Assembly (NCBI GenBank): GCA_017858255.1
Contig: JAFMBV010000002.1
Span: 1-64,000 of the forward strand
Length of the DNA: 64,000 nt
DNA from: Bacteriovoracaceae bacterium
GTDB taxonomy: Bacteria; Bdellovibrionota; Bacteriovoracia; Bacteriovoracales; Bacteriovoracaceae
Reading direction: 5' to 3'
The notes beneath the pieces are model-generated. The model was not told the origin of the DNA. It saw nothing but the letters and a program-made list of their open reading frames with translations, and ran no database searches. Within the stretch, counting starts at the first letter, position 1, and each line of letters starts with the position of its first letter. Shown piece by piece: positions 1 to 64,000 of the stretch. The position numbers and the translations under genes are program-made.

Positions 1-40
1 AGAAGAGTATAAGACCTAAGTTTCACAGGAGACTAACAGA

Positions 41-1066
41 ATGGATACATTTGTAGAAAAAAACTGGACCAATATGATTAGACCGGTTTCCCTTGAGGGA
101 GACGCTGAAGGTACTAATTCTAGCTATGGTAAGTTTGTAGCAAGACCCCTTGAAAGAGGTTACGGTCAAACACTTGGTAACTCCCTGAGAAGAGTACTTC
201 TTTCTTCTCTTCAAGGAGCAGGTATTGTTGCAATTCGTATTGATGGTGTAGATCATGAGTTCGGTACAATAAATAACGTTAAAGAAGAAGTGTCAGAAAT
301 TGTTCTTAACCTTAAAGAAGTTCGATTTAAGCTAAAGAGTAAAGAAGACGTGATACTTACATTAGAAAAGTCTGGCGAGGGTCCTGTTCGCGCAGGTGAT
401 ATTGCTGATAGTTCAAATGTTGAAGTTTTGAATCCTGATCATGTGATTTGCAATGTTTCTTCTGGTGGTAGTATCAGAATGGAAGTTAAGGTTGCTCGTG
501 GTAAAGGTTACGTTACAGCATTAGATAATAAACAAGAATATGATCTACCTGTAGGTTGGATTTATATTGATACTCTCTTCTCACCTGTTCAAAGAGTTAA
601 CTTCACAGTTACAAACTCTCGGGTAGGAAAGAGAACTGATTATGACAAACTTACTCTTGAGGTTTGGACTAACAGTGGAATTGACCCTAATGATGCGGTT
701 GCATTTTCAGCGAAGATTTTGAGAGATCAATTAGCAGTTTTTCTAAACTTTGAAGATGAAGATGAAGCAGTGAGAGTAGAAACAACTCAAGCGCCAACTC
801 AGCAAACACCAACAAATAACTTCCTTTTGAAGCCAGTTAGTGAGCTTGAGCTGTCTGTAAGATCTGCAAACTGTCTGCAAAATGCTAATATTAAGTATAT
901 ATATGAGCTTGTTTCTAAGACTGAAGGCGAAATGCTTAGGACTAAGAACTTTGGTCGTAAGTCCCTAAATGAGATTAAAGAAATTCTATCTCAAATGGGT
1001 CTAGGACTGGGAATGAAAGTAGATAGCATCATGAAAGAGATGCAAGAGAAGAAGGAAGCTGAATAA
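41..1066 (+). CDS. rpoA: RNA polymerase alpha subunit
   Basis: The 341-residue protein has the family length and layout. An N-terminal assembly domain covers about residues 10-230, including [19 protein letters not shown] near residue 38. A linker rich in Thr and Gln follows, then a C-terminal domain at about 262-325 with [17 protein letters not shown] and [10 protein letters not shown], which in this family binds UP elements and activators. The start is supported by AGGAG at 27-31. rplQ follows after 22 bases, the standard end of the alpha operon, so the upstream genes (probably rpsD and others) lie outside the window. Identity is certain by motif; only the upstream operon content is inferred. 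Confidence 0.98.
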
Positions 1067-1088
1067 GCTGAAGTTGTAGGAGTTCCTT

Positions 1089-1445
1089 ATGAGACACCAG
1101 AAGAAAAAATACAGAATTGGTACATCACCAAGCCATAGAAGATCACTTCTAAGAAACTTGGCGATTGAAGTTATCGAGCACGAAAGTATCAAGACTACTC
1201 AAACTAAGTGTAAAGCAGTTAGAGGGTATGTTGAAAAACTCGTAACTTTGGCTAAGGTTGACACTGTTGCAAATCGTAGACTTGCATTCAGTAAACTTAA
1301 TAACAAAGACGCTGTTAAGAAGCTTTTTGATGACGTTGGTCCTCGCTTTAAAGAAAGAGCTGGTGGATACACTAGAGTCTTGAAGCTAGCTGATGGTCGT
1401 GTAGGTGATAATGCTCAAATGGGCCTCATTGCCTTTGTTGATTAA
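1089..1445 (+). CDS. rplQ: 50S ribosomal protein L17
   Basis: The 118-residue basic protein opens with MRHQKKKYRIGTSPSHRRSLLRNL and ends with the L17 signature around YTRVLKLADGRVGDNAQMGLIAFVD. It is a component of the large ribosomal subunit near the exit tunnel. It sits directly after rpoA, which is conserved across bacteria. GTAGGAG just upstream serves as ribosome binding site. A strong intrinsic terminator follows at 1482-1513, so this is the last gene of the ribosomal operon. Confidence 0.98.
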   Translation: MRHQKKKYRIGTSPSHRRSLLRNLAIEVIEHESIKTTQTKCKAVRGYVEKLVTLAKVDTVANRRLAFSKLNNKDAVKKLFDDVGPRFKERAGGYTRVLKLADGRVGDNAQMGLIAFVD

Positions 1446-1481
1446 TCGTCTATAGCCTTAAGTTAAAAATTGAATTATCTT

Positions 1482-1513
1482 AAAAAGACCTTCTCGATGG
1501 GAAGGTCTTTTTT
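1482..1513 (+). terminator. Intrinsic terminator of the rpoA-rplQ operon
   Basis: Bases 1482-1493 (AAAAAGACCTTC) pair with 1501-1513 (GAAGGTCTTTTTT) around a 7-base loop, and the 3' arm runs into a T tract. It lies 36 bases after the rplQ stop. The 3' arm with its flanking bases reads GGGAAGG (1499-1505), the only ribosome-binding-like sequence before the next gene at 1517, so terminator and binding site overlap. Confidence 0.9.
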
Positions 1514-1516
1514 ATT

Positions 1517-2158
1517 ATGTCAGAGATAAAATCCAAAAAACCTGTAAAAGGTATACCATTCACTTTCAAGCTCGCTATTATCGCTTTGATATTGGCATCC
1601 ACGCTTGCCTATTCAATCGTCCAAAAAAGAAAAATTGATAGTTTAACTAGTTCTGAGAACAACCTTATATTAAAAACATTACCAGAGTTTAGCTTTCCTG
1701 CTGTAAAAGGAAACGAAAATAGCAAAGTTGTGACGAGTGATAATGTCTTTAGTGGGGACTACGAAGCAGTTCTTGTTCACTTTTGGGGGACCTGGTGTGC
1801 TCCTTGTGAGGCCGAGTTACCTGATTTTTTAAATTTCGTAAAATATTACAAAAATAAAAAGGTCAGGGCCGTTCTGTTAGCAGTTCAAGATGATGATATT
1901 AAAATAAACAAGTTCTTAAAAAGATTTGGAAAATTACCTGAAAATGTAGCTGTCGTTCATGATAAATCCGGAAAATCGATGTTGAATTTTGGTACAGTCA
2001 AAGTACCGGAGACATACCTTTTCTCTAAAACTGGTAAAAATTTAAACAAATATATTGGTCCTCAGGACTGGAACCATAAATCTAATAAAGATCGAATGGA
2101 CTTCTACCTAAATTCTCTTTCAACTGGACAGACATCTTACAAAATTGAATCCCACTAA
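1517..2158 (+). CDS. Membrane-anchored TlpA/ResA-like thioredoxin
   Basis: The 213-residue protein has a short basic N-terminus and one hydrophobic segment (about residues 18-35, LAIIALILASTLAYSIV) acting as a membrane anchor. A periplasmic thioredoxin-fold domain of the TlpA/ResA/Redoxin type follows. The active site is WCAPC at residues 93-97, and the cis-proline loop is VPET near 163-166. This family reduces disulfides outside the cytoplasm, often for cytochrome c maturation. No cytochrome biogenesis gene is adjacent, so the substrate is unknown. The ATG at 1517 is chosen because it precedes the membrane segment. Its only Shine-Dalgarno candidate (GGAAGG, 1500-1505) lies inside the upstream terminator. 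Confidence 0.88.
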   Translation: MSEIKSKKPVKGIPFTFKLAIIALILASTLAYSIVQKRKIDSLTSSENNLILKTLPEFSFPAVKGNENSKVVTSDNVFSGDYEAVLVHFWGTWCAPCEAELPDFLNFVKYYKNKKVRAVLLAVQDDDIKINKFLKRFGKLPENVAVVHDKSGKSMLNFGTVKVPETYLFSKTGKNLNKYIGPQDWNHKSNKDRMDFYLNSLSTGQTSYKIESH

Positions 2159-2373
2159 GAATTTGTGACACCCTTATTTGCCATCCTAAGTGCATGAAAT
2201 TACATTGTATTTAACGCTGGGTGATCAAAACTTTGCCAATTTGCCTTTTTTTATCCTCAAGTCTACGAGTTGTATTGCCGAAAAGTTAAACATATTGGAT
2301 GGGCATTGTTCTAAATTTGTTCAAATGGTCCATTTTAAAACGTTTGGGAATGTACCTGGATGAGGGGAAAAAC
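2159..2373. other. Intergenic region upstream of the sigma-54 activator gene
   Basis: About 215 bases without a convincing gene. An open frame begins at ATG 2299, but its first 25 codons lack a ribosome binding site. I searched by eye for a sigma-54 -24/-12 element (TGGCAC-N5-TTGC) and did not find one. No strong terminator follows the thioredoxin gene. Confidence 0.4.
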
Positions 2374-3954
2374 ATGATTAATTGGAAAGAAATGAAGAAC
2401 TTGCATGTGATCTCTAAGCTTTCTGAGATTCTTAACAAGTGGTACGGCACAGAGCTTATTTGGACTGATTCCCATGCGAAGATTCAAAGTGGTCATTTAG
2501 AAAAAGGTAGGGAACATAAAAACCTTTTCTTTAAATTACAGCTAGGAATGAATCATGGTCATGAGTTTATAAATCAGGATATAGAAAATATTGATGAGAT
2601 GTTGAAAGATGGCCATGATCAAACAGTAATATTTGATAGCTATTTTAAGCACATCAAAGGTGTAGCCTCTAAGGTCATCGTAGATGGCGAATATATGGGC
2701 ACAGTAATAGCTTATCCCTTTATTCTCGACTCAGCTACTGAGAAAGAAAAAGGTGAGCTGGTGGCGCAAATGGCTGAGTCTGGTGTAAGTGAAGCTGATG
2801 CGAAATCAGCAATAGCTCATCTGAGATCAATGAACAAAACGGACGTTGAGTATCTTCCAGAGTTGGTCGAACTTGTGTCTGAAGAAATCGTCGAGTTCCA
2901 CGAGGAAATCACTAAAAGAGAAGAAAGAATCCAAGAGCTAAATTCTGAGCTTGGGGACAAGTACCGATATCATATGATGATTGGTAAATCGAAGAAGATG
3001 CAAAAGATCTACAACCTACTTGAAAAGGTTTCATCAAGTGAAGCTTCCGTATTTATCCAAGGGGAAAACGGTACAGGTAAAGAGCTTGTTGCAAAGGCAA
3101 TTCATTATTACTCCCCCAGAAAGGATCATATGTTTTTGGCCCTAAACTGTTCGGCTTTTAATGATAACCTCCTTGATTCTGAACTATTTGGGCACGTGAA
3201 GGGCGCTTTTACTGGCGCTATTAAAGATAAGAAAGGTCTATTTGAACAAGCTAATGGTGGAACTCTCTTTCTCGATGAGATTGGTGATACATCTTTATCA
3301 ATGCAAGTGAAGCTTTTACGAGTTTTACAAGAAGGAAGTTTTCTTCCTGTTGGAGCAAACTCGCCCAAGAAAACAGATGTGAGAATAATCGCTGCAACAA
3401 ACCGTAATATTAAGAAAATGATGGAAACTGGTGAATTTAGAGAAGATCTCTATTACCGAATTAATGTTTTCCCAGTCGATCTTCCGCCACTTCGAGAGCG
3501 AAAAGAAGATGTGCCTATCCTTATGGATCACTTCCTTAAGAAAAGATGTGATGAGGCCGGTCAGGCAATGAAAACCTTTTCAAAAAAATGTCTAGAGAAA
3601 ATGCTCGATTATCATTGGCCAGGTAACGTCAGAGAGCTCGAAAATGAAGTTGAGAGAGTTGTTGTTTTAGCTGGTGAGGATAAGATTATTACGCCTGATC
3701 TCCTGAGCCCTCGAATTCTTGATGCTGTCGGTGGTCCACGTGGTGGAGCTGGCGTTGTGAGGGGCATTAATACAAATGGTTCGCTAAAAGCTGCCCTTGA
3801 AGAGCTTGAGGCCATAATGATCCGAGAGGGACTGAAGCGCTGTAACTTTAATAAGTCTAAGCTTTCAAAAGAGCTAGGTATCAGCCGAGCGAGTTTGATA
3901 ATGAAAGTCGACAAATATGACCTCGATAAGCGTAAGAAAGCTGCAAACGAGTAG
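2374..3954 (+). CDS. Sigma-54-dependent transcriptional activator with novel N-terminal sensor
   Basis: This is an enhancer-binding protein that opens sigma-54 promoters by ATP hydrolysis. From ATG 2374 it is 526 residues long. Residues 1 to about 195 form a sensor part that is not a receiver domain; it resembles ligand-binding PocR/GAF-like folds only vaguely. The AAA+ domain has Walker A GENGTGKE (230-237), the sigma-54 contact loop GAFTGA (277-282) and Walker B GGTLFLDEIGD. A Fis-type helix-turn-helix closes the protein (LSKELGISRASL). ATG 2374 is preferred over 2299 because GAGGGG (2362-2367) sits 7 bases upstream. The next gene is a carboxylase subunit on the same strand, so local control is possible but unproven. 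Confidence 0.92.
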   Translation: MINWKEMKNLHVISKLSEILNKWYGTELIWTDSHAKIQSGHLEKGREHKNLFFKLQLGMNHGHEFINQDIENIDEMLKDGHDQTVIFDSYFKHIKGVASKVIVDGEYMGTVIAYPFILDSATEKEKGELVAQMAESGVSEADAKSAIAHLRSMNKTDVEYLPELVELVSEEIVEFHEEITKREERIQELNSELGDKYRYHMMIGKSKKMQKIYNLLEKVSSSEASVFIQGENGTGKELVAKAIHYYSPRKDHMFLALNCSAFNDNLLDSELFGHVKGAFTGAIKDKKGLFEQANGGTLFLDEIGDTSLSMQVKLLRVLQEGSFLPVGANSPKKTDVRIIAATNRNIKKMMETGEFREDLYYRINVFPVDLPPLRERKEDVPILMDHFLKKRCDEAGQAMKTFSKKCLEKMLDYHWPGNVRELENEVERVVVLAGEDKIITPDLLSPRILDAVGGPRGGAGVVRGINTNGSLKAALEELEAIMIREGLKRCNFNKSKLSKELGISRASLIMKVDKYDLDKRKKAANE

Positions 3955-3988
3955 CGCAAAGAGTTAAATAAATAACGCAGAGAAATAG

Positions 3989-4040
3989 CCTCCTAAAGGT
4001 CCTAAAGGTATATTACCTGGGCCCTCAGGAGGTTTTTTTT
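3989..4040 (+). promoter_or_regulatory. Terminator-like hairpin that contains the Shine-Dalgarno of the carboxylase operon
   Basis: CCTCCT (3989-3994) pairs with AGGAGG (4027-4032). Inside it, AGG/CCT (3997-3999 with 4023-4025), CC/GG (4001-4002 with 4019-4020) and AGGTA/TACCT (4006-4010 with 4014-4018) extend one long interrupted stem. Eight T residues (4033-4040) follow, and the ATG of the next gene is at 4041. AGGAGG is a perfect ribosome binding site at 8 bases spacing. The element therefore has the form of both an intrinsic terminator and a hairpin that hides a ribosome binding site. Confidence 0.8.
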
Positions 4041-5606
4041 ATGACCATAAACGTTTTAGAACAGAAACGAAATGTTCTCTCTAGTCTTAGAGAGCAAGCC
4101 GAGCTCGGGGGTGGTCCCGAGAGAATCGAGAAGCAGCACGCCCAAGGGAAATATTCAGCGAGAGAAAGGATCGAAAGGTTATTAGACCCGGGTTCTTTTT
4201 TAGAGTTTGATCGCTTTGTGGTTCATCGATGCACTTCATTTGGTATGGATAAAAATAAGTACCTTGGCGATGGAGTAATCACGGGTATCGGTGAAATTAA
4301 TGGGCAGAAAGTCGCTCTCTACTCCCAAGACTTTACCTGCTGGGGTGGAGCACTTGGTGCTGCCCACGCAAAAAAAATCTGTAAAATTATGGACTTTGCT
4401 CTTGAAAATAGAATCCCTATCATTGGTATGAATGACAGTGGTGGAGCAAGGATACAAGAAGGTGTTGAGTCTTTAGCAGGCTATGCAGATATATTTTATC
4501 GCAACGTAAAATGCTCTGGGGTTATCCCGCAGATCTCTTTGATCATGGGTCCATGTGCTGGTGGTGCCGTTTATTCTCCAGCGATAACAGACTTTATTTT
4601 TATGGTCGATAAAACATCCTATATGTTTGTTACTGGACCTGATGTTATAAAAACTGTGACTCATGAAGAAGTAACAAAAGAAGATTTGGGTGGAGCAACT
4701 TCTCATAATGAGAAGTCAGGTGTCGCTCAGTTTAAATGTTTAGATGAAGATGAGTGTTTCGAGCGTGTTAGGGAGTTAATGACCTATATACCGGCTTCTA
4801 ATTACCGTAAGCAAACGGCTAAAGAGACAGCAGATTCTGTTTTTAGAGATAATAACAAATTAAAAGAAGTCGTTCCAGCTAACCCTAAAAAGCCTTACGA
4901 TATGAAAGAGGTAATCATTGATATCGTTGATGATGGCTCTTTTCTCGAGGTACACAAGGATTTTGCAAAGAATATTATTGTGGCGTTTGCAAGTATTGGT
5001 GGCATAAAAATTGGTATTGTGGCCAACCAGCCTCAAATTCTTGCTGGCGTTTTAGATATTGATTCTTCTCGTAAAGCTGCACGCTTCGTACGTTTTTGTG
5101 ACGCTTTCGATATTCCAATTTTAACTCTTGTTGATGTTCCGGGGTTCTTGCCTGGTACTACACAGGAGTATGGTGGAATCATAACCCATGGTTCAAAGCT
5201 TCTTTTTGCTTATGCAGAAGCGACTGTTCCAATGATCACTTTGATTACTAGAAAAGCTTACGGTGGCGCTTATGATGTTATGGCGTCAAAACATATTAAA
5301 GCCGATGTTAATCTTGCTTACCCCACTGCAGAAATTGCTGTTATGGGTGCAGAAGGGGCAGTAAATATTGTCTTCAGAAATGAGCTTAAAGGTTTAGAGG
5401 GCGAAGCTTTTGATAAGAAGAGAGCGGAACTCGTCGCGGATTATGAGGAAAAATTTAATAATCCCTACCGTGCAGCAGAACTTGGTTATATTGATGCTGT
5501 AATTTTTCCTGAAGAAACAAGAAAGAGGTTGTTCGAATATTTTACAGTATTAAAAAATAAAAAAGTTGAACTTCCACAGAGGAAACATGGGAATATTCAG
5601 CTATGA
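4041..5606 (+). CDS. pccB: Acyl-CoA (propionyl-CoA) carboxylase carboxyltransferase subunit
   Basis: The 521-residue protein has the two crotonase-like halves of the PccB/AccD family. It opens with the usual ELGGGPERIEKQHAQGKYSARERI, has the oxyanion-type glycine motifs GGARIQEG and GPCAGGAVYSPA in the first half, and LVDVPGFLPG and RKAYGGAYDVM in the second. The enzyme transfers carboxyl from carboxybiotin to an acyl-CoA. Its stop overlaps the next gene's start by 4 bases, so it is probably translationally coupled to the biotin carboxylase. Propionyl-CoA is preferred as substrate because methylmalonyl-CoA mutase is encoded nearby; acetyl-CoA or other acyl-CoA carboxylation cannot be excluded from sequence alone. 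Confidence 0.93.
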   Translation: MTINVLEQKRNVLSSLREQAELGGGPERIEKQHAQGKYSARERIERLLDPGSFLEFDRFVVHRCTSFGMDKNKYLGDGVITGIGEINGQKVALYSQDFTCWGGALGAAHAKKICKIMDFALENRIPIIGMNDSGGARIQEGVESLAGYADIFYRNVKCSGVIPQISLIMGPCAGGAVYSPAITDFIFMVDKTSYMFVTGPDVIKTVTHEEVTKEDLGGATSHNEKSGVAQFKCLDEDECFERVRELMTYIPASNYRKQTAKETADSVFRDNNKLKEVVPANPKKPYDMKEVIIDIVDDGSFLEVHKDFAKNIIVAFASIGGIKIGIVANQPQILAGVLDIDSSRKAARFVRFCDAFDIPILTLVDVPGFLPGTTQEYGGIITHGSKLLFAYAEATVPMITLITRKAYGGAYDVMASKHIKADVNLAYPTAEIAVMGAEGAVNIVFRNELKGLEGEAFDKKRAELVADYEEKFNNPYRAAELGYIDAVIFPEETRKRLFEYFTVLKNKKVELPQRKHGNIQL

Positions 5607-7054
5607 CTATACGACTACATAAGACAAAACATAAAAGGGTTATGATTGTAAATCGTGGGGAAATTGCCTCGCGTGTAGCAAAAGCTTGTCGTGAGTTAGG
5701 TCACACGGCCGTTGGTTTATGGACTGATAATGAACCAAATGCTGCTCATCTAGAGTATTGCGATGAGTGGATTCATTTAGAAGGCAAAACCAATGCGGAA
5801 ACTTACCTTAATGTTGAAAAACTAATTCAGGTCGCAAAAGTTAATGAGATTGATGGGATTCATCCGGGTTATGGTTTTCTTTCTGAAAATGGTGGCTTTG
5901 CTAAGCGATTAGATGAAGAGGGGATTGTTTTTATTGGCCCCAATACAGAAGCGATTAGGGTAATGGGAGACAAGGCAACATCTAAGGCATTGGCCAGAGA
6001 TGCTGGGGTTCCCGTTGTACCAGGAACTGCTGAAGCTGTACCAACTGTAGAAGGTGCATTGAAGGTTGCTAATGAGATTGGTTATCCAGTGTTATTAAAA
6101 GCCGTTGCCGGCGGTGGTGGCCGTGGGATGCGTGCCTGTGAAAATGATGATGAAGTAAAAAAGCAGTTTGAAGCCGTTGTTCGTGAAGCAGTCTCTGCTT
6201 TTGGTAACGGAGACTTACTCGTTGAAAAGCTTATCGTTAATCCACATCATATTGAAGTTCAAATCATGGCCGATAAAAAAGGCAATGTTTTTCACTTTTT
6301 TGAAAGAGAGTGTTCTATTCAGAGGCGCCACCAAAAAATAATAGAGGAAGCTCCTTCTCCATTTATAGGTAGTGATGAGGAACTAAGAGATAGGATTTGT
6401 GAAACCGCTGTATTGCTGGCCAAGACGGTAAGTTATGACAGTGCGGGAACTGTTGAGTTTATCATGGGAGAGGATAAGAGTTTCTATTTCCTAGAGATGA
6501 ATACACGTATTCAGGTTGAGCATCCAATTACAGAAGAAATTACTGGGGTTGATTTGATTATATGCATGATCCAGTCTGCCTTTGGCGAGGACCTACAGAT
6601 ACCTAGTCAAGATTGGATTAAGAAAACTGGCCATGCTATCGAGTGCCGGATATGTGCGGAAGATCCTATTACTATGCTTCCTGCTCCTGGAACAGTTACT
6701 GGTTTTGAAACAAACTTTCCTCAAGGAGTAAGGTTTGATCATTGTTTGTATCGCGGTCTAAATGTTACACCAGATTTTGACCCGATGGTTGGAAAGCTCG
6801 TGGCAAAAGGACTTGTTAGAGACGTAGCGATCAGAAAAATGAGAGCGGCTCTCGAAGGTCTTTATATAGAGGGTCTTAAAAATAATATACCCCTTCATAA
6901 AGTGATAATGGACGACTCTACTTTTGCAGAAGGTAAATATACGACCAACTATATTTCAGAAGTCGCACCTCAGAACAAGATTAATACGGATATTAACTTT
7001 GATTCTATTTACAGAAAACTTGCTGCTGCTGAAGCAAGAAATATGGGGATGTAA
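5603..7054 (+). CDS. Biotin carboxylase subunit of acyl-CoA carboxylase
   Basis: The 483-residue ATP-grasp enzyme carboxylates biotin using ATP and bicarbonate. The N-terminal domain opens with RVMIVNRGEIASRVAKACRE. The glycine-rich ATP lid is at about residues 167-176 (AVAGGGGRGM). The catalytic MNTRIQVEHP begins at residue 299. It stops at the end of the biotin carboxylase C-terminal domain and has no fused biotin carrier, which is encoded next. It overlaps pccB by 4 bases and shares one base with the carrier gene (TAATG), so the three subunits form one operon. The shorter form resembles AccC; the PccA role is inferred from context. Confidence 0.93.
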   Translation: MTIRLHKTKHKRVMIVNRGEIASRVAKACRELGHTAVGLWTDNEPNAAHLEYCDEWIHLEGKTNAETYLNVEKLIQVAKVNEIDGIHPGYGFLSENGGFAKRLDEEGIVFIGPNTEAIRVMGDKATSKALARDAGVPVVPGTAEAVPTVEGALKVANEIGYPVLLKAVAGGGGRGMRACENDDEVKKQFEAVVREAVSAFGNGDLLVEKLIVNPHHIEVQIMADKKGNVFHFFERECSIQRRHQKIIEEAPSPFIGSDEELRDRICETAVLLAKTVSYDSAGTVEFIMGEDKSFYFLEMNTRIQVEHPITEEITGVDLIICMIQSAFGEDLQIPSQDWIKKTGHAIECRICAEDPITMLPAPGTVTGFETNFPQGVRFDHCLYRGLNVTPDFDPMVGKLVAKGLVRDVAIRKMRAALEGLYIEGLKNNIPLHKVIMDDSTFAEGKYTTNYISEVAPQNKINTDINFDSIYRKLAAAEARNMGM

Positions 7055-7560
7055 TGAGAAGTTATTTATTAGATTCAGAAAGTAATGAATATGTTGTGGA
7101 CCTTGTCAAAACAATTCAACATTCAAGTGAGCTTGTAGAGTTTGAATTCTCGGCGATACAGGAAAATGAAATTATTGATAAGAAACATGTTTTCATTAGG
7201 AAGTTAGCAGGTAACTATTACTGCTCATTCAATAATAAGGCATGGAGAAAACTTGCTCGTCAACATGTGCCTAAGAAAGTGCTGAATGTTAATAAAGTAT
7301 TTGAACTTTACCGTGGATTTAAGCCAAGTGGATTAAGTTCAGGATCTTCAGGTGAACTCTTAACACAAATGCCTGGAAAAATTGTAAAGTTAAATGTGAA
7401 TATCGGTGACCTTGTAGAAGAAGGGGATTGCGTTTTAATTTTAGAGGCCATGAAAATGGAAAATGAAATTAAAACAAGTGTTGCAGGGAAGGTGAAGGCC
7501 ATACATGTGAATGTAGGTGATGCACTAGAGTCTGGCGTTTTAATGATTGAAATAGAATAA
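7054..7560 (+). CDS. Biotin carboxyl carrier protein subunit
   Basis: This 168-residue protein carries a C-terminal biotinyl domain with EAMKME at residues 131-136, so lysine 134 is the expected biotinylation site. The first 100 residues are not a standard AccB linker and look like the small middle domain of propionyl-CoA carboxylase alpha chains, split off as its own gene. The start ATG at 7054 overlaps the biotin carboxylase stop as TAATG. A biotin ligase gene lies at 43839-44513. Biotinyl domain identification is firm; the partner enzyme is inferred from the operon. Confidence 0.92.
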   Translation: MRSYLLDSESNEYVVDLVKTIQHSSELVEFEFSAIQENEIIDKKHVFIRKLAGNYYCSFNNKAWRKLARQHVPKKVLNVNKVFELYRGFKPSGLSSGSSGELLTQMPGKIVKLNVNIGDLVEEGDCVLILEAMKMENEIKTSVAGKVKAIHVNVGDALESGVLMIEIE

Positions 7561-7574
7561 CGACAGGAGAAGTT

Positions 7575-8549
7575 GTGAACGATTGGGATAGAGCTAAAGA
7601 TGATGTGCAAAAGGGACTGCGTTTTGCAGGACCCGTGGTAATCATTTTATTTTTATTAGGAGTGGCCAATTCGAGCTATTATACAGTTGACCCGGATGAG
7701 GAAGCGGTAATTATTCGTTTTGGTAAATATGTTGGTACCTCTCAACCTGGACTTCACTTCAAACTGCCCTTGGGCGTTGATAGCGTAACTCTCGTAAAGA
7801 CTAAAAGAGTTCTTCAGCAAGAGTTTGGCTTCAGAACGAGGACCACATCTGGTCGCCGAACTACCTATGATGAAAAAAACTTTGATAGTGAGTCACTAAT
7901 GCTTACCGGTGATCTCAATGTGGCAGATGTTGAATGGGTAGTTCAGTATCAAATCTCTGATCCTTTTAAGTTTCTTTTTCAGACATCTTCTCCAGAAAGA
8001 AATATTAGAGATGTATCAGAATCTATAATGAGGAGAGTTGTGGGTGATCGGTTGGTGACTGATGTACTTACAACAGGAAGGGTTGAAATCGCTGGCGATG
8101 CTCAAGTCTTAATGCAAGAGATTCTTGATAAATACGATATGGGTGTCAAAATTGTTACTGTTAAACTTCAAGACGTAAACCCTCCGAATGTTGTTAAGAA
8201 ATCATTCAATGAAGTGAATGCTGCGAAACAAGAACAAGAGAAGGTTATTAACCAGGCAGAGGAATCTTACAACAGAGTAATACCAGAGGCTCGAGGTAAG
8301 GCGGAAAAACTTATTAGTGAGGCCGAAGGTTATTCTATGGCAATGGTAAACGAAGCGCAGGGTGATGCTCAGAAGTTTACTGAAATTTTGGTAGAATACA
8401 AAAGGGCGCCATATATTACGAGAAAAAGAATTTATCTCGAGACCATGCAAAATATTTTAAAAAGAGTAAAAAATATCACTGTTGTTGATACCTCTGTAAA
8501 AGGGGTTTTACCAATATTTGGTGGAAAGGGAGTTTTAGGTGAAAAATAA
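7575..8549 (+). CDS. hflK: HflK-like SPFH/band-7 membrane protein
   Basis: The 324-residue protein has one N-terminal transmembrane segment (about 17-35, FAGPVVIILFLLGVANSSY), then a prohibitin/SPFH domain opening YYTVDPDEEAVIIRFGKY, and a helical C-terminal part rich in Ala, Glu and Lys (EQEKVINQAEESYNRV). HflK and HflC form a large membrane cage around the FtsH protease. The start is GTG 7575 with AGGAG at 7564-7568. The gene overlaps hflC by 11 bases. It follows the carboxylase operon by only 14 bases and may be cotranscribed with it, though the functions are unrelated. No ftsH is nearby. Confidence 0.93.
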   Translation: MNDWDRAKDDVQKGLRFAGPVVIILFLLGVANSSYYTVDPDEEAVIIRFGKYVGTSQPGLHFKLPLGVDSVTLVKTKRVLQQEFGFRTRTTSGRRTTYDEKNFDSESLMLTGDLNVADVEWVVQYQISDPFKFLFQTSSPERNIRDVSESIMRRVVGDRLVTDVLTTGRVEIAGDAQVLMQEILDKYDMGVKIVTVKLQDVNPPNVVKKSFNEVNAAKQEQEKVINQAEESYNRVIPEARGKAEKLISEAEGYSMAMVNEAQGDAQKFTEILVEYKRAPYITRKRIYLETMQNILKRVKNITVVDTSVKGVLPIFGGKGVLGEK

Positions 8550-9516
8550 AACGATTGTTTTTATTGTTGTTCTGGGTGCCCTTGCGATTGTGATGAATGG
8601 TGCTTTTTATGAATTAAATGAGGGCCGCCAGGCGATCATTACTCAATTTGGTAAGCCAATTGGTGAGCCTGTAACGGAGGCAGGACTTCATTATAAGAAG
8701 CCATTTATACAAGAGGTAAGGTTTGTTGATAAGAGAATTTTAAGTTGGGATGGTTACCCAAATCAAATTCCAACAAAAGATAAGAAATACATAAAGGTCG
8801 ACACGACAGCTCGTTGGAAAGTTGTAGATGCTCTTAAATTTATTCAAACGGTAAGAAATGAATCCGGTGCCAAGGCCCGCTTAGATGCGATTCTTGATTC
8901 TGCGACAAGAGATGTAATTTCAAATCACAACCTAGTAGAGTGTGTTCGAAATTCAAATAGTATTCTTCAAAAAATTGATGAAGAAAAAGCAATTATTGCC
9001 AAGTTGAAGGCAGAGGGTAAACCAGTTATTGAAGAAGGTGTATCTGGGGAAATCGAAAAAATTGCTGTTGGTAGAGAAAATCTTTCTGAGATGATTGTAA
9101 AATCAGCGGAAATAGAACTTCAAGCTTTTGGGATTGAACTTATTGACGTTCAGTTGCGAAGAATTAGTTATGAGAAATCTGTTGAGAGCAAGGTTTACGA
9201 GAGAATGACTTCAGAAAGACAACGTGTTGCTCAAAAAATTCGTTCAATTGGACAAGGTGAAAAGGCCAAAATTGAAGGACGATTAGCACGAGACTTGAGA
9301 GAGATTAAATCTCAAGCCTATAAAGAAGCTCAAATCTTAAGAGGACGTGGCGAAGCTAAAGCTTTAAAGATTTATGCCAAATCACTTTCAAAAGATCCTG
9401 ACTTTTACCAATTTACTAAGACTATGGAAGTTTATAGAAACTCTCTAAATGAAGACACAAAATTCATTATGAGTTCAGATGGAGAGTTGTTTAAGTTCTT
9501 TAAAAAGATTAATTAA
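8539..9516 (+). CDS. hflC: HflC-like SPFH/band-7 membrane protein
   Basis: The 325-residue partner of HflK has an N-terminal membrane segment (about residues 5-23), the SPFH opening FYELNEGRQAIITQFGKP, and the HflC signature VDKRILSWDGYP. A charged helical region includes ERMTSERQRVAQKIRSIGQGEKAKIEG. It starts with GTG at 8539, inside the end of hflK, indicating translational coupling. Its stop (9514-9516) overlaps the convergent speA stop by 4 bases, and no terminator fits between them. Confidence 0.94.
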   Translation: MKNKTIVFIVVLGALAIVMNGAFYELNEGRQAIITQFGKPIGEPVTEAGLHYKKPFIQEVRFVDKRILSWDGYPNQIPTKDKKYIKVDTTARWKVVDALKFIQTVRNESGAKARLDAILDSATRDVISNHNLVECVRNSNSILQKIDEEKAIIAKLKAEGKPVIEEGVSGEIEKIAVGRENLSEMIVKSAEIELQAFGIELIDVQLRRISYEKSVESKVYERMTSERQRVAQKIRSIGQGEKAKIEGRLARDLREIKSQAYKEAQILRGRGEAKALKIYAKSLSKDPDFYQFTKTMEVYRNSLNEDTKFIMSSDGELFKFFKKIN

Positions 9517-11417
9517 TTTTTCAGATAGGTGTAACTGGTTAGGCAATCCTCATAAAAGTCTACCCATCTTACACCTATCCGCGGTGCGAGTTTTCCTTCT
9601 GAGACAATCTTCGTAACACTCTTCTTCATTTTTTGGGCCATATATTCTGGATTGTACTGCATCGTGGATAAAACACTAGATGCGGTATTTCCTTTGATAA
9701 TTTCTTCAATATAAAATCCTTGAGGATCATCATTATCCCCATAGACGTGAACTTCATGAAGCCTACCGAAAAGGTTATGCATGTCACCCATAACATCTTG
9801 ATAGGCACCAGTAAGAAAAATACCAATGAGGTATTCTTCTTCTGGCTTTAATTCATGAATCGCCATTGTTGGTGTAATACCATCTCTATTAATAAACTTA
9901 TCAATAATGCCATCACTGTCGCAGGTAATATCGGCAATTGAACAACTAACAGTGGGCTTTTCATTAAGCCTAGTAATTGGAATAACAGGTAATAGTTGGT
10001 CAATGGCCCAGTGATCAGCAGCAGATTGAAAAACTGAAAAGTTACAAAGATATTGTGGCGAAAGTGTGTTCTCAAGTTCTGATAAAGATTCTGGAACAAA
10101 TTCCATTTTACGGCAAAGGTCTAATAAGTTTTCAATTATTTGCCAATAAAGAGTTTCCAGCTTTGCTCGGTCTTTTAACGAGATAACGCCGAGGTTAAAT
10201 GCACTAAGACTTTGTTCTTTAATTTGAATCGCTTCGTTGTAAATCTCTTGATAGTTTTCTTCGCTCATAACCCAAGAGTGCATAACTCTCATGTTTTCGA
10301 TAAGGATATGTTCACCTTCGGTGACAGATGTATCGTAGTTTGGTTGAGTAACGCTGATCTTATCAACGACATTTGTAACTACTAGAGAGTGGTGAGCGGT
10401 AATTGCCCGTCCGCTTTCAGTGACAATATTTGGATGTGGAACATTTTCAATGTCACAAACTTGTTTGAGTCCATAGACAATGTCTGCTACATATTCACTT
10501 AGCGTATAGTTGACTGAAGAGTCTGAGGAAGAACGAGTCCCATCATAGTCAACTCCCAGTCCACCACCAGCATCAAAGTACTCTAAACCACAACCTAGTT
10601 TATAGAGCTGGGTGAAAATTCTTGCACCTTCACTTATGGCCTCTTTAAACGTTCTTATGTCTGAGATTTGTGAACCAATATGAAAATGAAAAAGCTTTAT
10701 GCAATCTTTTAGCCCGTGTTCTTCCATGAGTTCAACGGCTTTAAGCATCTCTGAGATAGATAGGCCAAACTTGGCCCTGTCGCCTGTTGATTTTGCCCAG
10801 CGGCCACGACTTTTAATGGACATCTTTCCTCTGAGTCCAATGAGCGGCTTGATATTGTGTTCTTGGGATAATTTAAGGAGCTTTGGGAGCTCCGAAAATT
10901 TTTCTATAACGATGATAATCTTACGTCCCAGTTGCCGTCCCATAAGAGCTAGCGTGAGATAATCTTCATCTTTGTAACCATTTAAAACAGTAAGGGAGTT
11001 AGGGTTTGAGTTGTAGGCTAAAACGGAGAGTAGTTCTGGTTTCGAGCCGGCCTCTAAACCGTAGTTAAACTCTTCTCCTGCATCAATGATCTCCTCAACG
11101 ACTTCTCTCATTTGATTTACTTTGACCGGGTAAACGCCACAGTATTTCCCTTGAAAGTTGGCAGTTTTAATAACTTCTCTAAAAGTTAAATTGATCTTCT
11201 TTACTTGAGAGCGAAGAACATCGTGAAAACGAATAACTGCAGGAAGACTGACCCCTTGGGCACGCATTTCTTCAACAACTTCCCTGAGAATAATATCTTT
11301 TGATTCATTAGAGGGTTTAACTACTAGATCTCCATCAGGAGAAATGTCAAAATAGCCTTCACCCCATGTTGTAATATTATAAGTTTTTTCAGCTTCTTCT
11401 CGGCTCCACTGGTCCAT
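9513..11417 (-). CDS. speA: Biosynthetic arginine decarboxylase
   Basis: The 634-residue PLP enzyme converts arginine to agmatine, the first step of putrescine synthesis by this route. It opens with the family N-terminus WSREEAEKTYNITTWGEGYF. The PLP lysine is in YPVKVNQ (Lys99), HIGSQ lies at 246-250 and the phosphate loop GGGLGVDYDG at about 284-293. The C-terminal barrel and insert domains are present, so it is full length. Its start overlaps the speB stop by one base (TAATG), giving a coupled speB-speA operon. Confidence in function is high. Confidence 0.96.
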   Translation of the reverse strand: MDQWSREEAEKTYNITTWGEGYFDISPDGDLVVKPSNESKDIILREVVEEMRAQGVSLPAVIRFHDVLRSQVKKINLTFREVIKTANFQGKYCGVYPVKVNQMREVVEEIIDAGEEFNYGLEAGSKPELLSVLAYNSNPNSLTVLNGYKDEDYLTLALMGRQLGRKIIIVIEKFSELPKLLKLSQEHNIKPLIGLRGKMSIKSRGRWAKSTGDRAKFGLSISEMLKAVELMEEHGLKDCIKLFHFHIGSQISDIRTFKEAISEGARIFTQLYKLGCGLEYFDAGGGLGVDYDGTRSSSDSSVNYTLSEYVADIVYGLKQVCDIENVPHPNIVTESGRAITAHHSLVVTNVVDKISVTQPNYDTSVTEGEHILIENMRVMHSWVMSEENYQEIYNEAIQIKEQSLSAFNLGVISLKDRAKLETLYWQIIENLLDLCRKMEFVPESLSELENTLSPQYLCNFSVFQSAADHWAIDQLLPVIPITRLNEKPTVSCSIADITCDSDGIIDKFINRDGITPTMAIHELKPEEEYLIGIFLTGAYQDVMGDMHNLFGRLHEVHVYGDNDDPQGFYIEEIIKGNTASSVLSTMQYNPEYMAQKMKKSVTKIVSEGKLAPRIGVRWVDFYEDCLTSYTYLKN

Positions 11418-12334
11418 TATTTATTACCTTTGTAATTTAAGGCCAAAATAGTTTCTCTGGTAACTTTTGTAGCAAATACACTACTATTTCCTGAAGCATC
11501 TAGTGGTGGAGATAATTCTACGATATCCGCACCGACAAAGTTCTTTTCTTTTAATATCTTCATAAGCTTTATAAACGAATGGAAGGTTTCTCCTCCAGCC
11601 TCTGGTGTACCTGTTCCAGGTAGGTAGGCGGGGTCAAAATAATCTAGATCAAGAGTAAGATATATCGGTCTACTATCTGAAATATCTTTAACCTCCTGAA
11701 TGAATGCATCTAGGTTTAATTTTAGTGTTCCATGCTCTTTCATCCAAGTGTATTCGTCTTTTGTTCCTGAGCGAATTCCGTATTGAATAAGTTTGTGTTT
11801 ATCAGTCATATGATCCAATGACCTTCTTATTATAGAGGCATGTGAATAGTGGTAACCCTCGTAGCCATCCCTTAGATCAGCATGTGCATCTAGATGTAGA
11901 AGGACAAGATCATCGAAGTCATTAAGGTACTTTTTAATTGGAGCATAAGAAATAGAGTGCTCACCACCTAAGGTCACAATCTTAATATTTTCGTTTTTTA
12001 AGTTATGAGATTCTGTTAGCTCGAAAAAAACGTCAGTTGCCTGTTGCCAGTTTTTTTCTTGATCTTCACCATCACCAACTGGCAAATTCCCTAAATCTAT
12101 TAATTCTTCATTGATGTCTTCGAGGTCAAAGTCTAAGTAAGGGCTATAGGACTCAATTCCACTGCTATCTTTTCTAATAGCATCAGGACCAAGACGCGTA
12201 CCCTTTCTAAAACATGCCGTACCGTCATACTCAAATCCGATTAAGTGAGTGGAGTTTGGACGAATTTTATCCCCATAAGTGAAAAAATCATAAGGGCCCG
12301 TTTGTGGGTTTTTTAAAGAACTATGGAGGTTCAT
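11417..12334 (-). CDS. speB: Agmatinase (arginase/ureohydrolase family)
   Basis: This ureohydrolase turns agmatine into putrescine and urea, completing the pathway begun by the downstream speA. The manganese motifs are GGEHS (residues 123-127), LDAHADLRD (148-156) and TLDLDYFDP. The start chosen is the ATG at 12334, because AGGAAG lies 6 bases upstream of it. An in-frame ATG at 12358 would add 8 residues but has no ribosome binding site. The N-terminal stretch (FFTYGDKIRPNSTHLIGFEYDG) fits the family. Arginase or another ureohydrolase activity is possible from motifs alone; the speA neighbour argues for agmatinase. Confidence 0.93.
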   Translation of the reverse strand: MNLHSSLKNPQTGPYDFFTYGDKIRPNSTHLIGFEYDGTACFRKGTRLGPDAIRKDSSGIESYSPYLDFDLEDINEELIDLGNLPVGDGEDQEKNWQQATDVFFELTESHNLKNENIKIVTLGGEHSISYAPIKKYLNDFDDLVLLHLDAHADLRDGYEGYHYSHASIIRRSLDHMTDKHKLIQYGIRSGTKDEYTWMKEHGTLKLNLDAFIQEVKDISDSRPIYLTLDLDYFDPAYLPGTGTPEAGGETFHSFIKLMKILKEKNFVGADIVELSPPLDASGNSSVFATKVTRETILALNYKGNK

Positions 12335-12527
12335 AGAGCTCTTCCTGCTAGACGTCATTAATATAATTTCAAAGGTTTATATCAATTATATATTTTTTGG
12401 AAGGCTTTAATTATGAGTTTGGACAAATTTTGAAATTGTTTCAGATTGAACATTTTTCAATATTCTTGTTTTAGATAGATTGATGTTGGTAATTAAGTGA
12501 TAATGCGCTGCATAGCCGGAGTAAGTA
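12335..12527. other. Divergent intergenic region between speB and the cysteine-repeat gene
   Basis: About 190 very AT-rich bases hold the promoters for both directions. A small inverted repeat ATTGAA/TTCAAT is visible near 12446-12462. I cannot place promoters with confidence. Confidence 0.35.
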
Positions 12528-14450
12528 CTGAAAATCATTTATTTTATAACCATTATAATTTTGTCTATCCAGCCTTTTGCTCTAAAGGCCATGGATGTCT
12601 TGTCTCTTTTTGATGAGGACCTTTCACCAACCATGGATATTGTGGTTGAGAACCTTGATTACACAAGAAACCCTGATGAACTAGAGCCCCAAGGAACCTT
12701 TTCTTTTAAAAAGTTTAAGATCATATCATTTGAAACAAATGTCGAGCTCAACAATACTTCTCATTTTTATGATTCAAGAATTTATAGAAGAGGAAGGTTA
12801 ATTGGTTTTCAAGGGCCAGCGGCTAAATTTGTTTATCGCCTAAGAGAAGAAGACTTTAAATATCTCGACTCATTTAAATGGTTGAAAATGGAAACTGTTA
12901 GCTTATTTATGGATCGAAAAAGTATTAAATTAAGTGGTGAAAATTTTGCCATGCGTGAGCCTAAAACAATACTTCTTACTAATAACTTTAACATGCTTTG
13001 TTCACGTCACCCAGGATACCCTCTAAATGATGGTGATGGCTTTTTGGTAGGATGTCTTAATTATGGAGAAGTTAGACCGCTGGAGGGACAAGAGATTGGC
13101 ATGGAGTTCAAGCTTTTAGAAGGGGGCGGAAATAAAGCGATCGATTTGAAGGGAGTCTTTAAATATTTAAAACTAGAAAAGAATAGGGTTTCAACAGACG
13201 TTACGAGTCTTTTATCAAACTTTAACGATAAAGTTATTGTTGATGCCACAGAAATTCAAGGAAGTTGTTTTAAAGAAGATAACGTAACAATGGTTACAAC
13301 AGAGGGGCTTGTTGAGCCTTGTTTAAGTAACCTAAGTGCACAGGGACGCTTTCTTGTCGCCAGCTTTTTAGAAGAGAATCATAAAATGTCTCTTACTAAA
13401 CCTGATATTACAAATATTGGTAATGAATTAACATTAGGCTTTGAAGACATTATTTTTAACTCAAATGAAACACGATTTAAGATGTCCTCATCGTCACTTC
13501 ATTGTAAGACCTCTAGAGAAGAGGATCCAATCGAAGTAGAAACCTACCTTAAGGGTTGTCTGAATGAGTCAGAACTCTTTACAGAAAAGCAAAATATACT
13601 TTTTGAATTTGATACGGCCACAAAAGATCAGACTTTAACCCTGAAGGGGGATTTGAAAAAGCTTAAGCTTTTTCCAAATCGAGTTCAGCTTTTATCTGAA
13701 AACACAGCTTTGGAAGTAAATGATAACCTTCAAATTAACTTCAAGGGCATTGATTTGTCATGTCAGAAAGAAGAGGGGTTAAACCGTTTCAATGCCAAGG
13801 ATATACTTTCTTTTTGCAAAAAAGACTTAGAAATAGAGCTTCAATCATTTTCATTAAAAGGTTTTGAAGATAAAGAAAAGCCTATCTTGGCAAAGACAGC
13901 GCCCGATCTTGTAAGCAATAAGGATGACCTTTTAAACCTAAATTTACCCGAGTTGAAGCTTGTCGATCGGGAGGACTTAACTCTTATGGAAAATGTCCGT
14001 GTTTTGTGTGAAACGAAGTCTGAAGAAGACATCTTTATCCCAAATGAGGTCATTCAAGCTTGTGTAAAAGCAGGTAAAATCGAAATTGAGAACTTGTATA
14101 CGACCGACTCTACCTATACACCAGCTCAAATAATGGACCCAAATTTACTGGTTGATAAGATACGTTTCAATAAGTCAAAGCCTAGTCTGTACAACATCAG
14201 TATTATTGCTAAGGGTGGTAACGTCTTTATAAGGTTAGATACTAAAGTTTTAGGTTTGAATTCATCAGTTTCTTTTTCTGGTCCAATTAATTGGGATATA
14301 AAAAAGGAAGAGTTAACGATAAAGGTTACAAAATCTCGTCTACCTCTCGGAATAAAATCGGAAAAGGTATTTATGTTCTTCTTGAAGAAGATGTTTGTCG
14401 CTGAAATGATTTCTTACGAAAAGAATAATGTTATTAAGATTTCATTATAA
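12528..14450 (+). CDS. Secreted protein with repeated cysteine-pair units; probable CTG start
   Basis: I do not recognise this family. From CTG 12528 it is 640 residues. It begins with a good signal peptide (residues 1-21, KIIYFITIIILSIQPFALKA), which is cut off if one starts at the TTG 12561. GGAG (12518-12521) is 6 bases before the CTG. The mature part appears to repeat a unit of roughly 100 residues several times, each with two cysteines 16-30 residues apart (for example MLCSRH...VGCLNY, SLHCKT...KGCLNE and RVLCET...QACVKA). This suggests one disulfide per unit. The last 100 residues lack cysteines and look beta-rich. It is probably periplasmic or surface exposed; the role is unknown. Its 3' end overlaps meaB by 17 bases. 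Confidence 0.75.
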   Translation: MKIIYFITIIILSIQPFALKAMDVLSLFDEDLSPTMDIVVENLDYTRNPDELEPQGTFSFKKFKIISFETNVELNNTSHFYDSRIYRRGRLIGFQGPAAKFVYRLREEDFKYLDSFKWLKMETVSLFMDRKSIKLSGENFAMREPKTILLTNNFNMLCSRHPGYPLNDGDGFLVGCLNYGEVRPLEGQEIGMEFKLLEGGGNKAIDLKGVFKYLKLEKNRVSTDVTSLLSNFNDKVIVDATEIQGSCFKEDNVTMVTTEGLVEPCLSNLSAQGRFLVASFLEENHKMSLTKPDITNIGNELTLGFEDIIFNSNETRFKMSSSSLHCKTSREEDPIEVETYLKGCLNESELFTEKQNILFEFDTATKDQTLTLKGDLKKLKLFPNRVQLLSENTALEVNDNLQINFKGIDLSCQKEEGLNRFNAKDILSFCKKDLEIELQSFSLKGFEDKEKPILAKTAPDLVSNKDDLLNLNLPELKLVDREDLTLMENVRVLCETKSEEDIFIPNEVIQACVKAGKIEIENLYTTDSTYTPAQIMDPNLLVDKIRFNKSKPSLYNISIIAKGGNVFIRLDTKVLGLNSSVSFSGPINWDIKKEELTIKVTKSRLPLGIKSEKVFMFFLKKMFVAEMISYEKNNVIKISL

Positions 14451-15423
14451 GATTATTTTTAAGCTCTTTTATCATCTTTAAGGCACCCTCTCTCGCGGTA
14501 AGTTTGCCATCAATGACTTCTGATTCGATTTCATTGAACGTTTTATTGACCTCTTTGTTTTGCTTAATGTTTTCATTAAGTGTCTGATGAAATAAATGAG
14601 TGAGCCATGACTCAGTTTGCTTTTTTCGAAGAGTAATCAAATGATCATTTTTCTGTGCTTTATTATTAAAGCTTTCAATAGACTCAAGAACTTCTTTGAA
14701 GCCGGTTTTCTCTAAAGAGCTACAAGTAAGAACCTCGGGGTTCCAGAATTTTTCTTTTTTAATTATTTGTAATGCATTTTGATAGGTGGTCTTAGCGTTT
14801 TCTGCGAGAATTTTTGTTTCACCATCCGCCTTATTAATGATTAGTAAATCAGCTAATTCAATGATTCCTTTTTTAATACCCTGTAGTTCATCTCCTGCAT
14901 TGGGTACCATCAAAACCATAAAGAGATCTACCATAGAGGCAACTTGATATTCTGATTGGCCAACACCTACGGTTTCAACAATTATGAGGTCATATCCGGC
15001 AGATTCACAAAGATAGATTGATTCTCTCGTTTTATTGGCGACACCCCCAAGGCTTCCTGTAGTTGGAGACGGTCTTATAAAAGCATTGGGACTCTGGGAA
15101 AGCTCTTCCATCCTAGTTTTGTCACCGAGAATGCTACCTCCAGATATGGGAGAACTTGGATCAACCGCTAGTACAGCAACTTTATAGCCTTTTTCAATTA
15201 GCTTAAGTCCTAGAACTTCAATGAAACTTGATTTACCAACACCTGGAATGCCTGAGATTCCAATTCTTAAACTTTTTCCTCTTTTTGTTAAAGCCTTCTT
15301 TAGGATTATATCAGCAGAGTTACGGTCTTCTTCTTTTTGAGATTCAATAAGGGTAATCGCTTTTGCCAAAGCACGGCGATCTCCCTTGAATAATTTCTCC
15401 TGAATCTCATTTGGGTCTTTCAT
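14434..15423 (-). CDS. meaB: MeaB-type GTPase chaperone of methylmalonyl-CoA mutase
   Basis: The 329-residue G3E P-loop GTPase has Walker A GIPGVGKSS (58-66), the family segment DPSSPISGGSILGDKTRM (88-105), ETVGVGQSE (150-158) and the guanine motif NKAD (197-200). MeaB proteins guard and reload the B12-dependent mutase. It starts as TAATG over the mutase stop, so the two genes are translationally coupled. The older name ArgK is a misassignment for this family. Its tail overlaps the convergent cysteine-repeat gene. Confidence 0.95.
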   Translation of the reverse strand: MKDPNEIQEKLFKGDRRALAKAITLIESQKEEDRNSADIILKKALTKRGKSLRIGISGIPGVGKSSFIEVLGLKLIEKGYKVAVLAVDPSSPISGGSILGDKTRMEELSQSPNAFIRPSPTTGSLGGVANKTRESIYLCESAGYDLIIVETVGVGQSEYQVASMVDLFMVLMVPNAGDELQGIKKGIIELADLLIINKADGETKILAENAKTTYQNALQIIKKEKFWNPEVLTCSSLEKTGFKEVLESIESFNNKAQKNDHLITLRKKQTESWLTHLFHQTLNENIKQNKEVNKTFNEIESEVIDGKLTAREGALKMIKELKNNLIMKS

Positions 15424-17561
15424 TATTTTCCTTGAGCAGTTTTTATGGCCTCTAGTACCGACCTTGCGGATACTGGTATAGGAGTTCCTGGGCCAAAAAC
15501 TCCTTTAACTCCTATTTCTTCAAGAAAAGGATAATCCTTTTTGGGAATGACTCCACCAACAACGACGATTATATCGTTCGCCTCAAGCTTTTTTAGTTCG
15601 TTTATTAGAGCAGGAACTAAAGTTTTGTGTCCAGCCGCCTGGGAGCTTACTCCAACAACATGAACATCATTATCTATGGCCTGCCTTGCAACTTCTTCTG
15701 GAGTTGAAAATAATGGTGCTAGGTCAATGTCAAAACCAACGTCAGCGAAAGCCGTTGCTATAACTTTTGCACCACGGTCATGACCATCCTGTCCCATTTT
15801 AGCAACAAGCATTCTTGGTCTACGACCAAAAGAACTCTCAAATGTTTTGATATCTTCTTTAATTCCCATCCAGTTTTTATCCTCGGTAAAAGCACTTCCA
15901 TACACGCCGCTTACGGTTCTTGACTGGTCTTTAAAGCGAGTCCAGTGCTTTTCTAGAGCATATGTGATCTCTCCTACAGTTGCTCGAACACGTGCCGCCT
16001 TAACTGCTAGGTCTAAACCATTACCCTCACCATTCTTAGCGTAATCCTCTAAAGCCGCTAGCGCCTCAATAACTTTATTATTATCTCTTGTTGATCGAAT
16101 TTTCGCTAGGGCCTTGAGTTGTCCATCTCTAACCTTAACATTGTCGATTTCAAGAACTTCCATGGGATCGTCATTTGTATTCTTATATTTGTTAACGCCT
16201 ACAATGACGTCCTCTCCACGGTCAATCCTAGCCTGTTTGGACGCAGCAGATCTCTCAATATTTAATTTTGGAACACCTTTTTCAATTGCCTTGGCCATTC
16301 CTCCAAGTCCATCAACCTCTTTAATAATCTGTCGTGCCTTCTCAGCAATCTCTTTTGTGAGCGATTCCATCATGTAAGAGCCACCCCAAGGATCAACGAC
16401 ATCAGTGATACCGGTTTCCTCTTGAAGAATAATTTGAGTATTACGAGCAATTCTAGATGAAAATTCAGTCGGCAGTGCAATCGCCTCATCAAAACTATTT
16501 GTATGTAAAGATTGAGTACCACCGAAGACGGCCGCCATGGCCTCAATGGTAGTTCTAACGATATTATTATAAGGGTCTTGCTCGGTCAGACTCCAACCAG
16601 AAGTCTGACAATGTGTTCTTAGCATTGATGACTTTGAACTTTTAGGTTTAAACTCGCTGACAATTTCGTGCCATAGTAATCTTGCTGCACGTAGCTTTGC
16701 TACTTCCATATAGAAGTTCATTCCAATACCAAAAAAGAAAGATAACCTCGGAGCAAAGGAGTCGATTGCCAAGCCTGATTCAATCGCAGTCTTAATATAT
16801 TCCTTCCCATCGGCAAGAGTGTAGGCAAGCTCTAGGGCAGCGTCTGCACCTGCTTCTTGCATATGGTAACCGGAGATCGAAATACTGTTGAACTTCGGCA
16901 TGTTGCTTGTAGTATAAGCAAAAATATCTGAAATAATCTTCATTGATGGTTTTGGCGGATAGATATAAGTATTTCTAACCATGAACTCTTTTAAAATATC
17001 ATTTTGAATTGTACCGGTAAGCTTGTCAGAGGAGACTCCTTGCTCTTCGGCCGCAACAATATAGTTTGCCAATATTGGTAAAACAGCACCATTCATTGTC
17101 ATTGAAACTGATACTTTATCTAAAGGGATACCGTTAAAAAGAATTTTCATATCTTCAACACTATCGATAGCAACACCGGCTTTACCAACATCTCCAACTA
17201 CTCGTGGGTGATCGGAGTCGTAGCCGCGATGAGTGGCCAGGTCGAAGGCAACGGAGACACCCTGTCCTCCGGCCTCAAGTGCTTTTCTGTAAAAGGCATT
17301 TGATTCTTCCGCTGTTGAAAATCCAGCGTATTGTCTAATGGTCCAAGGACGACCTGTGTACATTGTTGCTCTCGGCCCCCTGATGAATGGTGCTATACCT
17401 GGGGTCGTGTCAGTATGACTGTTATCTTTTAGATCTTCAGATGTATAAAGTGGTTTAATGGTTACACCTTCAGGACTTAGTTTTGCCAGATCCTTCGATT
17501 GTTTGCCCCTAGTTTCCTTTTCGACAAGTTCTTCCCATTTTTCTTTGTTGAAAGTGGTCAT
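15423..17561 (-). CDS. Methylmalonyl-CoA mutase, B12-dependent, catalytic chain
   Basis: The 712-residue protein contains both the mutase barrel ([39 protein letters not shown]) and the C-terminal cobalamin domain with DGHDRG at 592-597, where His594 is the expected cobalt ligand. It interconverts (R)-methylmalonyl-CoA and succinyl-CoA. The single long chain matches the large, catalytic subunit; no small subunit gene is next to it, so it probably works as a homodimer. It is the first gene of a two-gene unit with meaB. I saw no cobalamin riboswitch upstream. Together with the carboxylase at 4041-7560 it fits propionyl-CoA metabolism. Confidence 0.96.
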
Positions 17562-17740
17562 TTATTTAGCCTCATTTTAATGATTATATTCAGACTCCCT
17601 TAGTACCAAATGTACCCTAAAACCTCAAAATTATGTGGTTGAACACCCCGTAATCAGGCAGGAATTACCATATTTATACTGCGCCGCTCACTTTCTGTTA
17701 AAATAGTAGAGTGAAGTAGTTGAAACCTGGAGGTAAAACA

Positions 17741-18292
17741 GTGTCAGGCAGCGATCAACCTACTAAAGACTTTGTTTTTGAACATTCCTTGCAAGCTTAT
17801 TTCTACACTCAGTTGCAGGAATTTAACGAAAAATCTCTTGAGCCATTACCTAATGAGACCATTTATTACTCAAGTCTCGTTATGGATAAGTTTGGAGATG
17901 CCGGAAAGTATTTCGAAACGATTGAAGGCAGGGTTAGGGATAAGGTTCTAGGAATCAAGTTGCTTGAATCTTCTGGAATGACGAGACAAGAGAAAAAGAG
18001 AACCTTAAAGGATATAGGCGATACAGCACTTTTAATTTGTGGATTTTTTTCTGATTCATTAAATAAGAAAATTCTCGATACCAGATATTATCAAGAATTA
18101 GGACAAACAGCTTATCGTCATTTAAATTCTGAAGTTCCATCAGCATACGATGTGCCTTCATTCTTCAACCAACTCTCTTCCCGGTTTGATCAACTTACCA
18201 CTGTCATGAGTTTAGTTTCCGAAAAAACGCTAAGCCAAGGTTTAGATAGCGACTCAGCCTACCTAATTGTTGCCAAAAAGTTTGCAGGCTAG
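17741..18292 (+). CDS. Conserved-looking hypothetical protein, mostly helical
   Basis: I do not recognise this 183-residue protein. It has no signal peptide and no membrane segment, and is likely cytoplasmic and helical (EHSLQAYFYTQLQEFNEKSLEPLP near the start). GTG 17741 is chosen because GGAGG (17729-17733) lies 7 bases upstream; an earlier in-frame TTG at 17720 has no binding site. It stands alone, divergent from the mutase and convergent with the M16 peptidase gene, 26 bases away. Composition matches its neighbours. Confidence 0.7.
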   Translation: MSGSDQPTKDFVFEHSLQAYFYTQLQEFNEKSLEPLPNETIYYSSLVMDKFGDAGKYFETIEGRVRDKVLGIKLLESSGMTRQEKKRTLKDIGDTALLICGFFSDSLNKKILDTRYYQELGQTAYRHLNSEVPSAYDVPSFFNQLSSRFDQLTTVMSLVSEKTLSQGLDSDSAYLIVAKKFAG

Positions 18293-18318
18293 CATTAGTC
18301 ATTTATCTATTTGGAGCT

Positions 18319-20913
18319 TTACCCTAAAGGCATCTCATCGAAACCTTCTGGGCAATCTCTACCAACAACAACGGTACTCCACTTCTGCGAGAGAATTCGT
18401 TTGAGGTCAGTATTAAATTTTTCGTAATTTAGGTTTTCGATCTCTTTATTATTCAGATGATAATAATCTAAGGTTTTCCCCTGCAGTGATGTTACAGAAT
18501 AAATATTGGCATAGTCATCGTTAGTTTGAATATTTAACAAACTCTGACCGGCAATCATTTTCTTTACACGATCAAATTCTTCGCGACTGAGACCATTGCT
18601 CTTTAGGTTTTCAATAATATCTCTAATCGCCTTTAGTGCAGCCTTTACTTTGTCGTGTCCACTGGCCATGTAGATGCCCCAGTGACCCGCTTCTAAAGCT
18701 GAGAAATGGATTGGTTGAGCGGTATAACATAATCCTTGTTTGTCTCGAACTTCGACAAAAAGCTCAGAACTCTGGCCAGAGAGGTGAGTTGTGATCATTT
18801 TTAAAGCGGTATTGTCTTTGTTTCCTAAGGCCTTCGCTGGAATACCTGTGAATATTTGAGTTTGTTCGCGGTCAAACTTTAGGTAAAGATTTTTATTCTT
18901 CTGAACTTTTAACTTACCAGTTTTGGCAGGCTTTTCTCTTCTAGACGGTAGTGAATCGAAAAGGTCTTCTAGTTTATCGTAAACCTCATCAAAGCTTTTA
19001 TCTCCGCAATAGGTTATAAGTATTTCGTTATTTTTAAGGTTTTTAGTATGTGTTTCTTTAACTAGTTTTCCGGTGAGTTTTTTAAGACTTTTTTCAGTAC
19101 CCATCAAAGGCATTGAATAGGGATGACCTTTGAAGAAAGTTTCTCCAACCAATCTAAAACATTGTTTAACTGGATCTTTGAGTTGGTTCTTTAACATTCT
19201 AACGGTCATCTCTTTTTCTTGGCGTATATGCTCACCCTTAAATGTTGGATGAATCAAACTACCTGTAAAATGTTCTAAAAGAGTTTGGAAATGTTCACTT
19301 TGACCATGAAGAGTAAGTCCATAAGCATTTTTGCCTGAAAATGCACTTAGTGAGGCCGATAAATAGTCGAGTTCATTTTTTAGGGAAGCGTAACTAACTT
19401 TTCCATAGCCTCTCGTGATTGTTGAACTAATTAATTGATAGAGGCCATTGGTATTTGCATTCTCTTCTGTGATGCCACCCTTTAAGTAGGCATGCATGAC
19501 AAAGGTCGGGTTCATTGTATTTTGACGATAAATAAGCTTTATTCCAGGCTTGATTTGGTAGAGCTTAACTTGAGAATCGAATTTGGACTCAGTCGGTTTC
19601 TTTAATTTGGGATGAGCATTTTTTATTTTTTTAAGTTTGGTCTCGAGGCGAGTTTGAAAGTCTTTGACCTTTTTTTCTACTTGCACTGATGTCTTTCCAT
19701 CAGGAAGCTGAACGCCTAGGTGGAAAGATCTTTTAAATATTCGCCTTAAACTATCGTTAACTTCAGCTACTGTAGTTTTCTTGATTCTGTTAATGAACTC
19801 TTCCTCGGAGTTAATATCTCCGGTTGAAGCAAAACTATGCCCAAGTGAAAATGCATAAGACTCAAGCGACTCCATGTCATATACTTTCGAAGCAATGTAT
19901 TGATTTTTAATCTTTTGTATCTCATCGTCGGATAGACCGTCTTTAAGAGTCGTCAGTAAAAGTTTTTCAAAAGAGGTGAGTACCTTATTAAGGTTCTCTA
20001 CAGGAAAAACAAACTTAAGATAATGAAGACCACCATGATTCATAAACATTGTAGAAGAGCCACAACTTGTGGCGACACTACTGTTTGCAACAAGCTCTTG
20101 GTAAAGCCTGCTAGACTCGCCATGCCCTAGACAGTTAATGGCCAAGTCTTCTTGAGGTGCTTGGTCTTCTTCAAAGGCGGGTGCTTGTAAACAAAGGCTA
20201 AGTTGAACCATATGAGTATCTTTCTCATAAATATCAATACTGGGTTTTGCTTTTAATTTAAATTTTGGAAATTCAGAGCGAGGGCCCTGGGGAAGTTGAT
20301 AAGACTCTATTATGCCTTTTATTTTATCTTTTGCCTTCATGTCTCCAGCGACGACAAGAAGAGCATTACTTAAATTATAATAGTTATTTCTAAAGGACTT
20401 TAATTGGTCTTGGCTGAAACTAAGAATTGTTTTTTCATTTCCTAGAATTGGGTGGGCATAACCATCGGTGAAGGCTGATTTTTGAAGTCTTTGAAAACCA
20501 AACTGATTGGGGTTATCAATTGAACGTCGAAATTCTTCAAATACGACACCCCTCTCAGGAACAATGTCTTCTTCTAAAAACCGTGGGTTTGAAACCATGT
20601 CGAGCAAAATTTCGGTTGTCTTGTCGAGTTCAGTATTTGGAGTGTTAATGTAGTAGCAAGTATAATCAAAACTTGTGAAGGCATTGATTTCACCTCCAAA
20701 ACTTTCAACTTCGTGTGCAATAGCAGCACCAGGTCTTTTTTCTGTTCCTTTAAAAAACATGTGTTCGAGAAAGTGGGCGATACCATGATCTTCTTTATTT
20801 TCTAACGCAGAACCTGCACGAAACCACACTTGTACGGTGCCAGCTGTACTGCCGGGCGCGTCAACAAAGAGAGTTTGGAGGTGATTATTGAGTTTTATGA
20901 GCTCATGCTGCAT
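18319..20913 (-). CDS. M16-family zinc metallopeptidase (two-domain)
   Basis: The 864-residue protein carries two peptidase M16 halves. The first has the inverted zinc motif HFLEH (47-51) and the downstream acidic ligand in ERGVVFEEF (about 120-128). The second half lacks HxxEH but keeps the Arg-Tyr substrate-holding segment (RDKQGLCYTAQ), as in pitrilysin-type enzymes. No signal peptide is visible, so a cytoplasmic or unconventional location is likely. It is larger than the processing-peptidase-like M16B proteins (about 420) because both halves are fused. The physiological substrate is unknown. Confidence 0.92.
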   Translation of the reverse strand: MQHELIKLNNHLQTLFVDAPGSTAGTVQVWFRAGSALENKEDHGIAHFLEHMFFKGTEKRPGAAIAHEVESFGGEINAFTSFDYTCYYINTPNTELDKTTEILLDMVSNPRFLEEDIVPERGVVFEEFRRSIDNPNQFGFQRLQKSAFTDGYAHPILGNEKTILSFSQDQLKSFRNNYYNLSNALLVVAGDMKAKDKIKGIIESYQLPQGPRSEFPKFKLKAKPSIDIYEKDTHMVQLSLCLQAPAFEEDQAPQEDLAINCLGHGESSRLYQELVANSSVATSCGSSTMFMNHGGLHYLKFVFPVENLNKVLTSFEKLLLTTLKDGLSDDEIQKIKNQYIASKVYDMESLESYAFSLGHSFASTGDINSEEEFINRIKKTTVAEVNDSLRRIFKRSFHLGVQLPDGKTSVQVEKKVKDFQTRLETKLKKIKNAHPKLKKPTESKFDSQVKLYQIKPGIKLIYRQNTMNPTFVMHAYLKGGITEENANTNGLYQLISSTITRGYGKVSYASLKNELDYLSASLSAFSGKNAYGLTLHGQSEHFQTLLEHFTGSLIHPTFKGEHIRQEKEMTVRMLKNQLKDPVKQCFRLVGETFFKGHPYSMPLMGTEKSLKKLTGKLVKETHTKNLKNNEILITYCGDKSFDEVYDKLEDLFDSLPSRREKPAKTGKLKVQKNKNLYLKFDREQTQIFTGIPAKALGNKDNTALKMITTHLSGQSSELFVEVRDKQGLCYTAQPIHFSALEAGHWGIYMASGHDKVKAALKAIRDIIENLKSNGLSREEFDRVKKMIAGQSLLNIQTNDDYANIYSVTSLQGKTLDYYHLNNKEIENLNYEKFNTDLKRILSQKWSTVVVGRDCPEGFDEMPLG

Positions 20914-20998
20914 TTTTAGAATTCCTTTTAAAGGTTTTGGTTGTTTTGTTTGAGACCTTCATTATAAACAGAGGTGTGCATTTAACCCACCACTATTT

Positions 20999-22129
20999 TT
21001 GGACATTTTGGACATAACGATAAATAAACTTGAATCACTCTATATTCACTTTCCCTTCTGTCGGCACCTTTGTAATTACTGTGACTTTTACAAAAAGGTG
21101 CCCAAAGGAAACGATCTGAATGAATTTCATACATTCTTTGATGAAATGGTTTCCAAGCATAAAGAGTTCCTTTTAGAGAATCATTATGAAATGGATACTT
21201 TGGATACCCTTTATATAGGTGGAGGGACCCCATCCCTTTGGGGTAAGGCAGGGGCTGAATATTTAAGACAGTTATTTTTAAGAGAGCAAATTACTTTATC
21301 AGAGTCATGTGAGTTTACCCTAGAGGTCAATCCAGGGACATGGACCGAGGAAAGTATCACTGCATGGAAAGAGTTAGGCGTGAGTCGCTTTTCTCTCGGT
21401 ATCCAATCATTAAGGGCCGATTATCTAAAGATACTTGACCGAGTCCATAATGTTGAAGATGTATTTGATACTCTGACCTATTTTAATAAAATCGGTGCAG
21501 CCTTTTCAGTCGACTTTATGCTGGGACTACCTTGGTCGGTCTCTAGGGAAAGAGATATTCTTTCTGAATTAAAGGAAATTTTATCATTTGAACCAGAGCA
21601 CTTGAGTCTTTATATACTTACAGCAAAGGGCGGTTATCCTCATAAAAAAAATCTTCCCGAAGAAGACTTTTTGGAAGAGGAATATTTAAAAGTTGCAGAA
21701 TATTTAAAATCAATTGGATATAAACATTATGAAGTATCCAATTTTGCGAAACCAGGAAAGGAATCAAGGCACAACCTAAACTATTGGAAGACAAGCTCTG
21801 TTGGGGCATTAGGACCAAGTGCAGTAGGCTTCCTTTCGGACGCTAAAAAAAGATACAAATGGAAAACATCTTCAGCTGAGTTTGCTCTAGAAGAATTGGA
21901 CTCCGAGGCGATGGCCCTTGAACGTTTATATCTAGGGTTAAGAGTTGATAGCGGTATAGAAAAATCTGATCACTTCTCTGATGAAGAAAAAGTTGCTTTA
22001 GTGCCCGTGTTTCAAAGGTGGCAGGCAGAAGGTTTGGCAAAGGACTCTGATGATCGGGTTAAATTAACGTCGAAGGGACTTTTGGTCCTTGATGGCCTTG
22101 TGCAACAACTTTTTTCTTATCAAAAATGA
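20999..22129 (+). CDS. hemW: HemW-like radical SAM heme chaperone
   Basis: This radical SAM protein has CxxxCxxC at residues 21-28 (CRHLCNYC), GGGTPS, a FSLGIQS segment and the HemW hallmark HNLNYW (about residue 260). The last separates heme chaperones from true coproporphyrinogen oxidase. It is 376 residues long, the usual length. The start is uncertain: the frame opens at TTG 20999 within a tandem 9-base repeat and I see no ribosome binding site. In some bacteria hemW neighbours grpE and dnaK, as it does here. Confidence 0.9.
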   Translation: MDILDITINKLESLYIHFPFCRHLCNYCDFYKKVPKGNDLNEFHTFFDEMVSKHKEFLLENHYEMDTLDTLYIGGGTPSLWGKAGAEYLRQLFLREQITLSESCEFTLEVNPGTWTEESITAWKELGVSRFSLGIQSLRADYLKILDRVHNVEDVFDTLTYFNKIGAAFSVDFMLGLPWSVSRERDILSELKEILSFEPEHLSLYILTAKGGYPHKKNLPEEDFLEEEYLKVAEYLKSIGYKHYEVSNFAKPGKESRHNLNYWKTSSVGALGPSAVGFLSDAKKRYKWKTSSAEFALEELDSEAMALERLYLGLRVDSGIEKSDHFSDEEKVALVPVFQRWQAEGLAKDSDDRVKLTSKGLLVLDGLVQQLFSYQK

Positions 22130-22137
22130 AAGTATTT

Positions 22138-22178
22138 TTAAGCAGTTACGAGGCTTTTGCAGACTTTTTTCTGCTTAA
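22138..22178 (+). repeat. Inverted repeat between hemW and grpE
   Basis: TTAAGCAG (22138-22145) and CTGCTTAA (22171-22178) are perfect 8-base arms. A competing hairpin GCAGA/TCTGC (22159-22163 with 22170-22174) uses part of the same right arm. It could be the 3' end of the hemW transcript or an operator upstream of the heat-shock promoter; the sequence alone does not decide. Confidence 0.5.
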
Positions 22179-22180
22179 CA

Positions 22181-22208
22181 TTGACATTTTTCTGATGCCT
22201 ACCATCTT
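22181..22208 (+). promoter_or_regulatory. Candidate heat-shock (sigma-32-like) promoter of grpE-dnaK
   Basis: TTGACA (22181-22186) and CCATCTT (22202-22208) are 15 bases apart. This resembles the RpoH pattern of a TTGAA-like box and a CCCCAT-like box with short spacing. It lies 46 bases before the grpE start. No CIRCE inverted repeat is seen. Confidence 0.45.
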
Positions 22209-22253
22209 GTAATTCGAGAAAATACTAAACAATTTGTCAGGAAGTTTTTAAGC

Positions 22254-22841
22254 ATGTCAGAACAAGAACAAGGCGATACGCCGGAAAATGTCGAAGAAAA
22301 TACAAAGGCACAAGAAGGTGCTCAAGCAGAAGTAGAAGAGGTTAATTTAGCTGAAGATGATTCTGTTACAGAAGAAGCTGACTCTGAACTTAATTGTTCT
22401 GTAAAGGAAGAGGAAGATTTTAAGGCAAAATTCTTTTATCTTGCTGCTGAAATGGACAATATGAAAAAAAGGTTTGAGAGAGAGAAAGAAAACCTTTTGA
22501 AGTACGGCAATGAAAAAGTTCTTAACAATCTTCTGGACGTTGTTGATAACTTGGACAGAACAGTTGATGCCATATCTGCAGATGAAGATGAAAAGATAAA
22601 GAATATTTATTCTGGCATAGAGATGGTTAGAAAGCAGTTCTTAGATGTTTTAAAGAGCAGTGGATTAGAAAAAGTAGAAGCTCTTGGTGCAATATTTGAT
22701 CCAAATTTACACGAAGCTTTGGCCCAACAGCCAGCAGAAGGTAAAGAAGACCAAGAAATTATTCAAATCTTTCAACATGGTTATGTTTTGAATGGAAGAC
22801 TCTTAAGGCCTGCAAAAGTAGTAATCGCAAAAAATGATTAA
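22254..22841 (+). CDS. grpE: GrpE nucleotide exchange factor
   Basis: The 195-residue protein has an acidic disordered N-terminus of about 55 residues, then the long coiled-coil dimer region (AEMDNMKKRFEREKENL) and the C-terminal beta domain ending HGYVLNGRLLRPAKVVIAK. GrpE releases ADP from DnaK. It is the first gene of grpE-dnaK, 25 bases before dnaK. AGGAAG upstream serves as ribosome binding site. Confidence 0.96.
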   Translation: MSEQEQGDTPENVEENTKAQEGAQAEVEEVNLAEDDSVTEEADSELNCSVKEEEDFKAKFFYLAAEMDNMKKRFEREKENLLKYGNEKVLNNLLDVVDNLDRTVDAISADEDEKIKNIYSGIEMVRKQFLDVLKSSGLEKVEALGAIFDPNLHEALAQQPAEGKEDQEIIQIFQHGYVLNGRLLRPAKVVIAKND

Positions 22842-22866
22842 TAATTAAATTAATAAGGAGAATGTC

Positions 22867-24792
22867 ATGGGAAAAATTATCGGAATTGACTTGGGTACTA
22901 CAAATTCATGTGTAGCGGTACTTGAAAACGGAAAATATAAGATTGTTCCAAACAGTGAAGGACACAATACTACACCTTCAATTATTGGCTTTGGAAAGAA
23001 TGAAGAGGTTCTTGTTGGACAAGTCGCCAAGAGGCAAGCGGTGACTAACCCAGGGAAAACTCTCTACGGCATTAAACGTCTAATCGGAAGAAAATTTAAT
23101 ACTCCTGAAGCGTCTAAATTTGCTGCGGTTGCGCCATTTGAGATTTTTGCTAATAAAAATGGTGATGCTTGGGTAAAGGTTGATGGAAAAGAAATGTCTC
23201 CTCAAGAAATTTCAGCAAAAGTTCTTCAAAAAATGAAGAAGTCTGCGGAAGATTATTTGGGAGAGGAAGTTACTGAAGCTGTTATCACGGTTCCAGCTTA
23301 CTTTAACGATGCTCAGAGACAAGCGACAAAAGACGCTGGTCGAATTGCTGGACTTGAAGTTAAAAGAATTGTTAACGAACCAACAGCTGCAGCTCTTGCT
23401 TATGGCCTAGAAAGCAAACAAGATAAGAATATTGCAGTATTTGACCTTGGTGGTGGTACTTTTGATATCTCTATTCTAGAAATTACTGGTGATGGAGTTT
23501 TTGAAGTTAAGGCCACTAATGGTGATACATTCTTGGGTGGTGAAAACTTTGACGAATCTATTATTAACTTTTTGGCTGAAGAGTTTCAAAAGCAAGAAGG
23601 TATCGATTTAAGAAAAGATCAGATGGCCCTTCAAAGACTTAAAGAGGCCGCTGAAAAAGCTAAACATGAACTTTCAACAACGAATACTACAGATGTAAAT
23701 CTACCATTTATTACGGCAGATCAGTCTGGACCAAAACATTTGAATATCAATATAAGTCGCGCAAAGTTTGAGTCATTAATTGGGGAATATATTACGGCCC
23801 TATCAATTCCTTGCGAAACTGCCATTAAAGATTCAGGCTTAGCGAAAAATGAAATCCATGAGGTTATTCTTGTTGGTGGTTCTACGAGAATTCCTGCGGT
23901 TCAAGAAAGAGTAAAAGAAATTTTTGGAAAAGAAGCTTCTAAAGGTGTAAATCCAGATGAGGTTGTAGCAGCAGGTGCCGCCATCCAAGGTGGTGTTTTA
24001 GCTGGTGATGTTAAGGATGTTCTTCTTCTCGATGTGACTCCACTATCTCTTGGTATCGAAACACTTGGTGGTGTATTGACCAAAATTATTGAGAAAAACA
24101 CAACTATTCCAACTAAGAAATCACAGGTATTTTCAACAGCAGCAGACAATCAACCAGCTGTTAGTATTCACGTACTTCAAGGTGAACGTGAATTTTCAAA
24201 AGATAATAAAACTCTTGGCAAATTTGACCTTACAGGAATCAATCCTGCACCACGTGGCGTTCCTCAAATTGAGGTTACCTTCGATATTGATGCAAACGGT
24301 ATTGTAAATGTATCTGCCGCTGATAAAGCGACAGGAAAATCTCAAGAAATTAAAATTACTGGGGGATCAGGCCTTACAGATGAAGAAATTGAGAGAATGG
24401 TTCGTGAAGCTGAAGAAAACAAAGAAGAGGATCAAAAGAGAAGAGAGGTTGTTGATACAAGAAATAGTCTCGATGCGATGATTCTTGGAGCTGAGAAAAT
24501 GGTTAAGGATGGCGAAGGGAAGATCTCTGATGCCTCTAAATCAGAAGTAGAAGCTGCAGTCACAGAAGCAAAAACAAAGTTGGAGTCTGAGTCTCTCGAT
24601 GAGCTTAAGGCGGCATCAGAAGCACTACAGAATGTTACTCATAAGGTTGCGACAGAAATGTATCAGGAAGCTGGTGCTGGTGGAGAAGCCGGTCAAGAAG
24701 ATATGGCCGGAGCTACTGGTGGCGGAGCTCCTGGGTCTGAGCCGAAAAAAGACGATGACGATGTAGTTGATGCGGACTTCAAAGAAGTGTAA
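22867..24792 (+). CDS. dnaK: Hsp70 chaperone DnaK
   Basis: The 641-residue protein is full length. The nucleotide-binding domain starts [17 protein letters not shown] and contains [16 protein letters not shown]. The linker [15 protein letters not shown] leads to the substrate-binding domain. The C-terminal tail is Gly/Ala-rich, ending in [13 protein letters not shown], close to the classical DnaK end. AAGGAG lies just upstream of ATG 22867. A terminator separates it from dnaJ. Confidence 0.98.
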
Positions 24793-24814
24793 AAAAGAAG
24801 ACGATATTTTATTG

Positions 24815-24841
24815 GGCTCCCTTCTGGGAGCCTTCTTTTTT
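24815..24841 (+). terminator. Intrinsic terminator between dnaK and dnaJ
   Basis: GGCTCCC (24815-24821) pairs with GGGAGCC (24826-24832) around TTCT and is followed by TTCTTTTTT. The A-rich run at 24791-24800 could extend pairing with the T tract. It should reduce read-through from dnaK into dnaJ, a common way to keep DnaJ lower. Confidence 0.88.
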
Positions 24842-24867
24842 GTGGAATCAATTGATTAGGAAAGACC

Positions 24868-26010
24868 ATGAGTAAACGTGATTATTATGAAACTCTCGGC
24901 ATTGATCGAAATGCATCAAAGGATGAGATTAAAAAAGCTTATCGTAAGCTAGCTCTAAAACACCATCCTGACCGCAATCCAGATAATAAGGACGCTGAAG
25001 CTAAGTTTAAAGAAGCTTCTGAAGCGGCCGAAATTTTACTAGATGAAAATAAAAAATCTCGTTATGACCAATTTGGACATGCTGGTGTTGATGGCCAAAG
25101 TGGATTCGGCCAAGGTGGATTTGGCGCCGGGGGCGACTTTGGTGATCTCGGAGATATTTTTGGAGATATCTTTGGCGATATTTTAGGTGGAGGACGCCGC
25201 GGTGGTGGCGGTGGACGTCGCCGTCATAGAGGCACTCCTGGTAATGATCTACAAATGACACTTGATGTTACCTTTGAGGAAGCAGCATTTGGAGCAGAGA
25301 AAAATATTTCACTTACACGCTTTGTGGAGTGTGAAACCTGTCATGGTTCTGGTGCTAAGAGTGGTTCTCAAGCCTCGGGCTGTGACATGTGCCAAGGAAT
25401 GGGAGAGGTAAGAAGGCAGCAAGGCTTTTTTACTGTGGCCACAACTTGTCCTAAGTGTCAGGGAAGCGGTCAAATGATTACTGATCCTTGCGGAAGCTGT
25501 TCCGGTCAGGGAAGAAAAAAGAAGAAGGTCGATCTGGCCGTAAAGGTACCAGTTGGAATCGACACAAATCAGCGCCTTAAGCTCTCCGGTGAGGGAGACT
25601 CTGGAACTCAAAATGCACCAAATGGTGATCTCTATGTAGTCATTAATGTATTGAATCACTCTATCTTCGAAAGAGATGGATTCAATCTTCATTGCATGGT
25701 GCCTATTAGTTTTTCTCAAGCCGCACTTGGTGATGAGATTGAGGTTCCAACCCTAGACGGAAAAGTAACAGTCACTATCCCTGAAGCAACACAGTCAGGT
25801 AAGAAAATGCGTCTAAAAGGTAAAGGAATTCAACGCTTAGGAGCATATGGTGTCGGTGACCTAATTTTGACGATTCATGTCGAAACACCATCAAAGCTTT
25901 CAGGTGAACAAAGAGAGATCCTTAAAAGGCTTGCTGAACTTGAAAGTAATGACAAGAGTCATCCTATGAGCAGAGGCTTTTTCGACAAAGTTAAGGACTT
26001 ATTTCACTAA
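24868..26010 (+). CDS. dnaJ: Hsp40 co-chaperone DnaJ
   Basis: The 380-residue protein has all DnaJ parts. The J domain holds HPD at 33-35, followed by a Gly/Phe-rich region with a Gly/Arg stretch ([16 protein letters not shown]). The zinc-binding cysteine repeats are [24 protein letters not shown] and [10 protein letters not shown]-terminal substrate-binding domain follows. It stimulates DnaK ATPase activity and delivers substrates. It has its own ribosome binding site (AGGAAAG) after the dnaK terminator. Confidence 0.97.
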
Positions 26011-26097
26011 AGTATTGAATTCTAAAGTCTTTATCGTTGGAATGTATGCTTTATAGAGTATAAAATATCCTCTCAGAAACGGATTTTGAGGATATCA

Positions 26098-28095
26098 ATG
26101 AAGATGCTACCAAAATATTTAGTCAGTTCTTTTATAATTATACTAGTACTATTATCGGGCTGTTCTGGGATCAGGATGATTTCAGGCCCATCTACAGAAG
26201 ATCTTTACTCGACTAAGTTCACTAAAGAAATTGAAATTATTAAAACTCAGTATAGAAGAGGTCAAGTTGATCAAGCTTTAAAAGCTCTTCAAAAAATGCA
26301 GGAGGAAAATTTAGAGCCTGCAGAGAAGGCCTTAAGGCGAAATCTCGTTGGGGTTATTTATTTTGGTAAGCAAAATTTTGAACAAGCAATTTTTAACTTT
26401 AATCAAGGCTTGGCCACATCTTCTGATGATGCATCTTTAACAAGTCAAATAAAACTAAACCTCGGTGGTTCCTATTATAAATTAGGTATGGTGGAAAAAG
26501 CTTTTAATGTAATGGGCGAGGCTCCCTATGGAAGCTTGTCTCAAAATGACCTTGTGAAATTTCATAAGCTTAAATACCGTTTGGCAAATGAGTTGGGTAA
26601 GGACAACGTAGCAATTCGTTCGCTTATATGGACTCTCTCAGGAAAACAAAAGATTAGTGAACTGAGAATTGAACCATTTTATGAAATCCTTACGAATAAG
26701 TTTCGAAAGCTCGAGCAGGGTCAGAAGTATAAGATCTTAGAAGAGTTTGAGGAAGTAGCTCCTTTTGTTGTGGGTTATATGTCCTACTTAGAAGCTGAGA
26801 AGATTTACTATAGTGGGCGAAAAGATGATGCTCGGGATATGATTCGTTGGACAGAGAGTAACTTCGGAAAATACCCAGAAATTGTAACCTTAGTTAAAAA
26901 CTTTACCTTTAAAGTAGAAAATTATGCTCGTTTAGATTCGTTAACTATCGGGGTTATTCTTCCGTTGAGTGGTGAGAAAAAGTCATTTGGCGAAAGGGCA
27001 CTATTTGGCATTGATGCTGCCCTTAGGGATTTTCAAGAGAAAAACAGTAATCTTCCAGAGTTTAAAATTATTATAAAAGATTCTGAAGGAAGTGGTGTTG
27101 TTGGAGCTCATCAAGTTAAAGAGCTAGTAGAAAAAGACTTTGCATCAGTAATTATTGGAGGATTATTTTCTCTAGAAGCGACGAAAGAGTTTGAGGTTGC
27201 TAAAAGGAGAGGGGTTTTCTTTGTTAGTCTTTCTCAAATATTCATGAATAAAGAAGATAAAGACCATTTACTATTAGAAGTACCTGGATCAATTGAGTCT
27301 CAAGTTAATCAGCTTTTTACATCAGAAATAATTAAAGAGTTTGGCCCCCGTGCCGCAATTGTTTATCCAGAGTCTAAAAGAGGTCAAGCTTATGTAAACG
27401 AGTTTTGGCGAAAATCTAATTTATTAAATATTTCTGTAACTGGTGTTTACAGTTATGACGATAAGGCTTCGGACTTTCGTGAACCTGTAAAAAATCTTTT
27501 GGGACTCAAGTATCCAAGAGTAAGAAAAGAAGAATATAAAATTTTAGACGAGATACACTCTCTTGAAGCAACACGTTCAACGAGAAGGATACAAACTTTA
27601 AAGCCAAAGATTGATTTTGATTGGGTATTTGTTCCAGCTTATCCTCTTGAAGCCATTCAAATTATTCCATCATTTACCTATTTTGATGCTTTTAACGTTC
27701 CAATAATAGGTGGGCCGAGTTGGAGAAGTCAGCGACTTAGCAGGGAGAGTTATAAGTTTAAAAATATTTTCTTTGTGGGTGATGATGTTGAAGCCATTTC
27801 GGATAGTCTTTCGCAAAATTTTTATGACAAGTATGGAAAGAAACTTCGTCTGATTGAACTTCGTTCATTTGATAGTATGAAAATTGCTATGAATATTTTA
27901 AACAATGGAAAGTTCACTTCAAGAGATGAACTTGATATGGCCATCAGAGGACTTGGGGAAATTGAGGGTCAGACTGGTAGTTGGTCTTTAGTGGATGGAG
28001 TGTGGCTTAAAAAACTTGCGAGCCTTCATATTAGAAATGGTAAATTCTCCGAGTTACTTCCGAAGGCTGAAAATCCAGAAGGGCCAACAAAGTAG
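26098..28095 (+). CDS. LpoA-like outer-membrane lipoprotein (TPR plus periplasmic-binding fold)
   Basis: From ATG 26098 (GAGG at 26088-26091) this is a 665-residue lipoprotein with lipobox LLSGC and Cys22. Residues about 40-260 are TPR-like helices (KALQKMQEENLEPAEKALRR, FGKQNFEQAIFNFNQGLA). Residues about 285-640 are a type 1 periplasmic-binding fold opening IGVILPLSGEKKSFGERALFGIDAAL. This order is that of LpoA, the outer-membrane activator of penicillin-binding protein 1A, so a role in peptidoglycan synthesis is plausible. A ligand-sensing lipoprotein is the alternative. Its 3' end overlaps the convergent glycosyltransferase gene by 42 bases. Confidence 0.82.
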   Translation: MKMLPKYLVSSFIIILVLLSGCSGIRMISGPSTEDLYSTKFTKEIEIIKTQYRRGQVDQALKALQKMQEENLEPAEKALRRNLVGVIYFGKQNFEQAIFNFNQGLATSSDDASLTSQIKLNLGGSYYKLGMVEKAFNVMGEAPYGSLSQNDLVKFHKLKYRLANELGKDNVAIRSLIWTLSGKQKISELRIEPFYEILTNKFRKLEQGQKYKILEEFEEVAPFVVGYMSYLEAEKIYYSGRKDDARDMIRWTESNFGKYPEIVTLVKNFTFKVENYARLDSLTIGVILPLSGEKKSFGERALFGIDAALRDFQEKNSNLPEFKIIIKDSEGSGVVGAHQVKELVEKDFASVIIGGLFSLEATKEFEVAKRRGVFFVSLSQIFMNKEDKDHLLLEVPGSIESQVNQLFTSEIIKEFGPRAAIVYPESKRGQAYVNEFWRKSNLLNISVTGVYSYDDKASDFREPVKNLLGLKYPRVRKEEYKILDEIHSLEATRSTRRIQTLKPKIDFDWVFVPAYPLEAIQIIPSFTYFDAFNVPIIGGPSWRSQRLSRESYKFKNIFFVGDDVEAISDSLSQNFYDKYGKKLRLIELRSFDSMKIAMNILNNGKFTSRDELDMAIRGLGEIEGQTGSWSLVDGVWLKKLASLHIRNGKFSELLPKAENPEGPTK

Positions 28096-29043
28096 GCCGT
28101 ATATTACGCCTAATCCGTAAAAAATGTTTAAAAATATTTGATAAAACAACACTAGTGGCCAAAGTAATGCCTCTTTGGCGCATATTTTAAAAGATATAAA
28201 CAAGCTCAAACTTAAGTAAAGTTTCAAAGGAATGAGATAGTAGGGCACAGTTGAATAGAAAAATAAGCTTAGAATATACAGTACCCAAATTGATGGAATT
28301 AAAAACAAGAAGTTAAAAAGCTTTCTATTAAAGATAATAGATTTAATTCTGTGCTTACCACTAGAAAAGACTGCTTTTAAGAGAGAATCTAATCTAGTTT
28401 TTCTATAGTGATAAATACTTAATTCGGGGTGATATTCAGCTTCACCACCAGCTTGAAGAATCTCTTCAATAAGAAGATTCTCCTCATTTCTAAAAAGGTT
28501 TTTATTAAAAAGAATTTTATTATCAACGATAAAATTTTTCTTCACCCAAAGATTACATAAAATAAGGTTACTCTCATCACCTGACCTTATGCTTCCCATG
28601 GTCTTAGTGTGACGTAAGCGAGTGTGAGCTGTGGCCATTGGTGATGTGAGGGCTAAACTCAAGGCACGTGAAAAAAAATTACTGTTGGGAGGCTGTTGGT
28701 CGGGGCCTCCAAGAGCGACGATTTTATCTGTCGTTCTTTCCAGTATACTTACTGCTTTCTTTGAAAAATCGTCAGGTAGTGTGATGTCGTCATCTAAGAA
28801 TAAAAGCCACTTTCTCTGTGACTTGCTCAATCCATAGTTCCTCGCCAATCCTGGGGTCTCAAAGCTACCCTCTAACCATATAAAGGAATATTTTTTTCTG
28901 AGATCATCATATTGAGAACTGGCGTCTCCGTTGATGACAACGATTACCTCTGAAGAGGGAAACTGTTCAACAACTTGCTCTAAAAGTTTAGATAAATGAC
29001 CCAACCTCTTATGAGTGACTAAAATGATGGAAACATCTTTCAT
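28054..29043 (-). CDS. Family 2 glycosyltransferase with C-terminal membrane segments
   Basis: This 329-residue protein opens with the GT-A fold (VSIILVTHKRLGHLSKLLEQV). It has the metal-binding DDD at residues 84-86 (FLDDDITLP) and ends in at least three hydrophobic segments from about residue 245. It probably sits in the inner membrane and transfers a sugar onto a lipid or surface polymer; the acceptor is unknown. The neighbour across a 22-base divergent gap is an HPr-kinase-like protein, a pairing seen in surface-polysaccharide loci. The start ATG 29043 has no clear ribosome binding site. Confidence 0.85.
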   Translation of the reverse strand: MKDVSIILVTHKRLGHLSKLLEQVVEQFPSSEVIVVINGDASSQYDDLRKKYSFIWLEGSFETPGLARNYGLSKSQRKWLLFLDDDITLPDDFSKKAVSILERTTDKIVALGGPDQQPPNSNFFSRALSLALTSPMATAHTRLRHTKTMGSIRSGDESNLILCNLWVKKNFIVDNKILFNKNLFRNEENLLIEEILQAGGEAEYHPELSIYHYRKTRLDSLLKAVFSSGKHRIKSIIFNRKLFNFLFLIPSIWVLYILSLFFYSTVPYYLIPLKLYLSLSLFISFKICAKEALLWPLVLFYQIFLNIFYGLGVIYGLLCWPFWIFSLRK

Positions 29044-29065
29044 TTAAAAATGTTATCATTAGTTT

Positions 29066-30064
29066 GTGATAGTAAAAAAGCACTTCTTTAACTTTTATGG
29101 ATATATCGTAGAAATTGAGACTGATTGGACAGAAATTAGTTCTCGATTATGCCAAGATTTTTCCTTTTTTAAAGTTTCTACTGAGGACTCAGTACAGCTT
29201 TCAATTCAAATTAAACAGGCACCATTGAGCTTAAAAGAGCCTGAGGCTCGTTATTGCTATGTTAGTGAAAAGGTTTCCTTTTATAACAATGGCAAGAGTC
29301 GCTACTGTAACTATCACGAAAAAGTTGAAACTCTTGGTGACTTCAATATAAATAAATTTATTGTTCAGGGTGAAGATCTTCACGGAGTGCATGAAGTATC
29401 TTATTTACTTATTCTCTCTCGAGTAGGAAAGGCCTTAGATAAAAAAGGCCTTCATCGGCTACATTCTGTTGGCTTTATATTTAAAGAGACCTTATTTTTG
29501 GGATTATTCTCCTCTGGAGTTGGGAAGACGACATTACTTTCACACATTATGCAAAAACCTGGCTTCTCAATGATGTCTGATGACAGTCCACTCATTAGCA
29601 ATGATGGAGGTGTAAGCCCTTTTCCGATCAGATTAGGCTTTAATAAGGATGGTCATATACCGACCTGTTTTAAGGATAAAAAATATTATGAATTAGAAAG
29701 ATTTCGATATGGAACTAAAAGGCTTTATTCCTTAGACGAGCTAAACTACTCAATAAATGGAACGTATAAGAAAATAGTTCTTCTAAGTGGACGCCAAGGT
29801 TCTGACACTGAGGTTGAGTCGTCGCTAGGTCTAAGTCACGCAATACATATTTTTAGAGAGGGTGTCGTAGGCGTGGGCTTACCAATACTATTTGAATATT
29901 TCTGGGAGTCTGGTTTTGAAGATTTAATTACGAAGCTTAAAATTGCCACGATGAGAATATCGGCTTTTATTAAGCTTTGGATTAACGCAAAAAAATACAA
30001 GATCACTCTTTCGAGTGACCATGATAAAAATTATGAGTTGATTAAAGAATTAGCTAAAAAGTGA
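29066..30064 (+). CDS. HPr-kinase-like P-loop protein
   Basis: The 332-residue protein has a P-loop SSGVGKTT (149-156) followed by MMSDDSPLIS with DD at 172-173, the arrangement of HPr kinase/phosphorylase-like serine kinases. It lacks the N-terminal domain of real HprK; residues 1-120 are unlike that domain. Such proteins occur beside glycosyltransferases and peptide-modification genes, and the target is usually not HPr. No ptsH is in the window. GTG 29066 is the only start keeping the domain intact and has no clear ribosome binding site. The gene ends directly against the convergent 35-residue ORF. Confidence 0.75.
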   Translation: MIVKKHFFNFYGYIVEIETDWTEISSRLCQDFSFFKVSTEDSVQLSIQIKQAPLSLKEPEARYCYVSEKVSFYNNGKSRYCNYHEKVETLGDFNINKFIVQGEDLHGVHEVSYLLILSRVGKALDKKGLHRLHSVGFIFKETLFLGLFSSGVGKTTLLSHIMQKPGFSMMSDDSPLISNDGGVSPFPIRLGFNKDGHIPTCFKDKKYYELERFRYGTKRLYSLDELNYSINGTYKKIVLLSGRQGSDTEVESSLGLSHAIHIFREGVVGVGLPILFEYFWESGFEDLITKLKIATMRISAFIKLWINAKKYKITLSSDHDKNYELIKELAKK

Positions 30065-30172
30065 TTACTTTTTCTTTCCGGCCTGAATTCTTTTAAGGAT
30101 TCTAGCCTTTTTCTTGGCTTGACCTTTTTTACGTTTCATTTTTAGTTCGGTGTGTTTTCTGCCTCGTCCCAT
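30065..30172 (-). CDS. 35-residue highly basic protein
   Basis: The ORF encodes 35 residues, about half Lys or Arg (it begins MGRGRKHTELKMKRKKGQ). The reading frame has a clear ribosome binding site, AGAGG on the minus strand (30182-30186) with 9 bases spacing. The stop abuts the stop of the convergent gene. Composition suggests RNA or ribosome binding, like the small basic THX-type ribosomal peptides, but the sequence does not match THX that I remember. Existence as a gene is likely; function is inferred only from charge. Confidence 0.65.
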   Translation of the reverse strand: MGRGRKHTELKMKRKKGQAKKKARILKRIQAGKKK

Positions 30173-30229
30173 ACGACAAAACCTCTGTTGCTTAGTGTTA
30201 AGTAATTAAAGATAGGCACTCATACTATG

Positions 30230-30336
30230 GCCAAGTTCTCTGCTTGGCAAGCTAAAGACAACTATGGAGCATAATATGGCAAGTATACGCTCCTAAAAGT
30301 TGTCATCGAAGGTCTCTAAGTGTTAAATTTTACACT
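30230..30336 (+). promoter_or_regulatory. Structured intergenic RNA/DNA region upstream of AMP nucleosidase gene
   Basis: Three hairpins lie in a row. GCCAAG/CTTGGC is at 30230-30235 with 30243-30248. A two-part stem pairs GACAACT/AGTTGTC (30257-30263 with 30298-30304) and GGAGC/GCTCC (30266-30270 with 30289-30293). AGTGT/ACACT is at 30319-30323 with 30332-30336. The region is between a divergent pair of genes and could be a leader, small RNA or operator. No T tract follows, so these are not simple terminators. Confidence 0.5.
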
Positions 30337-30374
30337 GTAATCACACGGAAGGGTTTTCTATTTAGGAATTGACA

Positions 30375-31376
30375 ATGAGCGTCAAGAAGAAGTCTAGTAC
30401 TCGTAAAACTTCACGAGTATCTAAGGCAAAAAATATTAAAAAAACTGGTGCGAAGAAAACGAAAAGTTCTTCAGCTGTTAATAAAAAAACGACCATGAAA
30501 AAAGTCAGTCAAGGATCAACTAAAGTTGATGATCAGGACTACCTCAATAATCCATTTGCCGTAAAAAAATCATTAATGAAGGCCATGAGAATTCATGGAA
30601 ATGATGAAAAACGTAGAATCGCCATTGATATGCTTGAGCGATATACCGGTCATAATTTTGAAGATTTTCAAAAGCAAGTTATTCTAACGAACTTTCATTA
30701 CTATGTTGAAAGATTCAATGTCTTGCTTGAAGACTCTAATTACACTCAAGGTTCAGCTTTTAAAGCTGCGAGTTCAAAAAAAGCTGAAGTGACTATTATT
30801 GAATTTGGTGTTGGCTCGGCCATGGCCGCTTTGATCGGTGAGCTTCTTGCTGTTGTTCAGCCGAAAGCCGTATTGTTCCTCGGCCTTTGTGGTGCTGTTC
30901 ACCCTTCTCTTAGTGTAGGTGACTTTATTTTACCTATAGCCTCTGTTCGTGCTGAGGGAGTTTCAAGACACTTTCTTCCTCCTCAGGTGCCAGCCTTGCC
31001 TACCTTCAAAGTTCAGAAGTTTGTTAGCCAAATTTTAGTTGAACATGGGCATGAGTATAGAACAGGAACGATTCACTCTACTGATTTTAGGTTTTGGGAA
31101 TTTGATGAAAAATTTAAATTGAACCTGATTGAGGAAAGAGTATTGGCAGTTGAAATGGAAACAGCTGCTCTCTTTACGACTTGCTTTGTGAGTAAGGTAA
31201 ATATTGGCGCGCTTCTTTTAGTTTCTGATTGCCCACTTAAGATAGGTGGAATCAAAACTAAGAAGTCTGCTAAAGCAGTATTTAAAAAGTTTACAGATGT
31301 ACACATTGAGCTTGGTATTGAGGCTATGGCCGATATAGCCGACCGAGGTGAAAATATTAGGCATTACCACTGGTAA
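30375..31376 (+). CDS. amn: AMP nucleosidase-like phosphorylase-superfamily enzyme
   Basis: The protein is 333 residues from ATG 30375 (AGGA at 30364-30367). The catalytic part has RYTGHNFEDFQKQVILTNFHYYVERF, the AMP nucleosidase signature. The nucleoside phosphorylase fold includes FGVGSAMAALIGEL, GLCGAVHPSLSVGDFILP and VEMETAALF. It should split AMP into adenine and ribose 5-phosphate. Unusually, residues 2 to about 50 are a Lys/Ser/Thr-rich, probably disordered tail. A plain purine nucleosidase is the alternative. mreB follows after 20 bases. Confidence 0.88.
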   Translation: MSVKKKSSTRKTSRVSKAKNIKKTGAKKTKSSSAVNKKTTMKKVSQGSTKVDDQDYLNNPFAVKKSLMKAMRIHGNDEKRRIAIDMLERYTGHNFEDFQKQVILTNFHYYVERFNVLLEDSNYTQGSAFKAASSKKAEVTIIEFGVGSAMAALIGELLAVVQPKAVLFLGLCGAVHPSLSVGDFILPIASVRAEGVSRHFLPPQVPALPTFKVQKFVSQILVEHGHEYRTGTIHSTDFRFWEFDEKFKLNLIEERVLAVEMETAALFTTCFVSKVNIGALLLVSDCPLKIGGIKTKKSAKAVFKKFTDVHIELGIEAMADIADRGENIRHYHW

Positions 31377-31396
31377 TTTTTATTAAGGAATAGAGT

Positions 31397-32434
31397 ATGT
31401 TTAAAAAGTTTTTGGATTGGTTTTCAAATGACTTGGCCATTGACCTAGGAACAGCTAATACGCTGGTTTACGCTAAAGACAGAGGCATTATTGTTAATGA
31501 ACCTTCTGTTGTTGCCGTTCACCAGGGAGTCAAAGGTATTTCTAAAGTATTGGCAGTTGGTAAAGAGGCCAAGGAGATGCTGGGCAGAACACCGGGGTCT
31601 ATTAAGGCAATTAGGCCAATGAAAGATGGAGTAATTGCTGACTTTGAAGTTACGCAAGCGATGCTTCGTTACTTTATTCAGAAGTCATTAGCAGGTTCGA
31701 AACTTGTAAAACCTAGAATTATAATTTGTATTCCCTTTGGTATCACACAGGTTGAAAAAAGAGCGGTAAAAGAGTCCGCGGAACAAGCTGGGGCAAGGGA
31801 AGTTTACCTTATTGAAGAACCAATGGCAGCTGCGATTGGAGCTGGTCTGCCTATTACTGAACCAAGCGGTAACATGATTGTAGATATTGGTGGTGGTACT
31901 ACTGAGGTAGCCGTTATTTCACTTGGAGGAATTGTTTTCTCTAAGTCGGTTCGAGTTGCGGGTGATAAGTTTGATGAAGCCATTACTCAATATATAAAGA
32001 AAAAATACTCTCTTTTAATCGGTGAGCGTACAGCTGAGGCCATTAAAATTAGTATCGGTAATGCCTATCCTTTTGATGATGAGGTTAAGTCCTTTGAAGT
32101 TAAGGGGCGTGACTTAATTGCGGGTGCACCTAAAATTATTGAAGTAACTAGTGATGAAATTAGAGATGCATTAAGTGATCCAATATCAGAAGTAGTTGAG
32201 GCCATTAAAATTTCATTAGAAAAAACACCGCCAGAACTTGCGGCTGATATTGTTGATAATGGAATTATTCTTGCTGGTGGAGGCTCGCTTCTCGCCAATT
32301 TAGATATTCTAATTAAAGAGAAGACTGGTTTACCTGTTAGTCTTGCAGAAGATCCATTAACTTGTGTTGTAAGAGGTTGTGGTAAAGCTTTAGAATCGAT
32401 AGATCTACTAAAGCAAGTAACAACGCTTTCATAA
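31397..32434 (+). CDS. mreB: Rod-shape-determining actin homologue MreB
   Basis: The 345-residue protein has all actin-fold motifs of Mre[31 protein letters not shown] at the start, the phosphate 2 loop [19 protein letters not shown], and [15 protein letters not shown]. It forms membrane filaments that guide side-wall peptidoglycan synthesis. The usual partners mreC and mreD are not next to it; instead a PilZ-like gene follows after 9 bases. This may indicate that the genome has separate or several mreB loci. Confidence 0.97.
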
Positions 32435-32443
32435 GGGCAATTT

Positions 32444-33304
32444 ATGGCCGATGGAAATGCTAGTTTTATCAAACTATCTATTGATGAGATGGGCCCAAAG
32501 CTTAATGGTCTGGCCAAACAAAAAGAGGTCATTAAGGTTTGGATTAAAGGTGAGACTTCAAGTTTATACCGAGTTTCAGACTACACAGTTTTGAAAACAC
32601 CTGAATCTGCTGATTATCTCCTCACTCTATTTAGTGAAGGTGATGAGAGTGATGAACTCTATATTGGCAAAAGTGTATTATTTAACTTTACGATAAATGA
32701 AGCTGATTATTTTTCAGAAGGTTTCATTAGTCATGATGATATCCATAAGACTCTTGTCATGCGTCTGAGTGAAAGTTTTTATCGAACAGAAAAACGAGAT
32801 AATGAAAGACTTCTTACCTTTCCTCATCACCAGGTCTACGCCTACTTTAAAGTTTTAAATGATAAAGATGAAAGTAATGTAATCGAATTGAAGAGAGAGG
32901 AAGATAAGCTCTATATTGATTATAAAATCAAACAAAAGAAGGAACTCAAAGAAAGGTTAAAGAAGAAAATTAGTGACGTTGAGGACCTTATTGGATTTCG
33001 AGCTTTGGATATTTCTCGTTCCGGCATTGCTTTTATGATCAATAATGATGAGTCTAAATTTTTTAAAGATAGTATTAAATATTCATTTTATATTCTTTTT
33101 GATGGAGACATCTTTGTCGTTAAAGGAGCTAGCTTAGTCTACAAGGTGGATTATGTTGGTGGTCCAGAAGGTAAAAAACGTTTTAAAATTGGTTTAAACT
33201 TTAATCCTGTTGAAAACCTTACTAAACACATTGTTGATCTCCTCAGGGAAAGCTCAGGGGCAGGCTCTATTCAAAGGGAATTTGAAGACTTTGTAGATGA
33301 ATAA
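32444..33304 (+). CDS. PilZ-domain-like protein cotranscribed with mreB
   Basis: The 286-residue cytoplasmic protein has a C-terminal region with FRALDISRSGIAFMI (about 185-200), fitting the DxSxxG half of the PilZ signature. It is followed by beta strands ending KKRFKIGLNFNPV. The upstream RxxxR half that contacts cyclic di-GMP is not clear, so ligand binding is doubtful. The N-terminal 150 residues resemble the YcgR-N-like flanking domain only in general shape. It lies 9 bases after mreB and overlaps the lipoprotein gene by 8 bases, so it may tie shape control to signalling. Confidence 0.7.
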   Translation: MADGNASFIKLSIDEMGPKLNGLAKQKEVIKVWIKGETSSLYRVSDYTVLKTPESADYLLTLFSEGDESDELYIGKSVLFNFTINEADYFSEGFISHDDIHKTLVMRLSESFYRTEKRDNERLLTFPHHQVYAYFKVLNDKDESNVIELKREEDKLYIDYKIKQKKELKERLKKKISDVEDLIGFRALDISRSGIAFMINNDESKFFKDSIKYSFYILFDGDIFVVKGASLVYKVDYVGGPEGKKRFKIGLNFNPVENLTKHIVDLLRESSGAGSIQREFEDFVDE

Positions 33305-34055
33305 ACTCCTTCCTTTTATCTTTTTTCTATTACTCATTATTGGTTCTTGTTCTTCGACTACAAAGCTAGCGGGAACAAAAAACTATGAAGTTAAAATGAA
33401 CTTAGAAGATAAGTCCGGAAAATTTTTAGTTGTTCGTGAAGGCGGAATGGCCAAAGACCGCAAACATGTTGTTTCTAAGTATAGAGTTTATTCGGTTGAG
33501 AATGGTGGTCAAAAAGTTCTTGAGCAATCAATTGTATTTTCAACACCTGGTGTTCTAAAAAAATCCATTAGACTCTTAAGACCTGAGAGGAGTCAGTATA
33601 AGGTATGGTTTGATGCTAAACTTTATCAAACGGAAACTTCGTTAGATAAGAAATCAAAAAGCTTGGTTATTGAAATGAAAAGTCCAGAAAAGCAGTGGAA
33701 TGGAAGAAGGACTTTCCCATTTCCTGGAGGTACAGGCGTATTTTGTTACTTCACCCAATTAGTAGATTGCGTTAAATATACGGGGTTTATTGAAAAAGCA
33801 ATAAAGGCAAAAGCTGGTAAAATGCCATTTCACGTTATTTGGGACGGCTATCCATTTATACAAGAACAGTATTTAAATATAAATAATGAACCTTTTGCTG
33901 CAGCAGTTCTAGAATATGATGGTCAGACAAACGAAAAGGATTATCGTTTTTCTTTAAATGTTTCAGGTAATGTAATCTTTTATCTCTTTAATGAGAGTTA
34001 TGAGTATGCAAAAATCTTCTGGCCTGCTCAAGGGTATTCCCTTTATCACAAGTAA
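33297..34055 (+). CDS. Hypothetical lipoprotein
   Basis: This 252-residue protein starts with a short signal peptide and lipobox IIGSC (Cys18), followed by SSTTKL, so it is a lipoprotein. The body is beta-rich with KQWNGRRTFPFPGGTGVFCYFTQLVDCVKY near the middle. I do not recognise a family. It overlaps the PilZ-like gene, which points to a shared mreB operon and an envelope role. A GGTATTC/GAATACC inverted repeat spans its stop (about 34033-34064) but without a T tract. Confidence 0.75.
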   Translation: MNKLLPFIFFLLLIIGSCSSTTKLAGTKNYEVKMNLEDKSGKFLVVREGGMAKDRKHVVSKYRVYSVENGGQKVLEQSIVFSTPGVLKKSIRLLRPERSQYKVWFDAKLYQTETSLDKKSKSLVIEMKSPEKQWNGRRTFPFPGGTGVFCYFTQLVDCVKYTGFIEKAIKAKAGKMPFHVIWDGYPFIQEQYLNINNEPFAAAVLEYDGQTNEKDYRFSLNVSGNVIFYLFNESYEYAKIFWPAQGYSLYHK

Positions 34056-34133
34056 GAGAATACCTAGTGACTCATGACTTTTTGCGGAGTGACCCCATAC
34101 TCTGAGGGATTAGAATAGAAGAGGGTGGTTGAA

Positions 34134-35222
34134 ATGAATGAAATAGGCCAAATGATAATGACAGGGGTTAGTGGAACAGCTTTAACTCCGGAAGAGTCGA
34201 GTTTTCTTGAAAATGAAAATATCGGCGGCGTTATATTATTCAGTAATAACTATGATAATCCAGCTCAGTTAGCAGAGCTTGTTAATAGTATTCAGCAAAA
34301 TAGAAAAGAATATCCACTTTTTATCGCCGTTGATAATGAAGGCGGGCGTGTCTTTCGTTTTAAGAAACACTTCACTCAATTTCCTCCCATGTATCACGTT
34401 GGCTTAACAGACAGCCCTAAGCTTTGCTTTCATATCGCTAAAATTATGGCCGATGAACTATTGGCCTGTGGGATAAATGTTAACTTTGCTCCTGTATGTG
34501 ATATTTGGACTAATCCGAATAATAAGGTCATTGGTGATAGAGCATTTGGAAAAGATGAAGATACTGTATCAAAGTTTGTTTCTTCAATCATAAGAGGCCT
34601 TCAAACGAATGGTATTTTGTCTTGTGCTAAGCATTTTCCAGGTCATGGGTCTACAACTAAGGATTCTCATTTTGATCTTCCGATAGTGAAAAGAACGATT
34701 GAAGAACTTAGAGACTTAGAATTTAAACCTTTTGTTAAGGCTGTTAAGGCGCGTACAGAGTTTGTCATGATGGCCCACCTTATAGTTGATGCCATCGATT
34801 CAGAATTACCAACTTCATTAAGCCCAAAAGCTTATAAAATGCTAAGAGAGGAGCTGAAGTTTAACCGTCTAATCATAACTGATGATATGGAAATGAAGGC
34901 GATTACTGACAATTACTCTGCAGAAGAAGCAGCTGTTTTGGCGATTGAGGCCGGAGCTGACATTATTGAATACCGCTCAATGGACTTGGCCATGCAGGCA
35001 CTGGAAGGCATTAAAGAAGCAAAGAAAACAAAAAGAATAAAAAATGAAAGATTTAATGAATCAATAGCTCGCATTGGTGAAGTGAAGAAGGAATATTTAA
35101 GTGAATATAATCCAGTCTACATCCCTGATATTACCAAAAAAATAAATACTGGAGCTTCTCAATCACTCATTAATGAAATTCAAGAACGAATTGACCAGGT
35201 TTTGGGCCAGGAAAATCAGTAA
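34134..35222 (+). CDS. nagZ: Beta-N-acetylhexosaminidase NagZ (GH3)
   Basis: From ATG 34134 (GAGGG at 34121-34125) this is a 362-residue family 3 glycoside hydrolase. It carries the NagZ signature KHFPGHGSTTKDSH (from about 166) and the nucleophile segment IITDDMEM. It has no signal peptide, as expected for the cytoplasmic enzyme that removes GlcNAc from recycled muropeptides. A few extra residues at the GTG 34125 are possible but less likely. Activity is well supported by the motifs. Confidence 0.94.
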   Translation: MNEIGQMIMTGVSGTALTPEESSFLENENIGGVILFSNNYDNPAQLAELVNSIQQNRKEYPLFIAVDNEGGRVFRFKKHFTQFPPMYHVGLTDSPKLCFHIAKIMADELLACGINVNFAPVCDIWTNPNNKVIGDRAFGKDEDTVSKFVSSIIRGLQTNGILSCAKHFPGHGSTTKDSHFDLPIVKRTIEELRDLEFKPFVKAVKARTEFVMMAHLIVDAIDSELPTSLSPKAYKMLREELKFNRLIITDDMEMKAITDNYSAEEAAVLAIEAGADIIEYRSMDLAMQALEGIKEAKKTKRIKNERFNESIARIGEVKKEYLSEYNPVYIPDITKKINTGASQSLINEIQERIDQVLGQENQ

Positions 35223-35346
35223 TTTAAAATTATCTAAACCTCATAAGTATCCGTAATTAAATAAGTGGGCAAGGACAATCTTGCCTCTTTGTCTCACCGA
35301 GTAAACCTTTTGATATTATATACTTATAACTGCACAGGAGTGCCAA
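35223..35346. other. Intergenic region before the Tad/FHA operon
   Basis: A small hairpin GGCAAG/CTTGCC (35268-35273 with 35280-35285) lies 45 bases after nagZ without a T tract. It is either a weak nagZ 3' end or part of the leader of the next operon. AGGAG at 35335-35339 is the ribosome binding site of the next gene. Confidence 0.4.
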
Positions 35347-36252
35347 ATGCTAATGTATGCATCCTTGGTCTTGGTGGGTCTTTCCATTTTCTTGGTTACA
35401 AATTTAATGTTCCAAGAGGAAGACGAATACAAGGCCCAGGAAAAACTAGAATCCGGAGCTGGTTCCGATAAGGAATCATTAGCGCAACATGGAATTGTGT
35501 TGAGATATTCTCGGCCTTTTTTTCGAAGATACGTTACACCGATTGTCTCAAGCTTTAAAAATAAGAAAAAAATAAGAGAAAAGTACAAGAGAAACTTAGC
35601 AGCATCGGGTCTGACTGATATTTTAACACCAGAAGATTTCTTTAGTTTTAAATTATTTTTGATAGTAGGTTTTCCAATCGTCTTTTTGGGCTTGAGAACC
35701 TTTCTCGAAGAAACCTGGCCTTTGAATTATATTTTCATCATTTCAATATTTGGTTTCTTTTATCCTGACCTCTGGATAAAAAGCAAGATTTCACAAAGAC
35801 AGCAAGAGGTTATGCGAAATATGCCTTTTGCTGTAGATATGCTCGCTCTAAGTGTGGAAGCAGGATTGGACTTTATCGCAGCGATGTCCAAGGTTAATGA
35901 AAAGGCCAAGGCATCTGCATTAACAAAAGAATTTGAAATTCTCATGAAAGAAATTAGGATTGGAGCTTCAAGAGCTGAGGCCTTACGGAATATGGCATGG
36001 AGAGTTGATCTAATCCAAGTGTCATCGTTTTGCGCTACTTTAATTGCAGCAGACTCAGTTGGTGCAAGTATTGGACCCATTTTAAAGTCTTTAAGTATCG
36101 AGATTAGACAAAAAAGATCCTCTGAAGTGGAAAAAGCTGGAGCAACGGCCGCGACAAAGATTTTATTTCCAATGTTATTTTTAATTGTTCCCGCTGTTTT
36201 TATCATTGTAGGTGCGCCGTTGGCCTTAGAGGCAATGGGGGCAGGCAAATGA
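35347..36252 (+). CDS. TadC-like type II secretion F-domain membrane protein
   Basis: The 301-residue protein has membrane segments at about residues 2-22, 95-117, 122-142 and 272-296. Its cytoplasmic F domain contains MPFAVDMLALSVEAGLDFIAAMSKV, typical of TadC in tight-adherence (Flp) pilus systems. TadB-TadC pairs form the inner-membrane platform driven by the TadA ATPase. Here TadB and TadA are missing from the window, and the gene leads an operon of FHA proteins. It overlaps the DUF192 gene by 4 bases. The start has AGGAG at 8 bases. Confidence 0.88.
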   Translation: MLMYASLVLVGLSIFLVTNLMFQEEDEYKAQEKLESGAGSDKESLAQHGIVLRYSRPFFRRYVTPIVSSFKNKKKIREKYKRNLAASGLTDILTPEDFFSFKLFLIVGFPIVFLGLRTFLEETWPLNYIFIISIFGFFYPDLWIKSKISQRQQEVMRNMPFAVDMLALSVEAGLDFIAAMSKVNEKAKASALTKEFEILMKEIRIGASRAEALRNMAWRVDLIQVSSFCATLIAADSVGASIGPILKSLSIEIRQKRSSEVEKAGATAATKILFPMLFLIVPAVFIIVGAPLALEAMGAGK

Positions 36253-36608
36253 GCAAACATATTAAATTTGTTATTAAAAAAGAGCAGGAAGTTATTGCTT
36301 CGGAAGTCGAGCTGGCGGATAACTTTTTGTTAAGGGCAAAGGGACTGATGTTTAGTTCTGGTATTGGAGATAGAGATGGCCTCCTTATTGAACCCTGTAA
36401 TTCTATTCATACATTCTTTATGAACTACCCGATCGACGTCATTTTCCTCTCTAGTGATAATAAAGTAGTAAAAGTTTTTAAGTTTCTAAAACCGTGGAGA
36501 ATGACACGAATGTACTTTAGTGCTTCAAAAGTACTTGAAATGGTTGCCGGTTCTCTTAAGACAGAGCTTAACCCTGGTGATCAATTGGATATTCAATGTA
36601 CAAGTTAG
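36249..36608 (+). CDS. DUF192 protein
   Basis: The 119-residue protein fits DUF192: LLRAKGLMFSSGI, LIEPCNSIHTFFMNYPIDVIFL and the end KVLEMVAGSLKTELNPGDQLDI. The family has no settled function and is often found beside secretion or TadC-like genes. There is no signal peptide, unlike many members, which may mean it acts in the cytoplasm. It overlaps the TadC-like gene by 4 bases and the following FHA gene by 13 bases. Confidence 0.85.
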   Translation: MSKHIKFVIKKEQEVIASEVELADNFLLRAKGLMFSSGIGDRDGLLIEPCNSIHTFFMNYPIDVIFLSSDNKVVKVFKFLKPWRMTRMYFSASKVLEMVAGSLKTELNPGDQLDIQCTS

Positions 36609-38158
36609 TGGTTGTAGCGGGGAAATTAAGAGGGACAGAATTTGTCTTAGAAGAAGGTGAAAATACTCTCGGTAGAGATGATTCTTGTTCTATTCACTTT
36701 GCCGTACCTGGAGTATCAAAAAAACACTTCTCTATAACGGTGACAGGTGACACTTGTTATATAAATGATATGGGAAGCTCTAACGGTACCTTTCTAAATG
36801 GGAAGGCAATCAAAAGGGCTACCGTCCAAAATGGCGATAAAATTGCGCTACCCGATTCTATTATTCAAGTTGTTTACGTAGAAGAGAAAAAGGTAATCGT
36901 AAGAAAAAGAGTCGGTTCAGAAGATGACGATGATAAAGACTTTATGGACCCCGGAGTTCCGCCAGAGTCATTGGTGGCTAAAATATTTTGGGCTTTTAAG
37001 TTTAAAGTGATGCCTGTTGTTCACGGTATAAATGAAGAGTATGAATGGCACCATCTAATGGGGATTTTATGTGCTATTTTTTCTGTCGCAGCGATATCAT
37101 TAACAATCTTTCCGGCATTACAAGATTCAAAAATGATCCTTATAAGAGAAACAGCAACTAGAGGTAGCTCCTACGCGGATATGGTCGCTAGGTTGAATAA
37201 CCGAGCTCTTGAAAGAAAAGAATTAGAAAAAATAGACACAAATTTTATTAAGAATGAAGAGGGTGTTAAGGAATTTCGTCTGTTTGATATGGAGGGGCGT
37301 ATAGTGCGTCCAATTGAAGAGCTAAATAATAATATTGGGCGAGATCCATTTTTTGCTACATCACTAAATTGGGCCATTAAAACGATTAATAATAAAGGGA
37401 TAGTCCTTAAGAAGCTACTAGATGATGGTGAGATTGGGATTGCAAAAAAGATTGTTGCTTTTAACCCTAGAACGGCCACCGAAGAAGCTGTAGGGGTCAT
37501 TGCAATTAAATTTGAACCGACTTCTTTAAAAATTGAAGCGACTAAGTCTAGAAAGGCTTACTTAGAAGCCTTGGTGACGACATCTTTGGTTGCCATATTC
37601 TTCTTTGGATTCATTTATTACCTAACAGTACGGCCTATTGAAGAAATTAACTTTCAAATTGAAGAAGCTCTAAGAGGGCGAAGGAAATCACTGGATAGTA
37701 GATTCCTTTTCCAGGAGTTAAATCCACTTCGAAATAGTATTAATGCCTTATTGGCAAGGATACGAGAACTTAACAATGAAGGGGAAGACGAATTTGCTGA
37801 GGAAGAAGGCGATGAGATGTACGTTCGTCAGTTGTATGAATTCATGCAGGGGGCAGCTGGACCTACTTGTATACTTGACTCTCAAAAAAACCTATCTCAT
37901 ATAAATTTAGAAGCTGAAGATATAACCGGTATGAGAGAAAGTGCTAGTCAAGGGATGAGTCTTCTTGATGTCTCTCGTGAACAAGGCTTTGCTGCAACTG
38001 TAATTGAGCTTTGTGATAATAGTGCTAATAACCTTGGAACAAATCAACAGGGAGAATATGAATTACAAGGGATACCCTACACGATTCATGTTTCTTCCCT
38101 TATTGGAAAGGATGGCTTTGCAAAATCTTACTACATAACATTTGTGAGAATTGATTAA
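36596..38158 (+). CDS. FHA-domain membrane sensor with PAS-like C-terminus
   Basis: The 520-residue protein is in order: an FHA domain (about 1-95, with LGRDDS at 25-30, VSKKH and SSNGTFLNG, all phosphothreonine contacts); a linker; a membrane helix (about 154-174); an extracytoplasmic part to about 324; a second helix (325-344); a HAMP-like segment opening VRPIEEIN; and a PAS-like domain (about 405-515). No kinase or other output domain is present. It looks like a transmembrane receptor whose cytoplasmic side binds phosphothreonine proteins. It overlaps its neighbours on both sides. Confidence 0.85.
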   Translation: MYKLVVVAGKLRGTEFVLEEGENTLGRDDSCSIHFAVPGVSKKHFSITVTGDTCYINDMGSSNGTFLNGKAIKRATVQNGDKIALPDSIIQVVYVEEKKVIVRKRVGSEDDDDKDFMDPGVPPESLVAKIFWAFKFKVMPVVHGINEEYEWHHLMGILCAIFSVAAISLTIFPALQDSKMILIRETATRGSSYADMVARLNNRALERKELEKIDTNFIKNEEGVKEFRLFDMEGRIVRPIEELNNNIGRDPFFATSLNWAIKTINNKGIVLKKLLDDGEIGIAKKIVAFNPRTATEEAVGVIAIKFEPTSLKIEATKSRKAYLEALVTTSLVAIFFFGFIYYLTVRPIEEINFQIEEALRGRRKSLDSRFLFQELNPLRNSINALLARIRELNNEGEDEFAEEEGDEMYVRQLYEFMQGAAGPTCILDSQKNLSHINLEAEDITGMRESASQGMSLLDVSREQGFAATVIELCDNSANNLGTNQQGEYELQGIPYTIHVSSLIGKDGFAKSYYITFVRID

Positions 38159-39150
38159 TGGAAATAAGCGAAAAAATACCAGTAAAGATCGTAAAGAGTC
38201 TAAAGGTTCCAAAAGAACCTGGTGTTTACTTTCGTCTTCTTTGTATGACAGGGAAAAATAAAGGCTTTTCCTATTTTATAAATTCAAAGCGTGTTGTTAT
38301 GGGTAGGTCCGAAAAGGCTGAAATTCAGGTTATAGATGGGAAGTCTTCACGTGAGCATGCAGAGTTAGCACTAGTTGGTGAGAAGTATGTTTTAACAGAC
38401 TTGGGTAGCCAAAATGGCATCATTGTAAATGATTTGAAGGTTAGTCAGCATCGTTTGGCGGATAATGACAAAATCATCATCGGCCAAACAGTTTATAAAT
38501 ATAATCGAATAGTAGTGAAAAAATCTGAGTTTCCTGTCGCTGTCGATGAGGATGAAGATTTCGAAGAATACGAGGAAGAAGAGCAACCAAAAAAAAATAA
38601 AAAGAAGGCTGAAAAGAAAAGTAGTAAATTTATCGTGATTCTAGTGGTTGCCTTAGGGGCTGTTTTAATTTTGCCTGATGATGGGGACTCACCAGCAACA
38701 GCGAAAAGAAAGGGAAGCGTAGTTGGTAATGTCCAGCGTGAGAAAATAGCATTATCAGACCCAAGAAATAATGAAATAGAAGATAAAGATGTAAGGGACA
38801 AATTAAAGGCTTTTATACATCGTGGACAAAGAGAATATCGTGAAGGCAATTACTTTAGAGCTATTGAGCAATTTGAACTAGCGTTAATTTTAGTTCCAAA
38901 CCATGTAGATGCTTCATTCTACTTAAGGAAAACTAAAGAGTCGCTGCGAGAGTATTTAACTTCAATAAAAGAAAAGGCTCAGCAAGATCAAGATGGCTTG
39001 AAATATACAACGGCTTTAAATCAATATTGTGCAATTATTTCTTTTCTTCAGGAATACCCTGAGGATCCAAGATATAAAGAAGCCGAAAAACAAATTGAAC
39101 TTTTAGAAGAAAAACTGGGGTACTTAAAAGGTGAATTTAAGTGTTATTAA
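38158..39150 (+). CDS. FHA-domain, membrane-anchored TPR protein
   Basis: The 330-residue protein has an FHA domain at about 25-115 (MGRSEKAE at 48, SSREHAEL, GSQNGIIVND), a charged linker (DEDEDFEEYEEEEQ, then Lys-rich), and one membrane helix (about 157-173). An extracytoplasmic TPR-like region begins with YREGNYFRAIEQFELALIL. The FHA end is cytoplasmic and the TPR end periplasmic if topology follows the positive charges. It starts as TAATG over the previous stop and overlaps the next gene by 20 bases. Confidence 0.85.
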   Translation: MEISEKIPVKIVKSLKVPKEPGVYFRLLCMTGKNKGFSYFINSKRVVMGRSEKAEIQVIDGKSSREHAELALVGEKYVLTDLGSQNGIIVNDLKVSQHRLADNDKIIIGQTVYKYNRIVVKKSEFPVAVDEDEDFEEYEEEEQPKKNKKKAEKKSSKFIVILVVALGAVLILPDDGDSPATAKRKGSVVGNVQREKIALSDPRNNEIEDKDVRDKLKAFIHRGQREYREGNYFRAIEQFELALILVPNHVDASFYLRKTKESLREYLTSIKEKAQQDQDGLKYTTALNQYCAIISFLQEYPEDPRYKEAEKQIELLEEKLGYLKGEFKCY

Positions 39151-41518
39151 AGACAATGACCTTCTATTTCAAGTAGACCTCGCTAAAGAGGTTGAGGGGA
39201 ATGATGGAGCACAACTTACATTTTTTGTAGGACGAAGTGACTCGTGTCAAGTTGTCTTAGATGACAAACAGGTCTCAAGAGAACATGCAAAAATCACTTA
39301 TAACCATGGGGCTTGGAATATTGAAAAAGCCGCAGATTTTAATACATTAAACTTAAATGGAACTAATTGTGATGAAGCCACTTTAAAAAATGGTGATCTG
39401 ATAAGTGTAGGTCCTTTCACGATAAATGTTTCATTACCCGATATTATTGTGACGGAATCTTCTTTGACTGGCCCACCTACTGATGAAGATATGGAGTTTA
39501 TTGACACTCAGACTCAGGATATATCAAGTGTAGATGTTGGTCTTGGGAATGAAGAAGCTACAGAATTACTGACAAACGAAAACTTTGAAAATGAACTTGA
39601 TGAAGAGGGCCTAGAGTCTGCTGAGATAGAAGAACAGCTCGATGAAGGACTTGGTGGGGAGCTAGATGATGAACTTGGGGGTGGGCTCGATGATGACCTA
39701 GGTGATCTTGAAGACTTGGACCAAGAGCTCTCTCCTAATGATATTGATCCTATTTCGGATGAGTTCGCTGATGATTTTGACGGTAATTTTGGTGATGACA
39801 GTGAAAATACCACAGTAGAAGACAGCGGAGAAGAGGGGCTCGACGAAGCAGAGGGTTCTGATTTTTCAGACGACTATGGGGAAGGCGAGTATGGAGAGGA
39901 AGGATATGAAGATGAAGGCTATGATGTAGAGTCTATTGATGATGAGAAAACACAAGTTCTTAAAAGTTTTGCGAATTTTGTCTTAGAAATATTTGGAGAA
40001 TTTGCACCTTATGATAAATTCAATATAGAAAAGTCAGAAACCTTCATCGGCAGAGATCCTGAAAAATGCGATATTGTTTTAAATGACCCGGAAGTTTCTG
40101 GTGTTCATGCTGTAGTCAAAAAAAATGCAATCACTTGCACTATTGAAGACTTAAAGTCTGCCAATGGAACCATATTAAATGGTGAAAGAATCAATCAACA
40201 TGATTTGACATCAGAGGATGAATTTCTAATTGGATCAACCTCTTTTACTGTTAAAATTCAATCCGATTTTATTGAACAAGAAAAAGACCGCATTATGCCT
40301 GTCGAGGAAAATCAGGTTGTCGAGGTTCAAGAAGTTGTTGAAGTTGATGAAAACTTTGAGGATGTAGACGGTAGTGTTATTGAAGGAGACTCTCTCGGTG
40401 GTGGATCTCTTGATGGTAAACCCAAATCCCTTTTTAGTAAGGAGTCGTTAAGAGATCCTGCACAACGAAAAAAAATCGTTTATATTATCGTCGGTCTGTT
40501 GGTCTTATGGGCTTTTCTTGGCGAGGATGAGGATTCTAAAACTAACGTTGTCGCCAAAAAGCCAAAAGCAAAGATAGAAGAAAAGAAACTTACAAATCCT
40601 AATCAAAAGGTTCTAACTCCCGAAGAAACAGAGTTTGTTGAAGGCCAGTACCTATTATCGAAGCAATATTTTAATGAAGGTAAATATAGTGAAACAATTA
40701 TGGAGTTGGATAAAATATTTGCTATTACTCCAGAATATAAAAAATCTAAACAAATTAAGGCATTAGCAAAAGAAGGACTCGAGAGGATTTCGCGCCTTCT
40801 TGAAGAAGAGAGGAAGGAAAAAGAAAGAAAAGAGCGAGAAGCGAAAGTAAGGGCATTGCTTGTCGAGGCAAAGGACGCTGTTAGTAAAAATCAAGTAGGA
40901 AGGGCTGAAAATATATTTAAAGAAATATTAAAGCTAGATCCTGAAAACTTTGAAGTGACTCAACTTAAACTTCAGGTGGATGCGTATAAGAAGGAAAAGG
41001 AGAGAGTTGCAATTGAAAAGGCTCAGAAAGAGTCAGAGAGAAAGAGGCAGCTACAAGAACTTAGTCCTGGCAAAACATTTTACTTATCAAAAGATTGGTA
41101 TAGGGCCACATTAAAATTACAAGAATTTTTAAGAGGTAAAGGCTTAGATGAGGACTTGATTAGAGAAGCTTCCGATATGCTTGATAAATCAAAACAAAAC
41201 TTAAACGCGGTTGTGAATCCTTTAATTGGTAAAGCAAGGTCTTTAAAAGAGGGGCAAGATTTAAAAGGTGCTTATGAACTTTTTCTTGAAATACTTCTAT
41301 ACCATCCTGCTCATGAAGAAGCCTTAAATGAAATGGATGATATACGAAATAAATTAGAGCTCAGAAGTAAGCGAGTTTATCGTGAAGCAATCATCGCTGA
41401 ATCATTAAGTCTTTATAATGACGCTAAAGAAAAGTTTCAAGAAGTTCAGCAAATAAGTCCCACAGATTCAGATTATTATGAAAAGGCTACGGAAAAGTTA
41501 AAAGACTACCTTGATTAG
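39131..41518 (+). CDS. Double-FHA membrane protein with acidic linker and TPRs
   Basis: The 795-residue protein (GTG start inside the previous gene) has a first FHA domain at about 30-100 (FVGRSDS, VSREHAKI, weak NxxLNLNG). An acidic Gly/Asp/Glu linker spans about 110-270. A second FHA domain is at about 290-375 (GRDPEKCDIV, SANGTILNG). One membrane helix (about 447-462) leads to a long TPR or coiled part with KEKERKEREAKVRA. It is like the preceding protein but doubled. The Asp/Glu linker is probably unfolded. Its position in the operon suggests assembly with the TadC-like protein. Confidence 0.85.
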   Translation: MNLSVIKDNDLLFQVDLAKEVEGNDGAQLTFFVGRSDSCQVVLDDKQVSREHAKITYNHGAWNIEKAADFNTLNLNGTNCDEATLKNGDLISVGPFTINVSLPDIIVTESSLTGPPTDEDMEFIDTQTQDISSVDVGLGNEEATELLTNENFENELDEEGLESAEIEEQLDEGLGGELDDELGGGLDDDLGDLEDLDQELSPNDIDPISDEFADDFDGNFGDDSENTTVEDSGEEGLDEAEGSDFSDDYGEGEYGEEGYEDEGYDVESIDDEKTQVLKSFANFVLEIFGEFAPYDKFNIEKSETFIGRDPEKCDIVLNDPEVSGVHAVVKKNAITCTIEDLKSANGTILNGERINQHDLTSEDEFLIGSTSFTVKIQSDFIEQEKDRIMPVEENQVVEVQEVVEVDENFEDVDGSVIEGDSLGGGSLDGKPKSLFSKESLRDPAQRKKIVYIIVGLLVLWAFLGEDEDSKTNVVAKKPKAKIEEKKLTNPNQKVLTPEETEFVEGQYLLSKQYFNEGKYSETIMELDKIFAITPEYKKSKQIKALAKEGLERISRLLEEERKEKERKEREAKVRALLVEAKDAVSKNQVGRAENIFKEILKLDPENFEVTQLKLQVDAYKKEKERVAIEKAQKESERKRQLQELSPGKTFYLSKDWYRATLKLQEFLRGKGLDEDLIREASDMLDKSKQNLNAVVNPLIGKARSLKEGQDLKGAYELFLEILLYHPAHEEALNEMDDIRNKLELRSKRVYREAIIAESLSLYNDAKEKFQEVQQISPTDSDYYEKATEKLKDYLD

Positions 41519-41527
41519 GATGATCAT

Positions 41528-42268
41528 ATGATTAAGTTACAGAGTTATGCAGCTAGAACAGACCAAGGGCCTTATTTACAACTTAATGAAGATGGACATG
41601 AAGTAGACCTTGTAAATGGTCTTTATATGATATTCGATGGGTTTGGCGGAGCTTCGGTTGGAGATAGGGCAGTAAGTCTGGTTAATGATACAATTAAAAA
41701 GTTCTACACAAGAGTCGGTGGAGATCCTGATTCGACTTTACCGTTTTTTTATAGTCCTAGATATTTAATAGAGGGTAATGCTCTTATAAACGCTATGGAA
41801 TATGCTCATTATCTTCTAAAGCAGGACAATAAAGATAAGGATATGAATAGTCGGGGGGGAACTGCTGGATTGGCGATCGCTCAAGCTGAGAATATTTTAA
41901 CTTTTGCTTCGACTGGTAATTGCCTGGCGCTTCTGTATTCAAGAGGTGACTTACAAATAGTATGTGAGCCCGAAAATTTTGAGTTTATTTCAGGTGATCA
42001 TTTTGAAAAGCAATTTACGACAGCTTCTGCGACGGCCTTTGGATTATTTGATGATCTTCATCTCAATATTAAAGAGGTGAGAATTAACAAAGGTGACCGA
42101 GTGATTTTACTTACTGATGGTGTATATTCTCGTGTAAAAAACTCGGAGATTCGAGATATTCTTCAGAAGGAAGGTTCTAAGAATCAAGATCGGATTGATG
42201 ATCTTTTCGATCTGGCCAATAGTCGTGGTAATTTGGATAATCAAACTGCCATTGTCCTCAATTTCTAG
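41528..42268 (+). CDS. PP2C-family protein serine/threonine phosphatase
   Basis: The 246-residue protein has PP2C metal motifs: NEDGHEVD near residue 20, MIFDGFGGASVGDRAV (DGxGG), RGGTAGLAIA, LLTDGVYSRV and DNQTAIVLNF at the end. Such enzymes remove phosphate from Ser and Thr and would oppose the kinase that makes FHA-binding sites. It follows the double-FHA gene by 9 bases. No serine/threonine kinase gene is in the window, so the matching kinase must lie elsewhere. Confidence 0.9.
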   Translation: MIKLQSYAARTDQGPYLQLNEDGHEVDLVNGLYMIFDGFGGASVGDRAVSLVNDTIKKFYTRVGGDPDSTLPFFYSPRYLIEGNALINAMEYAHYLLKQDNKDKDMNSRGGTAGLAIAQAENILTFASTGNCLALLYSRGDLQIVCEPENFEFISGDHFEKQFTTASATAFGLFDDLHLNIKEVRINKGDRVILLTDGVYSRVKNSEIRDILQKEGSKNQDRIDDLFDLANSRGNLDNQTAIVLNF

Positions 42269-42300
42269 AAACATTCTGACATGTTTAGAATTTTTAATTT
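42263..42300 (+). terminator. Candidate terminator after the PP2C gene
   Basis: TTCTA-GA-AACAT pairs with ATGTTTAGAA (to 42290) with a two-base bulge, followed by a T-rich run. The hairpin includes the PP2C stop codon. It would end the TadC-to-PP2C operon before the receiver gene. Confidence 0.55.
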
Positions 42301-42360
42301 TAAGGGCCAAGTCTATTGATTAGACACGCCAATTAAGCGAGAATAATCAAAAGGTTATGT

Positions 42361-43842
42361 ATGAGTGAGAAAATACTAGTCGCTGATGACAGTCCCACAA
42401 TTCAAAAAGTAGTTGGCATTACTTTGGCCAATACAGACTATGAAATAGTTCAGGCACTTTCTGAGTCTGAATTATTTGGTATATTAGAGTCCGATTCTTT
42501 TGATTTGGTATTGCTGGATTTTAATCTATCAGAAGAAATTGATGGATACGAACTTTGCAAAAAAGTTACAGATCTTTCTCCACAATCAAAACTACTCGTT
42601 ATGCTCGGCACTTTTGATACTGTAGACGACAATCGGTTAGAAGAATTAGGTATTGTCGAAAAAGTAATAAAACCATTTGAGAGCAGTAAATTTATTCAAA
42701 AAATTAAATCAGCATTAGATTTATCTTTACCAGAGACATCAATTTTTGATGAAAATAATGGCGAAGAAGAATTTGAAGAGGATGATTCCTCTAATGAAAA
42801 TCAAATTTTTAATGAGCAGTCAGAAGAAGAGTGGGTTATCTCTGGACCTAAGGTGGAAGAAGATGATTCTTCCCCTATGCCAGAAGGAAACTTTTTGGAA
42901 GATGATAAATCACAAGAAAATATCTTAGCGAGCGAAGTGCTTGGGTGGGGAATGAGTGTTCCTGAGGTTATTGGATCAACTAAAAGCCTATCTTCAGTGA
43001 TGCCACCAAAGATGAGTGAAGCTGAGGAAGTAACAAAACTTCAGAAAAATTCATCAACAAAATCTTACCAAGAGGAAGATGCTACTGGTGAGTGGAAGGC
43101 CTCAGAGCTTTTAGAAGCATCTGATGAATCTGATTTACCTGTTGAGGAAGACCTTGATTACCCGACAATGGGCGACCATGCTAATAGTCAGCCAAGCTCA
43201 AGCCTTGTTTCACTTGATGAGTTAAGTGGCAATATCGGTATCGATGAAGATGAAGATGAAGATGAAGATGAAGAGGAATTCGAAGATCTAGAGGAAACCG
43301 ACCCTCAAATAATAATTCAGAAACAAGAAGACGACCCCGATTTAGAAAAAGAATTGAGTGAAGAGATAAGTCCTGATGAATTTTGGGCCGCCGACGAAGG
43401 TTACGATGACGATCAGCCAGGCGACGAAGATGAACATACAATTACGATTGATGCTCATGATGATGATGAAGATGACGACTTTAAGCTAGAAAAGCACTCT
43501 TCTATAGAACTTGGACCAAAGTTAGAACAAGATGAAAGTGATGATCCTACGGTAGAAGCTTTGAATGATCTTCGTGAGAGAGAAGCGGGGCTTGAAGAAG
43601 TTGGTCCCAAGTTAGAAAGAGTTTCTACTGATTCTATAGATAAAGACGCAATTATTTCTTCTTTAAAAGATGAACTTAGACCCATAATTAAAGAAATGGT
43701 CCGAGAAGCTATTGAGGAAATGGGAAGAGAGACTTCTGAAAAAGTGGCTTGGGAAATTATACCAGACCTTGCGGAAAACCTGATTCGCAGTGAAGTTGAA
43801 AAGTTATCTCAAAAGGTTCAAGAGAAACACTCTTTAAGCTAG
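42361..43842 (+). CDS. Receiver-domain protein with long acidic linker and PopZ-like tail
   Basis: The 493-residue protein has a receiver domain at 1-118 (DD at 9-10, phosphoacceptor Asp53 in LLDFNL, KP at 104-105). A very acidic linker covers about 120-430. The final 55 residues are a helical segment (RPIIKEMVREAIEEM, AWEIIPDLAENLIRSEVEKL). That tail resembles the oligomerising end of PopZ-like polar organisers (W...LP...E.L...EI). It lacks any DNA-binding output. It stands 92 bases after the phosphatase gene and may belong functionally to the FHA cluster. Its 3' end overlaps birA by 4 bases. Confidence 0.8.
   Translation: MSEKILVADDSPTIQKVVGITLANTDYEIVQALSESELFGILESDSFDLVLLDFNLSEEIDGYELCKKVTDLSPQSKLLVMLGTFDTVDDNRLEELGIVEKVIKPFESSKFIQKIKSALDLSLPETSIFDENNGEEEFEEDDSSNENQIFNEQSEEEWVISGPKVEEDDSSPMPEGNFLEDDKSQENILASEVLGWGMSVPEVIGSTKSLSSVMPPKMSEAEEVTKLQKNSSTKSYQEEDATGEWKASELLEASDESDLPVEEDLDYPTMGDHANSQPSSSLVSLDELSGNIGIDEDEDEDEDEEEFEDLEETDPQIIIQKQEDDPDLEKELSEEISPDEFWAADEGYDDDQPGDEDEHTITIDAHDDDEDDDFKLEKHSSIELGPKLEQDESDDPTVEALNDLREREAGLEEVGPKLERVSTDSIDKDAIISSLKDELRPIIKEMVREAIEEMGRETSEKVAWEIIPDLAENLIRSEVEKLSQKVQEKHSLS
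43243..43272 (+). repeat. Hexanucleotide microsatellite inside the receiver gene
   Basis: Five tandem GATGAA units encode an Asp-Glu run in the acidic linker. Changes by whole units would keep the frame. Confidence 0.85.
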
Positions 43843-44513
43843 TAGCGTAGAGAACCCGTAAGTACCTTTTCTCGATGGTTGTCGCCAGATTCTAGTAGGG
43901 CCTCACCGTTTTCTCCAATACCTATAAACTTCCCCATCACTTGATTTTCGTTATTTAAAATAGTCACTTCTTTATTAATATGGACGCAGCTTTTTATAAA
44001 TTCGCTGCGAACATTTTCGGATGAGAGTCTATTATTTAAAATATAATTCACGATTTTAAGAGGTAGTTCTTTCTTAATATTTGGATCAATTATTTCGTCA
44101 CTATTAAATAATGAGCTAACTTGATAAGGAAATGGGGGAACTGCCGAGGGCATTTTTAAATTTATTCCTATTCCAACAACAATTGTTTCTCCAACGAGTT
44201 GGCATAAAATACCACCAACTTTTTCTCCTTCATGAGATAAGAGATCATTCGGCCATTTTAATTTAAGTTTCGGTGAAAAAATTTTTGCAAGATGAACACC
44301 AATCTCTAAAGGAGTTAGGGTTAGTGTTTCATTGGGTTTTAGAGTGAAGCTGAAAGCCAGAGCATTCTCAAATTGGTGCCATTCAGATCCTTGACGCCCC
44401 ACTCCTGCCGTCTGCTTGTCTGTTGAGACCAAATAATCTCCAGAACCTTGTTTTAAGGCCCTTTTTACTTCCTCTTGGGTAGATGACGTTTGGGATAAAT
44501 GGATGTGATGCAT
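43839..44513 (-). CDS. birA: Biotin--[acyl-CoA carboxylase] ligase
   Basis: The 224-residue protein has GVGRQGSEW (37-45) and KWPNDL (86-91), the biotinyl-AMP binding motifs, and the lid segment GIGINLKMP. It attaches biotin to carrier proteins such as that at 7054-7560. It lacks the N-terminal DNA-binding domain of bifunctional BirA, so it should not be a repressor. It converges with the receiver gene (4-base overlap) and is divergent from rph, 40 bases away. Confidence 0.92.
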   Translation of the reverse strand: MHHIHLSQTSSTQEEVKRALKQGSGDYLVSTDKQTAGVGRQGSEWHQFENALAFSFTLKPNETLTLTPLEIGVHLAKIFSPKLKLKWPNDLLSHEGEKVGGILCQLVGETIVVGIGINLKMPSAVPPFPYQVSSLFNSDEIIDPNIKKELPLKIVNYILNNRLSSENVRSEFIKSCVHINKEVTILNNENQVMGKFIGIGENGEALLESGDNHREKVLTGSLRY

Positions 44514-44553
44514 ACTGTTCCTTTAACAATTCACTCCTATTTGGTAGAACTCT

Positions 44554-45291
44554 ATGAATCCAGAAACAAAATGTCACGACGAGGTCGATATGTCCCTTAT
44601 TGAAAGATCACATCCAAGAGAAGTTAAGTTCACAACAGGGATTAATCCCTATGCAGCAGGTTCCGTTATTGCAGAGTTTGGCAATACTAAGGTTCATATA
44701 ACAGCAACTGTTGAGGAGTCCGTTCCACCGTGGATGAAAGGCACAGGCAAAGGATGGGTAACTGCAGAATATTCAATGTTACCAGGATCTACTCATACGA
44801 GAAGCCGCAGAGAAAGAAGTAAGGTCGGCGGAAGAACATATGAAATCCAGCGCCTAATTGGCAGAAGTCTGCGCGCAATTGTTGATCTTGAGAAATTGGG
44901 AGAAAGAAGTGTTCAGGTTGATTGTGATGTACTTGTAGCCGATGGTGGAACAAGAACAGCATCAATTTCAGGTGCATATGTTGCTTTGGCACAGGCCTTT
45001 AAGAAACTTATGGCCGAAGGACTTCTGAAAGAAAGTCCTTTCACTGATCAGCTTGGTGCAATAAGCGTTGGAGTAAATAGTCAGGGGAAAGTAATTGTAG
45101 ACCTTAATTATGAAGAAGATTCAAGCTGTGAAACAGATATGAATATTGTAATGACTCGAAAAGGTGAGTTTATTGAAATTCAGGGAACCGCAGAAGAGAA
45201 ACCTTTCAATAAGGATCAGTTGGCAGGTTTACTTGATGCAGCTGAAACCTCTCTCTTAAAAGTTTTTGAAGAGCAGGATAGGGTTCTCTAA
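44554..45291 (+). CDS. rph: Ribonuclease PH
   Basis: The 245-residue phosphorolytic exoribonuclease trims tRNA 3' ends. Motifs are [37 protein letters not shown] and [23 protein letters not shown]. The start ATG 44554 gives the usual family length, but the ribosome binding site is weak. Its stop overlaps the next start (TAATG), and rph-rdgB is a common pair. Confidence 0.96.
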
Positions 45292-45890
45292 TGGCCTATT
45301 CCTTTCTCTTGGCCACAGGTAATGCTCATAAAGCGCACGAGTTCTCTGAACTTTTTCCGGGGGATGTTATAGAAGTAACATCGGCACCGGAAAAGGTAGA
45401 AGTTGTTGAGGACGGTCTTACTTTTAGTGAGAATGCTTTAAAAAAAGCTCGAGCCTACTACCAGAAATTCAAAAAGCCCGTAATGGCTGACGATTCCGGA
45501 TTAAACGTTCTCGCTTTACCTGATGAGCTTGGAATTCATACCGCTCGATTTGGTGGTGAGGGACTTACTTCCAAGCAGAGAAATGAGCTATTGATAGAGA
45601 GGCTTAAAGATAAGAGTGAAGGCGAGAGGAGTGCGACCTTTGTTTGTGTTCTTTGTTTTTACTTCTCAGAAGAAGAGGTTTTCTTTTTCGAAGGGCGCTT
45701 AGGTGGCTCGATTGCTTCATTAGAGACGGGAGCAGAGGGTTTTGGCTATGACCCTGTCTTTATTCCTGAAAAGGTTGAAGGTGATGAGTCTTTGGCCCAG
45801 CTTTCTGACTGGAAGCAAAAAAATAGCCATCGTGCCTTGGCGTGTCAATCTGCATTGAAATTCTTCAAAGAAAGGGTTGGACAAAACTAA
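45291..45890 (+). CDS. rdgB: XTP/dITP pyrophosphatase (RdgB/HAM1 family)
   Basis: The 199-residue protein cleans the nucleotide pool of inosine and xanthosine triphosphates. Motifs are LATGNAHKAHEF at the start, MADDSGLNVLAL, ARFGGEG, GFGYDPVFIPE and NSHRALA near the end. It is translationally coupled to rph. No odd features. Confidence 0.95.
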   Translation: MAYSFLLATGNAHKAHEFSELFPGDVIEVTSAPEKVEVVEDGLTFSENALKKARAYYQKFKKPVMADDSGLNVLALPDELGIHTARFGGEGLTSKQRNELLIERLKDKSEGERSATFVCVLCFYFSEEEVFFFEGRLGGSIASLETGAEGFGYDPVFIPEKVEGDESLAQLSDWKQKNSHRALACQSALKFFKERVGQN

Positions 45891-45929
45891 TGCTCTTCAT
45901 TATAAATTGGCATTCATAAAGTAATGAAT

Positions 45930-46006
45930 CGGAGCGTAGCGCAGCTTGGTAGCGCACTTGCTTTGGGAGCAAGGGGTCGCTGGTTCGAATCCAGTCGCTC
46001 CGACCA
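45930..46006 (+). tRNA. tRNA-Pro, anticodon TGG
   Basis: A 77-base cloverleaf. The acceptor stem CGGAGCG pairs with CGCTCCG. The D loop has AGCTTGGTAGC, the anticodon loop is TTTGGGA (anticodon TGG), and the T arm is CTGGTTCGAATCCAG. The CCA end is encoded. It decodes CCA and, with wobble modification, other proline codons. It lies 39 bases after rdgB and is followed by its own terminator. Confidence 0.97.
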
Positions 46007-46010
46007 TTTT

Positions 46011-46039
46011 AAAAAGCCACTCTTTGAGTGGCTTTTTTT
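46011..46039 (+). terminator. Intrinsic terminator after tRNA-Pro
   Basis: AAAAGCCACTC (46012-46022) pairs with GAGTGGCTTTT (46026 on) around TTT, with a seven-T run. The A-rich left side would also give a T run on the other strand, so it may serve the convergent gene at 46071-46598 too. Confidence 0.92.
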
Positions 46040-46070
46040 ATTTCTAATATTAGTGAAAAAAGGAATCTAA

Positions 46071-46598
46071 TTAATCTTGAAAGGTCCTGTTGTAGGGTTC
46101 ACCATCTTGGTCTTGCCCAATAATTTGAACCCACTTAACGTTTCCAAACATGCTAACCTTTGAATGAATTCGAGAGACATTAAGGGTCTCTCCTTGGACT
46201 TGGATTTGGTTTTTAAGGGTACATAATCCTTCATCTGCGGACTCTATAGTAACCCTAACTTTTTCAGTGCTTAGGATTTTCTTTTTTTGAAAATCCTTCA
46301 TAGATTCAGTTATAAATTCCACTTCGTACTTGTTACGAGTTCTTATTATAGGCTCAAGTGGCTTTCTAATCATGTCCATGGAGTCTTGCAGAGACTTCCA
46401 ATTGCCATCTTCCTCATCCATCTTCCATTCGGCGTAGACATCACTCTCGATTTCACAAGTGTCAGGGTCATACTTCACTTTGTAATGAAGAATGTTTTTT
46501 GAGTTGATAGTCTTTGAGACCTTCAAGATAGTCGCCTCACTTGAGGCAAAGGTAGAAATGGAAAATAGCAATATGAGTGGTAGGGCTAGTTTTTTCAT
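46071..46598 (-). CDS. Secreted hypothetical protein
   Basis: This 175-residue protein has a signal peptide (about residues 1-19, KKLALPLILLFSISTFASS). The mature part is beta-rich with a cysteine pair (DTCEIESD and GLCTLKNQ), probably one disulfide. I do not recognise the family. It shares strand and location with the next small secreted gene, about 75 bases upstream. Confidence 0.7.
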   Translation of the reverse strand: MKKLALPLILLFSISTFASSEATILKVSKTINSKNILHYKVKYDPDTCEIESDVYAEWKMDEEDGNWKSLQDSMDMIRKPLEPIIRTRNKYEVEFITESMKDFQKKKILSTEKVRVTIESADEGLCTLKNQIQVQGETLNVSRIHSKVSMFGNVKWVQIIGQDQDGEPYNRTFQD

Positions 46599-46673
46599 GG
46601 CGTTGTTGTACCAAGCCTTTGAAAAAAGGGTGAAAAAATCGTAATAATTATAGGGTGTCAGTATTTTAGACAG

Positions 46674-47087
46674 CTAAGGAAGAAGGATCGAGGCTCCAAC
46701 CATTCTCATTTCTTGAGGCATATAAGTACCACAGGCACCTACCGGCGCTCTCTCCATAGATTCCAGCGCTTCATAACGGGAGCAAAGAGCGATGATAGCT
46801 TTTTCTTGATCTAGAATTTCTATTTGAAAGCTAAAGTAACCACCTTGATCTAACTTCTTTGTAAAAGTAAGGATTACTTCAAAGTCCTCAAATGGCACAG
46901 AAACTCTACTAAAAGAATTTTCCTTCGGTTCTGGAATAGACACACTTTTTACTTCATCAAAACCACTTGGCAGGCAAATTTGATTTAAGGGGCACTGAGG
47001 TTTTTCCCATAAACTAATACGCAGGTCCATCCCTAGTGTATTGAATGAAAGCACTAAACAAAGGGAAAAGGTTATTATTTTGAACAT
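46674..47087 (-). CDS. Secreted hypothetical protein
   Basis: This 137-residue protein has a signal peptide (FKIITFSLCLVLSFNTLG) and two pairs of cysteines (KPQCPLNQICLP early, ALCSRY and GACGTY late), suggesting disulfides in the periplasm. I do not recognise the family. It is divergent from the gene at 47159. Confidence 0.7.
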   Translation of the reverse strand: MFKIITFSLCLVLSFNTLGMDLRISLWEKPQCPLNQICLPSGFDEVKSVSIPEPKENSFSRVSVPFEDFEVILTFTKKLDQGGYFSFQIEILDQEKAIIALCSRYEALESMERAPVGACGTYMPQEMRMVGASILLP

Positions 47088-47158
47088 GGATTAACTCTCT
47101 ATCAAAATTTTTATTAATAATGTTTTTCAAAAAGTAGAGCATTAGTTAACTTATCCTT

Positions 47159-47707
47159 ATGAAATTAACAACGACCCTTATTCTCATACTCGTTTTTCAC
47201 ACAGTAGCTTTTGCAACTGGCATAGACGGTACTTATAATTCTAAATGCCTACCCCACGCTGAGAATCGTTTTTTCAAGAGTGAAGCTATAATCAAAGAGC
47301 AAAGTTTTAGTGGCAAGTTTTCCTTGTTTGAAGACCACCTCTGTCAAAAACTTCTTTTAATTGTGGATTATAAGTCAGAGGTTAATTACCCTGCGGCCCT
47401 GGAGATAGGTCCAATTGATCATAAGGTGAAGAGCGCTCTTATGTTGGTCTTTAGCCCAGAAGTCAGAAATCGTCTTAACAGCGAAGGCTTCTGTCTTGGT
47501 CAGGAGATTGTAATTGGTACGCCTTTTAACATTGAAGGCAAGCTTGGTTGTGGTCCCCTTCGTGTACCTCAATCAGGTAGTATTCTCTTTGATATGTACG
47601 AGAAAAAAGCAGGCGAAGTAAGCTTTGGTGCCTTTCCTTTAATGTGGATATTAGAGGAAGAGAAGCGACCAGCTCTAACGAGTCGCATTGCTCATCTACT
47701 GAAATAA
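47159..47707 (+). CDS. Secreted hypothetical protein
   Basis: The 182-residue protein has a signal peptide (KLTTTLILILVFHTVAFATG) and four cysteines in the mature part (SKCLPH, HLCQKL, GFCLGQ, LGCGPL). It is similar in style, though not visibly in sequence, to the two preceding secreted proteins. Function is unknown. Confidence 0.7.
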   Translation: MKLTTTLILILVFHTVAFATGIDGTYNSKCLPHAENRFFKSEAIIKEQSFSGKFSLFEDHLCQKLLLIVDYKSEVNYPAALEIGPIDHKVKSALMLVFSPEVRNRLNSEGFCLGQEIVIGTPFNIEGKLGCGPLRVPQSGSILFDMYEKKAGEVSFGAFPLMWILEEEKRPALTSRIAHLLK

Positions 47708-47911
47708 GCACCCCCGGATAATGACTCCAATATGCGCAAGGCGCAAAGTCACTGATTCCTTGTTTTTATGAGGGTTTCGGCCTTCAAATTACCGAATATT
47801 TCTTGTACACTTTGTGAGCATTGTCATAAGATTTTCGGTACACACAACAGAGAATATGCACAACAGAGACAAGACAGTTAACACACACATTGCACGGCAA
47901 AGGATTCGCTT
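47708..47911. other. smc upstream region with small repeats
   Basis: A hairpin TGCGC-AAG-GCGCA (47733-47745), with GACT/AGTC flanks, could be the 3' end of the previous transcript. CACAACAGAGA occurs twice (47843-47853 and 47859-47869), 16 bases apart. A weak promoter (TTGTAC 47803, TAAGAT 47827, 18-base spacer) precedes them. Nothing is proven. Confidence 0.4.
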
Positions 47912-50900
47912 GTGAAACTCAAGAGATTAATAATCCAGGGCTTTAAGTCCTTTAAAGACCGAACTACGATCAATTTTGATGACGGTATTACGGGAATCGT
48001 AGGTCCAAATGGTTGCGGGAAATCTAATATTGTAGATGCTCTTTTTTGGGTTATGGGCGCCCAATCAGCAAAACATTTGCGAGGAAGTTCTATGAAGGAC
48101 CTGATTTTCTCAGGTTCGACAAAATATAACCCCGGTGCATTTTCTGAAGCAACACTTGTTCTTGATAATATCAATGGCAAGCACATCCATATCGGAAATA
48201 AAGTTAGTTCACCTTCAGAGATTCAGTTAACTCGTAAGCTTTATAGAAACGGTGATACTGAATATCGTATTAACGGTGAGCCTGCTCGTCTTAGAGATAT
48301 CCAAGAAGTATTTATGGATACCGGAGCAGGGGCAAAGTCCTACTCAATTATTGCTCAAGGTGAAATTAACCGTCTTGTTCAATCTAAGCCCGAAGAAAGA
48401 CGAGTGATGATTGAAGAAGTTGCAGGCATCACAAAGTTTAAGGCGCGAAAGAGAGAGTCACTTCGTAAAATTGAAGCGACTCAGTTAAACCTGGGCCGAT
48501 TAAGCGACCTTCAAGTTGAGATTGAGAAAAATTTAAGGTCTTTACAAAAGCAAGCGGAGAAGGCTGAAAGGGCGAGAAGTTTAAAAGAAAAAATTAAGCG
48601 TAATGATATTGTGGTTCACTCACACAAGGTTTATGAAGGGTTGAAATCTTATCGTGATGATCAAAACAATTTCAATCAATTAGAAATTGAAGTTGAAACC
48701 TCAAAAACTCAAAAGAATAATCTTGAAATTTCTTTAGAGGACGAAAGGCTTCAAAAAGATGAGCAAACGGCAAGAATCGAAGAACTTCAAAGTGAGTACA
48801 ATGAGATATCAAGAAGCCTAGCTGCTGCAGAGGAAAAGCTTAATTACCTTTGTAAAACACTTACGGAAAAAGAAAATTTAATTGAAACTCGTGAAAAAGA
48901 AATAGAAGAAATAAATAGTGAAATTGCTAATCGTAAAGAAAGATTTGAGCAACTCCAGACGGATCTTGATGCCTTTGAGGCACAAAAGGAAGAGGGACTT
49001 GATTTCTCTGAATTAGAAGAAACGGTTGAAAACCTTAAGGAAGAATTAGAGCTTAAGGCCGAGAGCTTAGACCAAGTCAAAGAGTCTTTAACGACAGCAA
49101 AAGATGAGTTTTCTGAAATAGATCAGACGGTCTTTCGTAACAATTCACGTCTAGAGGAGTTCGCAGGATCTCTTCAGGATATTACGACTGAAATTGAAGC
49201 TCTGGAAAAACAATACTCTGGTGTTAGTAAAGACATTGCCGAAGAGAGAGACGCTTCTCTTAAGGCTACTGCCAGAGCAGAAGAACTCTCAGTAGAAGAA
49301 AGAGAAACTCGTCAACAAATTGAAGAGTTAAAAACAGAACTGAGAACTAAAGAATCAAGTTTAAAAGAAAAGCAACGAGATTTAATTCAAGGTGACAGTA
49401 AGCTGCAATCCTTAATTGAAATTCGTGAATCACTTGAAGGAACAAAAGAGGGCATGGGTAAGCTTCTTGAGGATCACCCTGAGGGCTTTGTGTTACTTGG
49501 AAGTCTTATTAAGTGCTCCGATGAATATGCCTCTGGCGTTCAGCTATTGTTAAAAGAGTTTTTAAAAGTAGCAGTTTGTCGTGACCTGACTAAGAAGGAA
49601 GATTTCTATCAGTGGTTAATGAATAATGATGGGCTAGGTCTTGATACTCTCGTTCCCCACAGGGAAATGACATCTCATTCCGAAACCTTTGAAAGATTAA
49701 AACTAAAGCTCTCCAATGTATTACAAATCATTGACGTTCTTGAGATGGATGAAGGTCTTAAGAGAGCCCTTACACCATTTCTATCAGGGTATTACATTGT
49801 TCCTATATTGGAACTTGATAAAGTTAAGAATTTAGATGAGGGAATGGCCTACAAAGGTATTGCTTCTTTTGATGGTCTAAAAGCCATTCGAAATGTTCAA
49901 GGTGCTACCTTGATTGACTTTAGTGATCCTAACTCTCAAGGATTAGGAATTGTTGAGAGAAATAACCTTATTGAAGAGCTAACAGGGAAAGTTTCAGTTC
50001 TAAAGACTGAAGTTCCTGAGCTAGATGAGAAGGTTCAATTCTTAGAGGGAGACCTCTCAAGCTTAGTAAAAAGGCATGATGAAATTCGCGATGAACTATC
50101 TGATAGAAAATCAGACGCAGCTTCATTGTCGAGTGCTCTAGAGTCAAAACTTTCTAATATGGAAGCTGGCCATGCCCGTCTAGATATCTTGAAGAATCGT
50201 AAAACTGAGGTTTCAAAACAGCGATTTGACCTTCTTGAAAATGAAGAATCAATGAATAAGACGCTTGAAGAGGCCAAAGAAAAGTCTGAAAGTTTAAGTG
50301 AGCAACTTGAAGAATTGGAAGAATCTTGCGAGCTACTTCGTGATGAATACTCTCAAAAAAGAGAAGAACTTCTAGAGAGACAGGTTGAAGCTAAGTCCTT
50401 TAATGAAAGGGTAGATAATACGAGTCGTCAGATTCAAGATGTTGAAGGTCAAATTGAAAGACAGAATCAGAAGCTAACTTCTCTTCAGGGTTTGATAGAG
50501 GGTTATCAGACGGAAATGGAAGAAATTGGTGTTCAAATTGAAGAGCTTGAAAAAAGTAATCTTGATACAGCTGAGGGCCTTCAAGAAAAAGAAGAGGTTC
50601 TTAACACTCTTAAGGATGGCCTAGGAGATCTTCTTCTTGGCATGAAAGAGAGAGAGGACCAAGCAAAGAAACTTTCCACAGAAATAAATAAGGCAGAAAA
50701 GAGTCTTGTTGAGATTGAGTCCAGAAGAATTCGTCTTGTTGAAGAAGAAGAACAACATGTTCGTAACATCTTTGAGAAGTATCGTATTAACCTTAGGGAA
50801 GCTCTTGGGCGCTACCTTGAGTATGAGGACAGTGATTATGAGGGATTAATTGAAATCTCATCAATTTTCATAATGGAAACGGAGCAAGGGGCTGTAACAT

Positions 50901-51589
50901 TAGAGTCAGAAAGCTACGAGTTTACTAGACGGTATGGACAAGACCTTAAAGATTGTGAATATAAGTTTAAAAACTATAAAACAGAACTTAATCGTCTAGG
51001 TGAAATCAATTGGCAGGCCATTGAAGATTACGAGAGACAGAAGTTAAGATTCGATTTCTTGAAAATCCAAGAAGAAGAGTTGAGAACATCTTTAGAAGAT
51101 CTCGAAAAAGCAATTAGTCACATTGATGAAAAATCAAAATTAAGATTTAAAATCGCTTTTGATGAAGTTAATACTCGTTTTAGAAAAGTATTTCCGATCA
51201 TTTTTGGTGGCGGTAATGCCGAACTGAAAATTACGGGTGACATTAATGATGCTGAATGTGGTGTTGAGATTATTGCTCAGCCACCAGGTAAAAAAATGCA
51301 GAATATCAACCTTATGTCTGGTGGTGAAAAGGCCATGACTGCTGTGAGTTTGATCTTCTCAATTTTTCTTGTGAAACCATCACCATTTTGTCTTCTCGAT
51401 GAAGTCGACGCCCCCTTGGATGATGCTAACGTTGGACGATTCAATGAGCTATTAAGGGAAATGAGTAAGGAATCTCAGTTCATCTTAATTACTCACAATA
51501 AGAAAACGATGGAACTTAATGACACGCTTTATGGTGTGACAATGCAAGAGCCTGGAGTATCAAAAGCCGTTAGCGTTCAATTACATTAA
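47912..51589 (+). CDS. smc: Chromosome segregation ATPase SMC
   Basis: The 1225-residue protein has GPNGCGKSN (31-39), a long coiled coil, and a hinge around residues 525-690 (GFVLLGSLIKC). A second coiled coil leads to the signature LMSGGEKAMTAVSL and Walker B FCLLDEVDAPLDDANVGRF. It organises and segregates chromosomes. ScpA and ScpB are not in the window. The GTG 47912 is chosen because the family N-terminus MKLKRLIIQGFKSF starts there, with AAAGGA upstream. A LolA-like gene follows after 9 bases. Confidence 0.96.
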   Translation: MKLKRLIIQGFKSFKDRTTINFDDGITGIVGPNGCGKSNIVDALFWVMGAQSAKHLRGSSMKDLIFSGSTKYNPGAFSEATLVLDNINGKHIHIGNKVSSPSEIQLTRKLYRNGDTEYRINGEPARLRDIQEVFMDTGAGAKSYSIIAQGEINRLVQSKPEERRVMIEEVAGITKFKARKRESLRKIEATQLNLGRLSDLQVEIEKNLRSLQKQAEKAERARSLKEKIKRNDIVVHSHKVYEGLKSYRDDQNNFNQLEIEVETSKTQKNNLEISLEDERLQKDEQTARIEELQSEYNEISRSLAAAEEKLNYLCKTLTEKENLIETREKEIEEINSEIANRKERFEQLQTDLDAFEAQKEEGLDFSELEETVENLKEELELKAESLDQVKESLTTAKDEFSEIDQTVFRNNSRLEEFAGSLQDITTEIEALEKQYSGVSKDIAEERDASLKATARAEELSVEERETRQQIEELKTELRTKESSLKEKQRDLIQGDSKLQSLIEIRESLEGTKEGMGKLLEDHPEGFVLLGSLIKCSDEYASGVQLLLKEFLKVAVCRDLTKKEDFYQWLMNNDGLGLDTLVPHREMTSHSETFERLKLKLSNVLQIIDVLEMDEGLKRALTPFLSGYYIVPILELDKVKNLDEGMAYKGIASFDGLKAIRNVQGATLIDFSDPNSQGLGIVERNNLIEELTGKVSVLKTEVPELDEKVQFLEGDLSSLVKRHDEIRDELSDRKSDAASLSSALESKLSNMEAGHARLDILKNRKTEVSKQRFDLLENEESMNKTLEEAKEKSESLSEQLEELEESCELLRDEYSQKREELLERQVEAKSFNERVDNTSRQIQDVEGQIERQNQKLTSLQGLIEGYQTEMEEIGVQIEELEKSNLDTAEGLQEKEEVLNTLKDGLGDLLLGMKEREDQAKKLSTEINKAEKSLVEIESRRIRLVEEEEQHVRNIFEKYRINLREALGRYLEYEDSDYEGLIEISSIFIMETEQGAVTLESESYEFTRRYGQDLKDCEYKFKNYKTELNRLGEINWQAIEDYERQKLRFDFLKIQEEELRTSLEDLEKAISHIDEKSKLRFKIAFDEVNTRFRKVFPIIFGGGNAELKITGDINDAECGVEIIAQPPGKKMQNINLMSGGEKAMTAVSLIFSIFLVKPSPFCLLDEVDAPLDDANVGRFNELLREMSKESQFILITHNKKTMELNDTLYGVTMQEPGVSKAVSVQLH

Positions 51590-51598
51590 GGGAGTTTT

Positions 51599-52216
51599 TT
51601 GCAAAAATCACAACAACTAATATTAATTTTATTATTGTTCGGAAACTCTCTCCTTACCTTTTCTAAGGAGAGTTTTATCCCTAAAACTTTTGAAGCAAAC
51701 TTCGTAAAGAAAGAAAAGGCCATCCTTTCGGGTAAAACGATCAAGTCGGAGGGGGAGCTTTATTATCAATATCCCAGCCGCATAAGACTTGAATTTCAAG
51801 GGAATGATAAATCAGTCTTTGTTAGTAATCCTTTTAAGACATTTTATTACAAGCCTCCTATTTTTGAAGGAGTACCTGGTGAACTGACTGTTAATAAATC
51901 AAATAATTATCCGTTGAGTAAGTTTTTTGATTCCCTTAGAAGTGGTCTAAAATCAAATGAGTTATATTCGGTGAAAAAATCTCAGAATAAGCTAAATATA
52001 AAGTTTACGAAAAAAGGCATTCTAGAGCTGAAAATCCTAAGTGCAGAATTAACTTTCAAAAAAAGCTTAATCTTTTTGGAGCTTGAGAAATTACAAATCG
52101 AACTTGATAATAATAAAAAACTTAACTTTGAACTAAATAAGATTAAGGTTAACCCAAAGCTAGATAAAAATTTATTTACTTTTGAAGCGCCTAAAAATAC
52201 TCGAACATCCTACTAG
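51599..52216 (+). CDS. LolA-like lipoprotein carrier
   Basis: The 205-residue protein has a hydrophobic signal peptide (KSQQLILILLLFGNSLLTFSK) and a LolA/LppX-type half-barrel (ILSGKTIKSEGELYYQYPSRIRLEF and VFVSNPFKTFYYKPP). LolA shuttles lipoproteins across the periplasm. Identity is by motif only, and a LolA paralogue is possible. The TTG start 51599 has GGAG with a short 4-base spacing. Its stop abuts that of the convergent slt gene. Confidence 0.78.
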   Translation: MQKSQQLILILLLFGNSLLTFSKESFIPKTFEANFVKKEKAILSGKTIKSEGELYYQYPSRIRLEFQGNDKSVFVSNPFKTFYYKPPIFEGVPGELTVNKSNNYPLSKFFDSLRSGLKSNELYSVKKSQNKLNIKFTKKGILELKILSAELTFKKSLIFLELEKLQIELDNNKKLNFELNKIKVNPKLDKNLFTFEAPKNTRTSY

Positions 52217-54340
52217 CTAATTCATAATACTTTTCGTGAAGAAATCCTTTTTCTCATACCAGCTATTATTTAATATTCTCTCGTAAGTAGCTAAGTTTCT
52301 TAAGACTAGCTTGATGTAATTCCTTGTCTCTTTGTAGGGAATCATTTCTATAAATTCAAATCGATCTTCTCGAAATCTATGCTTGAGCCAACCTCTAACG
52401 GGGCGAGCTCCAGCATTATAGGCGCTAACGAGGGGAATAAAGTGTCCGTTATAGTTTTGACTTAAATTTCTAAGAAGAAGGGAGCCCAGTAGAAGGTTTG
52501 TTTCTACATCATAGAGATCGGAATAATCTTTGTACTTAATTTTATAACGACGTGCCAGTTTCTTTGCCTTCTCTGGAGTTAGTTGTAGCAAACCAAAGGC
52601 ATCGGCCCAGCTTCTAACTTTAGGGTTAAATGCAGACTCTTGTCTTGCTATAGAATAGATAAAGGATGAGGGTAGTTTACTTTTTTTGCCAACTTCTTTG
52701 ACCATATCTAAATAGGGAGCAGGAAAGGCGGCAGGAAGATGTTCTTCCTCTAGATCTTTTCTATTTTCATAATCAAGACTGAAATATTTATAAATACCCC
52801 CTTCGTACCATTTGGCAAAGTGATACAGGGGTAGAATCTTCTCAATCTCACCTTTTCCTTGATAAGAATTTTCTATATTCCGTAAAAAATCCTCTGCCAG
52901 TTCAAACTTTTCGACGGCGACAAGCCAGTCGAGAGTGGGGAATGGAGAACTTTTGATTTCATATTTATTTTTTTTCGTTTTCGGTAGAGGGAGTGACTGC
53001 TCCATTGCTGAAGCAATTCCATAATAACCATAAGAATCATCTTCAATAAGGCGCTTGAATAAAATATTGGCTTCGCCCTCTTGATTCATTTTTTTTAATA
53101 TTTTTGCCTGCCAAAAGATAAGTTTTTTCTTAAAGCTCTCATCTTCAGTTCTTTCGGATGTAACAAAGAAAATGTCTTTGGCCTTTCTAAACCGAGATTT
53201 GAGATAATAGCTCCAGCCAAGACTCCAAGACAGTTCCTCAAGAATTTCACTGTCGACAATACTCTGTTGAAGACCTTTGAGATAATATTCTTCGGCTTTC
53301 TTAAAGGCTTTCTTTTCTTCTTCAATTTTTCCAAGAAGAAGGTAAGCATGGGCAGTGGTATTGGAATCAATAAGTGGACTCTTTAAAATAACTTTTAAAC
53401 CATTCTCCGCCCTACTTCTGAAGTTGACTGTCCACTGGGCCCTGGCCATCTTAATTCTTAATTCAAGGTACTTTTCTCTAATCTCATCTTTATTTAGCCA
53501 TTCACGGTGGTTCTCTAACCAAGCGACAAGAGATTCTATTTTCCAGCTATATTGTTTTTTTTGTCTTTGAAGTTTGTACGTCATGGCGAAACGCTCAAAC
53601 GCCTCAATCCTTTCTAAGGGTAGATATTGATCAGACTTATAAACGAGCTTGTAATAATAGCGTCCCTTCTTGAAGTTTCTTACCCGAGAAAAGTCTTTAG
53701 CCATCTTGAAGTAGTCAATTTGCTTTGGGGATTTTATGAAACGGGGAGAAACATCAATGAGTTTTTGCCTGACAATTTTTTCAAGAGAAGAGAGTTTTTT
53801 CTTTTTTGTGTATTTAATAAGATTGAAAAGCTGTTCTTCTTTTTCTTTATGAATATCAATATGGTCATTAAAACCTAGTGAAAAACGGATGTAATATTCA
53901 TGAAGTTTCTTTTTTAAAGCAAGCTCCATTGAATTCTTAAAGAATATTTTTTGTAAAAAAGGTTGAACCTCTTTTAAAGAACCTTTCCATAAGACAAGAC
54001 TTCTAATTGCTAGATAATTACAAACCTCTAATGAACGGATCAGGGCGTATTGGGCCAAAGGAAAACTTTTATCCTTCCCAAGATACTTAAAACGGTCGCA
54101 AGCCGCTTTTTTATTCCCCGTCTTTTGAAATTCTTCAGCACTTAAGAAGACAAGCATTTGCCTTTGATTTTCTTGCAAACGGTTTAGGTCGGTATCGTTG
54201 AGATAATTCTGATTATTTTTAATTTGTTCAAAAGTTTGTTGAATGAACTCTTCTTTAGGCGGTCTTGTTAGAGAAGTACTGCACGAGGTTATGCTCAGGG
54301 TGAGTAAAATGATTAAAATTTGAGCCAAAACAATTTTCAT
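52217..54340 (-). CDS. Slt-type lytic transglycosylase lipoprotein
   Basis: From ATG 54340 this is a 707-residue lipoprotein (lipobox SITSC) with a long helical repeat part and a C-terminal GH23 domain. Catalytic Glu568 is in SIARQESAFNP, followed by AFGLLQLTPEKAKK and VSAYNAGARPV. It cleaves glycan strands to anhydro-muropeptides, as Slt70 does, and may supply NagZ substrates. TTG 54349 is an alternative but too close to the AGGGA. I would not assign a predation role from sequence alone. Confidence 0.92.
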   Translation of the reverse strand: MKIVLAQILIILLTLSITSCSTSLTRPPKEEFIQQTFEQIKNNQNYLNDTDLNRLQENQRQMLVFLSAEEFQKTGNKKAACDRFKYLGKDKSFPLAQYALIRSLEVCNYLAIRSLVLWKGSLKEVQPFLQKIFFKNSMELALKKKLHEYYIRFSLGFNDHIDIHKEKEEQLFNLIKYTKKKKLSSLEKIVRQKLIDVSPRFIKSPKQIDYFKMAKDFSRVRNFKKGRYYYKLVYKSDQYLPLERIEAFERFAMTYKLQRQKKQYSWKIESLVAWLENHREWLNKDEIREKYLELRIKMARAQWTVNFRSRAENGLKVILKSPLIDSNTTAHAYLLLGKIEEEKKAFKKAEEYYLKGLQQSIVDSEILEELSWSLGWSYYLKSRFRKAKDIFFVTSERTEDESFKKKLIFWQAKILKKMNQEGEANILFKRLIEDDSYGYYGIASAMEQSLPLPKTKKNKYEIKSSPFPTLDWLVAVEKFELAEDFLRNIENSYQGKGEIEKILPLYHFAKWYEGGIYKYFSLDYENRKDLEEEHLPAAFPAPYLDMVKEVGKKSKLPSSFIYSIARQESAFNPKVRSWADAFGLLQLTPEKAKKLARRYKIKYKDYSDLYDVETNLLLGSLLLRNLSQNYNGHFIPLVSAYNAGARPVRGWLKHRFREDRFEFIEMIPYKETRNYIKLVLRNLATYERILNNSWYEKKDFFTKSIMN

Positions 54341-54380
54341 GCTTAACAATTCCCTTTGTTTAATTCCTTATGGATATTAT

Positions 54381-54405
54381 ACGAGGCGTCTCGTTGTGAC
54401 ACAAC
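54381..54405. promoter_or_regulatory. Two adjoining inverted repeats between slt and rimO
   Basis: ACGAG-GCGT-CTCGT (54381-54394) is followed, overlapping by two bases, by GTTGTG-A-CACAAC (54393-54405), both perfect. They lie in the 190-base divergent gap, where an operator for either gene would be expected. Confidence 0.5.
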
Positions 54406-54530
54406 CATTTGAAATTACGTGCAAATATTTTGCCTTTTCTCTATAAAAGTTTCATAAGCCTTTGATTTTTCGTGAATTGGGTATATATCCAAGCAACAAA
54501 ACATACTCTTAATATTTATAAGGAACACCC

Positions 54531-55940
54531 ATGAAAACTGTGGATTTGCCGACATCAAAAAAATTTGAGGAAAGGACAGTTTTTTTTACAAGCTTGGGCT
54601 GTTCAAAAAACTTAGTTGATTCGCAAGTTATGCTTGGTTTTATGGGCCTTGATGGATTCAAAATTTCTCAGGATCCTTCTGAATCAGAAGTAATTATAGT
54701 GAATACTTGTTCTTTTATTGAAGCATCTAAAAGAGAAAGTATAGATACAATCTTAGAGATGGCCGATTTTAAAGATCCTGACCAAGGTCAATGTAAGGCC
54801 CTCGTCGTAAGTGGGTGTATGGCCCAACGCTATAGTGTAGCGCTTGAAGATGAGCTCCCTGAGGTCGATTTATTAATAGGAACTGGTGAATACAATAAAA
54901 TTGTTCCTCTATTAAAAGCTTTGGAAGAAGGGAAACTAGAAGCTAAGTCACATGTTGAAATTCCTAGATATATTCATACTGAGTTTGATCCTCGTTTAAA
55001 TACCTCACCATTTTATACCGCTTGGTTAAAAATTTCGGAAGGCTGTAATAGAAACTGTACCTTCTGTATTATACCAACCCTTAGAGGGCGCTTACGCTCG
55101 AGAAAGGTGGATTCATTAGTAGCGGAAGCGCAAAAGCTTGTGACTACTGGGGTTCGCGAATTAAATTTAATTTCTCAAGACTTATCTGATTATGGGGTCG
55201 ATCTAAGTGATGAAAATAATCTCTACCAACTCCTTAAAGGGCTAGAAGAGGTTGATGGTGCTGATTGGATCCGCTTATTTTATTTTTACCCAGATGAGCT
55301 AACAGATGAAGTTATAGAGTTAATGTCTCAATCAAAAAAGATTTGCTCTTACCTTGATATGCCAGTTCAACACTTTTCTGACAGTGTCTTAAAACGAATG
55401 AATCGTAAGATTACAGGTGAGAAGATATTAGAGAGGATATCAAAATTAAGAGAAGTGAATCCTGGTATCGTTATTAGGACTTCAATAATTGTGGGCTTCC
55501 CTGGTGAAACTGAAGAGGACTTTGAGACATTATTGAATGGGGTTAAGGAAGCGCGTATTAATCACCTCGGGATTTTTCGTTACTCTGATGAAGAAGGGAC
55601 TCCAGCCTTCAAGTTAAAAGAAAAAGTACCGCAAGGTACAATTGAAGAGAGATTTGATCGTCTTCATGAAGCTCAAAGAGAAATTGCTGAAGAGTTAAAT
55701 GAAGAATTTCTTGGCAAGACAATAGATGTCCTTGTGGAAGGCTTTCATGAAGAGACAGATTTACTATTAAAGGGCCGTCATGAAGGCCAAGCACCTGATA
55801 TAGATGGATGTGTCATGATTAATAATACGAATGATATTCCTTTTAGTGTTGGAGATATCATTAAAGTAAAAATTAATGAAATTCATGAATATGACCTGAT
55901 TGGTGAAGTTATTGCTTCTGATAAGAGAAAGGCTCAGTAG
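54531..55940 (+). CDS. rimO: Ribosomal protein S12 methylthiotransferase RimO
   Basis: The 469-residue radical SAM enzyme has the N-terminal cluster domain (TSLGCSKNLVDSQVMLG, VNTCSFIEASKRES, SGCMAQRY), the radical SAM motif CNRNCTFC, and a C-terminal TRAM domain. It methylthiolates an aspartate of ribosomal protein S12. The opening matches RimO rather than MiaB. A promoter pair TTGATT (54462) and TATATA (54482) is weakly visible upstream. AAGGA is the binding site. Confidence 0.95.
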   Translation: MKTVDLPTSKKFEERTVFFTSLGCSKNLVDSQVMLGFMGLDGFKISQDPSESEVIIVNTCSFIEASKRESIDTILEMADFKDPDQGQCKALVVSGCMAQRYSVALEDELPEVDLLIGTGEYNKIVPLLKALEEGKLEAKSHVEIPRYIHTEFDPRLNTSPFYTAWLKISEGCNRNCTFCIIPTLRGRLRSRKVDSLVAEAQKLVTTGVRELNLISQDLSDYGVDLSDENNLYQLLKGLEEVDGADWIRLFYFYPDELTDEVIELMSQSKKICSYLDMPVQHFSDSVLKRMNRKITGEKILERISKLREVNPGIVIRTSIIVGFPGETEEDFETLLNGVKEARINHLGIFRYSDEEGTPAFKLKEKVPQGTIEERFDRLHEAQREIAEELNEEFLGKTIDVLVEGFHEETDLLLKGRHEGQAPDIDGCVMINNTNDIPFSVGDIIKVKINEIHEYDLIGEVIASDKRKAQ

Positions 55941-56025
55941 TCGATCACTTTGGTCGCTTATTAATTTCTACAAAAACTTAAAATTTTCATTAAGATAAGA
56001 ACACTTACAAACAAAGGATGGGTAA

Positions 56026-56814
56026 GTGTTCAAGAAAATAGCTATTTTACTTCTCATATCACTATCTACTCAAGCCGGTTTTTTTGATGACCTTAAGGAA
56101 AAGGTTCGACCACACTTGGTTAACATCATTGGATTAGAAAAAACCAATGAGTTCTTAGGGAAAGACAAATTCCTTATCGAGCTTCCAAATATCCCAAAAG
56201 TTATAAGAGACGCTAGAAGTATAAAGAATTTTGGCAAGGGTCCCAAAAATAAAGTGGTCTATAAGAAGGATCAAGAAAGACGTTTTAATTACAACTTTAT
56301 TAAAGAGGCGTTTCAAGCGACAAGAAAGGTTAATGCTGAAGATAGTGATATTGCTAAGTGGATGAATGTACTTGAGCAAAAGGGCTCTAGAGAGGGCGTT
56401 TATCGTGCTCTTGTTTTAGATGGAACTTATCTTGGTTTAGAAAACTATGAGTTTCCGATAACTGATGAAGTTATGAATTTCACCATTACTTACATAGAAA
56501 AATATCTAAATAAAACAATTAGCGAAAGTCGTTTAAAGAAAGCTAATTTTTTTACAGTAAAAAGAGATATCACGGAAAAGACTCTCGAAGTGATTGATGA
56601 GTTTTATAAAACTGAAACTGATGATATCTATGATTGGTACGCAGTTTTCTCTGCTGATCTGGCCAAAAGATTTCCAAAGGCGATGAACAATCAAACAAGA
56701 AAAGAGACAAATCCTTTAAAACACAAGTCTTGGGCCAAAAGTGTGCCCGACCAATATCTAAAGTCAGAAGTTATAATTAAACTGCATCAAGTTTTTAACT
56801 TAATTCAAAATTAA
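56026..56814 (+). CDS. Secreted hypothetical protein
   Basis: This 262-residue protein starts with GTG 56026 and a signal peptide (FKKIAILLLISLSTQAG), with no lipobox. The rest is helical and charged (FNYNFIKEAFQATRKVNAEDSDIAKW). I do not recognise the family. It converges on epmA with a 4-base overlap, so it has no room for a terminator. Confidence 0.7.
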   Translation: MFKKIAILLLISLSTQAGFFDDLKEKVRPHLVNIIGLEKTNEFLGKDKFLIELPNIPKVIRDARSIKNFGKGPKNKVVYKKDQERRFNYNFIKEAFQATRKVNAEDSDIAKWMNVLEQKGSREGVYRALVLDGTYLGLENYEFPITDEVMNFTITYIEKYLNKTISESRLKKANFFTVKRDITEKTLEVIDEFYKTETDDIYDWYAVFSADLAKRFPKAMNNQTRKETNPLKHKSWAKSVPDQYLKSEVIIKLHQVFNLIQN

Positions 56815-57770
56815 GAAAAGAAAGCATTAACTTCTTCGGGATTTAGGCTGAGACCCATGTAGAGTCTCTCCACCCCTAGAGCATTTCCTGCTGATGGTGG
56901 TAGGCCTCTTTCTAACGCTTGAAAGAGAATATTTGGTTGATTAAGCTCATAACCATAAAGCTTCTTCTTTTTCTTGGCCTCTTCATCCATGCGGACTCTT
57001 TGCTCAGCAATATCGATGAGTTCATTAAAACAATTACAAAGCTCTAATCCATTTAAGTAAATTTCGAACCTCTGGCAAACTCTTGGATTCTTAGGGTTTA
57101 TCGTTGAGAGCGCGGCAAGGGGGGCGGGAAACTCATCAACAACCAAAATATTATGGTTTTTAAAGCTCGGTTCAATTTCATTAAGAAAGAGAAGATAGAA
57201 ATAGTCCTCCCATGGGAGATCTTGAGTCTCTTTACTTAACAGCTGAGGAAAGTCTTTAAGGATTTTATTTCGAAGATCTAAAGGCTTAAGGAAGTCTAAT
57301 ATCGAAAAGCCTAATAAATCGTGGAAAAGCTCATCTACTGTGACCTCAGTCACGTTTTGTTTACCCTTTACCTGAATACCTTTTTCAGTGAGGTGGTTGT
57401 GAGCAAACTGAATGAGATCTAGCGTGTCCTTTTTAATCTCATGATAAAAAGAATTTGCACGATACCATTCCAGCATTAAAAACTGGGGTCTATGGGTTTG
57501 GCTTGGCGGTTCGTCTCTAAAGCAATAACTTAGATTGTAGATCTTTGTGAAGCCTTCACTTAAGAGTTCCTTCATGTGGAACTCGGGGCTTGTATGTAAG
57601 TAAAGTGGATAGTCTAACTTGTGAAAGGCGCTTCTAACTTGGAACGGGTGGAGGTGGGCCTCCATTCCAGGGTTTTCGACCATTGGCGGGGTAGGTGTTT
57701 CTAGAAAGCCATTTTGATTAAAAAAATGGCGACAGGCAGCAACTGTCTCAAATAAGCCTAATTTACTCAA
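56811..57770 (-). CDS. epmA: EF-P lysine ligase EpmA (PoxA/GenX)
   Basis: The 319-residue protein is a class II lysyl-tRNA synthetase core without the anticodon domain. It has TPPMVENPGMEAHL, motif 2 FRDEPPSQTHRPQFLMLEWYRA and motif 3 with GVERLYMGL. EpmA attaches beta-lysine to elongation factor P to help translate proline runs. Its partners epmB and efp are not in the window. A general LysRS paralogue is less likely because the anticodon domain is absent. Confidence 0.93.
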   Translation of the reverse strand: MSKLGLFETVAACRHFFNQNGFLETPTPPMVENPGMEAHLHPFQVRSAFHKLDYPLYLHTSPEFHMKELLSEGFTKIYNLSYCFRDEPPSQTHRPQFLMLEWYRANSFYHEIKKDTLDLIQFAHNHLTEKGIQVKGKQNVTEVTVDELFHDLLGFSILDFLKPLDLRNKILKDFPQLLSKETQDLPWEDYFYLLFLNEIEPSFKNHNILVVDEFPAPLAALSTINPKNPRVCQRFEIYLNGLELCNCFNELIDIAEQRVRMDEEAKKKKKLYGYELNQPNILFQALERGLPPSAGNALGVERLYMGLSLNPEEVNAFFS

Positions 57771-57796
57771 ACAAGGACCCCCAAATTAAGTCTAGA

Positions 57797-57824
57797 TTGA
57801 TTTTTAAAGTGCCTTGGGTATTAT
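57797..57824 (+). promoter_or_regulatory. Putative promoter for ftsY
   Basis: TTGATT (57797-57802) and TATTAT (57819-57824) are 16 bases apart, about 37 bases before the ftsY start. It is a fair match to a housekeeping promoter. Confidence 0.5.
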
Positions 57825-57860
57825 GGCCAGACTCTTATCAATTAGCTTTCGGAGAAAACT

Positions 57861-59057
57861 ATGATTCAACTGTTGCAAAGCATATATGATCTTTTAGGTG
57901 TTCAGCAACTCGTCAACCTTGGTGACCTTCTTGGGTTGGCCTCAGCGGCCTTTCTCCTTGTCGCAGGTATTGCACAGTACTTTTCGTCTGGTGGTGGCAC
58001 GGCAACGATTGAAAAATTGCCGGAGGAGAAGCCGTCAGTAGCAATTCAAGAAATTGTTTCTGAAAAATTAGAAGAAGCTTCTTTAACGGAAGTAATTGTT
58101 GATGAAGAAATAAAAGCAGAAGTTATCCCTTGGTCTGAAAGGTTGAGAAAAGGTTTATCTAGTTCTCGATCACAAGTATGGGGGCGCTTAGGTTCTCTTT
58201 TTCAAGGCAATGGTCTAACTGATGATCAATTGGAAGAGATTGAGGAGCTATTGTATTCCGCTGATATCGGGCCACAAACAGCAACAGAGCTTACGGAAGC
58301 TTTGACCGAAAAAGCAAAAGAAACGGATTTTGGTGAAAAAGAATTTAAAAGCTTTCTCTTTAATTTCTTAAAAGAAAAACTAGCTCCAATTCAAGATAAA
58401 GTTGACCCCTTACTTTACCAGTTTAATAAAGACGAAAAAGGTAAAACCAAGGTCATCATGGTTGTTGGAGTTAATGGCGCTGGTAAGACAACGACTATTG
58501 GAAAGTTAGCAACGAAACTTACACAGCAAGGAGCTAATGTTGTAGTCGGTGCTTGTGATACTTTCAGGGCCGCAGCAGTTGATCAACTTCAGGTATGGTG
58601 CGATCGCGCTGGTGCCACGATGATTAGAGCTAAAGAGGGGTCAAATCCTAGTGGAGTTGGTTACGAGGCGCTTCAAAGTGCTATCACTCAAAATGCTGAC
58701 TATTGTATTTTGGACACGGCCGGTAGGTTGCACACCAAGGGTAACCTCATGGAGGAGCTTACCAAGAGTAAAAATGTGCTAAAGAAGTTAGATGAAACAG
58801 CGCCTCAACATGTACTTCTCGTTATAGATGCCATCACGGGTCAAAATGCCATTAGGCAAGCAGAGGAATTTAATAAAGCATTAAATCTGTCTGGTTTGAT
58901 TTTTACCAAGTGCGATGGTTCTTCTAAGGCAGGGAGCGCTGTGTCTATAGTTCAAAGTCTAAAGGTACCGATTACCTATATTGGCGTAGGCGAAAGTGTT
59001 GAAGACCTAAATAACTTTAATCTAGATGAATATTTGAATGCCCTCCTTGATATGTGA
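57861..59057 (+). CDS. ftsY: Signal recognition particle receptor FtsY
   Basis: The 398-residue SRP GTPase has the NG domain: GVNGAGKTTTIGKLA, GACDTFRAAAVDQL, DTAGRLHTKGN and TKCDGSSKAG. It docks ribosome-SRP complexes at the membrane. An N-terminal hydrophobic helix (about residues 21-41, LGDLLGLASAAFLLVAGIAQY) probably anchors it, and an acidic A region follows. E. coli FtsY lacks such a helix, but transmembrane forms are known elsewhere. Confidence 0.96.
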   Translation: MIQLLQSIYDLLGVQQLVNLGDLLGLASAAFLLVAGIAQYFSSGGGTATIEKLPEEKPSVAIQEIVSEKLEEASLTEVIVDEEIKAEVIPWSERLRKGLSSSRSQVWGRLGSLFQGNGLTDDQLEEIEELLYSADIGPQTATELTEALTEKAKETDFGEKEFKSFLFNFLKEKLAPIQDKVDPLLYQFNKDEKGKTKVIMVVGVNGAGKTTTIGKLATKLTQQGANVVVGACDTFRAAAVDQLQVWCDRAGATMIRAKEGSNPSGVGYEALQSAITQNADYCILDTAGRLHTKGNLMEELTKSKNVLKKLDETAPQHVLLVIDAITGQNAIRQAEEFNKALNLSGLIFTKCDGSSKAGSAVSIVQSLKVPITYIGVGESVEDLNNFNLDEYLNALLDM

Positions 59058-59117
59058 TGGTCTAACGCGATGGGAGCTCTCTTTGTTACTGCTTTATGCT
59101 TTACGTGAGTGGCCCTA

Positions 59118-59444
59118 ATGGCGTATTCTATCCAAGGTATGGATAATTTTACGAGTAGTATCGAATACGAAATACTAGGTTACAAAGTTAAACTTCGTGA
59201 GGGTGATGATTTACATCAGTTATCACCTGATCAAGTAGTGGAACTCGTGCGTAGCGAGTCCGATAAGATAATGCAAAGAGCACCTCATCTTGAAAGAGGA
59301 GAGGTTGCCTTGCTAGTTGCCCTACAGATGGCCCAAGAAAAGTTAGTTTTAGATAATCAATATCATACAGAACTAACAGATCTTAAAGAAAAGGCTGGAA
59401 AGGCTCTAGATCTTATTGAGGAAGTTACTCCCACAACTATGTAG
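59118..59444 (+). CDS. zapA: Cell division protein ZapA
   Basis: The 108-residue protein matches ZapA (YEILGYKVKLREGDD, QVVELVRSESDKIM, ending with a coiled coil). It crosslinks FtsZ filaments. ATG 59118 is chosen over GTG 59109. It is followed by the 5-formyltetrahydrofolate cyclo-ligase gene after 36 bases, the order seen in many proteobacteria, but without space for the 6S RNA gene found there in gammaproteobacteria. Confidence 0.85.
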   Translation: MAYSIQGMDNFTSSIEYEILGYKVKLREGDDLHQLSPDQVVELVRSESDKIMQRAPHLERGEVALLVALQMAQEKLVLDNQYHTELTDLKEKAGKALDLIEEVTPTTM

Positions 59445-59480
59445 TCCAATTAAATTTCGATACTCTCGGGGGTCAAAATT

Positions 59481-60062
59481 GTGACTTCTAAAAATGAATT
59501 GCGTCGAGAGATTAAATCAATATTGAGTAACCTCTCTTTGTCAGATCATAAAAAGAATAGCTCTCTGGTCTCAGAGAATTTGCTCGAGTTTTTAAGGCAA
59601 ATCTCAAAGAGTCAGTTTCCCAATTCCATTCCAACTTTTGGTTTTTATGCGCCGATAAATAATGAGGCGGATATTTTTGCTGCAAAGCAAGTCCAAGAGA
59701 AGAGTTTTAGTTTGGCTTTCCCCTATGGTGCTTCTGGAGATATGAGTTTTCGTATCTGTTCTCCGGAAAACTTAGAAGAAAGCGATGTGTTTGGAGTAAC
59801 AATCCTTTCACCACGGGCAACTGATAAAATAGTTCTACCCGAGGTTTTGGTTATTCCCGGCTTGGCCTTCAGTAGAGATGGTCACAGGTTGGGGAGAGGC
59901 AAGGGTTATTACGATCGCTATCTTGAGTCATTTTCGGGCATAAAGGTTGGGGTCTGTTACGAAGAGCAAATGAGAAGTGAAGTGCCGTGTGATGAGCATG
60001 ACCAAATGATGGATTACGTAGTTACCCAGAATGAGGTTTATGATTGCAAGGTTTTAAAATAA
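59481..60062 (+). CDS. 5-formyltetrahydrofolate cyclo-ligase
   Basis: The 193-residue protein matches the family: KNELRREIKSILSNL, TFGFYAPINNEADI, and the signature FSRDGHRLGRGKGYYDRYLE. It converts 5-formyltetrahydrofolate to methenyl-tetrahydrofolate using ATP. GTG 59481 fits the binding site GGGGG upstream. It sits between zapA and rny. Confidence 0.93.
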   Translation: MTSKNELRREIKSILSNLSLSDHKKNSSLVSENLLEFLRQISKSQFPNSIPTFGFYAPINNEADIFAAKQVQEKSFSLAFPYGASGDMSFRICSPENLEESDVFGVTILSPRATDKIVLPEVLVIPGLAFSRDGHRLGRGKGYYDRYLESFSGIKVGVCYEEQMRSEVPCDEHDQMMDYVVTQNEVYDCKVLK

Positions 60063-60109
60063 TTATAGTTCCCTACTCTTATAAGTAGGCTTAGAAAGGA
60101 GAAAGCATT

Positions 60110-61669
60110 ATGGATATATCAGTTGTACTTGCTTCCGTCCTTTTCTTAATCTTAGGTGCCGCATTAGGCTTTTTCATTCGACACAAGCAGGCTACTGCAG
60201 AGTTGAAAGAACGAGAAAGCAAGGGTGACCAGATTATTGAAAAGGCCAAGGAATCTGCAAACGACATTAAGTACAAGGCTCGTAAAGAGGCTAAGGAAGT
60301 TATTAAGGAAGAGCGCGGTCAGTTTGAAAACGAAATCAAAAACCGTGAGAAAGAGTTCAAGAACCAAGAAAAGGAATTGACTCAAAAGGAAGCCAAGCTT
60401 GATTCAAAAATTGAGCAAAATAAGGCTGAAGCAGAGAAGCTCTCTAGTAGCCAAGATGAGCTTAGTGAATTGAAAGGAAGAGTACAAAAAGAAATTGAAA
60501 AGTACCGTGCTCGTCAAAGTGAAATCTCCCAAAAACTTAGTGAAGTTGCGAGCATGACTCAGGACCAAGCTAAGCAAGAACTTCTTAAGACGATGGAAGA
60601 GGAAGCTAGAGTTGATTTTGCTAAGATGGCCAAAAAACTAGAAGAAGAAGCAAAAGAGGACGCAGAAGCCCAAGCTAAGCGTTTGGTTGGTATAGCCATT
60701 CAACGTTTTGCTGGAGAGTATGTTGCAGAGAAAACCATCTCTACAGTTGATCTTCCTTCTGATGATGTTAAGGGTCGATTGATTGGTCGTGAAGGTCGTA
60801 ACATTCGTGCCTTTGAGCAAATTTGTGGTGTGGATCTCATTATTGATGACACACCAGAAGTTGTTGTCATTAGTTCTTTTAATGTTGTGAGAAGAGAAAT
60901 TGCTCGTCAAACAATTGAAAAACTAATAGCTGATGGTCGAATTCATCCAGCAAAAATTGAAGAGTTTCATGACAAGTCCAAGAGTGAGATGGATAAACAG
61001 CTCTTAGATCTTGGACAAAAAGCTCAGATGGAAATCGGGGTTCATGGTATCCATCCTGAAATTTTAAAGCTGATTGGTGCTCTTAACTGGCGTACTTCAT
61101 ATACTCAAAACCAATATCAGCATGCTATCGAAGCTGCATTTATTTGTGGTGCTATGGCGTCTGAAATGGGTCTAAATGTAAAACAAGCTCGCCGTGCCGG
61201 TCTTCTCCATGACATTGGAAAGGTTTTAGATGCTTCTGCTGAAGGTTCACACGCTGTTATTGGCGCTGACTTTGCTAAGAAGTATGGAGAGCCTGCTGAC
61301 ATTGTTCATGCTATCCGTGCTCACCATGATGACGAAAAGCCTGAATCGGTTTTGGCCCACCTTGTGGCCGCTGCTGATGCACTCTCAGGAGCTCGTCCGG
61401 GTGCCCGTAAGGCGATGATGGAGTCCTATGTTTCTAGGCTTACTGACATAGAAGAAATTGTAAATACATTTGATGGTGTTAGCCGCTCTTATGCAATCTC
61501 TGGCGGTCGTGAAGTTAGAGTCTTTGTTGAGAATGATACTGTTAGTGATGAGGAAACAGTTTTGCTTTCCCGTGATATTGCTAAGAAAATCGAAGAAGAG
61601 ATGTCATATCCTGGAACGATTAAAATTACCGTTCTAAGAGAGACAAAAGCGATTGGTGTAGCTAGATAA
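60110..61669 (+). CDS. rny: Ribonuclease Y
   Basis: The 519-residue endoribonuclease has an N-terminal membrane helix (ISVVLASVLFLILGAALGFF), a long coiled coil (to about 190), a KH domain (GRLIGREGRNIRAFEQICGVDLIIDDTPE) and an HD domain (RRAGLLHDIGK, AIRAHHDDE). It starts mRNA decay at the membrane. It is full length and well conserved. A terminator follows. Confidence 0.96.
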   Translation: MDISVVLASVLFLILGAALGFFIRHKQATAELKERESKGDQIIEKAKESANDIKYKARKEAKEVIKEERGQFENEIKNREKEFKNQEKELTQKEAKLDSKIEQNKAEAEKLSSSQDELSELKGRVQKEIEKYRARQSEISQKLSEVASMTQDQAKQELLKTMEEEARVDFAKMAKKLEEEAKEDAEAQAKRLVGIAIQRFAGEYVAEKTISTVDLPSDDVKGRLIGREGRNIRAFEQICGVDLIIDDTPEVVVISSFNVVRREIARQTIEKLIADGRIHPAKIEEFHDKSKSEMDKQLLDLGQKAQMEIGVHGIHPEILKLIGALNWRTSYTQNQYQHAIEAAFICGAMASEMGLNVKQARRAGLLHDIGKVLDASAEGSHAVIGADFAKKYGEPADIVHAIRAHHDDEKPESVLAHLVAAADALSGARPGARKAMMESYVSRLTDIEEIVNTFDGVSRSYAISGGREVRVFVENDTVSDEETVLLSRDIAKKIEEEMSYPGTIKITVLRETKAIGVAR

Positions 61670-61688
61670 TTTTAAATAAAATAATTTA

Positions 61689-61720
61689 TAAAAGAGCCCC
61701 TCGTTTGAGGGGCTTTTTTT
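61689..61720. terminator. Terminator shared by rny and the metalloprotease gene
   Basis: AGCCCCTC (61695-61702) pairs with GAGGGGCT (61707-61714) around GTTT. It has an A-rich left side and a T run on the right, so it can work in both directions. The stop codon of the minus-strand gene (61719-61721) lies at the end of the T run. Confidence 0.9.
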
Positions 61721-62375
61721 ATTTAGCACATTCGTAAACTCTATCTCCAGCATCAAACCAGTTGAGGAAAAAGTCAAAGGCCCTTTGACATGCTTTTGGT
61801 GTTCTTTTGTTCTTTAAAAGTGTCGCAGGCTCAGTAACAAAACCGGTAAAGACTTCAGCGAACTGCTCGTTGTTGTTGTTGTCGGCATAATTCGAAACCA
61901 TACAGTATCCGTGACCTTTCATGTGGGCCCTATATTTCCCATATACTCCATTATTTCCAATAAGGTGGGCATATTCATGGACATGCTGGGCAACGCTCAA
62001 GCCATGAGCTTTCTGTCCTTGTCTTTGAATAAGAATATGATTTCCTCTTTGCCCACTACTGCCATTACCATCGATAATGCGAATTTCGTATCCTCTAACT
62101 TTTGGGAAGCCTGACTTCAAGGGACCTTTATTTAAGTATTGTAGCCATTTTAAACCAGCTCCAAGTGTTCGGATTTCTTTGGAGGTTGCGCCCTTTGTTT
62201 TTAGCTTTTGTGAGGTGATGAGTTTCTTTGCTTCACTTAGGCTTACCTTGCTAACCGGGTAACAGCCTCGGGAGGGGATATCATAATTCTTAAGGGAATA
62301 AGTGTAGCTTTTGGCCATTAGACCTATTGAAGAGGTCATTAACAATGCTGCAAAAACTAACAAAGGTTTTTTCAT
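61719..62375 (-). CDS. Secreted zinc metalloprotease-like protein
   Basis: The protein is 218 residues from ATG 62375, which has AAGGAG on its strand. It has a signal peptide (KKPLLVFAALLMTSSIGLMA) and HEYAH at 133-137, an HExxH zinc motif. A possible third ligand lies in EQFAEVF (Glu170 or Glu174). This resembles the gluzincin type. The earlier start (62420) would spoil the signal peptide. Two cysteines are in the second half. The family is not recognised and the substrate is unknown. Confidence 0.78.
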   Translation of the reverse strand: MKKPLLVFAALLMTSSIGLMAKSYTYSLKNYDIPSRGCYPVSKVSLSEAKKLITSQKLKTKGATSKEIRTLGAGLKWLQYLNKGPLKSGFPKVRGYEIRIIDGNGSSGQRGNHILIQRQGQKAHGLSVAQHVHEYAHLIGNNGVYGKYRAHMKGHGYCMVSNYADNNNNEQFAEVFTGFVTEPATLLKNKRTPKACQRAFDFFLNWFDAGDRVYECAK

Positions 62376-62568
62376 TGATTTCTCCTTTGTAATCAATCTT
62401 GGGTTTGGGTACTGGATCATACAATTTCTTGAAATTATTAAAATGAATTTGAAAAAATTATGGTGGATGTCATTTTTTATACACCCTGTAAAAATGTGAG
62501 GCTCAAGCTACTTCCCCTAATGATAATAGAGGCTTATAATTTAAAGAAGATGTAACGGGAGGACTTTT
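62376..62568. other. Divergent intergenic region
   Basis: About 190 bases hold the promoters for the metalloprotease and SDR genes. I see no convincing site other than GGGAGG at 62558-62563, the binding site of the SDR gene. Confidence 0.4.
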
Positions 62569-63252
62569 TTGAGAACTCAATATGCTTTAGTCACTGGTTC
62601 TTCAAGTGGTCTAGGTTTTGAAATTTGCCAATATCTATTGGAGGAGGGCTTTATCGTCTTCGGTGCGAGTCGATCAGCTACTGACATAGACCATCCAAAG
62701 TTTATTGACCTTGATGTAGACGTTACAAATGAAGAGTCAGTTCAGCAAATGTATGACGAGGTTGGAAAGGAAACCTACGGGCTTCATTTGATTGTGAGTA
62801 ATGCAGGTATATTTGAAATGGGTTCTGTTTTAGACACTGAAAGCGATATGTTTTTAGACCACTTAAAAACAAATACATTGGGACCCTTTCATATTTTAAA
62901 ACATGGTCATGACTTCATTATTGAAAATGTCACTCATATCGTTCATATCTCCTCAATCGCCGGTAAAAAAGGATTTGAAAATGTCTCCGCTTACTGTGCC
63001 TCAAAGTTTGGTCTAAATGGTTTAATTGAGTCTTGTAGAGAGGAATGGAAGGGGTTAGGGGTTCGATTTAGTACCTTGATGCCAGGGGCGATAGACACAC
63101 CTATTTGGGAAAATATAAGCGATGATTTTGAACGTTCTAAAATGTTAGACCCTGAAGACTTTATTCAAGTATTTGATATGGTAGTAAAAAGCCCACCCAA
63201 TATGCAATTTACGGATATTACTTTTCTTCATAAGAGTGGAAACCTAGAATAG
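62569..63252 (+). CDS. Short-chain dehydrogenase/reductase
   Basis: The 227-residue protein has the SDR glycine motif TGSSSGLG (9-16), NAG (78-80), the catalytic Ser128/129 and the YxxxK pair YCASK (Tyr142, Lys146). It uses NAD(P) to oxidise or reduce an unknown substrate. TTG start 62569 has GGGAGG upstream at 6 bases. A small membrane protein gene follows after 4 bases and may be cotranscribed. Confidence 0.9.
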   Translation: MRTQYALVTGSSSGLGFEICQYLLEEGFIVFGASRSATDIDHPKFIDLDVDVTNEESVQQMYDEVGKETYGLHLIVSNAGIFEMGSVLDTESDMFLDHLKTNTLGPFHILKHGHDFIIENVTHIVHISSIAGKKGFENVSAYCASKFGLNGLIESCREEWKGLGVRFSTLMPGAIDTPIWENISDDFERSKMLDPEDFIQVFDMVVKSPPNMQFTDITFLHKSGNLE

Positions 63253-63256
63253 AATC

Positions 63257-63673
63257 ATGGAACATAAAAAGAAATTACAAAAGTATTATCTCTATGGGCT
63301 TATGCCTGTCCTAGTGATTTGGATTTTATTATCCTTAATTGTTAATCAGCTCTATGGTGTGTTTTTTTTATTGGGGTATATTTGGCCTTATATGTATTAC
63401 ACGCCTGGCTTTGCAGAGAAAGCAAGCTCTCGCTCCTATCGTTTTTCTTTGCTTGGAAATCTTTTTAAGTTTCAATCTTATATCTTCACTCTTGTTGGAG
63501 AAAAACCTCCTGTTTGGATGATGCCTTTAGCACGGTTGGTTGTTCCCTTCAGCATGACTGGAGTTTTGAGTATTATTAATCCAAATTGGTCGCCACTATG
63601 GACTATTCTAGGTTGGTCTATGTTTGAAGTTTTTGTATTTTGTAACAAGAAATTTAAATGGGATTTACTTTAA
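63257..63673 (+). CDS. Small hypothetical membrane protein
   Basis: The 138-residue protein has about three hydrophobic segments (PVLVIWILLSLIVN, YGVFFLLGYIWPYMYY and one near the end, WTILGWSMFEVFVFC). I recognise no family. It lies 4 bases after the SDR gene and overlaps the dus gene by 20 bases at their 3' ends. Confidence 0.65.
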   Translation: MEHKKKLQKYYLYGLMPVLVIWILLSLIVNQLYGVFFLLGYIWPYMYYTPGFAEKASSRSYRFSLLGNLFKFQSYIFTLVGEKPPVWMMPLARLVVPFSMTGVLSIINPNWSPLWTILGWSMFEVFVFCNKKFKWDLL

Positions 63674-64000
63674 TTCTATTTAGGTTTTCTTGAAACTCTT
63701 CGAGGGTTCTTGAACGAAGAAACTTTGATCTCATGGCGTCACCATTAGGGTAATCATCAAAGATATAGCGAGAAAAGGCTTTGAAACGCCGTAAAAGCTG
63801 TTCTTGGTCTAAGCCTTTTTTAAAGTAATTTCGCTCTAATAAATGAAAGTAATAATCCAGATTATTTTGTCGTTCATATAAAAGGTATTCTTCATTAACT
63901 GCATGAATCTGATCTTTGTTTTCTTCAAAGAGAGTTGCCAGCCATGGTGTTTTTAGTGCACCTCTTCCAAGCATCACCGCATGACAGCCAGTCTCGTCAA
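63654..64000 (-). CDS. tRNA-dihydrouridine synthase, C-terminal part
   Basis: The frame reads through the right edge of the window. The visible part opens DETGCHAVMLGRGAL, the Dus flavin and phosphate binding end, and continues with a helical C-terminal region. It reduces uridines in the tRNA D loop. The gene is cut by the window edge, so its start and exact subfamily cannot be given. Confidence 0.85.
   Translation of the reverse strand, partial: DETGCHAVMLGRGALKTPWLATLFEENKDQIHAVNEEYLLYERQNNLDYYFHLLERNYFKKGLDQEQLLRRFKAFSRYIFDDYPNGDAMRSKFLRSRTLEEFQENLNRIKVNPI

Follow-up and report, generated by a model that had tools for sequence, protein, structure and literature searches.

A phylum-wide operon of Bdellovibrionota joins TadC to membrane-bound FHA proteins and a PP2C-fold protein

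In Bdellovibrio bacteriovorus, tadC (Bd0470) and Bd0474 share one operon, and a mutant in either gene can neither kill nor round its prey; the Bd0474 mutant still attaches to prey (PMC6561027). Bd0470-Bd0475 form one operon, in which Bd0474 displays an FHA-FHA-membrane-TPR layout of about 673 aa and the FHA protein Bd0473 is predicted to contact Bd0475 (ipTM 0.604; PMC12034629). The Kil system of Myxococcus xanthus is a two-cluster Tad-like machine with many FHA proteins that serves contact-dependent prey killing (PMC8460266, PMC12075869), and a published tree puts the Bdellovibrionales systems beside it (PMC8460266). FHA proteins and a PP2C are also combined on a contact-dependent envelope machine in the PpkA-PppA-Fha pathway of the T6SS (PMC3953482, PMC5995506). 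In this work, we describe a locus that resembles all three. It lies in the window, the whole 64,000-nucleotide stretch of DNA analyzed, which corresponds to contig C101 of a source genome of 4.08 Mb (207 contigs, 98% complete). Its features are the following:

35267-35286, + strand: terminator-like stem-loop between nagZ and tadC, the upstream edge of the operon (consensus match only)
35347-36252, + strand: TadC, inner-membrane platform protein (Pfam T2SSF 3e-15)
36249-36608, + strand: DUF192 protein (Pfam DUF192 1.8e-19), directly after tadC in relatives that have the block
36596-38158, + strand: FHA1, with FHA, transmembrane segment (TM), periplasmic PAS/Cache-like domain, TM, HAMP-like helices and PAS (Pfam, hydropathy, predicted structure)
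38158-39150, + strand: FHA2, with FHA, TM and periplasmic TPR (Pfam, hydropathy)
39131-41518, + strand, GTG start: FHA3, with FHA, acidic linker, FHA, TM and periplasmic TPR (Pfam, hydropathy)
41528-42268, + strand: predicted PP2C-type Ser/Thr phosphatase (Pfam PP2C_2 6e-9; four metal-binding Asp)
42361-43842, + strand: receiver protein with a long acidic linker (Pfam Response_reg 5e-15)

The ORF coordinates bear out the original prediction of six same-strand genes with overlaps or gaps of 9 bases or less: tadC and the DUF192 gene overlap by 4 bases, DUF192 and FHA1 by 13, FHA1 and FHA2 by 1, and FHA2 and FHA3 by 20, while 9 bases separate FHA3 from the PP2C gene and 92 bases separate the latter from the receiver gene. 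FHA domains were detected by Pfam in FHA1 (5e-17), FHA2 (2e-14) and FHA3 (two domains at 1e-30); the PAS match in the window was just under the cut-off (1.4e-4) and the TPR matches were weak. Hydropathy gave two membrane segments in FHA1 (151-176 and 321-345), one in FHA2 (153-178) and one in FHA3 (446-467), so the three FHA proteins are all membrane-tied, and the earlier picture, in which FHA membrane proteins with TPR arms in the periplasm are coupled to a TadC platform, was right. Hydropathy detected no membrane segment in the DUF192, PP2C and receiver proteins, and no signal peptide was seen in the DUF192 protein. Upstream of tadC, a promoter-like motif (CTTTTGATATTMTATA...TTA, 35311-35331, + strand) is common to close relatives in an alignment of these sequences and may drive the operon. 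The TAD operon of Bdellovibrio is reported to be FliA-driven. For this reason the FliA consensus TAAA-N13-17-GCCGATAA was sought, with no match in the window.

A tadC match was present in all 192 Bdellovibrionota genomes sampled. Gene order was counted in the 93 Bdellovibrionota loci with at least 6.5 kb 3' of tadC, and tadC-DUF192-FHA1-FHA2-FHA3 was found in 92 of them: 91 by automatic labels, plus L080, which has the order too and whose divergent FHA proteins had been mislabelled. The sole exception (L117) is a single Bacteriovoracaceae MAG with a tadC orthologue and without the rest of the block. A scan of contigs yielded at least 80 loci, all with a Bdellovibrionota-type tadC. Outside the family of the window, nagZ is inverted or not found and the flanks vary; the block itself is constant. 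Conservation in related genomes had been set beforehand as the test of the grouping, and since the order is conserved phylum-wide, the six-gene operon tadC-DUF192-FHA1-FHA2-FHA3-PP2C is not a product of chance and is confirmed. The receiver gene, which had been grouped with the operon, does adjoin it. It lies between the PP2C gene and birA in almost every Bacteriovoracaceae locus and is absent from the sampled blocks of other families; as nagZ, mreB, birA, rph and rdgB are also syntenic within Bacteriovoracaceae, this linkage says little, and the receiver, whose C-terminal helix is KVAWEIIPDLAENLI, probably lies outside the core module.

The similarity to the Bd0470-Bd0475 operon extends from gene number to protein layout. 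TadC comes first, an equal number of genes precedes the counterpart of Bd0474, and FHA3 has the layout of Bd0474. Loci of family f6 carry the same five genes, in which FHA3 measures 672-695 aa, followed by a sixth gene whose product, wherever the start can be placed clearly, is about 211-228 aa long, and the position of Bd0475 is the slot of a PP2C-fold protein in the f6 genomes. On the basis of gene order, architecture and length, the block in the window is taken as orthologous to Bd0470-Bd0475, a match made through the f6 genomes and not the HD100 sequence itself, and Bd0475 is here identified, by us, with the PP2C-fold slot protein. The two differ in that the PP2C of Bacteriovoracaceae is apparently active, as judged from its residues, whereas the protein of Bdellovibrionia (f6, f11, f18, f22 and f23, families for which we infer this class name) has none of the metal ligands.

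The original prediction had also remarked that the operon is without TadA, TadB or a kinase, and had called the system split or new. It is split: contig C67 of the same genome encodes an Flp-type pilin (a weak match, 1e-4), a prepilin peptidase, a TadE-like protein, CpaB, a secretin, a TadZ-TadA fusion and TadB. A RHS-repeat/DUF6531 protein (L021:10894-12519) is encoded directly 3' of tadB in this operon. T2SSF proteins of the genome are found on C32 and C184 (two T2SSF domains each, like the platform proteins of type IVa pili or type II secretion), on C67 and in the window, and neither C67 nor the rest of the genome has a TadC other than that of the window. Between C101 and C67, the genome thus holds a Tad (Flp) gene set of TadA-family ATPase, TadB, TadC, CpaB/RcpC, secretin, prepilin peptidase and Flp pilin, which we read from gene content as one split Tad machine; the TPR arms of FHA2 and FHA3 might replace TadD. 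In families f4, f12, f15, f17 and f19 the block continues straight into flp, tadE, cpaB and rcpA on the same strand. A secretion or adhesion system independent of Tad, with a motor of its own, would account for an operon without an ATPase or TadB gene, but the Tad operon of this genome lacks only TadC and other families join both clusters, which makes such a system highly improbable. Nor is the operon a new secretion system; it makes up the second gene cluster of a Tad pilus, and its published Bdellovibrio orthologue is needed for predation (PMC6561027, PMC12034629). Only slightly less remote is the proposal of a role in GltG-like gliding motility or in a type III basal body instead of a pilus: the FHA domains do match NCBIfam GltG and SctD far under cut-off, but these matches are confined to the FHA domain, tadC is always first in the block, and the flp/tad operon is contiguous with it in several families. 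Taken together, the operon is likely to encode the inner-membrane half of a machine for Tad (Flp) pili, with a dedicated control complex. Like Kil, this machine is divided over two clusters, but KilF has an N-terminal FHA domain, whereas the fusion partner of TadA in this genome is a TadZ/MinD-like domain (L021:7681-9903, CbiA/MinD-like domain plus T2SSE by Pfam), and Pfam detects no FHA domain in the fused protein. A search for a partner resembling Bd0075 found four GYF_2 matches in the genome, none with a demonstrated GYF-TM-long TPR layout.

The phosphatase of the original prediction stands for the window, where the PP2C has all four metal-binding Asp (22, 37, 197 and 237) and its profile matches solved bacterial PP2Cs including PppA (1e-23); across the phylum, the catalytic residues have been lost in many lineages. 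The four Asp are complete in 9/9 f1 representatives, in most of 60 further matches from named loci (mostly Bacteriovoracaceae), in f20, and in one member each of f8 and f13, the other f8 member having Glu at Asp 237. Between one and all four are missing in members of f2, f4, f12, f15, f17, f19 and f24 and in the other f13 member, and the Bdellovibrionia protein has none of the four. In the f3, f7 and f9 loci the slot yielded no PP2C-like gene. Pfam alone misses the Bdellovibrionia protein, save one marginal member, and profile and structure comparison were therefore needed: comparison with PP2C by profile gave a probability of 98.8 (E 1e-16), each of the ten members tested is recovered by the PP2C profile at 4e-6 or below, and an AlphaFold model (pLDDT 85) matches the cyanobacterial PP2C tPphA (3e-13) and PppA (1.5e-10). 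By profile comparison and predicted structure, the Bd0475-like protein of Bdellovibrionia is a PP2C pseudophosphatase; our literature search for PP2C pseudophosphatases returned eukaryotic cases only. Position and fold are therefore conserved better than catalysis, and the decay of the PP2C partner argues that docking outweighs its enzymatic role in Bdellovibrio. Such a pattern would also suit a different arrangement, in which the FHA and PP2C-fold proteins are a structural scaffold of the Tad basal body, with phosphate-independent docking, a pseudo-enzyme and no phosphorylation switch. FHA domains can bind independently of phosphate too. The absence of the PP2C gene from f3, f7 and f9, and the loss of catalytic residues with the gene still in place in members of f2, f4, f12, f15, f17, f19, f24 and the five Bdellovibrionia families, favor this scaffold; the retention of the four Asp in nearly all Bacteriovoracaceae counts against it.

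Also in line with a scaffold, a search with four kinase queries found a Hanks kinase in none of the 120 tadC neighbourhoods. In this the locus departs from the threonine phosphorylation pathway of the T6SS, as it does in that its machine is a pilus, and association with a T6SS was rejected because the core/sheath gene (VipA/TssB) was not found in the genome. The original prediction had suggested looking for a Ser/Thr kinase elsewhere, and the source genome has four Pkinase matches, all outside the window. At least one kinase was found in 95/97 sampled genomes and exactly one in over a dozen, several of the single-kinase genomes having theirs in a frame of about 640-810 aa. One of the source genome's matches is a 682-aa Hanks-type Ser/Thr kinase (L189:9326-11374, G000:C99, - strand), which, given the single kinases of similar length elsewhere, is by elimination the best candidate to act on the Tad/FHA system. 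No Hanks kinase was detected in the f2 genomes G010 and G018 (loci L188 and L187), each 88% complete, yet both retain the beginning of the FHA block, and FHA1 and FHA2 of L188 have their phosphate-binding residues intact. Besides, a short kinase-like frame with a PP2C gene directly after it (G000:C9:14588-15968) forms a separate kinase-phosphatase pair.

The FHA domains themselves speak against a scaffold. Five residues of the phosphothreonine site (Gly, Arg, Ser, His and Asn) never vary among 39 sequences of FHA1. FHA2 has Arg, Ser and His in all of its 40 sequences and Asn in 36 of them. Of the two FHA domains in FHA3, the second has Arg in 38/40 sequences and Ser in 39, and the first keeps Arg and Ser and not Asn. 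This near-invariance in FHA1, FHA2 and the second FHA of FHA3 is new here, and these proteins are otherwise very diverged. A pure scaffold would not need phosphothreonine-binding residues, and we accordingly hold the scaffold to be possible and rather doubtful. The reading of phosphothreonine by the FHA proteins is well supported by these residues, and it is plausible that pilus assembly is under phosphothreonine control. A model of FHA1 from the end of the FHA domain onward (pLDDT 85, pTM 0.44) shows a long helix, a PAS/Cache-like periplasmic domain, a second membrane helix, HAMP-like helices and a PAS domain; its best PDB match was a WalK model (2e-13), with a weak WalK match in NCBIfam. The membrane half of FHA1 thus follows the TM, extracytoplasmic PAS/Cache, TM, HAMP and PAS order of WalK-type sensor kinases. 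Unlike these, it has no histidine kinase domain and carries FHA at its N-terminus, so that in the model FHA1 resembles the sensory half of such a protein, with FHA in place of the kinase.

The gene content and order, their conservation, the domain folds and the loss of residues are what we observe; they suggest a mechanism in which we infer the kinase, the phosphorylation, the signal and the regulation of the pilus. TadC would partner TadB and the TadZ-TadA motor encoded on the other contig; FHA1 would sense the periplasm, and FHA2 and FHA3 would provide periplasmic TPR arms and cytoplasmic FHA domains. Upon a signal, for example prey or surface contact, a Ser/Thr kinase encoded elsewhere would phosphorylate a threonine residue in either a platform or a motor protein, and binding of the phosphothreonine by the FHA domains would lock the complex in an assembly-competent state. 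The PP2C protein would dock on the FHA proteins and, in the Bacteriovoracaceae lineage, remove the phosphate; in Bdellovibrio the docking protein is catalytically dead and would be only a binding partner. As many lineages have a dead phosphatase or none at all, reversible phosphorylation at the operon would not be universal. It is tempting to speculate, and we propose it only tentatively, that the Tad pilus has a built-in complex which reads phosphothreonine and gates its assembly, that the phosphatase subunit of this complex decayed several times, fully in Bdellovibrio, to a pseudophosphatase docking protein, and that a threonine phosphorylation pathway on the pilus, separate from that of the T6SS, times prey killing.

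Altogether, our results tie previously unexplained FHA genes to the Tad apparatus throughout the phylum, identify the Bd0475 slot as that of a PP2C-fold (pseudo)phosphatase and show that the operon also encodes a sensor-like FHA protein. They bear on how prey contact triggers the Tad/Kil machine in bacterial predation and, by virtue of these three points, make a phospho-switch of the pilus directly testable in B. bacteriovorus, for which mutants exist.
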